64,000 nt of DNA from Desmodesmus armatus (taxonomy: Eukaryota > Chlorophyta > Chlorophyceae > Sphaeropleales > Scenedesmaceae): the NCBI GenBank assembly GCA_007449985.2, contig VIIQ02000209.1, positions 119,800-183,799 on the forward strand, written 5' to 3'. Positions 1-64,000 of this stretch are shown piece after piece (the stretch's first letter is position 1; each line of letters starts with the position of its first letter). The position numbers and the translations under genes are program-made. Under the pieces are notes generated by a model that saw nothing but the letters and a program-made list of their open reading frames with translations, did not search any database and had not been told where the DNA came from.

Positions 1-544
1 GCAGCTGCAGTCACAACATGCCCTGCATATGATAAGCGACAGCACCATGACTGTTGTTCAGAGTGTTTGACATAGTTGACACTGCCTGGCACTGCCATTT
101 CCCACGTGGCATGCCTGTTGATGACATCGAGCCTGACCTTGTGCAGTGCACCTCGTGCAGAACTCCGCAGTCTCTCTTTGCTTAGCACTGATGCGTCTTC
201 AGAACCAGATCCCGCTTAGCCTGCTGCATGCAGACTCGCCACCGTTACTGCTTTTGTCTGAGACGTGAAGCGAGCACTGGGATCACCAGACGGTCACCCT
301 GTGTGCACCAGACAGTCCACACTGCATTTACATAGTAACATGGCACCAAGCCAACACGTGAACACCCAGCTGTCATTCAGTCTTGGCTGACACAACGCAG
401 ATGCGCTATGCTTGCATGCAACGTCAACCTGACAACACAGCACAATGCCACATGTTGAACAAACCAGCCCGGATGATTGGTATGTACCAGCAGACACTCC
501 CTTCAGTGCCTGTCCAGCTCCCAAACAGCCTCAAACCACCACAC
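1..544. other. Intergenic, no gene seen
   Basis: I see no gene here. The short open frames on both strands are rich in Cys, His and Thr and lack domain-like composition or splice-supported continuity. Confidence 0.5.
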
Positions 545-960
545 ACAATCTCACAAACCACAAACATGTATGGTGCAACACACACAACCCTGCATCCCTG
601 CGCACGGCAACCTGTGCACTTATTGTCATGCAAGCAAGCCCCAGGATGTCACTTGTACACACCCTCAGCACAAGATTTGCAGCTCCTTTGGACATGCATC
701 CGCCGCTGACGACGGTCAGTAGGGCCAAACATGCTGCCAGGCAAATCCTCAGACCTCACAACACCTCCCTACACAATCTGACACGCCACACATGCATGTT
801 GCACCACACAAAACCCCAATTCTCTGCGCACGGCAACCCTACAGGTTATGTTTTTTTATTTTTTTTCTTGGGGTTTTTTGTGCACTTGTGTTTGTGCAAG
901 CAAGCCCCAGGATGTGACCTGCACACACCCTCAAGAAGGTCTGCAGCTCCTTTGGCCTTG
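545..960. repeat. Diverged tandem duplication (two ~190-bp copies)
   Basis: About 545-707 and 772-960 align along their length. Both have an ACACAATCT..CCACA.. start, then CTGCGCACGGCAACC, then GCAAGCAAGCCCCAGGATGT followed by ACACACCCTCA and GCAGCTCCTTTGG. The second copy carries a T-rich insertion near 850-880. Its 3' end is the first unit of the 72-bp minisatellite that follows, so the minisatellite probably grew from this duplication. Confidence 0.65.
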
Positions 961-1560
961 CTGCTAGGCACAAACAGGCCCTACTAGGACCTGCACACAC
1001 CCTCAAGAAGGTCTGCAGCTCCTTTGGCCTTGCTGCTAGGCACAAACAGGCCCTACTAGGACCTGCACACACCCTCAAGAAGGTCTGCAGCTCCTTTGGC
1101 CTTGCTGCTAGGCACAAACAGGCCCTACTAGGACCTGCACACACCCTCAAGAAGGTATGCAGCTCCTTTGGCCTTGCTGCTAGGCACAAACAGGCCCTAC
1201 TAGGACCTGCACACACCCTCAAGAAGGTATGCAGCTCCTTTGGCCTTGCTGCTAGGCACAAACAGGCCCTACTAGGACCTGCACACACCCTCAAGAAGGT
1301 ATGCAGCTCCTTTGGCCTTGCTGCTAGGCACAAACAAGCCCTACTAGGACCTGCACACACCCTCAAGAAGGTATGCAGCTCCTTTGGCCTTGCTGCTAGG
1401 CACAAACAGGCCCTACTAGGACCTGCACACACCCTCAAGAAGGTCTGCAGCTCCTTTGGCCTTGCTGCTAGGCACAAACAGGCCCTACCAGGACCTGCAC
1501 ACACCCTCAAGAAGGTATGCAGCTCCTTTGGCCTTGCTGCTAGGCACAAACAGGCCCTAG
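919..1560. repeat. 72-bp minisatellite, about 9 copies
   Basis: The start CTGCACACACCCTCAAGAAG recurs at 919, 991, 1063, 1135, 1207, 1279, 1351, 1423 and 1495, an exact period of 72. Copies differ at few sites (for example GGTCTGCAG versus GGTATGCAG). Because 72 is a multiple of three, the minus strand stays open through the whole array (24-residue unit). That is expected from the period and is not by itself evidence of coding. Confidence 0.95.
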
Positions 1561-2295
1561 GGTAAACATGGGGCTGTTTAGTGCTAACTTAGCACTTGAA
1601 GTGCACTCTCGGGAGCCACCCAGCCGCTCTCGCGAGCCACCCAGGCTGGGGAGACAACGGGCGGCGATAGATGTATCCAGATCAAACCCAGCCAACTCGC
1701 CATCTCCACCAAACCACCTGATCCAAAAGATGCTCTGCTCCCCTGCGCCTGATCAACAAGCCACCAAAACATGTGCAGCAGAAACCGGCATGACACGCAC
1801 AGTGTGCACACTCCACAACCTGCAACAGCTGCCACGAAGAGCTCCTGAGCTTCATACTTTCAAGTGACATGCATTGCACAAACAGTGTGACTGCAGCCAT
1901 GAAAAGCATCCAAGAGACCAAACGCCCTTCTTCAAGATACAGCAAGCCACCTTGACATGCGTGACGCACACATGGCGCCTTGCAAGAGCAGACCCACCAT
2001 CTGCACATAACACCTCTCTCGTTCCACGCCTGCAGGGATGGCTTGATCGCTGTGCCACACACCCACTGCCATACAAGCGCTGACTCATGCGATGAATGCA
2101 TGATTATGTAATCACGGTCTTCATCCTTACGCCGTCAGCACATTCCACACCACACCCATCACCACCCCCACCACTACTGCCGCACCGAATCACTTTTATT
2201 TCCATCATGGGGCCCGTCCGCTTTCAGTAGGACCAAACATGCTGCCACTCAAACCCCTTAGACCTCAGGACAGGACCCAAGGGCCTTCCTTCGTG
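1561..2295. other. Intergenic, no gene seen
   Basis: No convincing coding exon. Bases 2228-2268 repeat 716-757 with few changes (CAGTAGGACCAAACATGCTGCCA and a following AGACCTCA), a short dispersed repeat of this left arm. Confidence 0.45.
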
Positions 2296-2640
2296 GCCAG
2301 CACCGCCACAGTAGGTGGGGATCAACCAGGGTTTAGGTCCCAAAACCCAAACCCTAACCCCTAGTACCGCCACAGTAGGTGGGGTTCAACCAGGGTTTGG
2401 GTCCCAAACCCCAAACCCTAACCCCTAGCACCGCCACAGTAGGTGGGGTTCAACCGTCAAAAAGATCACAGAGTGACTGAGACACCAGCCAGGGACTTCC
2501 ACAACAACGGAAGCGGCCTCTCACACATATGCCCCCACATCTTGCTCTAATGCCAGCACTGTCACAGTAAGTGAGGTTCAGTGACTGAGACACCAGCTAG
2601 ATACTTCCACAACAACGCCGTTGTTGCTTCCAAGAAGCAG
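2296..2640. repeat. Degenerate minisatellite with telomere-like blocks
   Basis: A unit of about 64 bp, CACCGCCACAGTAGGTGGGG plus a TTCAACC and AGGGTTTGGG block ending in ACCCTAACCCCTAG, occurs near 2300, 2363 and 2429, with a weaker copy near 2553. A second pair, GTGACTGAGACACCAGC with ACTTCCACAACAACG, lies at about 2473 and 2581. AAACCCTAACCC resembles the plant-type telomere motif CCCTAAA. There is no uniform array, so this is interstitial and degenerate and not a chromosome end. Confidence 0.7.
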
Positions 2641-3254
2641 CCTCACCCACACACATGATGCCCTCACACCTTTGCCCAAATGCAAACCCCCAGGCTCCAT
2701 CAAGGTGCGCTCAGAGTCTCTCTCTTGCTCTGCATCCACCACTCTGACCCTCCCCCGTGTTCCTTCAGTGCAGAAGAATGCACAGTGTGATGATCAGGCC
2801 CTGTATGGTTGGCAACCCCATGCCTGAGCAACCCACAACTCCTGCCACAGGTTTGATGCCACGTGGCATCATACGTGCATCATACGTACACAGAGTTCAA
2901 AGGGCAGTGCAGCTGCTGCCATTGGGTTGGATGGTATAAATACCATCAAAGTGCTTCACTTCAAGCAGGCATCCCCAACAGTCAGGCTGCTCTTGCAGCA
3001 ACTTGCGGCCTTCAAGTATTCAATCTTTATGTACCATCTTCAAGTCTGACTGCCTTATGCGCCGCAAGACACTGCCGCAGCTCGCACCCTGGGAACCAAC
3101 ATGCTGCTTACACCACCACACCATACTGACGAACACAGGTGGTTACCCATAAGGGGATACCATGCCCTGCACCGCACTGACACCTCCCTTGCATGCGTCT
3201 GGGGCAGTTGAACTGAACCCAGGGTGGACCCCTGGATGGAACCCAACCATGCAA
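2641..3254. other. Intergenic, no gene seen
   Basis: Only short overlapping open frames without recognisable composition. Nothing supported. Confidence 0.4.
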
Positions 3255-3335
3255 GATGCCGTGGGGTTCAAGGGTTTTAGGTTTGGGGTTAGGGGAACCC
3301 TAACCCTAACTCAAACCCTAAGATACCGTTGAAGG
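3255..3335. repeat. Interstitial telomere-like inverted block
   Basis: GGGTTTTAGGTTTGGGGTTAGGGG is followed at once by AACCCTAACCCTAACTCAAACCCTAAG, so G-rich and C-rich telomere-like motifs face each other and can fold on themselves. This is the second such block within 1 kb. It may be a relic of a fusion or of repair with telomeric sequence, or a degenerate satellite. Confidence 0.55.
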
Positions 3336-4376
3336 AACATGGCATACGTACTGACAAGAACCAGGGTTGAACCCTACACGCAACACTGGTTGCTGGCCCC
3401 AGCGCAAAATAACAAGCTGGTTAACGTCATTCAACAGCACTGACGTGGTAGTACTGCAGTGCTGTAGCCACTCTGTGCGGTACAATGCACAGTACACCTC
3501 CATACATTTCTGGCATACATGCAGCATGCAGATATGCCGTTGGTCCCACAAACCGCCTCCCTGCAGTATTATTTTTGGCGAGGGGGAGGGTGCGAAACCC
3601 CACTGGGGGTACGGTCAAGCCAAGCCCGCCGGGAGTGCAGTCACGCAAAGCCCACTGAGACGACCCCAGTGAACCAACACATCAAGTGTAACCAAAGGGG
3701 ACACTTGAAAGAAACTGCGCAACAACATGACGCCCCCTGTGCAATGCTGTGCTGCACTGCACGCTGCTCAAACGCTGCAAAGCCCAGACACCCACTGCTG
3801 CACTTCTTTACGGAATCACAGGTACCCCATTCAGGCATGCAGTCCAACCCACATGGACCGCAAAGTGTGTACAAGGCCGCAGCAGGCAGCCACTACCTGC
3901 GGAAGCAACTGTCCTTTAGATCCTGCAACAAGAGGCTACTAGCTGGGGCCAGATTCATCGCATGGGTGCTGTGGCATGGCTGGGCTGTAAACTCGGTGTA
4001 AGGCTAGACCTCGGGCTCCCGGCAGCTGCAGCTGTTGTGTGTGTGGCCAGCCGGTGGCGGTCCGCCCCCCTTATCCTTACCACAAAACACCACCCCAAAA
4101 CCATTGTGCAGTCCAACCAGCAGCAGCAACCACAGCACCCATATGTGCCTTCAGCTCAGCAGGCTATTGAACACAGGTTAGGACACACACCCCACTTCCA
4201 TCAATGTCAGGACCTGGCATGTGTTGGCACATGGGGATATCTCATGGACACCCCCTGGCTCTCAATGCACTAGGGGTTCACGCCACTGGGGACTAGAGTA
4301 CTCGAGGCGAACCAGCTGGCCAGCTCAAAAGCATCATCACACAGTCACACAACAATCACACTTGTCGTTTATTTGC
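3336..4376. other. Intergenic / 3' flank of the secreted-protein gene
   Basis: No gene supported on either strand. It lies downstream of the minus-strand gene that ends at 4377. I found no clear TGTAA polyadenylation motif close to that stop. Confidence 0.4.
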
Positions 4377-4710
4377 CTACCAGGGGAGGCTGCCAGCTAG
4401 CGCTGTTGCCCATGCTGCCTGCTTCCTTGTGACTGGAGCAATCACACGCACAGCAGCAGCAGCAACAGCAGCATCACCAGCGGAATTAGCTGGCTCTGTA
4501 GGGATGGGGTTGGCATTGGCAGCGACGGCCGCTGCTGTTGCTGCTGCTTCGTCTGCTGCTGTTGCGCCCTCACCTTCGGCTCTGACAACAGCAGGATCGA
4601 CAATATCAGCAGCAGGTGTCACCCGGGTGACACCCAGGAAGGGCCTGGGCAGCACCCCTGCTGCTGCTGTCTCGGCTGCAGGCCCTGCCTCTGTCACAAT
4701 AGACTCAGGC

Positions 4711-4763
<53 letters not shown>

Positions 4764-5015
4764 TGGATCAGCAACTGTTGCGGTAACCTCTGTTGCTGCT
4801 GTGTCCAGGGGGATTGCGTCCACCAGTGTCGCAGTATCAGTTGGCGTTGCTGCTCCTGCTGCTGCCACTGTTTGTGCTAAGGCCAGTGCTGGAGGGGCAA
4901 CGTAGTCAAATTCTTGAGGGAGCCTTTCTGGGCAGCAGCTGCAGACCGATGCAAGCTCTTCCTCTTTGGAGCCAATCTTGATCAAGTCAGGCTGCGGGCA
5001 TAAGGATGGACAGGT

Positions 5016-5108
<93 letters not shown>

Positions 5109-8100
5109 TGGCATCTTGCCTTTACGCCTCCCACATTCACACGCGAAAGCCCCAGCTCTTGCTTGTACGCCCCCACCCTGACTCAGATTGATTCGGACAA
5201 TCAAGCACATCTGCTCCCGCATCCAAACCATTTGCCTTTGCTCCTACGCCCAACACCCCACATTGCCAACCCCTCCATGTGTCCCCCCCCCCCAGCATTT
5301 CGCATCCATCCACATCCCTCACCTGGCATGGCATGCCCCCCCCCCCTCCTCCCCTTGTCCTACCCCACAGCCTGCTGGAATGTCTCCACTTCCATGGTGG
5401 CAGGGTTATAATGTTACTATATTCCATCCTGGGTTGCCCAGTTCGGCACGACCTCCCGCCTCGACCCCCCCCCCCACTCTACAAACATGAAACACCCTCA
5501 CCTGGCATGGTTGCGTCCTAACTCCAAACTCGTACCCCACAGCCTGAGTCGGCTGCTTTTGGTTGGGGTACCACAGGCTCATCAAGTGGGCTGCCCTCAA
5601 TCCGCACAACAGCTACTCCGTTTGCTCTTCTGCATCCTTCCCCTGCCCCTCCTCGTGCGCGCGCACCCCCCCCCCTTCCCGCGCACTTGCAAGCCCCCCC
5701 CCCCCCCCCACACACACACACCTGGCATGGTTGTGTCCTGACCCCAAACTCGTACCCCACAGCCTGAGTGGGCTGCTTTTGGTTGGGGTACCACAGGCTC
5801 ATCTTGAAGATACTGGTGGCCACTGCATCGTTCAGGTTCTTCTGACCGTCAGCCCCGGTGGTGGGGGGGCAGTGGGTCTTGGGGGCCAGGCCGGCTCTGC
5901 AGAGGCAAAGCAGGGGCAAAAGACACAATTGTGAGGACAGGGATAATGTAGCCACTGCATTGTTCAGGTTCTTCTGACCGTCAGCCCCGGTGGTGGTGGG
6001 GGGGGGGGGCAGAGGTTCTTGGGGGTCAGGCCGGCTCTGCAGAGGCAGGGCAAAAGACACAATTGTGAGCCTGTGACAGGGATAATGTTGACAGGTGGGC
6101 AAGTGGGATGGGGTCTTCTGGCCGAAAGCGCCAGTGGTTGGGGGGCAGAGGTTCTTGGGGGTCGGGCCGTTCCTGCAGAGGCAGGGCAAAAGACACAATT
6201 CTGAGGACAGGGATAATGTTGACAGGTGGGCAAGTGGGATGGGGTCTTCTGACCGTCAGCCCCGGTGGTTGGGGGGCACAGGGTCTTGGGGGTCAGGCCA
6301 TCTCTGCACAGGCAGGGCAGGGACACATGACCCTGATGTGAGGACAGGGATGATGTTCTAGACCCCTCGTGCAACTTGTGCCCCCAGGGGCACAGGGTCT
6401 TGGGGGTCAGGCCGGCTCTGCAGAGGCAAGGCAGGGGCATGAGATACGATGTTTTAGACCCCTAGTGCGTCTTCAAGACGTGCACCCAGGGGCACAGCGG
6501 GGTCGTAGTAACTGCGCCGTTCTCCCCTGGCACTGCCCTGGCACTCCACATCTTCTCTCTTTCTCTCTGATGTTTTCAAGTGGGCAAGTGGGATGAGGAC
6601 AGGCAGGCAGGGGCTGTGGGCAACAGGGGGGGGGCATTGGCTGGCCACACGTACAGACCCCCGGGCTTCTCACCTGTTGCAGAGGTCGGTGATGATCTGG
6701 AAGGGGACCCACTGGCTCGTGCCGTTGGTGCAGGTGTCTCCTGCAGGCTCTCCCCCCCTTCAAACCCTCCCCCCCCCCCCCCCCCCCTCCGAACCTCCCC
6801 CCGGGAGGGCCCTCCCCGCCCCCCCCCCCCCCCCAACAAGGTTTCTCACCTGTTGCAGAGGTTGGCATTAGCAATGATCTGGAAGGGCACCACTGGCTCG
6901 TGCCGTTGATGCAGGTGTCTCCTGCAGGCTTTCCCCTTCCCCCCCTCCCCAATTTCCTCCCCTTGCCCCCCCCCCTTCTCACCTGTTGCAGAGGTTGGCA
7001 TTAGTGATGATCTGGATGGGGACCCACTGGCTCGTGCAGTTGGTGCAGATGCATCCTGCAGTCTTCCCCCCCCCCCCCCCCCCACACACACACACTTCTC
7101 CTCCCCCCCCCCCTTCCCCCCAAGGGTACACACCTGTTGCAGAGGTTGGCATTGGTGATGATCTGGAAGGGCATCCACTGGCTCGTGCCGTTGGTGCAGG
7201 TGTCACCCGCAGGCCTCACACAAGTACCAATGGGGTTGAAGGGAGCTTCTGTCGCCATTGCAGCATTGACAACGTCTGCGGGGGTGCTTGTTGTGAGGGC
7301 GGTGAGGTAGGCTAGGGTGTCGGCACGGGCAGCAAACTCTGCATCGGCTGGTAGGAAGCACACCCGGGTTGCAGTGCGGGGGGCGTTGCCGGCACTGTCA
7401 AACTGCAGGGGCAGCACGCAAACAGAAAGTGTGGTCGTGTGTGTGTGGGGGGGGGGTGAGGGATGAAACGGTGCTGCATGGTGTGGCAGTCACAACGTTA
7501 GAAAGTTGTGCTTATTGTGAGGGCGTTCAGGTAGGCTAGGGTGTCGGCACGGGCAGCAAACTCTGCGTCGGCTGGTAGGAAGCACATCTGGGTTGCAGTG
7601 CGGGGGGCGTTGCCGTTGCTGTCAAACTGCAGGGCAGCACGCAAACAGGAAATCCCAGGAAGTACGGGTCTTGTTTGTGTACTACTGCAAACAACCTGAC
7701 ACACAGGCTGCTCATGTGGGTGTCGGGGGGTGGAGAGGGAAGAGGTGGCGGGGGGGGGGGGGGGGGGGGGGGGGGTGGAGGGGAGGGGAAGGAAGGGTGG
7801 TGGTGGTGCTGCAGGGATACTGCGGTGCTATTTGCATAATTCTGCAGGGCAGCTCGCAAGGAGCAGTGTGCTGGTGTGTCGGAGGGGGGGGGGGGGGGCA
7901 GTGACGGCCTGGTGCATGCTTGCCTGTAGATTTGTGCGACGCGCATGGCATGCACATGTAGCACTGTTCCATGCCTGTGCATGTAACAACACTAACGGCA
8001 CCAGCACCACCAGCAGCAGCAGCAATGGTCCCCTGCACCCCCTGCCACGGCTGCGACCCATTTCAGCCTCTCTGCACCACAGTGCTTCTAGCGTGAATGT

Positions 8101-8285
8101 ACACAATCACCATCCCCGCCCCTGCACCCCCCCCCCATGCACACATCCCCCCCCCCCCCCCCCCCCCGGGATGCAGCCCCCCCCCCCCCCCCCATGTCCC
8201 TGTCCCCGTCTCTCACCTGACAGATGCGTGTATCAGACCCGCTGGTGACGGTCCGCAGCTGCCTGGCCCAGTCAGGGTCATACCT

Positions 8286-8333
<48 letters not shown>

Positions 8334-10120
8334 GCAGCAGCGGCGGCGGCGGTGGCAGCATGTTGGAATGCAGGCGCAAGGACCTACTGACCACTATATC
8401 GGAATCACCGCTGTGCAGCCTGCATGCGGACAACCCTTGCCGTGTAGTCACTTTGAGTGACAAAGGATAGTCTTACTTGGACTACCAACCGGCATAATCT
8501 AGCCGGTCGTTGACCTGGGCCTATGCACACCAAAGTACGGCAAGCCCGTCGAGCCCTGCCATGACTGCAGGAAGGCATTCAATCCACTGGTGACGGGGCA
8601 CCGCATTCCTCTTCGGCAATCAGCAAGCATGTGTCACCATCAGCACCAACACACAGTACCCCTCAGCACAACCACCAAGCTCACATGTGTCACCATCAGC
8701 ACCAACACACAGTACCCCTCAGCACAAGCACCTCTTATGTGTGTGCAGTGTGCCCCCCCCCCCTCCCCCCGGCAGGCAACATGTTGACCATGTTGGAAGG
8801 TGGCCCCCCTTGCAAACTTACCTGGATGGTGTTGCGTCCAGGCAGCCAATGCTGAAGCAGGCAGTGGAGTGGGCAGCCAACAGGTTGACCATGTCTGAGG
8901 GCGGCACGCAGCAGCAGGAGGCAGCAGCAGGAGGCAGCAGCATGAGGCAGCCGCAGCAGCAGCAGCAGGAGGAGTGACCCAGGAGACCTGGCACCGTCTG
9001 GCAGTACATGCATGCATTTCTCACAGCAGCCATCATGGCTGATGGCATTATGCCGGAGTCCGTGGGGGACCAAACACCTGACAGCATGGGAGTCCTGACG
9101 ACAACTTGTAAAGGTTGCAGTGTGAGCTACATTGCAGCATCTGGCCCTTCAAGTCATCACAGTCATGCTGGGCCAACAAAACTAGTGCCTGCAGCCAAGG
9201 ACCTACCAAAGTTGGTCACGCCATTTGCCCAGAAGTATGCCACCTGCATACAGCATAAGGCAGCAGGGTTGGTTACTAACCACCGGATACGGACGGTCCG
9301 TATCGAGCACATGCGTAGCACGGTGTTTGGAACCACCATTGATCCTGACATCAACAGCAGCAGCAGCTGTAATGTGCGGTCGGCCTGTAGCTGATTGAGG
9401 GAACAGACCACTTCCTGCCAGGAAGCTGCGGCAGCACACAACCCCACTTTTTAACAATGAGTAGTTCCTCCCTGCCCCGCCCCGCTCCACCCCACTCACG
9501 TTGGCATGCAGTGGCTCAGTGGGGTCAGGCAGCCGCCCTGGTCCATCATCAATAAGGCAAGCACCACTCATCCCACTTGTCATATCGTAGTACTTCAAGT
9601 AGGAAGCTTTCTCCCCCCCCCCAAAAAAACCCACATACCCCCCCCCTCCCCCGCATGCACCCCCTCCCCCCCCCCCCCCCAAACCCCCACTCACATTTGC
9701 ATGCAGTGGCTCTGTGGGGTCAGGCAGCCGCCCTGGTCCATCCACCCCTGAGGCATCGGTGCGCCCAGGCCTAAACTCAATGTGGGGACCCTGACACCTG
9801 GCGTTGGCAAGCATGCCAGCATACCTGGCGGAGGGGGGGTGATGATGCAGGGGTACATACAGCAGTTTGATCAGCAGCAATAGCAGCAGCAGCAGCAGAT
9901 GTGGGGACCCTGACACCTGGCGTTGGCAAGCATGCCAGCATACCTGGGGGGGGGGGTGATGATGCAGGGGTACATACAGCAGTTTGATCAGCAGCAATAG
10001 CAGCAGCAGCAGCAGCAGACTCTGCCACGGTGGGCCCCTGGCACCTGGAGTGGCAAGCATGCCAGCATACCTGGGGGAGGGGGGGGGGGCAGGTACAGCA
10101 TGGGCACATACAGTGATTTT

Positions 10121-10152
<32 letters not shown>

Positions 10153-12396
10153 TCGCAGCAGAAGCAGAAGCAGCTTGACTTGCTGTGGGCCAATCCCCTC
10201 CCTCCACACTGTATGCAGGAGGACAAATATCTGGGTAATTGACTCATGCCTCGCAGGCAGGCGTGAATCCCCAACATCACCCCCCCCCCACCACCACCAC
10301 CACCCCGGCATCGTACCAACGCTGCACTGTCTGTCCTCCCACTCTCCCCCACTCACATCATAAGGAGGGTGGAAACGGTTGGACACGCATGAGAACACAT
10401 GCCAAGGGCAAAAACACACGCCTTGTATGAAGGCCCCAACCCCATGTCAGATACAATTCCTAGCCTGACTGTCTCTTTTGCAACACCCAAACACCCCCCC
10501 CCCCCCCCCCGCGCATCATGCCATCTCTGCCCTGCCTGCCTCCCAGTCTCCCCCCACTCACATCATGACGTCGGCAAAGGTGGCAGAGGGCAGCCCTTGG
10601 GTGCGTGCCTCTAGGGTAACCTGATACAGCACAGCCTGCAAGGAGTAAATTGGCGGGGGGGGGGGGGGGGAGGGAGGGGGGACAGGTGTGGGTGTGGGAG
10701 TGAGGAAGGGAGGCAAGGGAAGTCAATGGGCCTCTTATGCAAGGCCGGTTGCATTCGTGAGTGGCTGGGACAGTGCATGCTTCTGGGGCCATGCCCTTGG
10801 GTGCGTGCCTCAATGGTCACCTGATACAATACGGCCTGCAAGGGGTTGACAAGCAAGATAACAAATAATAAAATTCAATTAAACAACTGATCTTCATACT
10901 CACAACATGAGGCGTGCTGCTGGTAAGAAGTCCTGCTATCAGTTGGGATTGCAGCGTGTGGTTGGCCAAGCCCTGGGGTGCAGCTGTTGCTAGAAGCTGT
11001 GTATGTAGGCATGTAACTATGCAAAACACACCCACACCAGGCACCACCACCACCAGCACTGGTCCAGCTCACCATTGTCATTCCAAAGCCGCTGTTTTCA
11101 AAGCGGATGTTGACATCGTCCAAAGGCTGCGCCCAGTCAACCGCCTTCTTGTACCTGCACACAGACCAAGGGGGGGGGCACATCAACCAGGTGGGCTGGG
11201 GGGTGAGGGGGGGGGTGCGCGTGGGAGGGAGGGGGGGGAGACGGTGGGGAGCAGGAGTGGGTGTAGGACTGTTTGATCCTGGCACGGGGCGCATGGGGGG
11301 GGGGGGGGAGGGCTTGTCCAAAGGCTGCGCCCAGTCAACCGCCTTCTTCTACCAGCACACAGACAGAGGGGGCGGGGCCCATCAACCAGGTGGGCGGGCG
11401 CGTGGGTGTGGGGGCCGGAAGGGGGGGGGGCAAGCAGGAGTGGGTGTAGGACTGTTTGATCCTGGCACGGGGCGCATGGGGGGGGGGGGGGAGGGCTTGT
11501 CCAAAGGCTGCGCCCAGTCAACCGCCTTCTTCTACCAGCACACAGACAGAGGGGGCGGGGCCCATCAACCAGGTGGGCGGGCGCGTGGATGCGGGGGCGG
11601 GATGCGGGGGCACGGGGGGGGGGGGGGGGGAAGAGGAGTGGTTGTAGGCCTGTTTGATCCTGGCACGGCGCGCGGGGGGGGGGGGGGGGGGGGGTTGATT
11701 TCGTCCACAGGCTGCGCCCAATCCACCGCCTTCTTGTACCTGCACACAGACAGTGAGGCCACACATCAAGCAGATGGGCTGGAGGGTGGGGGGGGCGCTG
11801 GGAGTGGGGAGAAGGGGGGGGGGGGAGGTGGGGGGAAGGGGGGGGGGGAGGGCAGGTAAAGAGGCCGCACATCAAGCAGATGGGCTGGCTGGCGTGCAGG
11901 TAGACGTGGGGAGGGGGGCCAGGCAGGAGGGCAGGCAGGCGGTAGATCAAGCAGGCGGCCCTCAACTGCTCTCCAGTGCTGCAAACACAGTCTCGTTCAT
12001 TCACGCTCCCACCAAGTTGAAGCGACGGTCCACTCCCATCCAGCAGCCGGGTTCCCCAGGCATGCCCCCAATGCATGCACTGTCACAGCCACTGACACGT
12101 TCAAAAGGGCCCTAGGACGGGACCCTTCTCCTCTCCCCCCTCTCTCACAAACCTGCTCTTGCCCCCCCCCCCCACAAAGAAAACAGTCACACACACCTGC
12201 TCTCCAGTGCTGCAAACACGTTCTCATTCATCCACGCTCCAGTGACCAGGTTAAACCGGCGGTCAACACCATTCCAGCAGCCGGGTCCCCTCAGGCATGG
12301 CCCCACCTCCTTCCTCAGGGAGCCGTTGCAGCCAAAGCGGGGCCGACCGGTGTCACCCTCACTCCCGGTGTTGCCAACGTCAAAGGTGCCGCAGCT

Positions 12397-12438
<42 letters not shown>

Positions 12439-12910
12439 GCAGCAGCAACAGGCGCAGACAGCAGGTGAGGGGTACAGTCATTGCTTAGTGTTGAGCGATT
12501 TCACAGGGGAGCCGGAGAGTATGGCGGCAGCTGCAGCAGCAGGCACAGACCGTATGTTGTTGGACCGTGAGAGGTCGCAGTTTGTGCATGCTACGCAGCC
12601 AAGGTTGTCAGAGGGCATGGCCTCATGCCTTGCATTGCACCGCTGTGGTGAGAGCTTGCATACGATCTGCTGCTGGGTCATCTGGAGTGCTGAGATTCTT
12701 ATCAGTCAAGCATACCTTCTCAGACGTGTGCTGACGACCCACAGGCAAAGCAGCTGTTGTGTGGCGCATGCTCATGTACAAGTTCAGCCATTTGGATCGC
12801 AATGAAAGATGAGTATTCAGATTAGTGATCAAAGCTCTCGGGTCACTCACTCATGGAAGGGCATGCGGATCTGATGGCGCAGGATGCCGAAGAAGCATGG
12901 CAGCAACGGG

Positions 12911-12993
<83 letters not shown>

Positions 12994-14155
12994 GTTGGTG
13001 CCTAGCAAGTGTGTTAGTGTAGTGTGTGTTGTCTGGTATCTATGCCAGAAGGCAATGCAGGCAGGCTTCTCCAGCACCCACTGTAGGCTGCTTACCTGAT
13101 ATTGCATCAATATTGTGCAGCCGCATGTGCCGCACGGGTTGTTGAACACGATGTCTCAACATGATGCTTGTGCGACAAGATGCCTCAACAAGATACCCAC
13201 ATGACCCCCACACTTGCAGGCCCTGGCACGGCACTCATGCTGTCAGGCCCTGCAGCACACAGCATACGCAAGTGTGCACCTTGTCCCCCCCCTCCCCCCC
13301 ACCCCCCACCCAACCCACAATACGTCAAGCTCCCCCCCCCCCCTCGCCCGCTCCCCCCAGTCACCCACGCACTCCCCTCCCCCCTCACAGACACACCAGC
13401 AGCCTTACCCCCCCCCCCCCCGGGGTGGGGGGCACACACACACACACGCCCTGCCTCACCATTTGGCGTGCAAAGCGGCCGCACTGTGAAGGGAACTTCC
13501 GCTCGACTGACAGCACCGGGGGCACAGTGACATCGTCCGCATCAACAAAGTCGTGATCCATGTTGCTCAGGAACCACCACAGCTTGAAGCCTGGACAGCA
13601 GATGGAGCGGGGGGGGGGGGGGAATGGTGGTGGTGGTGGTGAGCAAGAGGGGTGACAGCACGCGGGGCACGGTGAGGTCGGCCGCATCAAATTCGTGATC
13701 CATGTTTGACAGGAACCACCACACTTTGAAGCCTGGACAGGGGGGGGGTGCCAGGAGGAGGGGCGAAGGGGGGGGGGGGGGGCAGCAAGGGGAGGGGGGA
13801 CATCAGTGTAGGAAAGGAGGATGGATAAGACAGCTGAGAATAGAAGGCCCCTACCTCCCAATGTGATTTGCCACCCCCCCCCCCCCGCGCCCTGCCCTTC
13901 CCTGTTTGACTCACCCACTTTCCTCCAGCCGGCCCTTGCAGCCGGTGTGATGGAGCCAGGGCCTGTCCCATCGGGTGTCAGCAGCCAGTTGGTAGGTGCA
14001 TCAGAGGTGGCCTTGAGTGAAGCGTCTGAAGGAACAGGGGGCCAGGAAACGATCTGTGCGCTGCACTGCTGCTGCAGCAGCAGCACTGCCAGAGCAGTAA
14101 GGGTCAGCAGCATGCTGCTGGGTGCCCTGAAGACTGTTGCGCGGGGTGACAGCAT
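4377..14155 (-). CDS. Unrecognised secreted multi-exon protein
   Basis: I do not recognise the family. ATG at 14155 opens a typical signal peptide: MLSPRATVFRAP, then a hydrophobic core LLTLTALAVLLLQQQ and a likely cleavage after CSA-Q. Exons readable downstream with GT/AG borders include GFKLWWFLSNMDHDFVDADD (about 13594), NPCGTCGCTILMQYQ (about 13140), CWNGVDRRFNLVTGAWMNEN (about 12270), YKKAVDWAQPLDD (about 11140), AVLYQVTLEARTQG (about 10620), DGPGRLPDPTEPLHANV (about 9740), VPPSDMVNLLAAHSTACF (about 8900), CFLPADAEFAARADTLAYL (about 7350), TCTNGTSQWMPFQIITNANL (about 7180) and WYPNQKQPTQAVGYEFGVRT (about 5790). The tail is Ala-rich and ends at 4377. Several short exons contain cysteine pairs, which fits disulfides in a secreted or wall protein. 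It is not a pherophorin by any motif I can see. Almost every exon has tandem copies (separate entries), so the true splice form is uncertain. Confidence 0.6.
4615..4634. repeat. 20-bp perfect palindrome in the Ala-rich 3' exon
   Basis: A perfect self-complementary 20-mer centred on CCCGGG, flanked on both sides by GGTGTCA/TGACACC arms. It is in frame in the Ala-rich last exon of the secreted-protein gene and may be chance. Confidence 0.8.
4711..4760. repeat. (GCT)n poly-Ala codon run
   Basis: About 17 GCT triplets on the plus strand. In the minus-strand gene frame they encode a poly-Ala stretch in the C-terminal exon, preceded by VADPK and followed by VPESIV. Confidence 0.85.
5017..5106. repeat. 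(AGC)30 microsatellite
   Basis: About 30 uninterrupted CAG-type triplets just upstream of the last exon of the minus-strand gene. Depending on splicing it is intronic or encodes poly-Leu, poly-Ala or poly-Cys. The acceptor-like CTCACCTGTCC context at 5008 suggests it sits in the intron. Confidence 0.85.
5365..6470 (-). repeat. Tandem copies of exon parts (3' exon cluster)
   Basis: The block GCTGCTTTTGGTTGGGGTACC (plus strand; minus-strand product WYPNQKQPTQAVGYEFGVR) occurs near 5550 and 5775. A diverged remnant (AGCCTGCTGGAATG) lies at 5370. The adjoining segment TTCTTCTGACCGTCAGCCCC with GGTTCTTGGGGGTCAGGCCG (minus-strand RAGLTPKTLCPPTTGADGQK) occurs near 5840, 5965, 6110, 6245 and, truncated, 6400. 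Copies are separated by long C or G runs and GACAGGGATAATGT linkers, so exon and intron edge were duplicated together. Confidence 0.8.
6671..7205 (-). repeat. Four tandem copies of one exon end
   Basis: The donor-side motif CACCTGTTGCAGAG (plus strand) recurs at 6671, 6847, 6980 and 7131. On the minus strand each copy encodes a variant of TSQWxPFQIITNANLCNR ending in a GTGAG- or GTGTG-type donor followed by a G run. The 7131 copy is fused in frame to the large upstream exon (to about 7405). The other three begin at a CTGCAG acceptor that corresponds to GCGGGT in the parent. From acceptor to donor they are about 67, 72 and 73 bases, so they do not keep the same frame. Confidence 0.85.
7300..7650 (-). 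repeat. Two tandem copies of the ADAEFAARADTLAYL exon
   Basis: The minus-strand segment NAPRTATxxCFLPADAEF with AARADTLAYL is present at about 7310-7405 and again at 7530-7635 with substitutions (RVC versus QMC; LTALTTST versus LNALTIST). The spacer holds a (TG)n and a G run. Confidence 0.85.
7735..7900. repeat. Poly-G tract region in intron
   Basis: A run of about 27 G with two interruptions at 7749-7776 and a second run at 7887-7898. On the minus strand this is a C-rich intron. Such tracts are prone to slippage and to G-quadruplex formation. Confidence 0.8.
8287..8350. repeat. (CAG)n microsatellite with CGG interruptions
   Basis: About 15 CAG triplets changing into CGGCAG and CGGCGG. It lies immediately upstream (in gene sense) of the exon YDPDWARQLRTVTSGSDTRI and looks intronic. 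Confidence 0.8.
8632..8745. repeat. 57-bp tandem duplication
   Basis: GTGTCACCATCAGCACCAAC with ACACAGTACCCCTCAGCACAA is present at 8632 and 8689, a period of 57. It is intronic in the minus-strand gene. Confidence 0.85.
9490..10080 (-). repeat. Duplicated exons PGRLPDPTEPLHANV (x2) and YAGMLANARCQGPH (x3)
   Basis: DGPGRLPDPTEPLHANV is encoded on the minus strand at about 9503-9555 and again at 9700-9750. YAGMLANARCQGPH is encoded at about 9780-9826, with copies at about 9900-9945 and (as YAGMLATPGARGP) 10030-10075. The last two copies lack the EFRPGRTDASGV extension of the first. The spacers repeat GGTACATACAGCAGTTTGAT and CAG runs, so exon plus intron was amplified. Confidence 0.85.
10600..10850 (-). 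repeat. Two copies of exon AVLYQVTxEARTQG
   Basis: The minus-strand product LQAVLYQVTLEARTQG is at about 10595-10640 and LQAVLYQVTIEARTQG at about 10797-10842. The first continues into LPSATFADVMM. The spacer holds an 18-G run and GTGTGGGTGTGGG. Confidence 0.85.
11110..11760 (-). repeat. Four copies of exon YKKAVDWAQPLDD
   Basis: The plus-strand block CCAAAGGCTGCGCCCAGTCA with ACCGCCTTCTT is at 11118, 11319 and 11500, and as CCACAGGCTGCGCCCAATCC at 11705. The copies at 11319 and 11500 carry CTACCAGC where the others have GTACCTGC, which breaks the YKK motif and the acceptor context, so these two look decayed. Each is followed by a long G run. Confidence 0.85.
11975..12395 (-). repeat. Two copies of exon CWNGVDRRFNLVTGAWMNEN
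   Basis: The full exon at about 12200-12395 encodes GCNGSLRKEVGPCLRGPGCW, then NGVDRRFNLVTGAWMNENVF and AALES. A second copy at about 11975-12115 encodes GCWMGVDRRFNLV-GAWMNET with a one-codon difference and a diverged 5' part. Either these are two real repeated modules or one is an unused intronic copy. Confidence 0.8.
12392..12448. repeat. (CAG)n microsatellite
   Basis: About 15 CAG triplets, the last interrupted by CGG, directly at the 5' (gene-sense) side of the CGTFDVGNTG exon. Confidence 0.8.
12914..12990. repeat. (CAG)26 microsatellite
   Basis: About 26 CAG triplets upstream in gene sense of exon FFGILRHQIRMPFHE (about 12845-12890). Probably intronic. Confidence 0.85.
13460..13740 (-). 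repeat. Two copies of exon GFKxWWFLSNMDHxF
   Basis: The complete exon (about 13460-13594) encodes GFKLWWFLSNMDHDF, then a VERKFPSQCGRFARQM end and a GTGAGG donor. The second copy (about 13655-13737) encodes GFKVWWFLSNMDHEF and stops matching after VPRVLS. Both have a CTGTCCAG acceptor. Confidence 0.85.
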
Positions 14156-14780
14156 GTTTGCTGCTTTTGAACTGCAGTGAGAGACAGCAGCAGGGGAAGA
14201 ACAGTGACAACAGCGAGTCAGAGAGGGGGCGGTCGCGGATCGTCAGATCCATGATGGGCATCTCTGCAGTGGCTGCTGTACTGTCGCCCTGAAGAGTTAG
14301 GATATTTCTAGCTGTGCATGATGTTTTACGAGAGCTCTGAACTGGCTCTGTTCACCGCTGTGTCAAAGTAACCCCGTCTGATCGCCAGAATGAAATTGCA
14401 GTGCCAGATGGAAACGCTTACCAAGTTTCCTGGGCTCTTCAGGCGCCGATACGCAAGCGTCTCCGCTGCTGCTGTTTGCTTGACCTGCGCTGATTGTTGG
14501 GCTGGGGTGCCAAAACAGTAGCTATGCCAGCAATACCATCGTCTGAGTAGGCGGATAACCTTGTGGGACACTTGCGATATCCTAAATGCGACTGCAGGGA
14601 ACAGCGATAGAAGCTGACTGTGTGTCATCGACGTGTATGTCGAGCTCAAGTCAATCAGCCACGAAGTACGACCGGCCGAAGTGAGCCCAGATCCCAGCAG
14701 ATCTCAGCCTCAGCGGTGTCAGCAGTAACAACAAGAATGATTCGTCCACTAATTGATGAAGACTAGCACATGTGGTGGTG
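14156..14780. other. 5' flank of the secreted-protein gene
   Basis: This holds the presumed promoter and 5' leader of the minus-strand gene. A minus-strand frame of 107 codons at 14326-14649 has no recognisable features. No TATA box is certain. Confidence 0.4.
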
Positions 14781-14788
14781 CGTCTGAC

Positions 14789-14801
14789 CAGTGTTGCCGA
14801 T
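14789..14801 (+). repeat. Left terminal inverted repeat
   Basis: CAGTGTTGCCGAT, preceded by target duplication CGTCTGAC at 14781-14788. Confidence 0.9.
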
Positions 14802-14914
14802 TGAGGCGATTTGGCGGATTGCAGGCGATATTTGGCCCTCAAAATAGGCCTAAATCGCCCAGCGGGGGTTTTATTCGGTACTATGAGGCAAGCGTTCTGG
14901 GAGGGGGCCTATGA

Positions 14915-14982
14915 GGCGCCGAAGGCGCCTCGCAATTGGGTGTCGGGAGGCTGACGTAGTGAATTGGGATATGCTAATTGGG
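14915..14982. repeat. Left subterminal hairpin and AATTGGG repeats
   Basis: A GGCGCC-GAA-GGCGCC stem-loop (14915-14929) is followed by three AATTGGG motifs (14934, 14962, 14976). Subterminal repeats of this kind often bind transposase; that role is inferred. Confidence 0.5.
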
Positions 14983-15473
14983 TCATGTCTGTCTGCATAA
15001 ACTGTGATTTTGTAAGTTATGTTAATTGACCGAAGCGAATTTGATGCTTGCGTGGAAGCAGCCACGGTCCTGTGGGTGCGCGCTAAAAACTGCTTATGCA
15101 ACACCGCAGCGAACACATGGATATTGGGCACTTTTCCTTCTAGCAAATTCAGGTCCAGTATATAGTGATGGTAGCGCATGCGCTCTAATGGCCCTAGCAC
15201 GGCCACAGCACAATCGCATGCAACCAAAACGCTCCAACAGTGGTGACAGTGAGCTGCAATGCAACTGTAATGGGACTTCAAATGAGTAATCAGCCCTGCA
15301 CATGCGGAAAAGCTGCATGGACAGCAAAGATGGACAGCACCAACACTACACAACACCACTGGCTGCATGAAGAACAGCAACTGTCAAACCTTGTAACAAA
15401 CTTCACACAAACAGCAACCCACACAGCCCAGACTGCGCAACACAGGACTCGCAGAGCGACTGCTGGACTCCAC

Positions 15474-18400
15474 TCAAGAACGCTTCGGCTTGTAGTGCCT
15501 ATTCTTTGGGCAGGCCACCGCCTTTGTGTAATCTGCAGGCTGCACCTGTTTGTCACCCCACTGCTTCTTGCACACAGAGCACTTGCAGAAAGGGCACCCG
15601 TCTTGCTCTGGTGCCTTCTGGTGGTCACCATCCATGACGACAGCTGCAGGGTGCACCTTTGCCGCAGCCACGGTGAGCTTGGCCCCATCGCCGGACCGCT
15701 TCAGCTGTGTGCAAGGAACACACACCTTCGAGCCGCCCTTGCCCCCCTTCCCCTTCCCGTAGCCTGCTGCTGTGGCCTTGCTGCTCTTCTTGCTGCTGTG
15801 ACCACCAGGTGGAGGCTGGCGGAGTGCTGCAAAGGCCCCCAACCCTCCGCTGGGCAGTCTGCTGCTACCAGTGCCACCACCTGCTGCTGCTGCCGCTGCT
15901 GCTGCCGACATGCTGCCTGCACCATCCCCGCCCCCCGCTGCTGCCACACCCGCTGCTACTGCTGCCTGCCTGTTGGCCCTGCCATCACCGGCTGTAGCTG
16001 TAGCTGCTAGCGCCGACGATGCTGCTGCCTTGCTGGCACTGCGGCTGCCAGCCTTTGCTGCTGATGTGCCGACAGTAGCAGCACCAGCAGCGGCAGCAGC
16101 AGCAGGGGGGACATGTCAAGTGTTGCTGCGCCAATCACATCCCTGTTGGCCCCGTCCTCTGCTGCTGCTGCTGCATTGTCACCAGCCGGCAGTTCCCTCC
16201 TCACCGCATTGGCAAGTGCCTGCAGGCCTGGCGGCAAATCCTGGAAGCTGCCTGCATGCTGCACGCACTCCCGGAGGATTGTGCCCAGCACCTCCTCCAG
16301 GTCCAACTGCTGCTGCTGTGGGTCTGAGGCTGCCTCGACTGCGGCCTGCACACCCGCTGCGTGTGCCTGTGACACGGTGTGCACCAGGTGCTTGTTGTAC
16401 GCCTTCAGGTGTGAGGGGTGCTTGAAGGTCAGGTTGCGGCCGCCGTTGTGGGTGAGGTTTGCTACCACAGCCTCGTTGAAGGCACGGGCGGCAGCCACCT
16501 GCAGGGCAAAGGACGGCCATACATGTTCAGAACAGTAGTATGATCTCAGACATGGGGGCTCCACCACAGCAGTGCATGGTTGCTTGGCCTTGCAGAAAGT
16601 CACATATGCGGGGTCAAGGGGGGGGGTTCCTGTATTCCGGTTCCGGAAGAAAGGGGAGGGTCAGGTGGAAGGGGGGGGGGGGCGAGGGGAGGGGGAAGGG
16701 GGCAGGGCCGGGGGAGGGGGGAGGGAGGGAGGGAGGGAGGGAGGAGGGAGGGAGGGAGGGAGGGAGGGAGGGAGAGAGAGAGGGAGGGAGGTGAGAGGAG
16801 GGAGGGGGCAGGCGGGTAGTGGGAAAGAGGGGAGAGAGGGAAAGGCGGGGCATGGGGGGGGCGGGGGGGGGGGGGGGATACAACGGGCAGGGGGGGGGGG
16901 CTGGGGGGGCGGGCGTGATAGGGTTTGGTGCGGACACTTGCACCATAATAAGTATAATGCCACAACAGTCACAACACAGACACAGTACGTGTGTCCAGGC
17001 TCTGCAAACTGGGCAACACAGCCTTCCTGCCCTCCGGCATCACCACTCACCCAGTCAACTTGCGCATGCCCGCTCCTTTGCTGCTGCTCCTGCACCACCA
17101 CAGTGAACATCTCCGCATCATCTGATGTCTCCACTGGCCCCAGATAGTCTGGTACACCAGCTCCCTGCCCTGCTGCACACGCTGTTCCACCCAGTCAGGC
17201 ACCAGCTGCGTGTGATCACCCTTAGTGTGGTGCTGTGGGTGTGCATGGCTGTGGGGCTGCGCGTGGCCTTTGCGTGTGTGCGCACCCTTGTGGGCCCCTG
17301 CATGCCCCCCCCTTGCTGATGCTGCTGCGGGGGCGGCAGCTGCCGCTGCTGCTGCGCCAGCTTTTGAGTGCCCAGCAGCACCGCTGCGCTGCTTCTTGGT
17401 CGGGGGGCTCAGTGTCAGCACCCTCACCATCTGTCTGCAGCCTGATTGTGGCAGCTACACCCAGTGATGCTGTGCGGCGCTGACTGTGGGGTGCGGATGG
17501 CTGCTGCCCACTCTGCTGCGCTTCCTCATCTTCGTCAGCAGAGTCTGCATCTGTCACTTTCGGCAGTTCTGCGTGGCTGCGCTTTCTGCCAGGGTGTTTC
17601 GCAGTGCGAGCACCCTCTGGGCCTGCTGCTGCTGCTGCTGCTGCTGCTGCAGCAGACTGTGCCTGCCATGCCTCCTCCTCCTGCTGCTGCTGCTGCAGCA
17701 GCAGACTCCGTCTGTGTCCTGTCTCCTGCTGCTGCTGTTGGGGCATGTGGAGGTGCTGCGTACGCAGCTGCTGCCTGGAACTCTGCTTCCAGGTCCCACT
17801 CCCGGTCAGCACATGCGTGTGGGTCTGGACCCGCCTCTGCTTCTGCATCCGCCGCTGCTGCTGCTTTGTCTGCCTCTGCCTTGGCAGCTTTGGTCCGATC
17901 AGGGTTGACCATGGCCTGCACAGGACAACACGTTGGCAGACAGCAGGGCAGGGAAATCATGACTTGTGAGGTGGTCGAGTAATAGACTGCTACTACACTA
18001 AGTGTATATCGCTGTGGCGATGGCGGTCCCACAACAGATCAGACCACCACCAACATGCCGGCAAGTGCTGTGCGACTCAGTGTGCCAACAGATGGGCACG
18101 CAGCTTCTGTTCATGTACATACAGTACAGCGGGATGTACAGAAGAAATCACAACAAGCAGCCAAGCATGTCACTGGAGCATTGCAGTTGCAACTCACCTC
18201 CAGGCCATCAATGTCCATGCATGGTATGCTGGGCGCTGCGCCAATGCTGCGGCACACATCATTGATCTTGAACCCTAGCGGCATGTCACGGAAGTCACGG
18301 TAGAGACGTGCTGCATCTGCCAGTGGCCCTCCTGCCTTCTTGTCTGCTGCCAGTGCCAGCTCCAGCTTGATGTTGTAGTTGTAGCCGGCGACACGGTCTG

Positions 18401-21400
18401 ACATCACACCTGAACGCACACGCGATGTGCAAGCAGATTGCCAGACAGTGTAAGACCATGCGACGATCACGGGTTGTGTGCAAGCCGCCTGCAACCACCA
18501 ACAAACTGAAGGCAGCGGCTGAAACACACTGCCAGACTAGCAGCCAGTCTGACGATGACAGGTACTCACCGTCTGCCATCTCCTCTGTCATCTTGCCGGT
18601 TGTGGCCAAGGCATGCTCAGCCACCCTGTTGGCCACCTCCACCTTTGGGCTGCCCCGCATGGCCCGCACAACTCCAAGCCATCACTGTTGGGGCCTAGGT
18701 GGTAGTACATCTCCCTGCCGGAGGGGTCTGGAGTCACAGCAAACAGGACACCAACAACAGAGAGACAGTGTGTGTAAGCAACTGAGACCAACCAACAAAT
18801 CATATGTGTCTGTTAATACCTGGCTCGGGGTTGACACCTTACAACCAGCCATTGCAGCTCAGCTTTGTGTGCTCTGGTGTGTGTGCATGCGTGCGTGCAT
18901 GTATGCATGCGTATGTACGCACATGGATGCATGTGAGGATAGGGACACCCCGGCACACAGTACAACTACAGGCTGGCAGTTGCAAAAACCAATAGCTACT
19001 CCTGTTTTATGAGTGGTCTTACCGCTCAGGAAGCCGTCGCGCGTCAGGTCCTTCTGGTGCCCAAAGACCCTCTGGAACTTGTCCAGGCCCTCTGGCCGCC
19101 GGACACCAGCAACCTGCCGTTGGCATCTGTGAAGATGGCTGCTGTGTAGACGTACTTGTTGAGCCAGCCGTCAAGGCGAGCCACCTGCTCATCTGCAGGC
19201 AGGTACACCCGTTCCACGGTGTTCTGCCAGGTCTTCAGAGGCAGTTTCTTCACCAGCGCATCCACACTCCAGTTGGCGTACACCTTGTTCTTCTCCTTGT
19301 AGACACGCACAGCATCGGCCAGCTGCTTTACGTTGAACTTGAAGAACACCATGGCCAGGTCCTTGATGGCGGCAGCTGCAGTAACAAAGTACAGCAGCGA
19401 ATATCAGGAGGCAGATACGCAGCATGTGGCGCGAGTGTCTTAGTGAAGCAAAAACAAGAATCTGGCACTGGTTACCACAGTTTTCAGGCCTTTCGAAAAC
19501 GACATGCAGGTGCCTCGATTCTGCCAATCAAATACAAGTTGAGAACAGACCAAGTGAATACAGAGATTGAGCTGGGGCCACTTACGGTACTGCTCATGTA
19601 GCTTGTCCAGCAGTGGGCCGATCCTGCTGAAGATGATGTGGCCCACATCCATCTTGACGACAGCACCTGTAAAGATGCCGCCCAGCACGCCTGCCATGGA
19701 GCGTGGGTCATCCACGTACACCAGCTCAATCGGCTGCAGCAGGCAATGAAAGGTACAGAGCCAGCACAACAACATTGCATGAATGTTGGGTTCATGTCAC
19801 CCAACCTGCTACACTTTTTCCAAGCCTCTTGCCACACCTTCACTGTGACAGCCCTTCAACACCCACTGCCACAGTCTTGCACCCAGTTTCCGCAATGTTG
19901 CTGGCTGTGCAACCCCCCTCCATGCTCTCCCCCTTGCTCACAATAACCCCTCCCCAGCCCCTCCCCCCTCACAACACACACGCACACACGCATGCGCACC
20001 TGCCTTTCCCCACTGCAAGTGAACTCAACACAGCCTCAGCAACATGTGCACTCAACAGCAACCCACCTCTCCTCTATCATCCTCCTTTGCGTACAGCGCC
20101 AGCAGCTGCGTCCGCACCTCATCAAGGCTGGTGCTGTACACCTTCCAGTGCCCCACGATGTTGCCGCTGGCACCACAAGCCATGAGCATGCCCTTGAAGG
20201 ACCCCTGCATGCGCTTGGCCACCTCCATCACATGATCCAGGGCCAGCACTCCCTCGGTGCGCTCACTGGCCTGCAGCAGGCTCTGCAGCTGCCACCGGCC
20301 CATGCCTACTGCTTTGTAAGCAGCCGTGGCAAGGGCGGGGTCAAGCCTCTGGTAATCAAACCCTGCTGGATCCCATGGCCCCTTCCAAGGCCCCGGCGCT
20401 GGCAAGCTGCTGATGTCACTGCCACCGTCGTCACGACTGCTGCTGTCACCCCTGCTTGCGTCCTTGTCTGCCGCTGCCGCTGCCACTGCCGCTGCCGGAC
20501 GTTTGGGAAAGAAGCTTGCCAGGAGGGACTGCTTTGGGCGGGGTGCAGTTGCAGCAGCAGTTTCAACTGCTGCTGCCGGAGCTGCTGCTCCAACTGTTTT
20601 TGACAGCTCATGTACCAGCGTCCCTTGGCGCCGCTGCTTCCTGTAAAGCTGAGTCTGGTACAGAAACTCCAGCTGGGCAGCCCTGCACAGGAGACAGTAA
20701 GCACACCACCGTTGGTGCTATTGGCAGTGTGAACGTGACTGAACGGAACTGCCAGCTGCGCGCCTGCTGAGCTCCCTAGCTGGTCAACCCCGCCAATCTG
20801 CTGCTGCAGACACCCAAACAGTGAATCTGACAGTGCTGCAGCAACCTAGGTACAGGGGCTGGCAAGCCTTGGTGGAAGGTGGAAGAATGGAAGATGGAAG
20901 CACAGCCCACTCACCTCTTGACAACAGCCTCGTTGCGGTGTGCTGCAAACTCAGAGATGGCCTTCCCAGTGCTGCGGGCACGTGCAATCCTGTCTGCCAG
21001 CTCCCAAGTGACACCGCTCTTGTGGCTGGTGTAGGCCCAAGGGACATGCTCCAAGACCACAGCCTCGAAGTTGAGGGCCATGAAGTCAGGGTGCATGGTG
21101 CTGAAGACATAGTCTGCAGTTCACAAACAGGAAGGGGGGGGGTCATGCATGTTTTACTAACAGATGCAATTCACTGTCATCATGTCATGAATGTTATAAA
21201 ACTGACTCATATGCTGCACCTGATTGCCCGATCATGGTAGGCATCTCTGCAGGTGTTGCGCCGTGCATCATGCTGGTGAGCAGTGAGACGTTCATGCAGC
21301 CAATACATACCCTGGGCTGAGTGCTGTGGGCAACCCTTGCAGCGGGCCTTCATGTGCAGCACACGGAAGTCCTCCTCACACCCTAGCACACGGTGTGTCC

Positions 21401-21925
21401 CTTGGGCCAGGCCGGCCCCCTCCAAACCCTCGCGCAGGCACTTGGGGCATTTGGGGGCTCCCGAAAGCAGATGATTGAACATGACCTGCAGCAAACAGCT
21501 AGCCTGTGTTAGCAGTTGGTAAGTCCATATGTGACGGCAAGCCATCAACAGCCTGGATACAGCCTGGCACCATGACGCAACACATTCACTCACACATGAG
21601 GTGCTTTCAGTGGCCGTCCCAGCAACTGTGATAAATCGTGATGCTGTTGATCATACAGTAGACTCCCACACATTACGCGCAGGCCTTGGCTCCTGTTCAA
21701 CCCCGTGCAAAGTGGGTGACACACTGATCTGCTGCTCTTCCCTGTGGACAGCTGAGGCCAGTAAACTCACCAGAGGGTGGTGCACGTAAAACCGCTGCCC
21801 ATAGGTATAGATGTCATCAAGACTGGCATCTGAAATGAAGGCGGGGTGTCCGCAGAGACGTGCCATCCATCCACCCTGCTGCTGCAGCTCATCCCACCAC
21901 TTGGACTTGCTGGCCAGCCTGCTGA
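15474..21925 (-). CDS. Transposase-like gene with zinc-binding N-terminus (DUF6729-like), frameshifted
   Basis: Minus-strand multi-exon gene inside the 7.6-kb transposon; the first exon was not found. In order: KWWDELQQQGGWMARLCGHP and DDIYTYGQRFYVHHPL (about 21925-21778); a Cys exon with CPKC, CEED and CKGC (about 21485-21310); TSHKSGVTWELADRIARARS (about 21115-20913); GNIVGHWKVYSTSLDEVRTQ (about 20690-20070); IELVYVDDPRSM and VVKMDVGHIIF (about 19740-19588); a helical exon (about 19376-19020); PKVEVANRVAEHALATTGKM (about 18740-18586); YNYNIKLELALAADKK (about 18410-18198); then low-complexity parts and a Cys-rich end CPFCKCSVCKKQWG, stop at 15474. YVDDP and KMDVGH could be two acidic residues of a DDE/RNase-H-like core (inference). 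Resemblance to the DUF6729 Cys module is from memory of the family. One-base losses near 19095, 18665 and 17140 break the frame, so this copy may be dead or the sequence may contain errors. Confidence 0.68.
16625..16925. repeat. G-rich (GGGA)n tract in transposon intron
   Basis: About 300 bases of G runs with GGGAGGGAGGGA repeats (16720-16790) and a final poly-G. It could form G-quadruplexes on the plus strand. On the gene sense strand it is a C-rich intron between exons. Confidence 0.8.
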
Positions 21926-22275
21926 GCTGTACTGAACTTTAACTTCAGGAAGCTTGGATTGCAGCACCTCTCTGCATTTCGTCTCAGCCAGGGCAGGCCT
22001 TGGTTGCTGATGAGACCTGCTGTTGGCGATTGGGGCCTGTGGCTGCCTTCATCGCGTCAAAGCGGGGTCACGAATAATCTTTTAACTGACTGCGTTTCGT
22101 ATGGAGTTGCTGACGAGTCCCATGCCTGACTGGACGAGCACTGTCAGCAGATCAGCAGCGAGTCCGTTGTGGTTGTGTGTGGATACGTTGGCGTTGGTAA
22201 GCAAAGCAGAACGTAACCGAATAAACCAAACGTTCGGTGCAGGCAGCTGGCACTGGGCGCCACTGTGCTGCAGGT

Positions 22276-22309
22276 GAATTCGGTCACTGAATTCGGTCCG
22301 AATTCGGTC
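22276..22309. repeat. Right subterminal triple GAATTCGGTC
   Basis: GAATTCGGTC occurs at 22276, 22289 and 22300, just inside the right end. This looks like a set of protein-binding sites for the transposase (inference). Confidence 0.65.
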
Positions 22310-22383
22310 CCTCATAGTACCCCTTCAACTGCCACTGAACCGCCTAGACTTCGCCTTGGTGAGGCGATTTCCCACTCCAACCT

Positions 22384-22396
22384 ATCGGCAACACTG
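22384..22396 (-). repeat. Right terminal inverted repeat
   Basis: ATCGGCAACACTG, the exact reverse complement of the left end, followed by target duplication CGTCTGAC at 22397-22404. Confidence 0.9.
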
Positions 22397-22404
22397 CGTC
22401 TGAC

Positions 22405-25106
22405 CGAGGGCCTTTGCGTACGGTACTTCGAAGCTTATGTGACGACAAACTGCTGCAGACTGCTATGATTGACACAGTATCCTTTCCCTGGTCTGAGAGG
22501 CCCTGGTTGAGGCTTCGCCCTAGGTGGGATAATCTGGTCGTAACCGCGACTTTTTACACCGTGCTCTCGTTTCCCTTAGCAAGACGCTGTTTCGCACACG
22601 TATCACATTAATTATATGATTTGCATGAACTAGTTTGTTGAGAACTCACGGCAGCGGCATACTCTGAGGCCAGATGTGTTGATCCCAGCCTGCTGCAGCT
22701 GGTCCCCCCGGAGGGGAGGCACATGCACACCCACCCACACACACCAGACACATTCAATAGTCCTGAGAGATTTTTCACACCTACTGTTAGCGTGCATGGC
22801 GAGCTCTGTCAAGTGGCAGTCCACCTGCTCCCACCAACGCCGCCTGTCCTGTCATGAAAACCCTGAGAACTCACGCTGCCCCCTTTATATATCAACACCA
22901 CCTTCTATCACAGGTGTCACCCTCTAGGACATCCCTTCACTGATGTATGACCATCAACCAGACCACTCCACTTGTGCTGCTCGAAATACAATCCAGCTGC
23001 CTGGGAAATGGTACCACACTGTGACAGCCTGTGAGGGTGTCCTTGGGATTGCCACAAACGTGCCCTCCACGGCCCCCTCCCTCCCCCCCCCCTCCTCAAG
23101 CGCGCGGGGGGGGGGGGGGCACTCCCACAGTGCAACAGGTCCCGCACCAACTAAAGGAGAATGCGCTCAAACAACAGAAGCTCCAACACCGTGATGTAAC
23201 AACACGGCAATGCAGCCACAGCATTGATGCAGCCGGCCACCCACCACCCTGCTCAATAGACGGGCAAACCAGACAGCAGCACACAATTGCCCCACCTTCT
23301 CTCACGCCTCGCAAGGCGTCCTCTGCCCCACCCAAGGCCCTGGCATTGCAAGGGGTCGAGCCAGCATTTTGCGCACCTCTACCAATCAAGACCCCCCCCT
23401 GCCAAGGCAAACATGAATCCCGCTCGGCCAATCAAACACAGACACACAAATCAGCGACAACAGCACCTCAGGCAGGGTGTTATCACAAAGACAGATGCCA
23501 GGCTGCCGGCACGTCAATCAACCCCCCCCCCACCACCACCACCACCACCCCCGCTTGTCTTGCCACCTGCAGTCAACACGTGTTGTGCCAGTCGCACCAC
23601 CCTGACAACATCACTCAGGGCAGCTTTGACACTGCCAGTGCTATGCAGGCGCTGGTAGTCAAGTGTCAAATCAAACCATAAGTTACACCTGTAGCTATGA
23701 AGCTCAAGCGCTCATGCATGTGTAGTAAACCCCACCATACTTCACAACACCACTGTCAGGTGGCAACCTGTTACAAGGTGCACCAAGCAGCACCCTGCGG
23801 ACCTCACACAGTCAAGGTCATACCTCAAGGCTGGGTCATGCACCCAGCCCCCCCCCCCCCGGGACCCCACCCCCTGAACCCTGAACCATACAGACACCAG
23901 CCTGAGACTGCTGGCGTGTCAACTCCTGCGTCTTGCAACCTTCCCTCCACCTATCATACAACCATAAGCTGCAACAGTGATCTTGATCCATGCATTCCAC
24001 ACCCCCGATCCGTCCATCTGGTTTAAGAGTTGCATGCGTTGGCTGATGCTTGGCGGTTATGTCAAGTGCGCTTTAGCCACAATCACAAAGCCCCAACACA
24101 GCACAGCACAGCACAGCACAGCACAGCGTACCATAAAATTACGGCGCAGTCACAGCATACACCTGTATAGTCCAACACAATTGTGTCCCAAACTGGATCA
24201 AACAGGTCAGCAGGCGGATTGATCACGTGTCATTCAACATGGCAGTGCCACGGTGGTGGTGCAATCTGTACCGTACCACATCGCACCACAGCACGTCACG
24301 CCATAAGTAAGAAAGACCAGAGTGCTGAGTGCCCCTACCATCCCCACAGTCAGTGTGTCAAAGACAAGCGTGCCAACACATGCATGTATCAAGCATGCAT
24401 GCATGTATGCAAGCACAAGACGGTCAAAGCATGTCAACGCACCGCCACACACGCGGTCAGCGCGCCAGTCCACTCCACACACTACCGCCACACCATGCAT
24501 TGCGGATGCGCATGCAATGAGTACAGCATGCGCTCATTTGCTGCTGCTGCTGCTGCTGCTGCTGAGGTGCGCCTCGTCCAGCCACACACGACAACCGCCA
24601 GCAAGGGAGGCAGCAATCCCAAACGTGGCACAAGTCAAACAAAAGAGAGAGAGGTACAACACTAGACAGCCACACCACAGAACATACGTGTCAACCGTCA
24701 GTCAGTCAGCCACGCCTGCAGTTGCTGCACAGCAGCGGTCACCGCTGCCCAATCAGTGCGCCAATCGACACCAGTAGTAAGTAACCGCCTGCCCCAGTCA
24801 GACAGTCAGCCCAGCCTGCATGCATTGTCTCCTGAGACACGTGTGTGCACCTTACCGGTCCTTCCAGGTCACCCCCCCCCCCCGCCTTTAAAAAAAGAGA
24901 AGAGTAAGGTCAGGCGTGACCAGGACTGTCTCAAGACAGTGCCGGCAGCACTAAATCATGCACTGAGTCACACAAGTCAGTTAGTTGCCAGACCAAGTCG
25001 TGTCATCAACAGGTACCCCCCCCCCCCCCCCGCCCGTGAGCCACGTGCGTGTTGCACGCCTTTGCCCTGCCCAAAACTGCAACAGTGTACAACTTGTAGA
25101 CGTGAC
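22405..25106. other. Intergenic, no gene resolved
   Basis: No convincing gene. A possible minus-strand exon near 22650-22700 (LQQAGINTSGLRVCRC before a GTGAGT donor) has no partner exons I can place. The rest holds poly-C/poly-G tracts, a (CAGCA)n run at about 24098-24127 and ATGC-rich stretches near 24380. Confidence 0.4.
24096..24128. repeat. (ACAGC)n microsatellite
   Basis: About six copies of the pentamer ACAGC. The same pentamer repeat is found at about 43409-43443. Confidence 0.85.
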
Positions 25107-28100
25107 TCAGTTGCTGGCTGCAGCCTTGATCCTACGCTGCAGCTCTGCCCATGTTGCTGCTGCTGCATCCGCCTCCCTAGGGGAGTAGGGGGTGCGAGGG
25201 GACACCTTGCCTAACGGGGCCGCTGCCTTTTCCGGTGTAACCAGGACAAACCCCTCCTCCTGCTGCTGCTGCTGCTGCTGATCCTTCCCTGTGCTGTCGT
25301 CACTCTTGACAGCATGCGGAACAGCAGCGGCATCCTTACTGCTGCTGCTGCTGCTGCTGCTGCTGGTGGTGGTGGTGTCAAGGGCCTTGGGGGTTGTCAG
25401 TGGCTTTATGCCCTTGAGTTCATCGGATAGCTCAGCAATCATAATCGTGGCTGTCTTCAACCCATCCAGCTGGTCCCGCACTGCCCCCAGCACAACTGCC
25501 GCTGACCCTTCATCTGCACCAGCAGCAGCAGCAGCGGTGGGGTCCGTACTGCTTCTGCTGCTGCTGGCGATGCTGTTGTGCTGGTGCAGCTGGGTAGTGA
25601 CGGCCTCCAATGCGCCAACAGCAGCACAGCCTTGGCGCACTAGTAAGTCACACAGCCGCTGTAGTGCCGCCTCTGTGGCAGCGCCTCCCCTGGCAGCAGC
25701 AGCGGCAGCAGTGGCGGCGGCTGAGGCGGCAGCAGCAGCGGCAGCAGCGGCGGCTGCGCCAGTGGTGGAGGCCCTGTTGGCGCAGGACCTCTCCTCCGCT
25801 TCATGCTGCTGCTGCTGCTGGAGTTTGCTTGCATTGCTGCCAGCCGCCGGCGGCACTGCTGCCGCTGCTGCTGCAAAGGGTGACGACGGGAGAGTGTCTG
25901 CGCCGGAGACGCTGCTCGTGGGGCTAGTGACACAGGAAGCAAAGCGTGACAGACGCCCCTCACCCTCCTCCTCCTCCTCAAACTGCCGCTGCTGCTGCTG
26001 CTGCTGCTGCTGGCGCTGTGTGACTGTGGCAGCAGCGGCAGCAGCTGCGTTGAATGCTGTGCTGAAATCCTCTACTGTTGTGACCCGTGACTCCAGATCT
26101 ACTAGCTGCTCTTGAAGGCAGCCCAGGGCCTCTTGAGTGGCAGCCTGCGTTTGAAAAATGAGAGGGGGGGGGGAAGAACAGGGGTCAGCAGCAATGCAAA
26201 CATTGGTGGTACAGATGGTTGCGCTGCCTTGCCTGGTGGGGGGTGACTAGCAGTGCAAAGGGCCCTGAACACCCCCCCCCCCTCTCCACACACAACAGCT
26301 ACAGCTGCTCAGCAAAGGAGCGCAACTGATGATGTCGCGGGCACAACTTCGAAATCAGGTGACCAACTTCCACGGCATGCATGATATGCCCTTTGCTGAC
26401 AGAGAGGAGGACCATGTGCAGGGAAGACAGTAGGGTCTGACAGGCAGAAAGATGCGATGCAGCATGCCCCTAGGCCACAGAGGTTGGGTGTTGGGCCCTC
26501 GATGAACCCCCATCAACCCTTGCAATAGCCATTGCTGCAACTGTTGGCCCATGCATTACAGGAACAGCCAGCCAACTAGCATGCAACCCAGCAAACACCT
26601 CTTGTACCGCCCCTGGTTACCCATACAACAGTTCCTTCAGAACGACACAGTCAGGGCCTCACCTGTTGCCTCCTGACAGCCACGCGTGCCTCTGCCGCTG
26701 CCGCCCTACTGCCCCCACCTCACTGTGCAGTTGACTAACCAGCTCAGCCAGCTGAGCATTGTCCAACTGCAGCTGGTCAAGAGACGCAGCAGAGCCCAGG
26801 CCAGGGTTTAACCCAGGTATGATGCGGACCCCCCAGGGTTTAGGGGCATGTGGTAGTGGTGGCCGCCAGGGTTCAGGCCGAGATCCAGGGCAGGGTTTTG
26901 GCCCCCGGGGCTGGCGAGGGGACCTAAACCCTTCTGTTGGTCTGTGTTGGTGGTGATGCGTGCGGGGGTGGTGGGGGCGGAGGGGAGGGAGGGGGGAGCT
27001 GCTGGGGGGGAGGCGATAGATAGCCTGCCGGTGTTGCTGTTGCTGCTGCTGTCTTGCATGGCTCGCAGGGTGAAAGGCCCTGCTGCTCCTGCTGCTGCTG
27101 CGGCAGGTAATGAGCCCGGTGCAGCAGCAGCAGCAGCAGCAGCAGCAGCGTGAGGGTCTAGTGATGCTGCTGCTGCTGGCGGTGGCTGTGTGTCCCAGAG
27201 GAGTCTTGCGAGGCGGACCAGTTGAGGCCAGAAGCGTCCAGCGGCAAACACCCCCAGCATGAGCAGCAGGGTGTTGAGGGCCTTGTGAAGGGCGGCCAGG
27301 ATGCTGCTAGGGTTCTGTGAGGGGGGAGGGGGGGGGGAGACAGCGGGCAGGTAAGGGCGAGGGGCAAGGGAGACAGGCAAACACGCCCAGGATCAGTAGC
27401 AGGGTGTTGAGGGCCTTGTGCAAGGCAGCAAGGATGCGGCTAGGGTTCTGTCGGGGGGCGGGGGGGGGGGGGGAGGCAGGCCGGCAGGCAGGCAGACAGG
27501 CAGACAGCGGGCACCCGGGGGGGGGGGTGAGGGGTGAGGAGGAGGGGACGACATGCAAACAAGATGAAGTGTGCAGGGCGGCCAGGATGCTGCCTGGGTT
27601 CTTGGGGGGGGGGGGGGGGAGGCTGGCCCAGGGCGGCGTGTGTGTGTGTGGGGGGGGGGGGGGGAGGGCACAGGCAAAGAAGATGCAGAGTGCAGGGGCA
27701 GCCAGGATGATGTGCATGGGGCACAGGCAGGGGGGGGGGGTCCTGGGATGTAGGTCGACCAGGCGGGGGGAGGGGGGGAGGGGGGTGAAGGCATGTGGTT
27801 GTGCTGAACAGGACAGGTACAGCTGCGGGTGTTACTTGAATGTTTGAACCTCACAGAATGCCAGCATGATAGTCTGCTACTCAAAGTATCGAGTGGGGGT
27901 AGGGTCAAAGGTAAAGCGTGTCAGCAACCACAGCTGCAGATAAGCTGGACTGAGTGTGAACCAGATGCTGCTGTAAACTTTGCTGAATTGCATTACTGAT
28001 GTTCAAAAAGCTTCCTGGGCAGTTCCCTAGGCCCGTCTCAACTGCCTGCCCCAGCTGTAGCTACCCACTACCACACATGCTGGGCACATTCGCTGTTTCG

Positions 28101-28261
28101 AGACTATCAAGCCACTCGCCCGGCAGTCCACTCACCCCCACAAGGTACACATCGCGTTGGTGTAACTCATCCTGCCTGTATGTCCGCCTGTCGACGACTG
28201 CCCTAGCGACCAACAGGCCCGGTAACAGCAGCAGCACGCAGAACAGTACCCGGGATGCCAT
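25107..28261 (-). CDS. Putative single-pass membrane protein with coiled coil
   Basis: ATG at 28261 opens MASRVLFCVLLLLPGLLVAR, a good signal peptide or anchor, followed by VVDRRTYRQDELHQRDVYLV and SGLPGEWLDSLETANVPSM. After introns comes a hydrophobic exon, AALHKALNTLLLMLGVFAAG (about 27300-27235), which could be a transmembrane segment, then a Pro/Gly-rich stretch with LNPGG motifs. Next are LDQLQLDNAQLAELVSQLHS (about 26790-26725) and a helical segment ALGCLQEQLVDLESRVTTVE (about 26130), then poly-Gln, poly-Ala and poly-Ser runs and an end WAELQRRIKAAASN at 25107. The order suggests a lumenal or extracellular N-terminus, one membrane span and a cytosolic coiled coil. The layout is loosely like PEX14, but the signal peptide argues against that. 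Near 26815 the frame between the LNPGG exon and the coiled-coil exon is off by one base. Function unknown. Confidence 0.5.
27238..27721 (-). repeat. Four tandem copies of the hydrophobic exon
   Basis: The minus-strand exon LAALHKALNTLLLxLGVF is at about 27238-27310 and 27375-27445. Truncated copies encode only NPGSILAALH (about 27575-27605) and ILAAPALCIF (about 27680-27715). The copies are separated by G runs of 9-14 bases. Confidence 0.8.
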
Positions 28262-28953
28262 CGCCAGCACTGCTCGTCTGCTGGTCTAACCAGAAAGCGT
28301 AATGCTTGTATAAGGTACCAGACTGTGTTGTCCTGATGACCTAGGGGGGTTGGTCGTGACTGTTTCAGCTGAAGTGGCTCCGATCTCGGGGTCTCGACGT
28401 TTCACACGATGCAACAGAGTACTTCTATGGGTTATAAAGCAGGTTGCCGTTAATGCTATCACGCGATTGGCTGGGCACGTCATTGGATCCAGTCAATCGA
28501 AGCCCCGAAGACCAACGTTGACCACTGCCGAGACCCAGAAAGCAGGAATGACCCCTCGCTGACGTTCGACGCCGAAGAAAGTCAGCTGACTGAAGATATT
28601 TGCAGAAAGGAGTGCGAAGGAGCTCCACATAACCTAGCATCCAGCCAACCCTGGACAAGCCTTACATCTTAATTACTGCACAATATCAGATCCAGTCGTA
28701 GCAACAAGTAATGTTGGGTATATTTGGCTGTACTTGGTGAGTGCCTGGCCATGCTGCGCCCTGTCTTGCGTGGGTGCCTGTCTGTCAACAGACAACAGAC
28801 CAACGTTGGTCTTGCTTCCAAACAAGTGCGTGTCACCTGCTGTCCCGTCATGTCTGTTTGCCTGTAAACCTCGGTTGTTGTACAAACCGGGAGGGTGGAA
28901 GAGTGCGCTGTCCTGCATGTTGTGCACGCTATCCTGACGCCCCTCAACTGCCA
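28262..28953. other. 5' flank between membrane-protein gene and KDZ element
   Basis: No gene supported. The sequence is less repetitive than elsewhere and probably includes the promoter of the minus-strand gene. Confidence 0.4.
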
Positions 28954-28960
28954 ATTGCCC

Positions 28961-29084
28961 CAGCTAAGTCACATGGTTACTGGTGCCCATAGGGGGGACA
29001 TAGCCATCCTTGTATACGGCACAGTACCAGGCCACATGTGGGAATGCCCTTGAAGGACTTGAAGGTCAGTGGATTGAGCCCTGG
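28961..29084 (+). repeat. Left 124-bp terminal inverted repeat
   Basis: Pairs with 42934-43057. It includes ATACGGCACAGTACCAGG and ends in GAGCCCTGG. Weaker similarity may continue inward for another 100 bases. Confidence 0.92.
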
Positions 29085-29611
29085 TGGTGTGGTATGTTAC
29101 TGCACGTCATGTAACCCCAGTTGGCATGATGGGTGGCCCCTAGCATGCACCCGGTGGACCCCCCCCCCTGGCGGCTGCACAGCCAGCCGCAGCTATCACC
29201 AGGCTCACTTGTGGGTATTCAACTCTTGGGTATTCAGCTCTTGGGTATCCAACAACAGCCTTCCGCCGCAATTTTGATTGCTCAAATGAGCTTCTGACCA
29301 CAAGCACACCATGCACCAAACAGATTGCCCTTCCACCCCCCCTTCAAGGGCTGCATAGCCACACAGAGAGACGACAATTGACACTATTGACCAGAGCCAC
29401 GCCACGCGTCTGCTGGTTTGTTGCGAGCTGCATACAATGCTGACTACTGTTACAATTTGAATTTGGTTGGGTTTTGAAATGCAACCAGTGGCTTCCTTCT
29501 ATGGGATCTCTCCATATGTTTTTCTCAACGCAAACAGTCACATCATAAATCACATCGTTCGCTCTTCATCCGAGCAACCCTTGCAGTTGACATACACATA
29601 CTTGTACACAG

Positions 29612-32600
29612 ATGAGCAGGAAAAGGCGTCGTGAAAACATCGGTGAAGATAAAGATGACTCAAATGACGGCAAAGATGCACCCGGCGGGCGCACTCTCAA
29701 GGCGCTGCGTGAGGGGAAGGGCCGAAAGACACAAATGACGCCAGCTAAGCAACGGTACTCCATCAAGTTGAAGACCATTGCGGCTTTCAAGAACATGCCA
29801 CGTGGAGAGGTCGGGATTCTCGTGGTGCTGCCAGTCGGGAAGGGTGACCTGATCTTTGAGCACACCAACACCATCCCACCTGGTGTCTTGGTTAGTGTAC
29901 TGGAGGCGTTGCAGCAGGAGATGCCAGACTACCGGATTGAAGAGGCCCTAGAAGAGTACAAGGCGGTGCAGGTTGCTGTTGAGCGCCGTGGTGGTGAGAG
30001 CTATGTACCCACTGCACCATCTGACAGCTGCTGTGCAGCGCTGCAGTGCATGCTGCATGCATGGTTGCATATGCTAGCTCCATATGCTGGCTCTCAATGG
30101 ACTTTTGCCATGTTCCTGTGCAGCTTCCAAGCGAACGGGCAGACGCAAGGAGCGCCGTGGGGGTGAGTGCCTATGTGCTCAATTGTGCCAGCAAGCAGCA
30201 GAAGAACCCCCACCTAAATGTCTGCATGGCAGGGATCCCCTTCCGATTTTAAGCATAGTATCAGACAGCCAGCAGCAGCAGTTGGTGGGGTGGTGAGCAT
30301 GGCAGGGTCCCCCCCTTCCGATATTAAGCAATCAGCCAGCAACAGCAGTTGGTGTGGTGGTGAGATGTTCTCACCATGTGTAGGCAATGACAGTGGCAGC
30401 GCGGTCGCCAACCTGCATGTTGCCCCAACAGTCTGCCACACACTTCCAAATGAAATATGTTGTTCCTTGCAGGCAACCCAACGAGGCAGCAAGCGGCAGC
30501 GCAGGGCAGCACACCAGGGTAAGCACATTGAAAGATGTGAAGCAAACCAATGAGAAGAAGGCTCTGCAGCTGTCCTGCTGTTGTGTGCAGCTGTCAGCAG
30601 AATGTATGCCCCATCCCCAGGCAGAGCTGAGCATACTAGCAAGCCCAGATGCCAACATGGCTGCATATACTACGTACTTGTCTTTGTGGGCTGCAGAGTC
30701 TGACGAGGGCGAAGAGAGTGAGGAGGAGAGTCAGGAGGAGAGTGAGGAGGAGGAGGACTGGGAAGACCCTCTGGGGGGCCTTGGAGGGGGCGAGTCAGAC
30801 ATGCAGGAAGAGGAGACAGGTCCGTATGAATGTCAGTCCCTTGGGCAGACAGATGCATGACAGTTGCCTTTGGCGGTTCCATTGGGTAGCCCTCCATGCA
30901 AGCGGGTCGTGTCCCAGTGTAGCGAACCAGCATTCACAACTTATGACAAGCAGTGCATGCCTGAAGTGTGTTGCGGGTGTCCAAACTGTGCTACAGACGC
31001 CCAAGAGCAGGCAGGGGACGAGGGTGGCATGCAGCCGAAGGAGGGTGTAGGGCAGTACGTGGCCAGCAGACAGCAGTCAGAGCACGAGCCCTTGGCCCTC
31101 ACAGGTAATACTTGCAGCTCGCCAGTGGCTGTGGGATGTGGAGCCTGCACCTGCGATTGCTGTGTTTCAGACTGGAGAATGCATGCCGCCAGTGGTCACA
31201 CCTGAGCAGTTTGTGCAGCACATGTGAGTGTAAGGTTGTGATGCTGGGTCTGTTGTTGCAGGTGAGCAGCAGGCACTGGTGGAGGCTGCCGTCATCTCCT
31301 TCATTCATGCCAAGCGGGTGATGGGAGCACAGTCAGTCAGCCGCAAGGAGACGCGCGCTGCTGTCCTGGCGGCAACCAAGCTGCGCAGGAGCAATGCCCT
31401 TGTACAGTTTGTCAAGGATGTGATGTGCAATGAGGCCAACTCCACAGGTGTGTTGCACGCTTGTTAGCACTGTTGCTGTTGAATCTTCTTGCTTGCTGTT
31501 TGACTACGCCAACCAACATGCCTCATTTTGTCTTTTAATTTGCAGGGGGTAGCCAGGAGAGGGCCGCCAAGCAGCCAGGGGCCCGTGCTGGGCAGCCAGA
31601 GCAGGAGCACCAGGCCCTGACAGGTGATACTTGCAGCTTGCCTTGGTTGGCAGAAGGGTTGGCATGTCCTGATCAGGGTCCTGACTGGACCAGAATTGAT
31701 CCTTTGCTTTGCTAGCGATACCACTTGAACCTGTCCTGGGGCCCTAGCACAAGCCAAATGGTTTACTGTTGTGTGTTGCAGAACAGCAGCAAGCACTGGT
31801 GGGGGCTGCCGTCAAGTCCTTCCAGCTCGCCATGGGCGCTGATACCAGCATCTGCGAGCAGGCCATTGCTGCTGTCCAGACGGCTACTGGCATGCCCAAC
31901 AGCGCAGCCCTGCAGCGCTGTGTCCAAGCTGCTATGGAGGGGTCCGTGGACGCTGCAGGTGCGTTGCATTGTTGTCGGCAGTCTTGCTATTTGCGGTCTT
32001 GCTATGTGCAGTCCTGGCAGGTGCCACATCGCTGTCGTGTGGCTCACGTGGTGTCTGTCTGTTCTTGCTAGGTGGCAACGCAACAGAGGGTGGCCCTGCT
32101 GCTGCCGGTGCCGCCAGCGCAGGTATGTCAGCCATTTCGTGTGGACATGCACAGGGCAGGAAGAGCATGTGCATGTGAAGGGTTCACGATGCAGCTGCTG
32201 ACATTGTATCAGCATTGTCGGGTGTGCTGCCCATTGGGCCCCATTGTCCACCCTCATGATGTGAAGTTGCTTCTGTCCTTCAGGTCACCATGGTGAGGGT
32301 GCAGAGATGCCCAGCCATGGGCTACAGGAGCAGGCTGCATCAGGTGCGAGTTGTGACAGCAGCGGGTGCTGAGACGTGCCGTCACATACGTGCTGGTGTC
32401 AACAGCCCAAGAGCTCAACTAGCAGCTACACTACCCAACCCACTACCCATTGACACCACAGTTGTTGGCACTTTGACAGCGCGGCTTGACTGTGGCTCAC
32501 ATGGTGTGTGTCTGCTCTCGCTAGGTGGTGAGGCCTTTGAGAGTGGCGCTGCTGGTGGTGGTGCGGCGAGCGCAGGTATGCATGTCGTGTGTGCTGCTGA

Positions 32601-33890
32601 CATGTGCGAGCGCGTGCTGGGGGGGAAGCATGCATGCTCATAGGGTTGACACTGCAACCTGCTGATCCACAGTCAGGTGTGTTGATCAATCAATGACAGG
32701 ACAGCTTGGTGTGCCCGTTTGGCCAGCCTTGTGGGGGTTGTTTGGTGTCACTGCAATATCGTGTTGCTTCTGTCATGCAGGCCCCGCTGGCGTGGGCAAA
32801 GAGATCTCCCACCTGGGACCGCAGGCGCAGGATGCATCAGGTGCGACGGGTTGAACTGTCAGAGGGGCTGCGTAAGGCATTTTGATGTGTGTGCTGGGGC
32901 TCTGCAAGCTAAGCATGTGTGCAGGCCCAGTTTGGGCTTTGCAAGCACTTTCTGACAGCACAACAGTCATGGGTTTGAACTGACCGGCAATATAGTGTTC
33001 GAGGTGTTGGTTGGAACGCGCACATTCTGTGGCCCTGCGTGGTCATGCGGCTGCTGAATCCCTGGAGAACAGCTTTTTTATTATGCAGTCCGAGCAATTG
33101 TGTGCCGTCCTGAAGGGCATTTGAAAGTTCCACGACAACAAGGTGAACCAATATATGCTGTCCTGCAGGGAACTGCAGCCCCGATGCTCCAGCTTCAGCT
33201 GGCGAGGCAGCAGCGGCGCTGCACACAGCAGCAGCAGCAGCAACAGCAACAAGCCAGCAGCAGCGTGCGGCAGAGCCTGCCGCAGACAACCAGCGCCCTC
33301 GGCGCGCCGGCGCTACAGCAGGAGTGTTCGCTGCAGTGTGTGCACTTGAGGATGACGAGGTGCCCTCCAAGGTGCAGAAGCGCAAGGACAGCGGCAAGAA
33401 GGCCAGCAGCACCCCACCAACAGGGTACACAGTGGCTGGCCTGGCGGGCAGGGAGAAGCAGCTGTGGAACGCCAAGGTAAAACTTGCTTGCATAGCATCA
33501 CGCATGCATATGTGCGCACTCTCGGCAAGGTCTGAACTCTGCAGATATCTGTGTGACATGCGCCAGCTAAAGGCGCCTGCAGGTGCCGGGCTCAGATGGG
33601 TTAGGTGTGGGGGGAAAAGCCTGTGTAGTGTAGGGCCAAACATGTCTGCTGATTTCTGCCCGTTCTCTCTTGCTGTGCAGGACAAGGACCGTGCTGCCAT
33701 TGTCAAGAAGTGGGAGGAAGAGGCTGGCAGTGAGGATGCGCCAGTGGCAGAGCTTGTCAGCGCAGCCAAGTTTGCTGTTGCGCTGGCTAACTGCGGCGGC
33801 ACCAAGCCGTTCCGCCAGCAAGCAAGCATTCTGAAGAACTACATGCAGAACAGCCCAAAGTTTGGCCTGCACTTTTCTGCTGGCCCGTAA
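29612..33890 (+). CDS. KDZ-element accessory protein of unknown function
   Basis: ATG at 29612 opens MSRKRRRENIGEDKDDSNDG, a basic then acidic start with a likely nuclear signal. Exon 1 continues with RYSIKLKTIAAFKNMPRGEV and ALQQEMPDYRIEEALEEYKA. Small exons follow with AG and G|GT borders: KRTGRRKERRG (about 30129), ATQRGSKRQRRAAHQG (30473), an acidic exon ESDEGEESEEESQEESEEEE (about 30700), then two similar helical exons, EQQALVEAAVISFIHAKRVM (about 31263) and EQQQALVGAAVKSFQLAMGA (about 31783), Gly/Ala cassettes, EDDEVPSKVQKRKDSGKKAS (about 33350), and the final exon DKDRAAIVKKWEEEAGSEDA to the stop at 33890. Basic and acidic blocks suggest a nuclear, DNA- or transposase-associated helper (inference). 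It is transcribed towards the transposase gene. No known domain recognised. Confidence 0.7.
32073..32840 (+). repeat. Duplicated exon pair in the accessory gene
   Basis: Exon pair GGNATEGGPAAAGAASAG (about 32073-32127) plus GHHGEGAEMPSHGLQEQAAS (about 32283-32341) matches the pair GGEAFESGAAGGGAASAG (about 32524-32575) plus GPAGVGKEISHLGPQAQDAS (about 32781-32840). The upstream introns also match around TGTGGCTCACATGGTGT. All borders are phase 1, so the cassettes can be gained or lost without a frameshift. Confidence 0.75.
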
Positions 33891-34332
33891 GCACCGCAGC
33901 GGCGGCAGATCAGTACAGCAGCACTGTTGTTCAGCTGCTGAGACATGCAGTCTGCTAGCTTGATGGCGTGTCACACCATGAAAGTGCTGCACATATGTAT
34001 TATCCAAGAAGGTGTTGATGGCTGAAGCTGTGTTTGAGGCAATGCCAGCTTGACATTGGTTGGTTGGTGTTGAACCCAAGTGCAGCATGTGGCAACATGT
34101 GGCATTCAGCCAGACCGATGCGTGGTGGGCGGCAGCACCTTTAAGCAAGCACCTCTTGGACAATACTGGAACAGCTTTAGTCCATCTTGAAGGTTGCCTG
34201 TTTCTAGGCAATGTCTCACCTTGACTCTGAATGGGAAGCTATGGTGCCTGACATATGAAGCAGGTTAATCACCTGCACTTCCCCCACTGGGAAAGGCTCC
34301 GATGTCGACATGTATTAAGGATCTCAATCCTG

Positions 34333-35680
34333 CAGTTGAGCACAGGGCTGCATGCACCGGCACAGCTAGTTGGCAGTACATTCCACCTTGCATGATTTGC
34401 AGGCACGGTTCTGCGCGCACACAGCGCCGCCCTCTACACGAGCCCATACCTTGCCAACAACAGCTAGCAGCACATTTGAGAGCTGTTGCAACTTCGCCAA
34501 CATGTTTCCAGCCACGTGGCATCACCAACTCAAATCTGACCCCCGGACCAAAAATGCTTGTTGGCGGCCCTCAAACCCCACCCTGAGAAGCCGCGCGGCA
34601 AGCAAAATGAGAGTGCCAAAGTCACCAGGATGAAAGTGGCTGAAATCAAGCACATGGCTTACATTCTTGCAGTTGAGCACAGGGCTGCATGCACTTGCTC
34701 AGCTAGCTGGCAGTACATTCCACCTTGCATGATTTGCAGGCACGGTTCTGCGCGCACACAGCGCCGCCCTCTACACGAGCCCATACCTTGCCAACAACAG
34801 CTAGCAGCACATTTGAGAGCTGTTACAACTTCGCCAACATGTTTCCAGCCACGTGGCATCACCAACTCAAATCTGACCCCCGGACCAAAAATGCTTGTTG
34901 GCGGCCCTCAAACCCCACCCTGAGAGGCCGCGCGGCAAGCAAAATGAGAGTGCCAAAGTCACCAGGATGAAAGTGGCTGAAATCAAGCACATGGCTTACA
35001 TTCTTGCAGTTGAGCACAGGGCTGCATGCACCGGCACAGCTAGTTGGCAGTACATTCCACCTTGCATGATTTGCAGGCACGGTTCTGCGCGCACACAGCG
35101 CCGCCCTCTACACGAGCCCATACCTTGCCAACAACAGCTAGCAGCACATTTGAGAGCTGTTACAACTTCGCCAACATGTTTCCAGCCACGTGGCATCACC
35201 AACTCAAATCTGACCCCCGGACCAAAAATGCTTGTTGGCGGCCCTCAAACCCCACCCTGAGAGGCCGCGCGGCAAGCAAAATGAGAGTGCCAAAGTCACC
35301 AGGATGAAAGTGGCTGAAATCAAGCACATGGCTTACATTCTTGCAGTTGAGCACAGGGCTGCATGCACCGGCACAGCTAGTTGGCAGTACATTCCACCTT
35401 GCATGATTTGCAGGCACGGTTCTGCGCGCACACAGCGCCGCCCTCTACACGAGCCCATACCTTGCCAACAACAGCTAGCAGCACATTTGAGAGCTGTTAC
35501 AACTTCGCCAACATGTTTCCAGCCACGTGGCATCACCAACTCAAATCTGACCCCCGGACCAAAAATGCTTGTTGGCGGCCCTCAAACCCCACCCTGAGAG
35601 GCCGCGCGGCAAGCAAAATGAGAGTGCCAAAGTCACCAGGATGAAAGTGGCTGAAATCAAGCACATGGCTTACATTCTTG
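34333..35680. repeat. 337-bp satellite, four copies
   Basis: CAGTTGAGCACAGGGCTGCA recurs at 34333, 34670, 35007, 35344 and 35681, an exact 337-base period. Copies are nearly identical (a few substitutions such as GAGAAGCC versus GAGAGGCC). Since 337 is not a multiple of three, the frames of 121 and 87 codons in each copy simply restart per unit. It lies between the two genes of the KDZ element. Confidence 0.97.
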
Positions 35681-35965
35681 CAGTTGAGCACAGGGCTGCA
35701 TGCACCGTACAGCTAGCTGGCAGTAACATCCACCTTGACGTGATCTGCAAGCTGGTTCTATGCGCTCACAGCCCAGCCACCCTCACATGACCACACCTTG
35801 CCAACAACAGCCAGCAGCAGAGCTGTTACAGTCACTTGGCAGTCACAACACCCCGGGCACCTGGCTGCCAGATCCATACAGCCTCTTAGCAGCCCCAGCC
35901 CCTCTGTCCCACAATAGCGCATGTGCGGCAGGCAAAGAAGGGTGCAAAGGTGCCAAGGTTCACGG
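35681..35965. repeat. Diverged fifth satellite copy
   Basis: It starts like the 337-bp unit (CAGTTGAGCACAGGGCTGCA) and keeps CCTTGCCAACAACAGC, GAGCTGTTACA and GCAAAGAAGGGTGC at matching spacing, but with many substitutions and small deletions. This older unit marks the array edge. Confidence 0.75.
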
Positions 35966-37925
35966 TAAGTACACTGTTTCCTATGCTCAGCACACTTATA
36001 AAAGTTTGTGCAAAGGCATTGTCCTCCTGCCAGCACCCACCAACCTGTCACTCTGCGCTTGTGATGCCACTCAGGCCAACTTCCAATGGATGGTGGCATA
36101 ACACACAGGTCCAGCGCATTGCCTTGAAGTTGACTTTGGCAACTGCTACAGCAACAGTACTCATGCCCAACACACTGTCGGTGTTTTGCTTGTTGTGTGC
36201 AGTGAGAGTCACCCCATCTTGAATGCGGCCGCCATTTCACGCAAGAGACTGAAGAAGAAAATGGCATTAACACAGCACACGACACAGCGCAGGGCTCCCA
36301 CCGACAACGTTGGCCATGCTGAGTGCTCATGTACTACCTGTACACGGTGGGCACAACAAAGCACCCTGCCGTAACATGCCCACACACCATATCCGCAACA
36401 TGTGCAACACTGTTGGCAACCCTCGGCATTGTCACTACTGCCAGCCGCTTGACTACAAAATCCAAAACGAGCTGATGTGGGGTTTCCTACGCATGCGCAA
36501 CATGAGTCTGACAGCATGCGCCCGCAAGTGCACAACAGCAACAACCCTCTTGCAGGCATTGTGCAGGGTCCATGGTATGGGTTCAGGGATTGATGGCGCA
36601 ACAATTGTTCATATGGGTGGAAAGATTGGGCCTTCAGTCTGCCCAGGCCTGCAGCTGCCCCTCAGCGGTCTGTGCAAGGCGTGTCCTGAAGCAATCTGAT
36701 GCCATCCATGTGTGCTGGAGTTACCCTATTTTGACAAGTATGACCTTGAAGGTCCAGAGATAACGTTGCCTTATGTGACTGGTTGAGAGGTGCGCTACTT
36801 TCCGTTTGGCAGTGGCACCGCACCTGAGGGTGGTGATGACTGACAAAGAGCCCGTGAGCTGACCTGAAGTGCCCTGGTGCTTTCTTACCAAAGTGACAAC
36901 ACTAGAGTATTGGAAGTTCCCGGAAGGAGGAGTCCTCAGCATTGCCACCAAACAATGGGCTCATGGGGTGCCTATAAGACCTATCACTTGGCGTGCCCCT
37001 CTCTTAGACATGATGGTCAAAGTTTCCTGATAGCACCGACCATGTGAAAAGCCGGACATGCAGTACATCACTTGCAAGTCAGTGGCACGCTAGCATTGAA
37101 CAAAAGCCTGAGCATGCATTTTGCGCACGCTGCACAAAGCACCTGGCATGTGTTCGCATGCGTCTGGCACAGGACGACTGCGACCATAAGTTGCCCATGG
37201 ATTCCACTGCGCATGCATGCAATGCCAAGTAGCTCAAATCATCCTTACACATGCTTCCAGTGAGGTCAATTGCGCATGCAGCAGCAACTTGACCATGGTG
37301 GAAAACAAGCAAGACAAAATCAGGCAACCAGCTGTACACCAGCTGACACATAACACTCGAGAGCATGGGCCAGTTACGGTCATCAGAACCAACAGCACAA
37401 GAGGTAGCTAACCAGGTAACATGTTGTACACAGTTTACTACTACTACTACTACTTTACTGGATCAGGGCCTCGCCTGATCGCCCTTTCAGGAGCCAAACA
37501 AGGCTCATAGGGCATAAGCACTCCTCAAAGGACTCGCATGAGAGAAAAACAACAGCACCAGAATGCGCCTCAGAGGTCATCCAACAACTCATCCGGAAAC
37601 ATATCCGCTGCACCAGCTTGAGCTGCTTCAATGATCTCCTCTTCTTCAGAGGCAACGACACCAGCAGGCTCGGCCACAAGTTCTGGCGGCGGGTGCTGGT
37701 GTTTACAAACAACCCTGTCGGGTATCTCTCTTGCCCACATGCAGACCATGCTGCCTGGACCGGCAGGGTCTCAACCAGCTGCCGCATCCTGCCCAAGTAG
37801 CCCAAAGATATGTGAAGAAGATGGCAATGCCGCAATACACCTGCAGGGCGCAATGCTCCCTCCCCTGTCACAACAACCAACCCCTCGCAACTCAGCCCGG
37901 GGGGGGGGGGGGACACATAAGCGCA
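35966..37925. other. Internal transposon sequence without a resolved gene
   Basis: Between the satellite and the 3' end of the transposase gene. Short frames near 36360-36700 have many Cys and His but no exon borders I can join. A (CTA)n run, TACTACTACTACTACT, lies at about 37437-37453, close to the 3' end of the transposase gene. Confidence 0.45.
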
Positions 37926-40900
37926 TCAGGTTGCCAGCTTGGCAAAGCGCTGGATGGCGTCCTGCCTGCACTTTTCAAACTCAGCTGCCCAGTTCTGCAT
38001 GATCTTGTGTTCAGCGCCCAGCTGTGCAACCTGCTCAACACTCTGCTGCAGGTTCATGGCAGCAGATACTACATCCGCTGCGTCCTCTAGCTGCTGCTGC
38101 TGCGCTGCAACCAGCTGGTCATGTGTTTCCGCTGCTGCTGCTGCCTGTGCAGCTGCTTGCCGCTGCATGTGAGCAAAGTACGTCAGGACGCGACCACGCT
38201 CCAGCTGCTGCATCTGCACTTCCTCCAAGGTGCGAGCCTCCTAGCAGCAACAGCATAGAAAGCACATCAGGCAGCATCAAGCAGCATGTCAGGTTGTACA
38301 ACGGTGAACGGCAGTTGTGCAACAGAAGCGTCAGCGCCGCACCACATATCCATCAGCTCCAGACATGCGCGGGCCACAACCTGCATTGCAACAATGTCGG
38401 TATGCTGCACAGTGACCACAAACTGCACGGTATGGCCGCTGATGTCATGCTGGGCCCTGAGTTCAGGGTGTGAGCTTTCTCACCTCTGCGCAGGCGTCCC
38501 TGAACTGCTCCGCCAGCAGAGAAGGCACACCACCATCCTCCCCCTGTCTCCAAGGGAGGAGCCCCTGAAAAGATCAAGGGTGATCTGCTCAGTCCACCTT
38601 GTTGGCAGCAGCTGCGAGGCAGGGCTGGAGGGAAGGTCTAGCTGCTGCCAGGCTGCCATGCTGTCCACAAGCTGCCGGATGCGTTTGCGCCTGCGTGTTG
38701 CCCTGTTCTGCTGGTTGCGGGTCCGTCTGCTGGCTGCCCCAAGCTGCTGCCGTTCCTGCAAGATACTGCCCAGCACAGCCACATCGCGCTCGATGTCTTT
38801 CTGTGCCTTGCGTAGGTGCTCGTCCCGCAGCGCTGCAAGCCCTTGCTGGTACTCACTGCTGTCACGCCCAGGCGGCGCATCCCAGTCCAGCTGAAACTGC
38901 AGCTTTGCCACGCGGCGCAGCAGCTTGTGCTCAAGCTTGCTGTCTGAGGCGCGCGCCTGCAGGGGCCGGCTCTCAGCCCCCGGTAGCGCCACTGCAAAGC
39001 TGCTGCGGTTGTTCCTGAGCGATGTCAGGGCACGCAGCTGCTCCTGCGCTCGCACGTACTCCATCTGCATCACGCAGCATGGGCAGTCACAGCACAGCTG
39101 TAGATGCGCTGTGATGTGCAACACTACTTGCAGTTCCGCGGCTGCGTTGTGAGCTTGAATAGCTATGTTCTGAACTTCTCCAGCTCAGAAGCACTTGTGC
39201 AGCAGTTACTCACCACAAGCTTCTCCTGCTTTGGCATCGCACTGTCATCAACAGCAGTCTCAGCCATTGTGGCCACAGCTGCTGCCATCAGCGCCTTGCC
39301 CTGGATGTTCTTGGCAGCTGCAGAGCGCAACAACTGCTGCAGCTGACGGCGCGCCTCGTCTGCAAGCACACAAGTAAAACACCAACCCGCCAACTTAGCC
39401 AGTTGAGCCAGGTCAACCCATCTGGCATCTCAGGAGGTGATTTGTGCAGAAATCAAGTGCCCGCACGTGCCACTCATACTGACTGCAACATGCCACTAAA
39501 CACCACCACCAGCAGCTCCAGCGCCGGCAGCTGAATGGATGCAGGGGTAGCCATAAGGCGGCCAGTGAAGTCATGGAAACAAACGCATGCTGTGCAGGCA
39601 TGGAGGAGGGGTGCTGACTGCACCTACCCAGCTTTTTGCGGCAAGCCTTGTCCGCGCGGACCAGCGACGCCACAAACTCAAGCAGCTTGTCGTCTGCAAT
39701 CTGCAGCAAGGCGTCGTCAAGGCCGGTCACATAACCCTGCTTGGTCATGTACCGTGTGAGCTTCATCACAGGGCGCAGCTGCGCCCATGCCTGCTCCATG
39801 TTCTCACCCACCCTGCGGCCGGCACCTGACAAGGCAGCAATGGGCACACCACCAGCTTCAACATGTGTACACCAATGCGTTGCTGCACTCGCAGGTGTCC
39901 ACAGCAGATGCTACGTAAGCGGAAATATTACTTCCTTCTGGTGACGCTGCACATGCTGCACAGAGATGCTGCATGAGACACTCTGGGACGGAGAGGTTTG
40001 AGAAACAAATCAAGAAGACTGTTTTGGTACCTGGCTGGAACCCATTGTGCGCACGCTCACCAAGCTTGTAGAAGCCAGAGTTCTTGAGGTAGCAGTCCTC
40101 TCCATGGCCGCGTGCATGCCACCAGGGCAGCTTGATGTCGAACGGAGGCACACCAGGCATGTGCAGGCGCCAGTGAGCCGAGAAGATGCACCCTGTGTCA
40201 AGGTACATCACTCCAAGGTCCACCAGGCAAGCCAGGTAGGACGACCCCAGGTCGTAGTACAGGAGGCGCTCCGGGGCTGGCATTGCCATCATCAGGTCCA
40301 GCAGCGGCTGACCGTGAGCGCACACTGCCCCCACCACGCCATGCTCGTCGCTGATGCCGCTGCTGACTGATGACTCCCTAGCACATGACATGTTGGGATG
40401 GCAGTTGTGCTCCACCTGTGCCTCAACCATCAGCTCATCATCACCTGCTGCCGCTGCGCTGTCGGGGCCAAGGGCTCCGCTGCAGGCAGCCCCGCTGCTG
40501 CTGCCGCTTCCTGCTGCACTGCCATCACTGCTGCCGTCATCTGGGCCGCTGCCACTGCTGCCAGGGTAGGCTGCGCTGAGCGGCAGCGGCCCTGCACTGT
40601 GCAGCTTCCACAGCTCCTGGTGCACAGGTCCAAAGAAGAGGGTGTCGCCCGACGTGTCAGACACCACGTTGGCCCTGCACTTGCCCGCAGAAGCTAGACG
40701 GTTTGCCTTGGCGTTGCCATCAAAGCACGCCGCTGTCAGGAAGGGCTTGCCTGTGGGGCCTGTGGTGGGCATGTGCACAGCACCTACAACAGCATACACA
40801 AAGCAATATGGAGGCCATCGGCCCATTCACTCCGTCCGCACACATGCAAGTTGCATTCGTACGCACTCGTGCAGGTTGCAGTTTCTGACGGCATCTTGGC

Positions 40901-42450
40901 GCTGAGCGCGCACCCTGTTTGAACATGCGCCACTGACAACAAACCCACCTGGCAGCAGCCCAGCCTGCTGTGCGGCTTGGATGGCTGCCTCATCTGGCTG
41001 ACCGTTGTCATCCTTGAGGAGGGCCCAGGCGGTGTGCTCATGCAGTGCGCAAGGCAACGCTGCACAAGGACAAGCCGGCGGGGCAGCAGAGAGTAAGCCG
41101 GAAAGAGGGCGACAAGGGGGGGGGGGTCGACTGTGCAGCTCGAACTGCCCCACTGTGAACAAGGCATGACAGAGGCCATGAAAGCGCTGCTGGGTGCGTT
41201 GTGTGTTACCTGTCTCCTGCGCATCAGGACCTAGGGGCACTGCTGCGCAAGCAGGGCAGCAAGCGGCTGGGCCCAGCTCCTGCTTGCCGAGGCGTGCTGT
41301 TACTGCTGTAATGCTGCGCCAGGCCTTGCTGATGCGCCGCCACTCCTGCCACGCACTGCGCAGCTGCCTACAAGAAAAAACATGCAACTGCAGTTAGCAC
41401 AAACACCAGCGCAGTAGCACTGCTTGCTATGGAAACATTCTGTTACCTGTCGTCAATGTTGCTGATGGATGCCACTGTCCTGGGCAGTGCAGGAGAGTAG
41501 TTGGGCACCCTGGCTGCAGCCTTGCTGAGGCACTCAGCATAAGCTGTGGCGCTGACGCCGTCGCAGTACAGGAGGGTGTACGAGTTCAGCAACTGCGTGC
41601 AGAACCACACCCCTGGCGTGATCGGGCTGTTGCCAAAGAAGCCAGCATCTGACGGCTGCAGCTCCCAGGCCGTGTTGCAGCAGGAGCACGACACTGTTGG
41701 GACGGGCAGCCAAAAGCTCGCACCCAGCACATGACAGGCGACAGCGCGCATGCTGCTTATTGTGATGTGAGGTGGCGGCCTTTGCTCCTGCTGCTGCTGC
41801 TCGCCCTGCCCTTGCTGCTGCTGCTCGCCCTGCCCTTGCTGCTGCAGCTGCTGCTGCTCGCCCTGCCCTTGCTGCTGCAGCTGCTGCTGCTCGCCCTGCC
41901 CTTGCTGCTGCTCCTGTTGTTGCTGCTCTGCAGCTGGGTCATGCTGAGCAGCAGCCAGCAGCTGTGAGGACACCTGGCATGCCAGCTGCAGTGCTTCTGC
42001 ATCTGGCATGACCGAGACGCAGCAGCTGTGTCTGATAACTGCAAGTGACATTGCCTGAGTGGCACAGTGCAGGGCACTGTCCACTCTGAGCTGCGAGATG
42101 GCACAGCCATCATAGGCCTCATGCTGCTGGGCCATCTGCTGGTTCTTCTGCCTGTTGGCTCTCCAGTGCTCCTCCTCCACCTGCTTACGAGCAGCCCAGT
42201 CTGTACATTCTGAGTCTGGGAAGTCTGCTCTGCGTCTGCTGTGTCCCGCTGCGTCTTCATCCCACTGATCCCACTCATCGTCCCACCCATCTGATCTGTT
42301 ACGCTGACCACGGGAGCTTGGAGGCAGCTGACCAGGGCGTTTGGCTCTACGCTTTCTTTGGTTTGCCAACTCCAACTGTTCTGCGTGCTCCTCAACGGTT
42401 GCAAAGTTTGCTGGATCAAGTGCACGTTTCTGTTTTCCCTGAAAACCCAT
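37926..42450 (-). CDS. KDZ transposase (Kyakuja-Dileera-Zisupton)
   Basis: Minus strand, eight exons by GT/AG and frame. E1 (42450-41447) starts MGFQGKQKRALDPANFATVE and holds a Gln-rich linker and a CxC cluster, CSCCNTAWELQPSDAGFF then WFCTQLLNSY. E2 (41367-41210) has a second cluster, CCPACAAVPLG. E3 (about 41060-40948). E4 (about 40783-40033) carries the catalytic domain: TAACFDGNAKANRLASAGKC, EHGVVGAVCAHGQPLLDLMM, then LLYYDLGSSYLACLVDLGVM, FDIKLPWWHARGHGEDCYLK and GERAHNGFQPG. E5 (about 39826-39626) has ENMEQAWAQLRPVMKLTRYM. E6-E8 are coiled-coil-rich and end at 37926. The order of CxC zinc clusters, HGVVG.VCxHG, YYDLG, WHARGHGxDCY and a ENMEQAW block is what I know of KDZ transposases; the DDE-type acidic residues are probably within these blocks. 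A G-run slip at about 38540-38544 shifts frame near the end of E7. It cuts and pastes the element in the nucleus. Confidence 0.85.
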
Positions 42451-42933
42451 TATGCAGGGAGGGGGCTGTCACCTGATGGATCACAGCACCCATTCCTCAG
42501 TTTCCTTGGGGCAGTCATGTTCTACATCACATACCGTTGCCGTTTGATTACTAACCTTTGTTACCAACGATCAGTTTGCTGATCCAGCACTGTCAGCAAC
42601 CAGGCAGGCATGTTGGATCAGTTCATGTTTGCACACACTTATTATCATTAAGCAAGCCCACCCCCTTCGCAACGTACGGTGTCTGCTGCAGTCACTGGCT
42701 GCAATGGTGCTGTGATCCAACAGGCCCCATCAGGAAAGTGTAAAACTGACCATTCATGATGACTGCGTTATTTGATGGCTGCTGCTTGCGTGCTTGTCAT
42801 TGGTGGCTGGCTGTGCAGGCTGGGAATGCCGGCGGCCAGCAGCCGACAAGATATATGCACCACCCAAGGGGCTGCCCAAGGCCCCACCACATGCCCAATG
42901 CTGCTGCTCGACTTGATGAGCCACACAGCGCAC
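42451..42933. other. 5' flank of KDZ transposase, promoter region
   Basis: About 480 bases between the transposase ATG and the right terminal repeat. It should hold the promoter of the minus-strand gene. No clear core motif is read with confidence. Confidence 0.4.
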
Positions 42934-43057
42934 CCAGGGCTCAATCAAATGGCCTTAAAGCGCTTCAAGGGCGTTCCCACATGTGGCCTGGTACTGTGCC
43001 GTATGCAGGGATAGTCGTATCCTCCCTATGGGCACCAGTAACCATGTGACTTAGCTG
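42934..43057 (-). repeat. Right 124-bp terminal inverted repeat
   Basis: Reverse complement of 28961-29084; the outer end CAGCTAAGTCAC reads inward on the minus strand. Followed by CTTGCCC, the probable target duplication. Confidence 0.92.
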
Positions 43058-43064
43058 CTTGCCC

Positions 43065-43964
43065 ATGCATCACAACATCGTGCATTTGTAATGCTAGAGT
43101 CAATGCTGAGCATCACTTGTAAACACCACTTGAGTTGACAACAGCTGCTGTCTAAATCCATCTGTACATGCGGCCAACATCGATACAGGCAGGATTCATC
43201 TGGGAGATGTTTCCAGGCGCTTCCATCGCTTGCAGGTTACAAACAACAACAAGCATCCCTGCAACATTCACTCCATGCTTGCCCTTAAAGTAGGTCAGCA
43301 CATGTGGCGTGATGATCAGCAAATTCGCATGAACACTCTTCTTGATTCGAAAGCAGGGCAACAGCCGCAGAATATCTCCAGCACAGCGCAGCACACAGCT
43401 GGCGCTTATCCTGCACAGCACAGCACAGCACAGCACAGCACACAGCAGCACACCACAAGTCGTCAGCCCATGGGCAAGGCAGGTGACTCCAAGCACAGCC
43501 AAACCTCGCTCCAAACCACACACCTCATGCTACCAGGTATGCAAGGCTGCGCACACCTGGAGCGGCTCAAAGGAACATGCAAGCTACGCAACGCAGCCCC
43601 CCGGGGTAGGCTTCCACTGCTCATGCTTAGCCACCAGCCTATTCGACCCCCCAGTACGCTGCCCGCACACGTGCAGTGCTTGGCAGGAGTGGTGGAGGGG
43701 TACGTGAGCCTGGCCTGAACGGCTGCAGCACCTCCGGGTCCCACTTGCCACACAGGTTCACGGCCACATGGAGTCCATGCAACAGCAGCAGCAGCACGGA
43801 AACCCATGCACAGCAGCAGCAAAACATGCGCTCTGTCAGGAAAATTCAATGTTGCAAATGCAGTGTTGTGATTCCTTCCATAGCACCTGGTGTTATCAAT
43901 TACTGCCCCCAACACTAAGAGAAACATGTCTGCATTGCTGCAAGCTGTGTGCTTTGTGCATGCT
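43065..43964. other. Intergenic with pentamer microsatellite
   Basis: No gene supported. Contains (CAGCA)n at about 43409-43443, and CAG-rich pieces near 43785-43825. Confidence 0.45.
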
Positions 43965-44340
43965 GCAGCTGCTGCTCTGCTGCCCAAGCTGTGGTGTGTC
44001 AACCCGTGGGCAGCCCCCTCAAGTCAACGTGGCAAAAACCCACGACAGACCTTGCAAAGCATGCAGAGCCTACTTATACTGACACATGAGTGCTTTGTGC
44101 GCGAAAGATGTGCAGCTGCGGCTCTGCTGCCCAAGCTGTGCTGTGCCGACCCGAGGGCAGCCCCCTCAAGTCAACGTGGCAAAAACCCTCGACAGCATGC
44201 AAAGCATGCAGAGCCTACTTGTAATGACACATGCGTGCTGTGTTGTGGTACTAGTTGGAAACTCGACACTCAGATCTAGTGCAAGGTGCAGCTGCTGCTC
44301 TGCTGCCCAAGCCGTGGCTTGTTGGACCTTTGGACACCCG
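43965..44340. repeat. 147/176-bp diverged tandem repeat, three copies
   Basis: GCAGCTGCTGCTCTGCTGCC with CAAGCTGTGGTGTGT begins at 43965, 44112 and 44288 (spacing 147 and 176). CCCCTCAAGTCAACGTGGCA and AGCATGCAGAGCCTACTT are shared by the first two copies. The third is strongly diverged. Confidence 0.7.
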
Positions 44341-44878
44341 GGCATCCTCAGGGCGAACGTGACTTCTGCCGACCACAGCACCCCGGCGCAGCCAGGGACA
44401 AGGCATGCAGAGCAGTTTCCTGACATGCTGCTCAACTGGCATGGAAGCAACTTATGGGGCTGTGGCTGTGTTTGTGCTGGCTGTCTAACACCATTGCCCA
44501 CCCTACTTGCCTTGCAGGGAGCCAACAGAGCAGCCCTGTCCAGGGTGGTTGTGGCAGGATGTGCCTGCACAAACAGACAGCAAGACGTAGGGGCAAGCAT
44601 ACACGTGTTAGCTGCTGCGATTAGTGAACTATGGGGCTGCAAGTGTGCGGAATTGGCTGGGTGCAGTGCTGTCCCTCTGTGAAAACAGGCTCCATGGGTT
44701 CTACTGCTGTCTGGTTGCTGCTGTTCGGGTCTGACGACCTTGGGCACACCAACTTTGCTTACCAGGATGTTTTGATGGATGTAAACAACGCAGAACTACT
44801 GTGACATCTGCCGTGTTGTTGCGTTGTCTTCCCGCTTGCCCGCACGATGGCGGGCTCGTGGTTGAAGTTGGAGCAGAG
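44341..44878. other. Intergenic, no gene seen
   Basis: Short frames only. No splice-supported exon series. Confidence 0.4.
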
Positions 44879-45172
44879 TTAGGGTAGGGATTAGTTGAAA
44901 GTGACACATGGAGTTTTTCTAGTAGGGGGAGGGCTAGGGGCATTTCGGCTCAAGAGCATGCCCCCAGGGGTGGGGGCATTGGGCCTTGCAGGGAGCCTGC
45001 TGCCAAGCCTGCGATATGCCTTGAAAACAGGGCAGTTTGGGGCCTCGGGAGGGGGAGGAGCATAGGGCACTTCTCAGCCTGAGCCTCCCAGTCAATGCCC
45101 CGAGGGGTGGGGGCATTTTGGGAGCCTGACAGAAAAACTGCCTGTGTCACTTTCAAGTAATCCCTACCCTTA
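44879..45172. mobile_element. 0.29-kb MITE-like element with telomere-like ends
   Basis: The left end TTAGGGTAGGGATTAGTTGA and the reverse complement of the right end TAAGGGTAGGGATTACTTGA match over about 29 bases to GTGACAC with two differences. Weaker pairing continues through AGTTTTTCT on both sides. Inside are two direct blocks, ATGCCCCCAGGGGTGGGGGC (about 44959) and ATGCCCCGAGGGGTGGGGGC (about 45094). No coding capacity. The target duplication is not clear (GAG is found near both ends). The shape fits a non-autonomous miniature inverted-repeat element. Confidence 0.65.
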
Positions 45173-46019
45173 CCTGAGTAATCTGAAGTCTGACACAAAT
45201 TTTTTATAAAGAATTCACAAAATATATCGCATAAGCATGTTTCTATGCTGAAGGCTGAAACGTTATACAATAAAACCCCTTCACGGGGGGGGCACCCTAT
45301 CGATAACCCACCCCCTTGTGAAGCTGACCTGCATGTAAAACCATTGAGCGAACCGCCTGACTTCAGCTCCCCCGCGCAAAGTGGTCGGCTGCTGCAAACT
45401 GTCAAAGGCAGGTGGTAGGTGTGGACAGCAGCTGATGGGTCACTTTCTAGCACTGCAGAAACAGTCACATGCTTGACTCGCGCAGTTTGCGTGAATGAAC
45501 CATCTGTTGTGGTCTGTCGTCACCCCATATGCTGGTTGTGACCTTTTGATAGTGCAGAGTGGGGGTTACTCAGTTCTCAGGCGGGAGGTTTGTGGGACCT
45601 TGGCTTCAGATTGGAGAGACATGAAGGTTGGGTAAGAGAATGCACATTGGCCTTGAGACTATACTGACTTTGGATGCTTTCCGGTACAATCTGCTGTATG
45701 GTGCAGCAGGGTAAGAAGCTCACTCTGTGACAGGGTTGAACAGGGTTCAACGCCTCAACAGCTTTGTGATGCAATGACGCCATAGCAGGAATCAACAACC
45801 AACCAACCGACACACAGCTGCTGAGTTACAGTGACTCCTTGCATGACCCCTGGCACTCCGGTCGAAATCTGGGGCCAACTTGCACATCGGCATGCCATCG
45901 CCTCTGACAGCAAGGCACAGCGTTGATAACAACACCTTTGCCGCAAAACCTGTGACCTGACGCAACTATCAGTTCAACCAGGCTGACGCAGCTTTCTAAT
46001 CAATCAGGCTTACGGTACC
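45173..46019. other. Intergenic / 3' flank of the Clp N-domain gene
   Basis: No gene supported. A TTACA (TGTAA on the minus strand, the common green-algal polyadenylation motif) occurs at about 45832, 185 bases past the stop of the minus-strand gene. Confidence 0.45.
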
Positions 46020-49000
46020 TCAGTTCAGGCAGGCAGTGTCCCACTGCACAGCAGCTGAAGCAGCAGCAGCAGCAGCAGCACCCCCTGCTGGCATCCTCAG
46101 CTCGCCACACAGACTGCTGTAAAACTCCTCATGCAGGAAACCAAGCGGCTCACACACCACACCATCCTCATCAACAACACTACTGCTGCTGCTGCTGCTG
46201 CTGACGGCCTCTGCTGCTGCTGCTGCTGCTGCCACTTGGTGCACATCAAGGCCCAGCTCCTGCAGCAGCTGCTGCACTACGTTGCTGCTGCTGCTGTTGG
46301 CAGCTGGGGGTTGCAGCATTGCGGCCAGCAGGTGGTGGGTTGTCAACAGGGGCGAACCTGGAGCAACAGCAGCAGCCGATGCAGAATCACAAACAGTCAA
46401 AATGTGATTATCAGCAGGGCTATGCCGGCTGAGTGGGGCACGAGGGGGGTCAACTCGCACCAGCCATTCAAACATACAATGCTGTGGGGAAGGTTGGAAG
46501 CATTGTATCAGCTCCGCACACCCCTGTGTCCCTCCTCCGCTGCTCTACCAGCATCGACACTGCTGCGTGCAACAATAACGTCCCAAACCTCCCCCCGCCT
46601 CCCCCCTCTACACCCAACCCCCTGCCTCGTCGGACCACCTGCTATGTTGCACAATGCATCTACTTCCAAACAGCCACCCCCCCCCCCCCACACACACACA
46701 TTGCCTACATGCTAGATACACTTGTATTGTATCTGCTTAACACACACACCACGGCCACCACCACCACCACCACCACCACCACCACCATATGCATTGGCTG
46801 GATGCACTCCCTGTGTCTACACACCCACACGGAAACACATGTATGCCAGCCCTCACTTTGTAACCCACTGAACTCAACTGTCAACACACCCACCTGTGTC
46901 CCTCATGAGATGCTCTGCCTGCAGCAGCACCCTCCTAGCCGGCCCTGACAGCTGCGGCACCCACTGGACAACATCCAGCCCACACGAACGACCCAGCAGC
47001 GAAGCAGCAGCAGCAGCAGTACCAGCCGCCGCCGCTGCTGCTGCTGCCTGCGGTCCGTCAATCAGCCGCACCACTGCTGCCTCAGCAGCAGCTGACAGAG
47101 TGCTGCTGCTGCTGCTGCTGCTGTCCGCATCTGCTGCTGCTGCTGGTGCCAGGCTGGCACTGCCTGCTGCTATGAGCCCCAGCAGCAGGTGTGGTGTCGT
47201 GACACAGCCGTGGTGGAGGCGGGCAGCAGCCAGACTGGAACGCAGCAGGGCCTGCGGGGACCGACAAGAGGGCAGGCGGCACGGGTGTCGACAGGTTCAA
47301 ATGTGTTCTATCAAGAGTTTGGATGCATTCTATGATGAAGATACCCCATGGCTCCCTACGGGATGTTCAGGCTCGGCCTGAACGAGTAACTGTGACGATA
47401 TATGTGTTTTGGGGGGGGGGGGTGTCATCTAATGAGGCATGTGACACAGCCGTGGTGGAGACGGGCAGCGGCTAGGCTGGAACGCAGAAGGGCCTGCGGA
47501 GACCGACAAGAGCACGCATGTGAATGTGTTGGGGAGGCGAGGGGGGGGGGCACTAATTCAGGAATGTGAGACACAGCCGTGAGACAGTGCCCGGAACCGG
47601 GGAGGTAGCAAGGTTTCCTGTGGAGACACTGGGAACACACAAAGATGGGAACACAGAACACAATGTAACTAGCACTGGGTCCCCCACCGCCACTCCAGGC
47701 AACGAAAGCCTAACAAAGCCGTGGTGGAGGCGGGCAGCAGCCAGGCTGGAACGAAGCAGGGCCTGAGGCAAAGAAGCGATTTGCAGGAACAGAAGCAGGC
47801 GTCTGAAAATGATGTGGGTTGTGAATTATGCCTGACCACTAAACAGCAACCGGGATGCGACGCAGCCAGTGACTCAGCGCGAGCAGCTATGCCTGTAATG
47901 GCTGCTGTCAGTGTTTGTCGCACCCGACAAGTAGCCGCCCGATGGGCACCGTGATTGAGATGCGTGTGAGGAGAAGTTGCGCAGCTGCAAGCTCCTAGTG
48001 ATCGCTAGATGCTGGCCTGTTGTAAAGCATGCCTGCTTCTAGCAATACAGCAAGCTGCAGCTCTTCGCGCTCAGCAGGAGCTTGCTGCTGCGCAGCCTCG
48101 ACCCACCAGCCCAACAGCGGTAGGCTCCCTAGCCTCTTTTTGGGTACAGACGCTGTGCGTACAGACACTGTGGGGTCAAATTAGCCCACTTCAACAACCT
48201 CGGCAGGATTCGAACCCGGCTACACCGGACCTCAAGGAGCAGGCAACAGCGCCAGGCGCAAGCAGCGAGGATGCGTTTACACCCCCAGCCTCTCAGCTAG
48301 CGCTGTTTGAGCAGACGTGTCATGCTGACCGTCAATGGGCCAGGCCCTGTGCGTAAGATGGTGCTGTAGCATTGCCCTCTGCAGCTGAAGCACACGGTTT
48401 AGGACACAACCACACACATCCCACGGCACACACCCCTCATCAACCCCCCCCCCCCCCACCCCACCCACCCACCACCACCACCACCACCACCACCACACGC
48501 ACACACACAACAAGTTTTCACTGTGCGCCCCCACCCACTTATACCCAGCTTCGGAATGTCACATCCTTGGATGGTTGATGCATTGGCTGGATGCAATCCC
48601 TGTGTCTACCACACACACTAGCAATAGCACAACGTTGGATGGCTGGCGCATTGGCTGGATGCACTTTATGTGTCGACGCACACACACCACAGCACCCACC
48701 TTGAATGTCAGTTGTGAGAGGGGCAGGTTGCTCTGAGCAGCAAACATCACTGCTGCTGCTGTTGTATTTGCTTCTGTCACCTCCTCATCTGTTGATGCCA
48801 TCGCATATCCCCATCCCCCCCCCCCCCCCCCCGCGTGCGCGGGCACAACCACATACCTTGAAGGTCAGCTGTGAGAGGGGCAAGTTGCTCTGAGCAGCAG
48901 GCATCACTGCTGCTGCTGTATTTGCTTCTGTCACCTCCTCATCTGTTGATGCCATCGCATATCCCTCCCCCCCCCCCCCCCTGCGCCCCCCCCCCCCCCC

Positions 49001-50552
49001 CCCCCCCCCCACCCCCCACCCCCCCCCCCCCCCACCACCCACCCCACCACCACCACCACCCCCTGCGCCCCCCCCCCCCCCTACCCCCCCACCCCCCACC
49101 CCCGGGCGCAGGCACAACCACATACCTTGAAAGTCAGTTGTGAGAGGGGCAGGTTGCTCTGAGCTGCAGGCATCACTGCTGCTGCTGCATTTGCCTCTGT
49201 GACCTCCTCGTCTGTTGAGGCCATGTTGAGTGTTGCTGTGTGTGTCTGGCGCTGCAGCCTGGCTGCACTGCTGCCCTGGAGGGCTAGCTGGGCAAACAGC
49301 AGCTCACGGTGGGCCAGGGGGGTGCCTGCAGATCAGGAGGTGGGGGCGCGGGGGGGGGGGGGGGATTGAGCATTAGGGAGGTGTTCGGGACAAGGGCGCG
49401 GGGGGCGGGGGGCGGGGGGGGGGGACTTTATTTCGCAGGTTGGAGAAAATGTGTGTGAGAGTGTGGAGAGACAAGCATCGGGTGTGTGTGCTGCTGCAGC
49501 AGGGCTGCACTGCTGCCCTGGAGGGCTAACCGGGCAAACAACAGCTCACGGTGAGCCAGGGGGGTGCCTGGGGGTACAGGAAGAGAGGAGACACACTGAG
49601 CATGTGTTGGGGAGCAAACATAACTAGCATAGTGTGCCAGAGACAATGTGCAAGCTGGGGAGAAAGTGTGCGTGCAGGCAAGGTGGACAACCCCAGTGCA
49701 GCAGTCACAGACAAGGCAGCTTTCAGGTAAGTGGCACACAGGCGGGTGGCACACATGCCCGCTTGCCCTGCTGTGCCTGCCTGCGCCCCTCCCCCTTATG
49801 CCCAGCTCCCCCCCACCCCCACCCCACTCCCCAAAGTCCCCCTCACCTCTGTGTGCGCTGACAACCTTCTCCAGGCTGGCAGTGAAGGCAGCATGAGCCT
49901 CCCTCTGCTGCTGCTGCTGCTGCTGCTGCTGGGCATCACGGGAGGCTGTGTGCATTATGTGAAACAGGCAGGAAACAGGCAGGAAACAGGCAGGAAACAC
50001 GCAGCAAACAGGCATCAAACAGTCAGGAAACAGGCAGGAAACAGGCAGCAACGCAGCACCATCTGTTGAGGACCAGTGATGCTGCGCAGACCAGCAGGGC
50101 ATGGTCTCGTGTGCTTTCAGGGCACAGCCCCTCAGGGTGGAGGCTGCTGCTCAAAATCTGTTGATACAGGGTGAGCAACTGGACTGTTGAGGCGAGAGTT
50201 GCAGATACATATCAGCTGTTGCGATGCAGTGGGTCCAATGAGCTGGATGCAGGCAGCTGCTGTGTGTGCATGCTCAAAGTCGCTACAGCTGTGTCACTGA
50301 GCTATGTGGTGCACATGGGGCATGCACATGGGGCAGACACCTGCCATGCCGCACAAAATCCAAGCATGTTGCACCTACTGCACCTATTTGTGCAGCAGGG
50401 GCGGCAGCAGAAACCATAAGACAGTGAGGGTAGTACCTACCAGAGTTGGGTGCTGGTGCAACAGGGGTGCTGCCTGGGGGAGCAGCACGAGCCACGCAGC
50501 GAGCCCTCCCGGAAGCCTCCGTGTTCGGTAACATGTTCTTTGACAGCAACAT
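46020..50552 (-). CDS. Clp N-domain protein, ClpT-like
   Basis: ATG at 50552 opens MLLSKNMLPNTEASGRARCV, then Arg/Ala/Pro-rich residues, compatible with an organelle transit peptide. Further exons: REAHAAFTASLEKVVSA (about 49945-49855), GTPLAHRELLFAxLALQGSS (about 49330-49250), EEVTEANAAAAVMPAAQSNL with PLSQLTFK (about 49235-49124). The Clp-repeat part follows: LLRSSLAAARLHHGCVTTPH then LLLGLIAAG, LLGRSCGLDVVQWVPQLSGP, ARRVLLQAEHLMRDTG (about 47260-46890). The next exon has SPLLTTHHLLAAMLQPPAAN with QQLLQELGLDVHQV, an Ala/Ser tail and the stop at 46020. H-x-x-V-x-x-x-H-L-L-L-G-L plus a following GLD motif is the Clp N-terminal repeat, seen about twice. No Walker motifs follow, so it is not a ClpC/ClpB ATPase. 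ClpT-type accessory subunits of the plastid Clp protease are the closest known proteins. Ala/Ser inserts are a lineage feature. Some exons have spare copies. Confidence 0.62.
46741..46790. repeat. (CCA)n microsatellite in intron
   Basis: Eleven or more CCA/ACC triplets. Nearby ATTGGCTGGATGCACTCCCT with GTGTCTAC (46792-46820) recurs in other introns of the same gene at about 48583 and 48649. Confidence 0.8.
47199..47770 (-). repeat. Three to four copies of exon LLRSSLAAARLHHG
   Basis: The plus-strand block GACACAGCCGTGGTGGAGGC with GGGCAGCAGCCAG and GGAACGCAGCAGGGCCTG occurs at 47199, 47441 and 47719, with a broken copy (ACACAGCCGTGAGACAGTG) at 47565. Only the 47199 copy is continuous with the rest of the Clp-repeat exon. 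The spacers hold G runs. Confidence 0.82.
48206..48299 (-). repeat. tRNA-like A/B boxes, possible SINE
   Basis: The minus strand has GGTTCGAATCC (48216-48206), a perfect B-box match, and 83 bases upstream TAGCTGAGAGG (48299-48289), close to an A box. The acceptor and anticodon stems of a real tRNA do not form as I read it, so this is more like a tRNA-derived SINE or chance. It lies in an intron of the Clp N-domain gene, on the same strand. Confidence 0.3.
48430..48500. repeat. Poly-C and (CCA)n tract in intron
   Basis: A C15 run, CCCACCCACC, (CCA)n and (CA)n in sequence. Intronic. Confidence 0.8.
48697..49240 (-). repeat. Three copies of exon EEVTEANxAAAVMPAAQSNL
   Basis: Minus-strand exons at about 49235-49124, 48960-48856 and 48800-48699 encode DEEVTEANAAAAVMPAAQSN, DEEVTEANTAAAVMPAAQSN and DEEVTEANTTAAAVMFAAQS, each with a PLSQLTFK end and a GTATG- or GTGGG-type donor. 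The spacers are long C runs (48974-49082). Confidence 0.85.
49245..49575 (-). repeat. Two copies of exon LAHRELLFAxLALQGSSAA
   Basis: GTPLAHRELLFAQLALQGSS is encoded at about 49330-49250 and GTPLAHRELLFARLALQGSS at about 49572-49490. The spacer is G-rich. Confidence 0.85.
49961..50050. repeat. 11-bp minisatellite GAAACAGGCAG
   Basis: Eight or more imperfect copies (GAAACAGGCAG, CAAACAGGCAT and GAAACACGCAG variants) in an intron of the Clp N-domain gene. Confidence 0.85.
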
Positions 50553-50893
50553 CTCGGGCTGTGCACGGTCTAGTGCTCGGAAGGGCTACAATGCACCGAC
50601 ACGTGTAAATATGGCGCGATAGAGAGTATGTAGGCAGTGAGATCAACAACGAAGACTTCTTAACATCAGACAGAGTGTGCTGGCGAGTGGTGCGTGTAGG
50701 GTAGCCCTACAACCAGGTCGTTGGGGAACCCTGGGGGCTTGGTGTAGTCATGAACTGCAACGATGTCGGATCTTTGCTGTTGTTAGCACGATCACAACTT
50801 GATTTGCAGAGAATATACGTTACAGCAGCAGTCGTGGTCGGACGGCACTCGAGTTGATCTGCTGCTGTGGGGGAGGACCTCTCCATCAGCTAG
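50553..50893. promoter_or_regulatory. Divergent promoter region
   Basis: The 341 bases between the ATG of the minus-strand Clp N-domain gene (50552) and the ATG of the plus-strand acetyltransferase gene (50894) must hold both 5' leaders and promoters. No TATA or named element is clear, so a shared, bidirectional promoter is an inference from spacing. Confidence 0.5.
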
Positions 50894-51950
50894 ATGGGTG
50901 GGGAAAGGCGATTCTACCGGCTTTTGACGCTTGAGGATATTCCCGAGATCGAGGTACGTTGTTTCCTGTCCTTATGCATCGCTGCATAGGCCCCTGACTC
51001 ATAACCTCCTACCCCCTCCCACCCCTGGTCTAGCATATGTAGTGACAGCGCAGCGACAGGCTGTCTACTGGCCTGGTGCATCTGCCAGATGGACAGCTGA
51101 TGACAAACCCTAGCTGATACCAGGGTTCAACTCAGCAATTGATGTTACCAAAGTTGTGTGTTTGCAGAAGGTTACTTGACTCCCTGACTCCTTATAAGGA
51201 GACCGTAATTACGGTCTTGCTGTGTTGGCTGCAGGCAGCCAGTGCGTACCTCTTTGCCTTTGACCCACAAGACTTACGGCTGTCAGACATCGTACAGGAT
51301 GACAGGTGTGTGTGTGTCTGCCATGAAGTTGCCCGTTCCACAGCCTCCCAAGCACACCCAGCCCGATTTGAACCCCCCACCCATCCAAACCATACAATCT
51401 GAGGCGTCACAGCAGTTTCTTGGTGTTATCCGAGCACACGAACTTTCAGCCATAACAACTGCCTTAGCCCTACCAAGCCTGCACCCCTGTCTAGCTAGCC
51501 CTTGAAACGCCCTGATCTTCCCAGTCAGTCTTGGGTCGCTGTCACAAGTCTGCTTGATAGGCTTCCTCACCCATTCACCTCGTCCTGCATCCCCTGCCCC
51601 CCCCCCCCCCCAACCACCACCACTATCTGCCGCAGGTGGTTCTGCCTAGCGGCAGTAGCCGCTCCCCGGCCTGGGGTGGAGCACATCGTGGGCTTTGTGG
51701 CAGCAGCAATCGGCAAGGTGGCAGAGTTCACACAGGAAGCACCCTTCCTGCAGCAAGCCCTGTGCCAGACTGTCAGCAGCAGCAGCAGCAGTAGTACGCA
51801 GCTGCCGGCAGCAGCAGCAGCAGCAGTGACGGCAGTGTCAGCAGCAGCAGGCAGCGTAGCGGCAGCAGCTATGGACACTGCTGGCCTGGAGGCGAGCAAC
51901 AGCAGCAGCAGCGGTGGCGGTGGTGGTGACGACAGCAGTGACAGTGACAG

Positions 51951-51989
<39 letters not shown>

Positions 51990-52251
51990 TGTTGAGGTTG
52001 TGTTGCTGGGTGTAGTGTCAGGCTACCGGCGCCAGGGTGTTGCCAGCAGGCTGCTGCAGCAGGTCAAGAGGCACGCACGATCATTGGGGTGAGGCACAGA
52101 GCTGGGGGGGGGGGGGAGAGGGAGGGAGGGAGGGACCAGGGCAGGGGTGTGTGCAAGAGGGAGGGGTGGGGGGCAGCGGTGAGGGGGAACGGGAAGGGTT
52201 CTGCAGATGGTACAGAGTGCTGTGCTACCCAAGTGATATTATGGGGATACC

Positions 52252-52282
<31 letters not shown>

Positions 52283-52335
52283 CACCACCACCCACCCACC
52301 CACCTAGAACATAAGCAGCGTACAGGGGGCCTGAG

Positions 52336-52366
<31 letters not shown>

Positions 52367-52468
52367 GGTGGAGGAGTGCAGAAGCAAATCCAGCCTGCAC
52401 GGGATACGCGAAGTGGCTCCCTTGGAGTGCCGTAACACACCTAGCACACCCACTGTTCTGCCGCTGCC

Positions 52469-52517
<49 letters not shown>

Positions 52518-52999
52518 GCATTCATGCCTTGTGTCCTGTCTGTATGTTATTCCCGCAGTGCCTCGTTGATGTTCCTACACGTCCAGGACACCAACACCCC
52601 CGCACGCCAGCTGTACACCAAGGCAGGCTTCAACCAAATTGCAACACTGGACGGCTACTACAGCAGGCAGCTATACAGCCACAGCCAGCAGCAGCAGCAG
52701 CAGCATGAGGATGTACCCGCCCTCTCCGGCAACAGCAGCAGCTTGGCAGGTGTCAGGAGCGGTGCAAGGGCGGTGCCAATGCAGCAGGTGATCAACCCGG
52801 CAGCAGCAGATACAGCAGCAGCAGCAGCAGCAGCAGAAGCAGAAGCAGCAGGAGGAGGGAGCAGCAGTGACACATTCTCTGGTGTTGACGCCCAGCTGCT
52901 GCTATTGCTGCTGAATGCGCCTGTTTTGAACGGGGGTGACATTGATGCTGATGGGGCAGAGGCAACCACTAGCAGCAGTAGCAGCAGCACAAGCACTAT

Positions 53000-53037
<38 letters not shown>

Positions 53038-53599
53038 GGGCAGCTGGTGACACTGACATGTCAGGTTGGCCTCCTGTCAAGCTCCCAGCCAGCCCTGCCT
53101 CCAGCAGCAGCAGCAGAAGCAGATCCATCAGCAGCAGCAGCAGTAGTCCAGCATCGCCGGTGACACCCTCCTCCACCCCCCAGGCAGCAGCAGAAGCAGC
53201 AGCAGAGGCAGCCGCCGCTGCTGCTTCCGTCGGCCTAGGCAGTGCTCTGCGGCTGCTGACCGGGGGCCTGTTCGGTGGCAGGGGCCCAGGGCAAAGGCTG
53301 CCTAGTGGAAGGCTAGGCAGGGTGGTTGACCTAGGGGGGGAGTTGATGGTGGAAGTGAGGGAGGGGCGGGATGTGGTTTTGTTAGACCCTGAGGAGGGCT
53401 TGCCAGCAGATGTGGTGCTGAGTGCTGGTGACAAGGGGCGGCTGAGGCAGCGGCAGCAGTGGCAGCAGCTGATGAGGGAGGCGGAGGGACAGGTGGAAGC
53501 AGCAGCAGCAGCAGCAGCAGCAGCGGCGGCTCGTGGAGGTGCTGCTGCTGCTGCAGCTGGTGGTGGTGGTGGTGGTGATGTTGAGACGCCGGAAGGGGC

Positions 53600-53646
<47 letters not shown>

Positions 53647-54173
53647 TTGACACGGGTCGGGATGGAGGTGATGACAGTGTTGACAGCGCCAGCAGCGGCA
53701 GCGGCAGCAGCAGTGGTGGCGGCGGCAGTGCAACTGGAGTCCAGGGCGCTGCAGGACTCCGTGTGGTTGCTCACAGTCCAACCAGCAGCAGCTGTAGCAG
53801 CAGTAGGAGCAGCAGGTTGTGTAGGGATGCTTACGGGTGCCCGCAAGCACACCTCATCTCAGGCGAGCAGCAGCAGCTGTACAACAGCTGCAGCCACCAC
53901 CGCCAACATCAGCAGCAGCAGCAGCAGCAGCTGAGGCTTTTCCAGCCCCTGCAGTTGTTTCATGAGCACACCCACATACAGCAGCGCCAGTGTGTTGGTG
54001 CTGTCCTTACCTTAGCGCCACACAACACTGCGTGGCAGCAGCAGCAGCAGCAGCAGCAGTGGCGACGTAGGCTACAACAGGCACAGCTCAGGGGCTTTGG
54101 TAGTGGTGTGCACCTGCCTGCCACATCTGCTGTGGCAAGTCAGTGCCGGGCTGTGAAGCTGTTGCGGTTGTAA
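50894..54173 (+). CDS. GNAT N-acetyltransferase, NAA60-like, with giant low-complexity tail
   Basis: Four exons with exact frame continuity: 50894-50953 (MGGERRFYRLLTLEDIPEIE), 51235-51305 (AASAYLFAFDPQDLRLSDIV), 51636-52088 and 52559-54173. Exon 3 holds EHIVGFVAAAIGKVAEF, then a Ser/Ala/Gly insert of about 90 residues, then motif A VVLLGVVSGYRRQGVASRLL (acetyl-CoA loop R-R-Q-G-V-A). Exon 4 begins ASLMFLHVQDTNTPARQLYT then KAGFNQIATLDGYYS, like the LHVLTTN..A..FY...F....LPYYY region of NAA60. NAA60 acetylates N-termini of membrane proteins from the cytosolic side of Golgi or plasma membrane. About 500 further residues are poly-Ser/Gln/Ala with one ordered island, GRVVDLGGELMVEVREGRDV with LLDPEEGLPADVVLSAGD. 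No membrane helix is obvious in the tail. The stop TAA at 54173 overlaps TGTAA. Alternative: another GNAT N-terminal or histone acetyltransferase. Confidence 0.75.
52473..52516. repeat. (CTG)n microsatellite in last intron
   Basis: About 15 CTG triplets about 40 bases before the TTCCCGCAG acceptor of the last exon. Confidence 0.85.
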
Positions 54174-55295
54174 CACAAGCTGCTGGGAGCATCAGTCTGG
54201 TCATAGCTGACAATTTTAGCTTGGGTATGGCTGATTCTTTCCAGAGCTGGTCAACATGCTGATTGAATGAACATGCATGCAGTTCAGGTCATAAGCCTAG
54301 GCTGAAGGTTGTGTCAGATGCAGGGTGATGCCCTTGGGGGGGGGGGGGAGCAAGTGTGCCGTACTCTTCTTTATTATTGTGGCATTGGCATTCAAGGGCA
54401 GCCAGGAGGAGGCCACAGCACAGCCCTTCTGAAATTCATTGTGAAGTGGAATGTGAAACATAGGGAAGGCTTGATGGATTGTGAGTTTGTCTGTGTAAGC
54501 TTAACCATGTATTTCTGGCACATGCCTGCGCCGTTGGCACCTCTTTTCCCACAGGTGACCTCAGCTCCAGACTGTAAGCTTGCCACTCGCTGTGCTGATC
54601 TCGAGACTGCAAAGCGCTCCCTTTACCGCATCCACAAACATCACGACTTACATCTGAACCCACTTTTGCTTGTTGTAGCTCGTCTATCGTCGAGGCACCC
54701 CGTTGGCCCAGCTAGCGGATGCAGATGGCTGCAGCTGCGCGCAGCTGTCACAGACCTAGCAGCTGAACCAATCCAAAACCATGTCGCGGACAGCTTTAAT
54801 GAACACTAACTTTCTTTTTCCCGGTTGACGAGCGCTTTCAGTGAACCCTACAACATGTTAGCAGCTGCTAACAATTCAAAACGTCCCTTTCGACCTGCTG
54901 GCGTTCCCATCATCAGAAAGCGTGCACGATTAGCTGCCGGAGCTATTGATTGAACTATACATGGAGTCAGCTAGCAGGTGAGGCACCCTACCAGCCTGAT
55001 TGTGTCCACACAGCGCACCAGCCTGGATTTTGGTCGGCTTTGCTAATCACAATGGGCATACAGCTGGACGTGAACAGACGAAATGTGGCGCAGATATGCT
55101 TTCATTATCAGTGACCCAGCCGATCTACAGCGGCAGCAGATCGTCACTGCCTCCTCAGGAGTGAGCAGCAGGTGCACCCACAACTGCTGCCAGCAGTGCA
55201 AGGCCAGAGCTCACGAAGCGATGATGCTTGCCAGTAGTGCTCACAACTCGCTTTGCATGCACACTCTGCAATTTGTCGAGTATTGAATCAGCCCG
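54174..55295. other. Intergenic, no gene resolved
   Basis: No convincing gene. A plus-strand frame of 166 codons at 54309-54809 has mixed composition and no recognisable domain. Confidence 0.4.
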
Positions 55296-55385
55296 TTACT
55301 GGGTGTCACCAGGACCAATTGGTGACTTGCAAGTGTCACCCGTTGGTCCTGAGGGCCGCCCTGGTTGAACCAGGTGACACCACCC
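55296..55385. repeat. Fold-back repeat TGGGTGTCACC...GGTGACACCACCCA
   Basis: The outer arms (TGGGTG, TCACCAGG) pair with CCAGGTGACACCACCCA, with the inner pair GGTGAC/GTCACC around TTGCAAGT and CCAATTGG. A ~90-base structure able to form a long hairpin. Possibly a tiny MITE or a fold-back remnant. Confidence 0.45.
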
Positions 55386-55545
55386 ACTGGGGCCTGAAAG
55401 CCAATACCGTAATGACTTGACTGCGCTGACAGCTGCAAATAGGTTCAACCCCTGAGGGTGTAGAATGTTGCAAATGTGGCGCTGAAAGTGCCACACCCTC
55501 TCCTTCGCCGGAGCTAGGATGCATTACCACCGTGATGACCTGTGA

Positions 55546-55873
55546 TTGTGTCAGGCTGACAGCCCAGCACTGGTATCGGTGTGGTGTCAGGTGGCAGCAC
55601 CTCGCCATCCCCCACCCCAGCCCCACCGCACGCTTGGCAATTGCAAGGCATGCCATGGCCAACCAGGGTATGGGCCCTCCTTTAGGGCAAGGAAGGGGTG
55701 GAAACTTAACTGTCAAACTGTCAAAGACGCAATCCACCGTGTGACATGGACAGGGGCTGAGACCATAACAGCAGTGAGTGATGATGTCTTGTATTGCACC
55801 GTGCTGCTGCAGGCTCCTTGCAAACAATTCAGGCAGCAACCGCGGTCGCAACTGGACAGCATGCAAGCCCCAG

Positions 55874-55913
<40 letters not shown>

Positions 55914-56696
55914 TGATGAGAAGTCCACTGCTGGCTGCATCGATGCAGTCCGTGGGCGATATCAGGACCAACAGCAACCACCGCAGCACCCTCACCAGCA
56001 GCAGCTAGTACCGGATGGTCAAGCAAGACAGCAGCAGCACCCTCACCAGCAGCAGCAGCAACAGCAGCAGCAGGGTGTGCGGAGGTGCATGTCCAGCCCA
56101 TTTGGCAACATGCAGCAGCAGCTGGCAGTGCATGCACAGCTGGCGGCGGCAGACACACCTTGTGGCATGGATGCCGAGGGCAGGCAAGTCCAGCAGCAGC
56201 TGCATCAGCAGCATCAACGGCAGCAGCAGGTTGCAGCAGCAGCTGTTGCGCAGCAGCCTGATTGCCACACCTGGCCAAGGTGAGTCCGACAGCAAGTTGC
56301 CTGGGTTTCCCCTCTGTCAGGGTGTATTGGTGTGGGATGGGAGGGGGGGGGGGGACGGGACATGGGCCTCACGTAATTCTGTCACATGCTGTGTCACACG
56401 TGGTACGGTTTTGAAATCTGAAACAAAAGTCCACATGTGATTCTTCTGGGTTGATCGCGTGCTCTGATCAAGGCCCAAAGCAAAGCTTGCTGCACGGCAC
56501 AGCAGCTCCCAGGCCATGTATGTCCGCAGTGCATTGCAGTAGCTGCCAATGGCTCATTGGCCTGGCATGAACTCTGTCAAGTTGTTGAATGACTCCTGTG
56601 CCATGTGTTTCGTTTGCCGCTGTTTGCACTGCTCAGGCCACTGGATTACCCGCAACAGCAGTGCTCACAGTCACCAACCCAACCGCTGCAGCCCCT

Positions 56697-56732
<36 letters not shown>

Positions 56733-57079
56733 CCTGCTGCACCAGCCTGAGGGCCTCATGCTGGACTCGGGGTTCTGGCAGGACCTGCTGGCTGAAGGGC
56801 TGAGGGGGGCTGGGCCCAGCAGCAGCAGCAGCCCCCTGGCCTGGGGGTCACGCAGTGAGGGGGGCTCACTGCCCTTCAAGTCACTCACTGATGATGACCT
56901 GGAGCAGGTGCTTAATGACGCACTGCAGCAAGCAGAGCGCAGGGCGCAGCAGCAGCAGCAGCAGCCAGCAGCAGCAGCAGCAGCAGCAGCAGGAGGAACG
57001 ACACCTCCACCACCACCAGCAGCAGCAGCAGAAGCAGGGCCTGCATGCTGCCCCCTCGGGCTCCAGCAGGACCAGCAGC

Positions 57080-57110
<31 letters not shown>

Positions 57111-57117
57111 TGACTGA
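55546..57117 (+). CDS. Gln/Ala-rich protein, family unknown
   Basis: Plus-strand exons: about 55758-56281 (SQLDSMQAPEAAAAAA, then many Gln/His-rich stretches such as RRCMSSPFGNMQQQLAVHAQ, donor GTGAGT) and about 56638-57117 (PLDYPQQQCSQSPTQPLQPL, EGLMLDSGFWQDLLAEGLRG, FKSLTDDDLEQVLNDALQQA, poly-Gln/Ala, stop TGA at 57117). The ordered island LTDDDLEQVLNDALQQAERR is helical and acidic, like an activation or dimer segment. Gln-rich nuclear regulators look like this, but no DNA-binding domain is seen. The 5' end is not determined; the span starts at the earliest frame I can follow. A one-base slip in the last CAG run would extend the protein to about 57565. Confidence 0.4.
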
Positions 57118-59099
57118 AACTGATTCAGCCAGGGGACATCATGTCACTGATGGCAGCAGCAGGCCCCAGCAGTCAATGGGGGGTGCGGTTAAGCAGGGGG
57201 CTCCTGCCGCAGCAGGGCATGGCAGCAGCACCGGCAGAAGCAGCAGCAGCGGTGGCAGCAGCCAGCACAGTGCGCGAGCGGTGCCTCAAATTCAGCAGGA
57301 TGGGGTGGCAGTTGAAAGCCCTGGTAGTCAGTCAGGCGCAGCGGCAGCATCACCCCGGGGGTGTGAGGGCGGTCATGGTAGCAGCCACCACCAGCAGCAG
57401 CAGCAGCAGCAGCGAGGGCTGCAGTGCTATGTCGCTCCAGCAGCGGGGCCATTGGGTGATGCGTGGAATGTTGAGCGTGGGCCTGGACGGTTGTGTTACG
57501 CAATGTCGGGACTGCTTGCAACTTGCAACAGTGCTGGCGGCAGCAGCTGTTGGCAGCCTGCCTGAGCTAGCACGCATGCATTGGCAGCGCGGCTGCCTGA
57601 CCTGTGCTCCTTGTTGTTATTCATGTTGTCATAAGAGTGTTTGCTGATGACCGATACTGCCTGCCTCCCCGTGTCATAAGCAAAGTGCCGGTGTGCCAAT
57701 GCTACTGCACCTCTGGTCTGAATGAGGCCAACTTGGATTGACTCCCTCTATGTACTGCTGTGAGGTGTCTGGCACTGTGGCTTATAGTGGCCACAGCCCA
57801 GTGGACAGTGGACTGTGTTGCTGCATGCAATCCGTGTGCCAACTCCGTTCATAGTATAATGTGACGTGCCAACTTGGCCAACGCTGTTGGCAACAGCTTT
57901 TCTTGCGCGCACTATTGTTCCACAACTCCTGATTATTGGCGGTGTTGGCCCAAAAGCCAACGGAAAGCAGGGAGGGCGTGACAAGTTATGCTGCGTTGTG
58001 CAGCAGCTGCATTTTCTGGATTTGCTGACTGCCCGCCCAGTCATTGTATCACCAGAAGGCTTGTTGAAGATGCATCATCATGATAGCTGGCGCTATGAAG
58101 CAAGGGATCAAGGATTAGGTATGCACCTTGCTGTTGGTTACACAATGTCACCCTCACCACACAACTGTGAGATGCCCTGGTGACACAAGACATCCGGTCA
58201 TCTAGTAGATGTGCGCCACCTGTGCTGGGTATCAAGCTAAACCGCGACGAAGGCCACTGTGGCATGCACCCATGCGGCATGCACCCAAATGCTGACACAC
58301 AGTACTATTAGTAGTACTACTCTCTGGATCATCCACAACATTCTGTTTACATGGCTTGCTCAACTACTGTTGCAGGTAGCCTGCACACATGCTGAACACA
58401 TCACCCGTTTCTGCACAGAGGCAGCCTGAGGGCAAGACAGCCACAATCCGGGTCCCAAACCTGAGCACCAACAATGGGGCACTGTTCAACCAATGCCATC
58501 TTGATAAACCAAACACTGATTTACACCACACTATCCTACTATGAATCTTAGTGAGAGACCCTCTCACTGCATCGCCGATGCTGCAAATGCACACACCTCC
58601 CAACACAACACAATCTTCATCAACCGCCAGCAGTTCTCGGTGAGCCAGCCACATGCAAATGCACTCCATGCCGGGTCTAAGGCAGCCCCCGCAACAACCA
58701 CACACATGGGGTGCTGCTGCCCCTTTTACTGAGGGTGACGGCTGGCAGGGAGGCTCTCCAAAGCTGAGCGGCCCTCCTGCACCCAAAGTTGGCTGAGGCC
58801 CACTGCTGCAGCAGGGCAGCACCTGCCAATCTTACAACTGCCCTACGGTCAAAGTATCCATTCGCAACACCCTCGCAAAACCAGACATCACCATCGACTT
58901 GATGATCTGCTGCATCTCCCTGCTCAGCAGGTTTCCCTTAGCATCCTGGGTTTTCTGACTCAGCCACAAAGCTAAACAGGGTTATAACCCAGCAGTACCA
59001 GTGGCAGCCTGAGATCCTCACAACAATGAAGAGTCCTGCATGTCCGACAGGCTGGGCCAGCTGAGCTCGAGTCTTCGCGAAGACTCGAGTCTACACCAG

Positions 59100-59135
<36 letters not shown>

Positions 59136-59219
59136 GCTGCTGACACAGCATTAATGTTGCTGCTGCTGTTGCTGCTGCCGCGCTGCTGGCGCAGCATCAC
59201 TGCTGCTGCTGCTGCCACC
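57118..59219. other. Intergenic or 3' flanks, no gene resolved
   Basis: 57141-57647 has open frames that continue the Gln-rich composition and may be 3' UTR or a frameshifted continuation of the upstream gene. From 57700 on I see nothing. TTACA at about 58833 could be a distant minus-strand TGTAA signal for the AP2 gene. Confidence 0.4.
59066..59089. repeat. 24-bp perfect palindrome
   Basis: CTCGAGTCTTCG followed at once by its reverse complement CGAAGACTCGAG. It lies just downstream (gene sense) of the AP2 gene stop and could form a cruciform or an RNA hairpin at the 3' end. Confidence 0.85.
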
Positions 59220-59739
59220 TCAGTGTGTGCCTGCCCTGAGGCTCCTGCAGCTGCTGCAGCGCCCCCGCCACCCCCTGGCGTTAGCCCACGACACCAGCTT
59301 GTCACGCGCACCAAGGGTCAGGCCAGCAATGCAGCAGGCATCCTCTACTGCTGCTGCCACCATGGGGTTGAGCTTGTGAAGGTTAGGGACCATTTGGTCT
59401 GCAGGGCAACAGCAGAAGCAAGGTATTGTCAGCTCGAATGAGTTGCAATGTGCTGCCTGAAGTTCAGAAGCCTTCGGAAGGAAACCTTCAGCTCAAACTG
59501 GTCTACTCATGATGTGGGAACATCTCATGCAGACAGCCAGACTTTAGCAGGCCCCCCGCTTCAGGAGAGTAGATAATGCCTAGCATGCGATGTGTGTGTT
59601 CCGCACACAAGGGGAGGTGCCACCCCCCCTCTGAGACAGCATGGCAGTCATACTCACTCTTGAAGCTTGCTGCCTGGTTGTAGCGTGCAGCCGCCTCCTC
59701 CCTGGTGGCAAAGGTGCCCAGGTGAGCAACCTGAGGACA

Positions 59740-59786
<47 letters not shown>

Positions 59787-60200
59787 GTCAGCAAGCAACA
59801 AAACTGTTGCGATTTGGACTCAGTCGCCAACCATGACTGATGCTGGGGTCAGGAATTCCCTTGCATTGTGGTGTGCTGTCTCATCATGTGCACAATTCCC
59901 TTTTTTCAAGCATAACAGTGTGCACTGCACATGGCATTGTGATGCTGCCCCCCAAAATCGAACTATGTTGTTGAACAGCTGTCACAGCTGTTAGTAACAG
60001 CATGCCAACATACAAGGGACAGCTGATGACAGCATACAATTTCCGCTAGCACACAACAGCCGTGTGCCCCAACCCACCTGTCCACTGCCGTTGACAGCCT
60101 CGCACCAGATGAATGCCTTGTAGCGCCTGCTGCCAGGGCGCGTCTCCTTCACACCAATGTACTGGGGCTGCTGAGGGCCAACAGCAGCAACAGCAGCAGG

Positions 60201-60251
<51 letters not shown>

Positions 60252-60689
60252 TTCTTCCTGCTGCTGCTGCTGCTGCATTGCAAACTGCTGTTGCTCCTGG
60301 TCCAACATCAGCGCCAGATCCAGGCTTTCTGGGTCGCTGTCAAGCTCCGTGACAGCAGCAGCAGCATCTGCTGCAAGTGCTTCTGCTGCTGCTGCTGCGG
60401 CGGCGGCGGCAAAAGCAGCACCTGCTGCGGCCTCTGCTGCTGGGACTCCGACGCTCAGCAAGTCATTCTCCAACGTGTGGTTGTCATAGGTGCTGGGAAG
60501 GACTGCAGTGGGAGCAACAGGAGAAACCACCAACTGCTGCTGCTGCTGCTGCTGCTGGACCCCCATGGTGCTGAGCAGGTGCTGATCCTGCCAATTGTAA
60601 ATAGCAAGCTCTGGTGACAGCTGCTGCCGTGGCTGCTGCCGGCTCATCATCATCGCCTGCTGCTGCTGCTGCTGCTGCGGTACACCTCA

Positions 60690-60729
<40 letters not shown>

Positions 60730-61075
60730 ACAACTCATACTGCTGCAGCAGCAGCTGCTCCTGTGTCAGGCTGTTGGCTTCTGCCACCAGCTCGTGGATG
60801 CGCTGCTTCTGAGAGCGGCTGGGCACCAGGTCAAACTGCTGCTGCTGCTGCTGCTGCTCACGCAGCACGTCAGCCAACCTCTTGCGCTTCTTGCCGCCAG
60901 ACCTGCCGGCCTTGACTGCTGCTGGTGCTGCTGCTGTACCTGTTTGCTGCTGCTGGTTGTGGTGGTGCTGCTGCCGGGTTCATGGCTGCGGGGGCATCCA
61001 CACAGGCGGCTGCCACGTTGTCAGCAAGGGCTGTGGCTGCTGTAGAACCCCATGCCGCCGCCGCCAGCAGCAGCA

Positions 61076-61131
<56 letters not shown>

Positions 61132-61604
61132 GGCTGCCAGCAGCCTGGGCAGCCCATAACCCAAGGTCCCCCTGCTGCTGCTGCAGGCTGTTGCTGTAGC
61201 TGGTGCAGAAGAAGGGGCTCTCCTGCAACAGCAGCATGTGCTGCTGGCATTGCTGGTGCTGCTGCTGCTGCCAGGGGCCGAGCCCAGCACCTTGCCCAAT
61301 GATTGGCTGCTGCCACGCCCACAGCAGCTACTCCCTGCAGCTCTGCATGCAGCCAGTCAACCTCCAGGCCGTGCTGCTGAGAGTGCACACTGTCGTGAAC
61401 TGTGAATGGTGGCGACAGCTGCTGCTCTGCGCCTAACCCAGCAGCAGCAGCAGCAGCAGCTATGTGGAGGCTGCTGGTGATGTCTGCTGAGCCTTCACCC
61501 CCTAGCAGCGATGTGGTGACTGTCCTGCCACTCTGAACGGACACCAGGGGGCTACCTGACACCGAGGCGGCTGCTGCTGCTGCCACTGCTGCTGGTGTCA
61601 ATGG

Positions 61605-61635
<31 letters not shown>

Positions 61636-62067
61636 TGCCCTGCAGTGCAGGCAGGTTCTTGCAGCAGCATGCCCGCAATTTCCAGGACGTCGTCTTCCCA
61701 ATTGGCAGCACAGCCGAAGTTGTCTTGCGGGATGCTGACACACAAGCCCGGGGCCTTGCTGCTGCCACTTGCTGCTGCTGCTGCTGCTGCTGCTGTGGAG
61801 CCCACCCGTGGCAAGGGCTGTGTCACAAAGTGCCAGTATGCCCTGCTGGATCAGGTCAGGGCAGGCCCCTGGCTGTGGCTGTCCCTCCCTCCAGTCAGTA
61901 GCAGTGGTGGTGTGTCTCAGAAGTGAGGAGGCCCAACAGCTCGCCACCGAGTCTGTGGCAGGGTGCAGGGCTGAGTCCCACCCTGCGTCCGTTGTCTCTG
62001 ACCACAGCTGACCACAGCAAGCCATGTCTGCTTGCAGTGACGCCATGGGGCTGCTGGGTGGTGTCAC
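59220..62067 (-). CDS. AP2/ERF-domain transcription factor (frameshifted)
   Basis: Minus strand. The AP2 domain is split by an intron: the exon ending at 60078 has QYIGVKETRPGSRRYKAF then IWCEAVNGSGQ; exon 59730-59658 has VAHLGTFATREEAAARYNQA then ASFK; the exon from 59398 continues NQMVPNLHKLNPMVAAAVED to a stop at about 59220. YxGV, the R/K and A-F-I strand, HLGTF, T-x-E-E-A-A-x-x-Y-x-x-A-A are diagnostic. Upstream exons carry VSIPQDNFGCAANWEDDVLE (about 61720), MLLLQESPFFCTSYSNSLQQ (about 61230), a nuclear signal GGKKRKRLADVLREQ (about 60890), YELYQQQ and YEVY blocks, MMMSRQQPRQQLSPELAIYN (60653) and LDSDPESLDLALMLDQEQ (about 60330), between poly-Gln and poly-Ala. A missing A near 60680 separates the YEVY frame from the MMMSRQQ frame. 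The start is uncertain; 62067 is the first in-frame-like upstream segment (MASLQADMACCGQLWSETTD region). Nuclear, binds GC-rich DNA in known members; target genes unknown. Confidence 0.72.
59741..59784. repeat. (CAG)n microsatellite in AP2 gene intron
   Basis: About 14 CAG triplets between the two AP2 half-domain exons. Confidence 0.85.
60199..60252. repeat. (CAG)n poly-Ala codon run
   Basis: About 18 triplets that encode poly-Ala directly before the AP2 domain in the minus-strand frame (QQQQQEEAAAA... to APAAVAAVG). Confidence 0.85.
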
Positions 62068-62099
62068 TGGGTGTCTGTGCGCGCTGGCCAGTCACTGAG

Positions 62100-63727
62100 T
62101 GGGCACTGCAGCAAGCAGACAGAGGGAGAAAAGAAAATATTAGGGTGAGATGGTGAAAGTGGTGTTGATGTGATGCTCTGCAGCAGCTTCAACGTGAGTC
62201 ACCTGTGACGTGCATGACCTAACCCCTTCAACCAAGGCCTTCGCTCAACTGCCCCCCCCTGCAAGATCACTGATGGCAGCAAAGCTCTGCTGCTGCTCTG
62301 AAAGCTAGTTAACACATTTGTACAGACAGCAGGAAACGGCTGCGGCTCAGCTGCATCTTGACATCTTGACCCTTGGTCATCCTTGCACTGTTGCTGTAAA
62401 GGGCCACTGCAACAGTGCACCCACCTTCGTTGTGCCGCGGCAAGAGAGACCTGCATCAAGGAACGCAAGCAGCGGAGGATACACGTACTGTCAGAAATCC
62501 GTGCGCCCTGAGAGTGGACGGCTCGACAGCTGTCCATCAGCCATGATGAAGGCCGATTCGCTGGTGTGGTTGCGCAGAGCCATACAAGTAGCCAACTGTT
62601 TCTTTGAGCTTGCTTTAGATACATGGAGGAGGCTATCGGCTTGCAGACCCATGCATTCGGATGATCATGTGTGCTGGCATTAACGATGTCTAATCAGCTT
62701 GCGCAAGGAAGGGACAGCTACGAATACATTCATATGTGTTACATTGATGGTTTCAAGCTGTGAAAAGGCTCCATGCACGCACCTGGCGACCGTCTGGGTG
62801 GTGCAAAGCAAAGAACTGCCTGGGAGGTTTCTTGGAGGTTGTCAGCGCTTGTGGTGATGTGCAAGGTACGGAAGTCGTATACTGGTGAATGTACATGCTA
62901 TGAAACAGCTGAAACGGACGAGGTTTTCAGAAGGTTTGGGTTTCATGTGGAAGCTGTCTCATGCTATCACACCTCTGCAGGACGCCTCAAACAAATTTGC
63001 AAAGTCAGAGAGTATGTAAACAATCGATTCCAATGTCCGTGTGGCCCCGACGTCGTCCATATTGAGCAACTGCATGGCACAGGAAGGTCACTAGATTCCT
63101 TATGCACCGATCCCATATGCACGATGCACTATTTTCCCGATCCCATATGCACTCTGCACTATGTTCCCATGCAACTACCCAGAGGTACTTGAAATGGCTG
63201 CTGTGCCAAGCCATATTTGTGATCCAGCACCCAGCTTGAGTTTGGCAGTACGCTGCCCTGCTACTAGGGGTTGCTAGGGTGTAGGCTCAAGGTCAAGGTG
63301 TGTTGTCCCACCCTGCATTCCACCCAGCCAAACAGCATCCGCAGAAGTTTGCTGTGGCCCACATTTCACTGCTGAAGCAGCCCCCCCCCCCCCCAACGCC
63401 TGGCGCATGCTGACACCCCTTCATGCCATGTGCATCCACCTTCAGGAGCACAACCCTTGCCACGACTCTGGAAACCATCCGTCAGCTGTGTCAGCTTGTT
63501 ACAGGGCACACCACATGCCGGCATAACATGCACGGCTTGTGGCAATACATGCCAGCATAACACCCCGCCACCAGCACAGCACACACACGATTACAGCTGC
63601 TCTGTCAACCATCAGCCACAACCAGCTGCTCTACACACTGACGATAGCCCTCAGGGCTTGACTGCTACTGCACAACACCCAGGTGATGCTCCAAAGCTCC
63701 GCCTCAGTGACAGACTCAGTAGCCTGC

Positions 63728-63772
<45 letters not shown>

Positions 63773-64000
63773 CAGGCCGGGCTGCACATGTACTCCCATA
63801 CTAAGGGTAGTACGAACTTCAGCACACATGTCTGGAAGCCGCCGAATCGCTCATCCACACCGCTTGATAGGCCAGACAAACACGCACTCCTTCCCCTGTT
63901 CGGCCTTTCCCCTCAGCCCTGCCCTCCTTCTGCAGCGCCCAAGCAACACCCCCCCCCCTGCTGTTGATGTTTCCAACCTCTCTACTGTCCTCACCCCAGA
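62100..64000. other. 5' flank of AP2 gene and unresolved right edge
   Basis: No gene I can support. CCCGATCCCATATGCAC is tandemly repeated at about 63108-63155 within a 139-codon plus-strand frame (62773-63192) of unknown value. A (CAG)n run lies at 63726-63770. A gene reaching past the window edge cannot be excluded. Confidence 0.4.
63726..63770. repeat. (CAG)n microsatellite
   Basis: About 15 CAG-type triplets with one TAG interruption near the start. Confidence 0.85.

Follow-up and report, generated by a model that had tools for sequence, protein, structure and literature searches.

The gene-bearing element in the window (the whole 64,000-nucleotide stretch of Desmodesmus armatus DNA analysed here) is best explained as a Dada-like DDE-type transposon, frame-broken in its gene, that lies nested in an unrelated MITE. 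A probability of about 0.8 was assigned to this explanation. According to it, the first insertion would have been that of a roughly 144-bp MITE bounded by 13-bp CAGTGTTGCCGAT repeats, which made an 8-bp duplication, and a 7.5-kb DNA transposon, referred to as lineage A, would then have inserted into the middle of this MITE. In the preliminary description, the outer ends and the encoded protein had been taken for one complete transposon in which hAT-type ends were tied to a DUF6729-like transposase. This link was easy to make because the ends and the duplication are perfect. It fails because the copies with the same ends are MITEs without the gene, and because the insert occurs elsewhere without CAGTG ends and its sister elements have ends resembling the inner pair of the insert. 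The nesting result thus keeps a false link between hAT ends and a DUF6729-like enzyme out of annotation.

Outer ends and the interrupted MITE

The outer CAGTGTTGCCGAT ends were 13-bp terminal inverted repeats located at 14789-14801 (forward strand) and 22384-22396 (reverse strand) without a single mismatch. They were flanked by an exact 8-bp duplication, CGTCTGAC, the left and right copies of which occupied 14781-14788 and 22397-22404. Both features had been described previously and were confirmed as perfect. The distance of 7,608 bases spanned by the ends and the presence of one large gene were also reproduced, but the gene was found to sit in a separate insert.

The exact 13-mer was found 35 times in the 115.8-Mb genome versus 2 times for the reversed pattern used as a control. 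Thirty of these 35 matches were cut out, which corresponded to 22 distinct places, and 18 of the 22, the window included, belonged to a MITE family of the D. armatus genome delimited by these ends. The places left out of the set were C610, C803, C618, C720:50160 and C755; a search with a 151-bp MITE identified C610 and C803 as full-length MITEs. An 8-bp duplication was present in 13 of the 17 family copies outside the window (no more than 2 mismatches in the duplication and up to 4 in the second end were permitted), and 12 of these 13 copies measured 140-153 bp. Therefore, the suggestion that the outer ends derive from a mobile family making 8-bp duplications was borne out by other copies with the same ends and duplications. 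However, the genome search for further copies with the 13-bp ends, as proposed in the preliminary description, yielded MITEs from which the gene was absent.

With the 151-bp MITE L021 as the query, 21 genome matches were obtained. Fifteen of them lay outside the window, covered at least 149 of the 151 positions and were uninterrupted, running through the insertion point with 71-100% identity to L021. The others comprised four partial matches and two that were the separated halves in the window: the left half at 14789-14859 corresponded to L021 positions 81-151 (94% identity), and the right half at 22322-22396 corresponded to positions 1-73 (97% identity). The right half begins with CC, and these two bases can be assigned either to the MITE or to the insert. 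When rejoined, the two halves gave an element of 144 bp, which is inside the natural range of the family. A longer copy of 676 bp, L025, had an interior of its own, and two further relatives of this interior were found on C612 and C720.

The outer 144-bp element was similar to non-autonomous hAT elements (MITEs) in its CAG-type terminal repeats and 8-bp duplications. Its assignment to hAT is drawn from the ends, as no gene for a hAT transposase was detected together with them, and duplications of about 8 bp are also described for the P superfamily (PMC3706591) and for Zisupton (PMC12730594). The autonomous partner of the MITE was not found: the sole genome match to PF05699, on C97, had no paired ends; in the surrounding 17.9 kb, a single end-like word occurred, unpaired and with 2 mismatches, and nothing there resembled the MITE.

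The inserted element and its sister lineages

The MITE in the window was interrupted by 7,462 bp at 14860-22321, bearing the transposase-like gene on the reverse strand. The edges of this insert are uncertain by about 5-10 bp; on one side, approximately 5 unexplained bases separated it from the MITE, whereas the other side had no such bases. The inner pair GGTACTATGAGG / CCTCATAGTACC was located at 14877-14888 and 22310-22321, that is, the motif GGTACTATGAGG occurred on the forward strand at the 3' side of the gene and on the reverse strand at its 5' side; the latter motif was also found at C294 and was missing from C39. A subterminal palindrome, GAGGCGCC-GAA-GGCGCCTC, occupied 14913-14931, and three subterminal direct repeats of GAATTCGGTC were present at 22276-22285, 22289-22298 and 22300-22309. 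The left-end word TTCGGTACTATGRGG gave 4 matches versus 11 for the reversed control with one mismatch allowed.

Lineage A was represented by three copies, which is a low number. The copy on C39 contained the regions corresponding to 14862-16734 and 21940-22300 of the window at 98-99% identity in different flanks and without the MITE. It was internally deleted, and its right end was short by approximately 21 bp. The end region common to this copy and the window begins near 14865 with GGGGTTTTATTC. On C294, only the right 0.78 kb was present, which stopped where the window insert stops, and the MITE was again absent.

Two sister lineages, B (on C515 and C349) and C (on C141 and C211), likewise encoded this protein. 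Their ends were related to the inner ends of the insert, with which they could be aligned by eye, and were unlike CAGTG; palindromes comparable to that of the insert were also seen by eye close to them. The claim that a DUF6729-like protein resides in an element with repeated ends is retained for the inner ends and not for the outer CAG-type ends. The copies on C39, C349 and C211 were internally deleted and retained end regions at both sides, whereas the right end was missing from the C515 copy, which begins at a contig end. In lineage C, two derivatives of 160 bp united both end regions. The gene was found on C205 (the contig of the window), C294, C515, C349, C141 and C211, and the exact CAGTGTTGCCGAT 13-mer accompanied it on C205 only; the 13-mer was missing from C39, C294, C349, C515, C141, C211, C759 and C321, and it sat tens of kilobases away on C720 and C555.

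No clean target duplication was found for the insert. Words of 8 bp were common to the flanks at C349 and C720, and a 6-mer, seen by eye, was common to those at C39. In a control with hand-cut flanks and 28 cross pairs, from which within-lineage pairs were left out, matches of at least 6 bp occurred in 4 of the 28 pairs, and the candidates were not clearly above this level. The longest shared word returned for C39 by the flank script fell within the element.

The transposase-like gene, its relation to DUF6729 and its possible kinship to Dada

The gene at 15474-21918 (reverse strand) was intron-rich and multi-exon, with splice sites placed by eye. Its conserved exons were located at about 21771-21918, 21311-21485, 20915-21113, 20067-20682, 19586-19733, 19023-19375, 18570-18727 and 18198-18409, all on the reverse strand. 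The 3' part that followed them was of low complexity and terminated in a Cys cluster. The reading frame shifted near 19,095 and near 18,680, each time inside a different conserved exon, and a further frame break was found in the low-complexity C-terminal half. The window copy of the gene is not intact and is probably inactive.

The protein contained an N-terminal CCCC module (21339-21449, with CPKC from codon 21447-21449 and CKGC from codon 21339-21341), a first catalytic-type Asp in LALDHV (20235-20237), a second one in YVDDP (19710-19712), a DxxH motif in KMDVGH (19638-19649), a catalytic-type Glu in RGSPKVE (18637-18639) and a C-terminal Cys cluster, CPFCKCSVCKK, starting at 15594-15596, all encoded on the reverse strand. 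In the numbering of P0002, residues C65, C68, C102, C105, D256, D321, D342xxH345 and E515 were invariant in the window protein and in the homologs P0001 and P0002. P0003, which stops before E515, retained all of the invariant residues that it covers. The encoded protein is very probably a transposase, and lineages A, B and C would encode a multi-exon DDE-type enzyme that combines a CCCC zinc module and a Cys cluster with the motifs D, D, DxxH and E. Its DDE chemistry and the cut-and-paste movement of the elements are inferred. The end regions of the element, namely, the inner GGTACTATGRGG motifs, the subterminal repeats and the palindromes, would be the expected binding sites of the transposase, which would then excise the element and join it to the target, as is thought for Dada transposases.

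No Pfam match to a BED finger or a C-terminal dimerisation domain was obtained for four parts of the window protein (519 residues) and three homologs. The inner protein was accordingly rejected as a hAT transposase, and the earlier remark that it lacks the usual hAT BED finger and dimerisation motif holds for the parts scanned. The proteins scanned also gave no match to KDZ, except for a weak match between P0003 and the KDZ-associated CxC5 cluster (E 0.15); Zisupton and Kyakuja have been reported in relatives of Chlamydomonas (PMC8226300). With a 414-residue part as the query, no match to solved structures was found at E values up to 1. An AlphaFold model of P0002 built from three sequences had a mean pLDDT of 39.6, which is too poor for judging an RNase H fold. 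No relative was found among phage records, and none was confirmed by scans of viral contigs, each made with only two short peptide patterns; a viral or phage origin was rejected on these grounds. In each of the three protein searches, only the approximately 8,000 candidates with the most shared words were scored, and low-complexity words may mask relatives.

The protein had been called DUF6729-like. A part of it matched DUF6729 (PF20499) with 13.4 bits (E 0.057) and P0003 with 20.6 bits (E 0.00038), both under the Pfam cut-off of 27 bits; P0001 and P0002 gave no match, and a genome search with the family at E values up to 1 returned none at the loci of lineages A, B and C. The same genome contains a genuine member of the family, a frame on C594 with 43.4 bits, above the cut-off. 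When a profile of the core was compared by hhalign with the DUF6729 elements on C594 and C334, the alignment had a probability of 93.1, an E value of 3.2e-7 and a score of 62 over 269 columns, whereas the best score in 50 column shuffles was 31.7. All four motifs (D, D, DxxH and E) lined up. When the window row was omitted, the E value was 1.5e-6 and the first D fell outside the aligned part. The homology region lies downstream of the DUF6729 domain in the genuine member, and in both kinds of protein a Cys module precedes the core. CFHCSKPGHWARDC, which is of the CCHC type, was present in the DUF6729 element at C594; the copies of the C594 and C334 elements were still matching at the limits of the fetched sequence. 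Thus, the resemblance to DUF6729 stands in the alignment of the core, although the Pfam cut-off was missed, and by sequence comparison the lineage A-C protein is remotely related to DUF6729 proteins. For DUF6729, a domain of unknown function, this provides evidence for a place among Dada-type DDE transposases. In the literature available for full-text search, no paper with the name 'DUF6729' was found, so that the transposase link is at least not made explicit in it under this name.

The available description of Dada includes a DDE triad with DxxH, an N-terminal CCCC finger, a C-terminal CCHC zinc finger, a multi-exon gene, a length of 4.7-11 kb and a target-site duplication of 6-7 bp (PMC3706591). 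The triad with DxxH between the second D and E appears to be matched by the lineage A-C protein, and the CCCC module was matched by C65, C68, C102 and C105 of P0002, invariant in both alignments (C389, C394, C429 and C432 in Dada-U6_DR; PMC3706591). The D-D and D-E spacings were 65 and 194 in P0002 and 64 and 208 in P0001, compared with 68 and 176 in Dada-U6_DR (PMC3706591). In contrast to the CCHC finger of Dada, the window lineage has the Cys cluster CPFCKCSVCKK. The candidate target duplications included 8-bp as well as 6-bp words, themselves not clearly above the control. Dada copies with clearly definable termini are described as occupying multicopy small RNA genes (PMC3706591), whereas no such target was found in the stretches fetched: Rfam at gathering scores gave no match in 11 sources (126,009 bases), and no tRNA gene was detected in 10 loci and the window. 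Kinship of the insert to Dada is suggested by its likeness to the published descriptions and motifs.

Alternative explanations

A single autonomous transposon with CAGTGTTGCCGAT ends that are recognised by its DUF6729-like transposase, and with short copies that arose from it by internal deletion, would explain why perfect ends and a perfect duplication surround the gene and why about 71 and 75 bp from its two sides recur in the MITEs. However, at C39 and C294 the insert starts or stops a few bases from the end of the MITE similarity without CAGTG, lineages B and C bear different ends, fifteen MITE copies are uninterrupted through the insertion point and the longer L025 has its own interior. 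Contradicted by gene-less MITEs and MITE-less inserts, this explanation was rejected as practically untenable. It is improbable, to a somewhat lesser degree, that the elements became nested and the composite was afterwards mobilised as a whole, through the action in trans of the transposase responsible for moving the MITEs. The MITE ends and the duplication did remain perfect despite the 7.5-kb insert between them, but a young MITE accounts for the same facts, the gene and the exact 13-mer co-occur only on the contig of the window, and neither an autonomous partner nor paired ends at the C97 PF05699 locus were identified. Few copies, retained introns and indistinct target duplications might also be expected of an immobile insert, such as a duplicated host gene or a segmental duplication within the MITE. 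This is very improbable, considering that end motifs are common to three diverged lineages, that C39, C349 and C211 are internally deleted yet keep both end regions, that the 160-bp derivatives are built from two lineage C ends and that the protein carries a transposase-like motif set.

Within the preferred explanation of a Dada-like element nested in a MITE, the chances are about even that the insert belongs to the Dada superfamily proper (Kojima and Jurka 2013) and is not just Dada-like. The DDE and DxxH motifs, the CCCC finger, the multi-exon gene, the length and the comparable spacings agree with this, and members are already listed from the green alga Chlorella variabilis, the fungus Laccaria and the brown alga Ectocarpus (PMC3706591); the fetched stretches without tRNA or Rfam matches, the absence of a clear 6-7-bp duplication and the divergent C-terminal Cys cluster argue against it. 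A more tentative possibility, considered rather doubtful, is that the lineages represent a new sister group of Dada in green algae at the level of a superfamily: a DUF6729/Dada-type branch that does not target small RNA genes and has its own paired ends with palindromes, MITE-size derivatives and 8-bp rather than 6-7-bp duplications. Should small RNA genes prove not to be the target of the lineage, this would help to show how Dada gained its unusual target choice. One fish Dada copy has likewise been reported within a non-autonomous hAT element (PMC8869645).

The MITE divided by the insert

The interval 14781..22404 had been read in the preliminary description as one transposon with hAT-like ends and a DUF6729-like transposase. 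Its 13-bp ends, exact 8-bp duplication and 7,608-base span were all confirmed. When the 115.8-Mb genome was searched (match counts here and below are lower bounds), the outer-end 13-mer was found to be enriched, with at least 35 exact matches versus at least 2 for a reversed-pattern control. Thirty of these 35 were cut out and read as 22 places, eight pairs being the two ends of one element. The MITE family sequence was present at 18 places, including the window, and absent from the other four (L014, L016, L027 and L029) despite the 13-mer. In 13 of the 17 family copies read outside the window, a second end (at most 4 mismatches) was followed by an 8-bp duplication (at most 2 mismatches). No second end within these limits was found for L002, L008, L015 and L030. 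The duplication was exact in seven of the 13 paired copies, one of which lay in a poly-C run and was uninformative. Twelve paired copies were 140-153 bp long; these are MITEs, too small to hold a transposase, and their putative superfamily assignment is based on the ends alone. The remaining copy (L025, C536:335339-336014) measured 676 bp and likewise had CAGTG ends, with an exact 8-bp duplication. Its interior had two relatives, at C612:163126-163631 and C720:49738-50172; the latter adjoins a CAGTG end and may be a lead to an autonomous partner of the MITE.

When a 151-bp MITE copy (L021) was used as the query, at least 21 matches were obtained. Fifteen of them, outside the window, ran uninterrupted over 149 or more of the 151 positions, four were partial, and two were the halves of the window MITE (14789-14859 and 22322-22396), which lie 7,462 bp apart. 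When put together without the ambiguous bases CC at 22322-22323, the halves (71 + 73 bp) made a 144-bp MITE that carried both ends and the duplication and fell inside the length range of the 12 other aligned copies. In this alignment, the copies differed in a unit of roughly ten bases located where the insert had entered.

The insert and its sister lineages

The insert (lineage A, 14860-22321) occurs elsewhere in the genome without the MITE. Its left inner end, from 14862 on, was found again on contig C39 (100% over 249 bases), where window positions 14862-16734 were fused to 21940-22300 by internal deletion; this copy had different flanks and a right end approximately 21 bp short. The right inner end was found again on C294 (100% over 295 bases) with the same stop point and other flanks, and only about 0.78 kb of the insert was retained there. 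In two of three long alignments of insert copies, most differences were gaps (8 gaps, no mismatches; 10 gaps, one mismatch); simple repeats or the assembly may account for these. The C39 deletion junction lies in a long G-rich GGGA-type simple repeat within the insert (16660-16900).

When the genome was searched with the protein, at least 24 exon matches were obtained, on C205 (the contig of the window), C294, C515, C349, C141 and C211. C515 and C349 constituted lineage B, and C141 and C211 lineage C; one copy of each pair had an internal deletion, and C515 began at the contig end, without a right end. The edges of both lineage B copies (L064 on C349, L063 on C515) adjoin long C-rich CCACC-type simple repeats. 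Lineages A and B had TTCGGTACTATGRGG in common at the 3' side of the gene. All four exact genomic matches to it were inside lineage A or B elements, but 11 were obtained for the reversed control at a tolerance of one mismatch (both lower bounds), so that TTCGGTACTATGRGG alone is weak evidence. The ends of lineage C were more distant, yet TATGGGGC was retained beside palindromes. Inspection by eye suggests a 3'-side consensus near CGGGTTTAATT; the position of the edge carries an uncertainty of 5-10 bp. Lone lineage C ends were found on C759, C555 (80% identity) and C321 (48 bases, 88%), and C720 carried two 160-bp lineage C derivatives built from both end regions. These derivatives (L073, 1815-1974 and 2156-2315) were oppositely oriented and 181 bp apart, and their flanks may have been exchanged through inversion. 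The genome search found no exact CAGTG 13-mer on C39, C294, C349, C515, C141, C211, C759 or C321; on C720 and C555 it was tens of kilobases away from the lineage elements.

No target duplication of the insert was visible in the window. Left and right flanks were compared in seven copies, with 28 cross-lineage pairs as the control. Two copies had an 8-mer common to both flanks, TCCGGGGT at C349 and GTCACAGG at the reverse C720 copy, but the control also reached 8 (one word of 8, one of 7 and two of 6). GTCACAGG may belong to the element end, since it also comes after lineage C at C141. At C39, the 6-mer AGCCCG was seen by eye, the longest common word given by the script falling within the element; the other four copies had 4-5 bases common to both flanks.

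The transposase-like protein and its relatives

The gene in the window ran from about 21,918 down to 15,474. Because its frame shifted near 19,095 and near 18,680, each time inside a different conserved exon, and changed several more times in the low-complexity part, this copy is probably inactive, unless the frame changes are assembly errors. Searches identified three homologs, namely P0001 (Tetradesmus obliquus, 1,234 aa), P0002 (EukProt, 711 aa) and P0003 (JGI, 553 aa). C65, C68, C102, C105, D256, D321, D342xxH345 and E515 (P0002 numbering) were invariant in the window protein, P0001 and P0002; P0003 kept these residues wherever covered and stopped before E515. The lineage C protein on C141 carried the motifs SLDHV, TVDN, DxGH and RGSSKNE.

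The published description of Dada (Kojima and Jurka, PMC3706591) gives elements of 4.7-11 kb with introns, 6-7-bp duplications and small RNA genes as targets, encoding a DDE transposase with DxxH and with N-terminal CCCC and C-terminal CCHC fingers; members are listed from Chlorella, Laccaria and Ectocarpus. The architecture of the present elements matches this description, and the catalytic spacings of 65 and 194 (P0002) and 64 and 208 (P0001) compare with 68 and 176 in Dada-U6_DR. However, no small RNA target was found: Rfam gave no match to any of 11 sources, and scans of the window and 10 loci turned up no tRNA. Because the agreement covers the architecture but not the target, and Dada was compared by description, the insert is called Dada-like and is not filed as a Dada member. 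The motifs, ends and deletion derivatives suggest that such an element would cut and paste itself through the DDE chemistry of its own predicted transposase.

The DUF6729-like label held only at the level of remote homology. Part of the window protein scored 13.4 bits and P0003 20.6 bits, both below the 27-bit cut-off of the family, and P0001 and P0002 had no DUF6729 match. Two loci in the same genome, C594 and C334, exceeded this cut-off; they were repeats, 94-99.6% alike in pieces, and one open frame of C594 scored 43.4 bits. When the alignment of the window protein with P0001 and P0002 was compared as a profile with the C594 and C334 frames, a match over 269 columns was obtained (Prob 93.1, E 3.2e-7, score 62, versus at most 31.7 in 50 column shuffles), in which the first D, the second D, DxxH and RGSxKxE were aligned. 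Without the window row, E was 1.5e-6 and the first D was beyond the aligned part. Therefore, the label was right as a statement of remote homology. The two loci (L077, C594:8000-15000; L078, C334:30500-37500) hold two similar versions of one element, which encodes a genuine DUF6729 protein; L077 shows CFHCSKPGHWARDC, a zinc-knuckle, and both have a second open frame upstream, hydrophobic-looking by eye.
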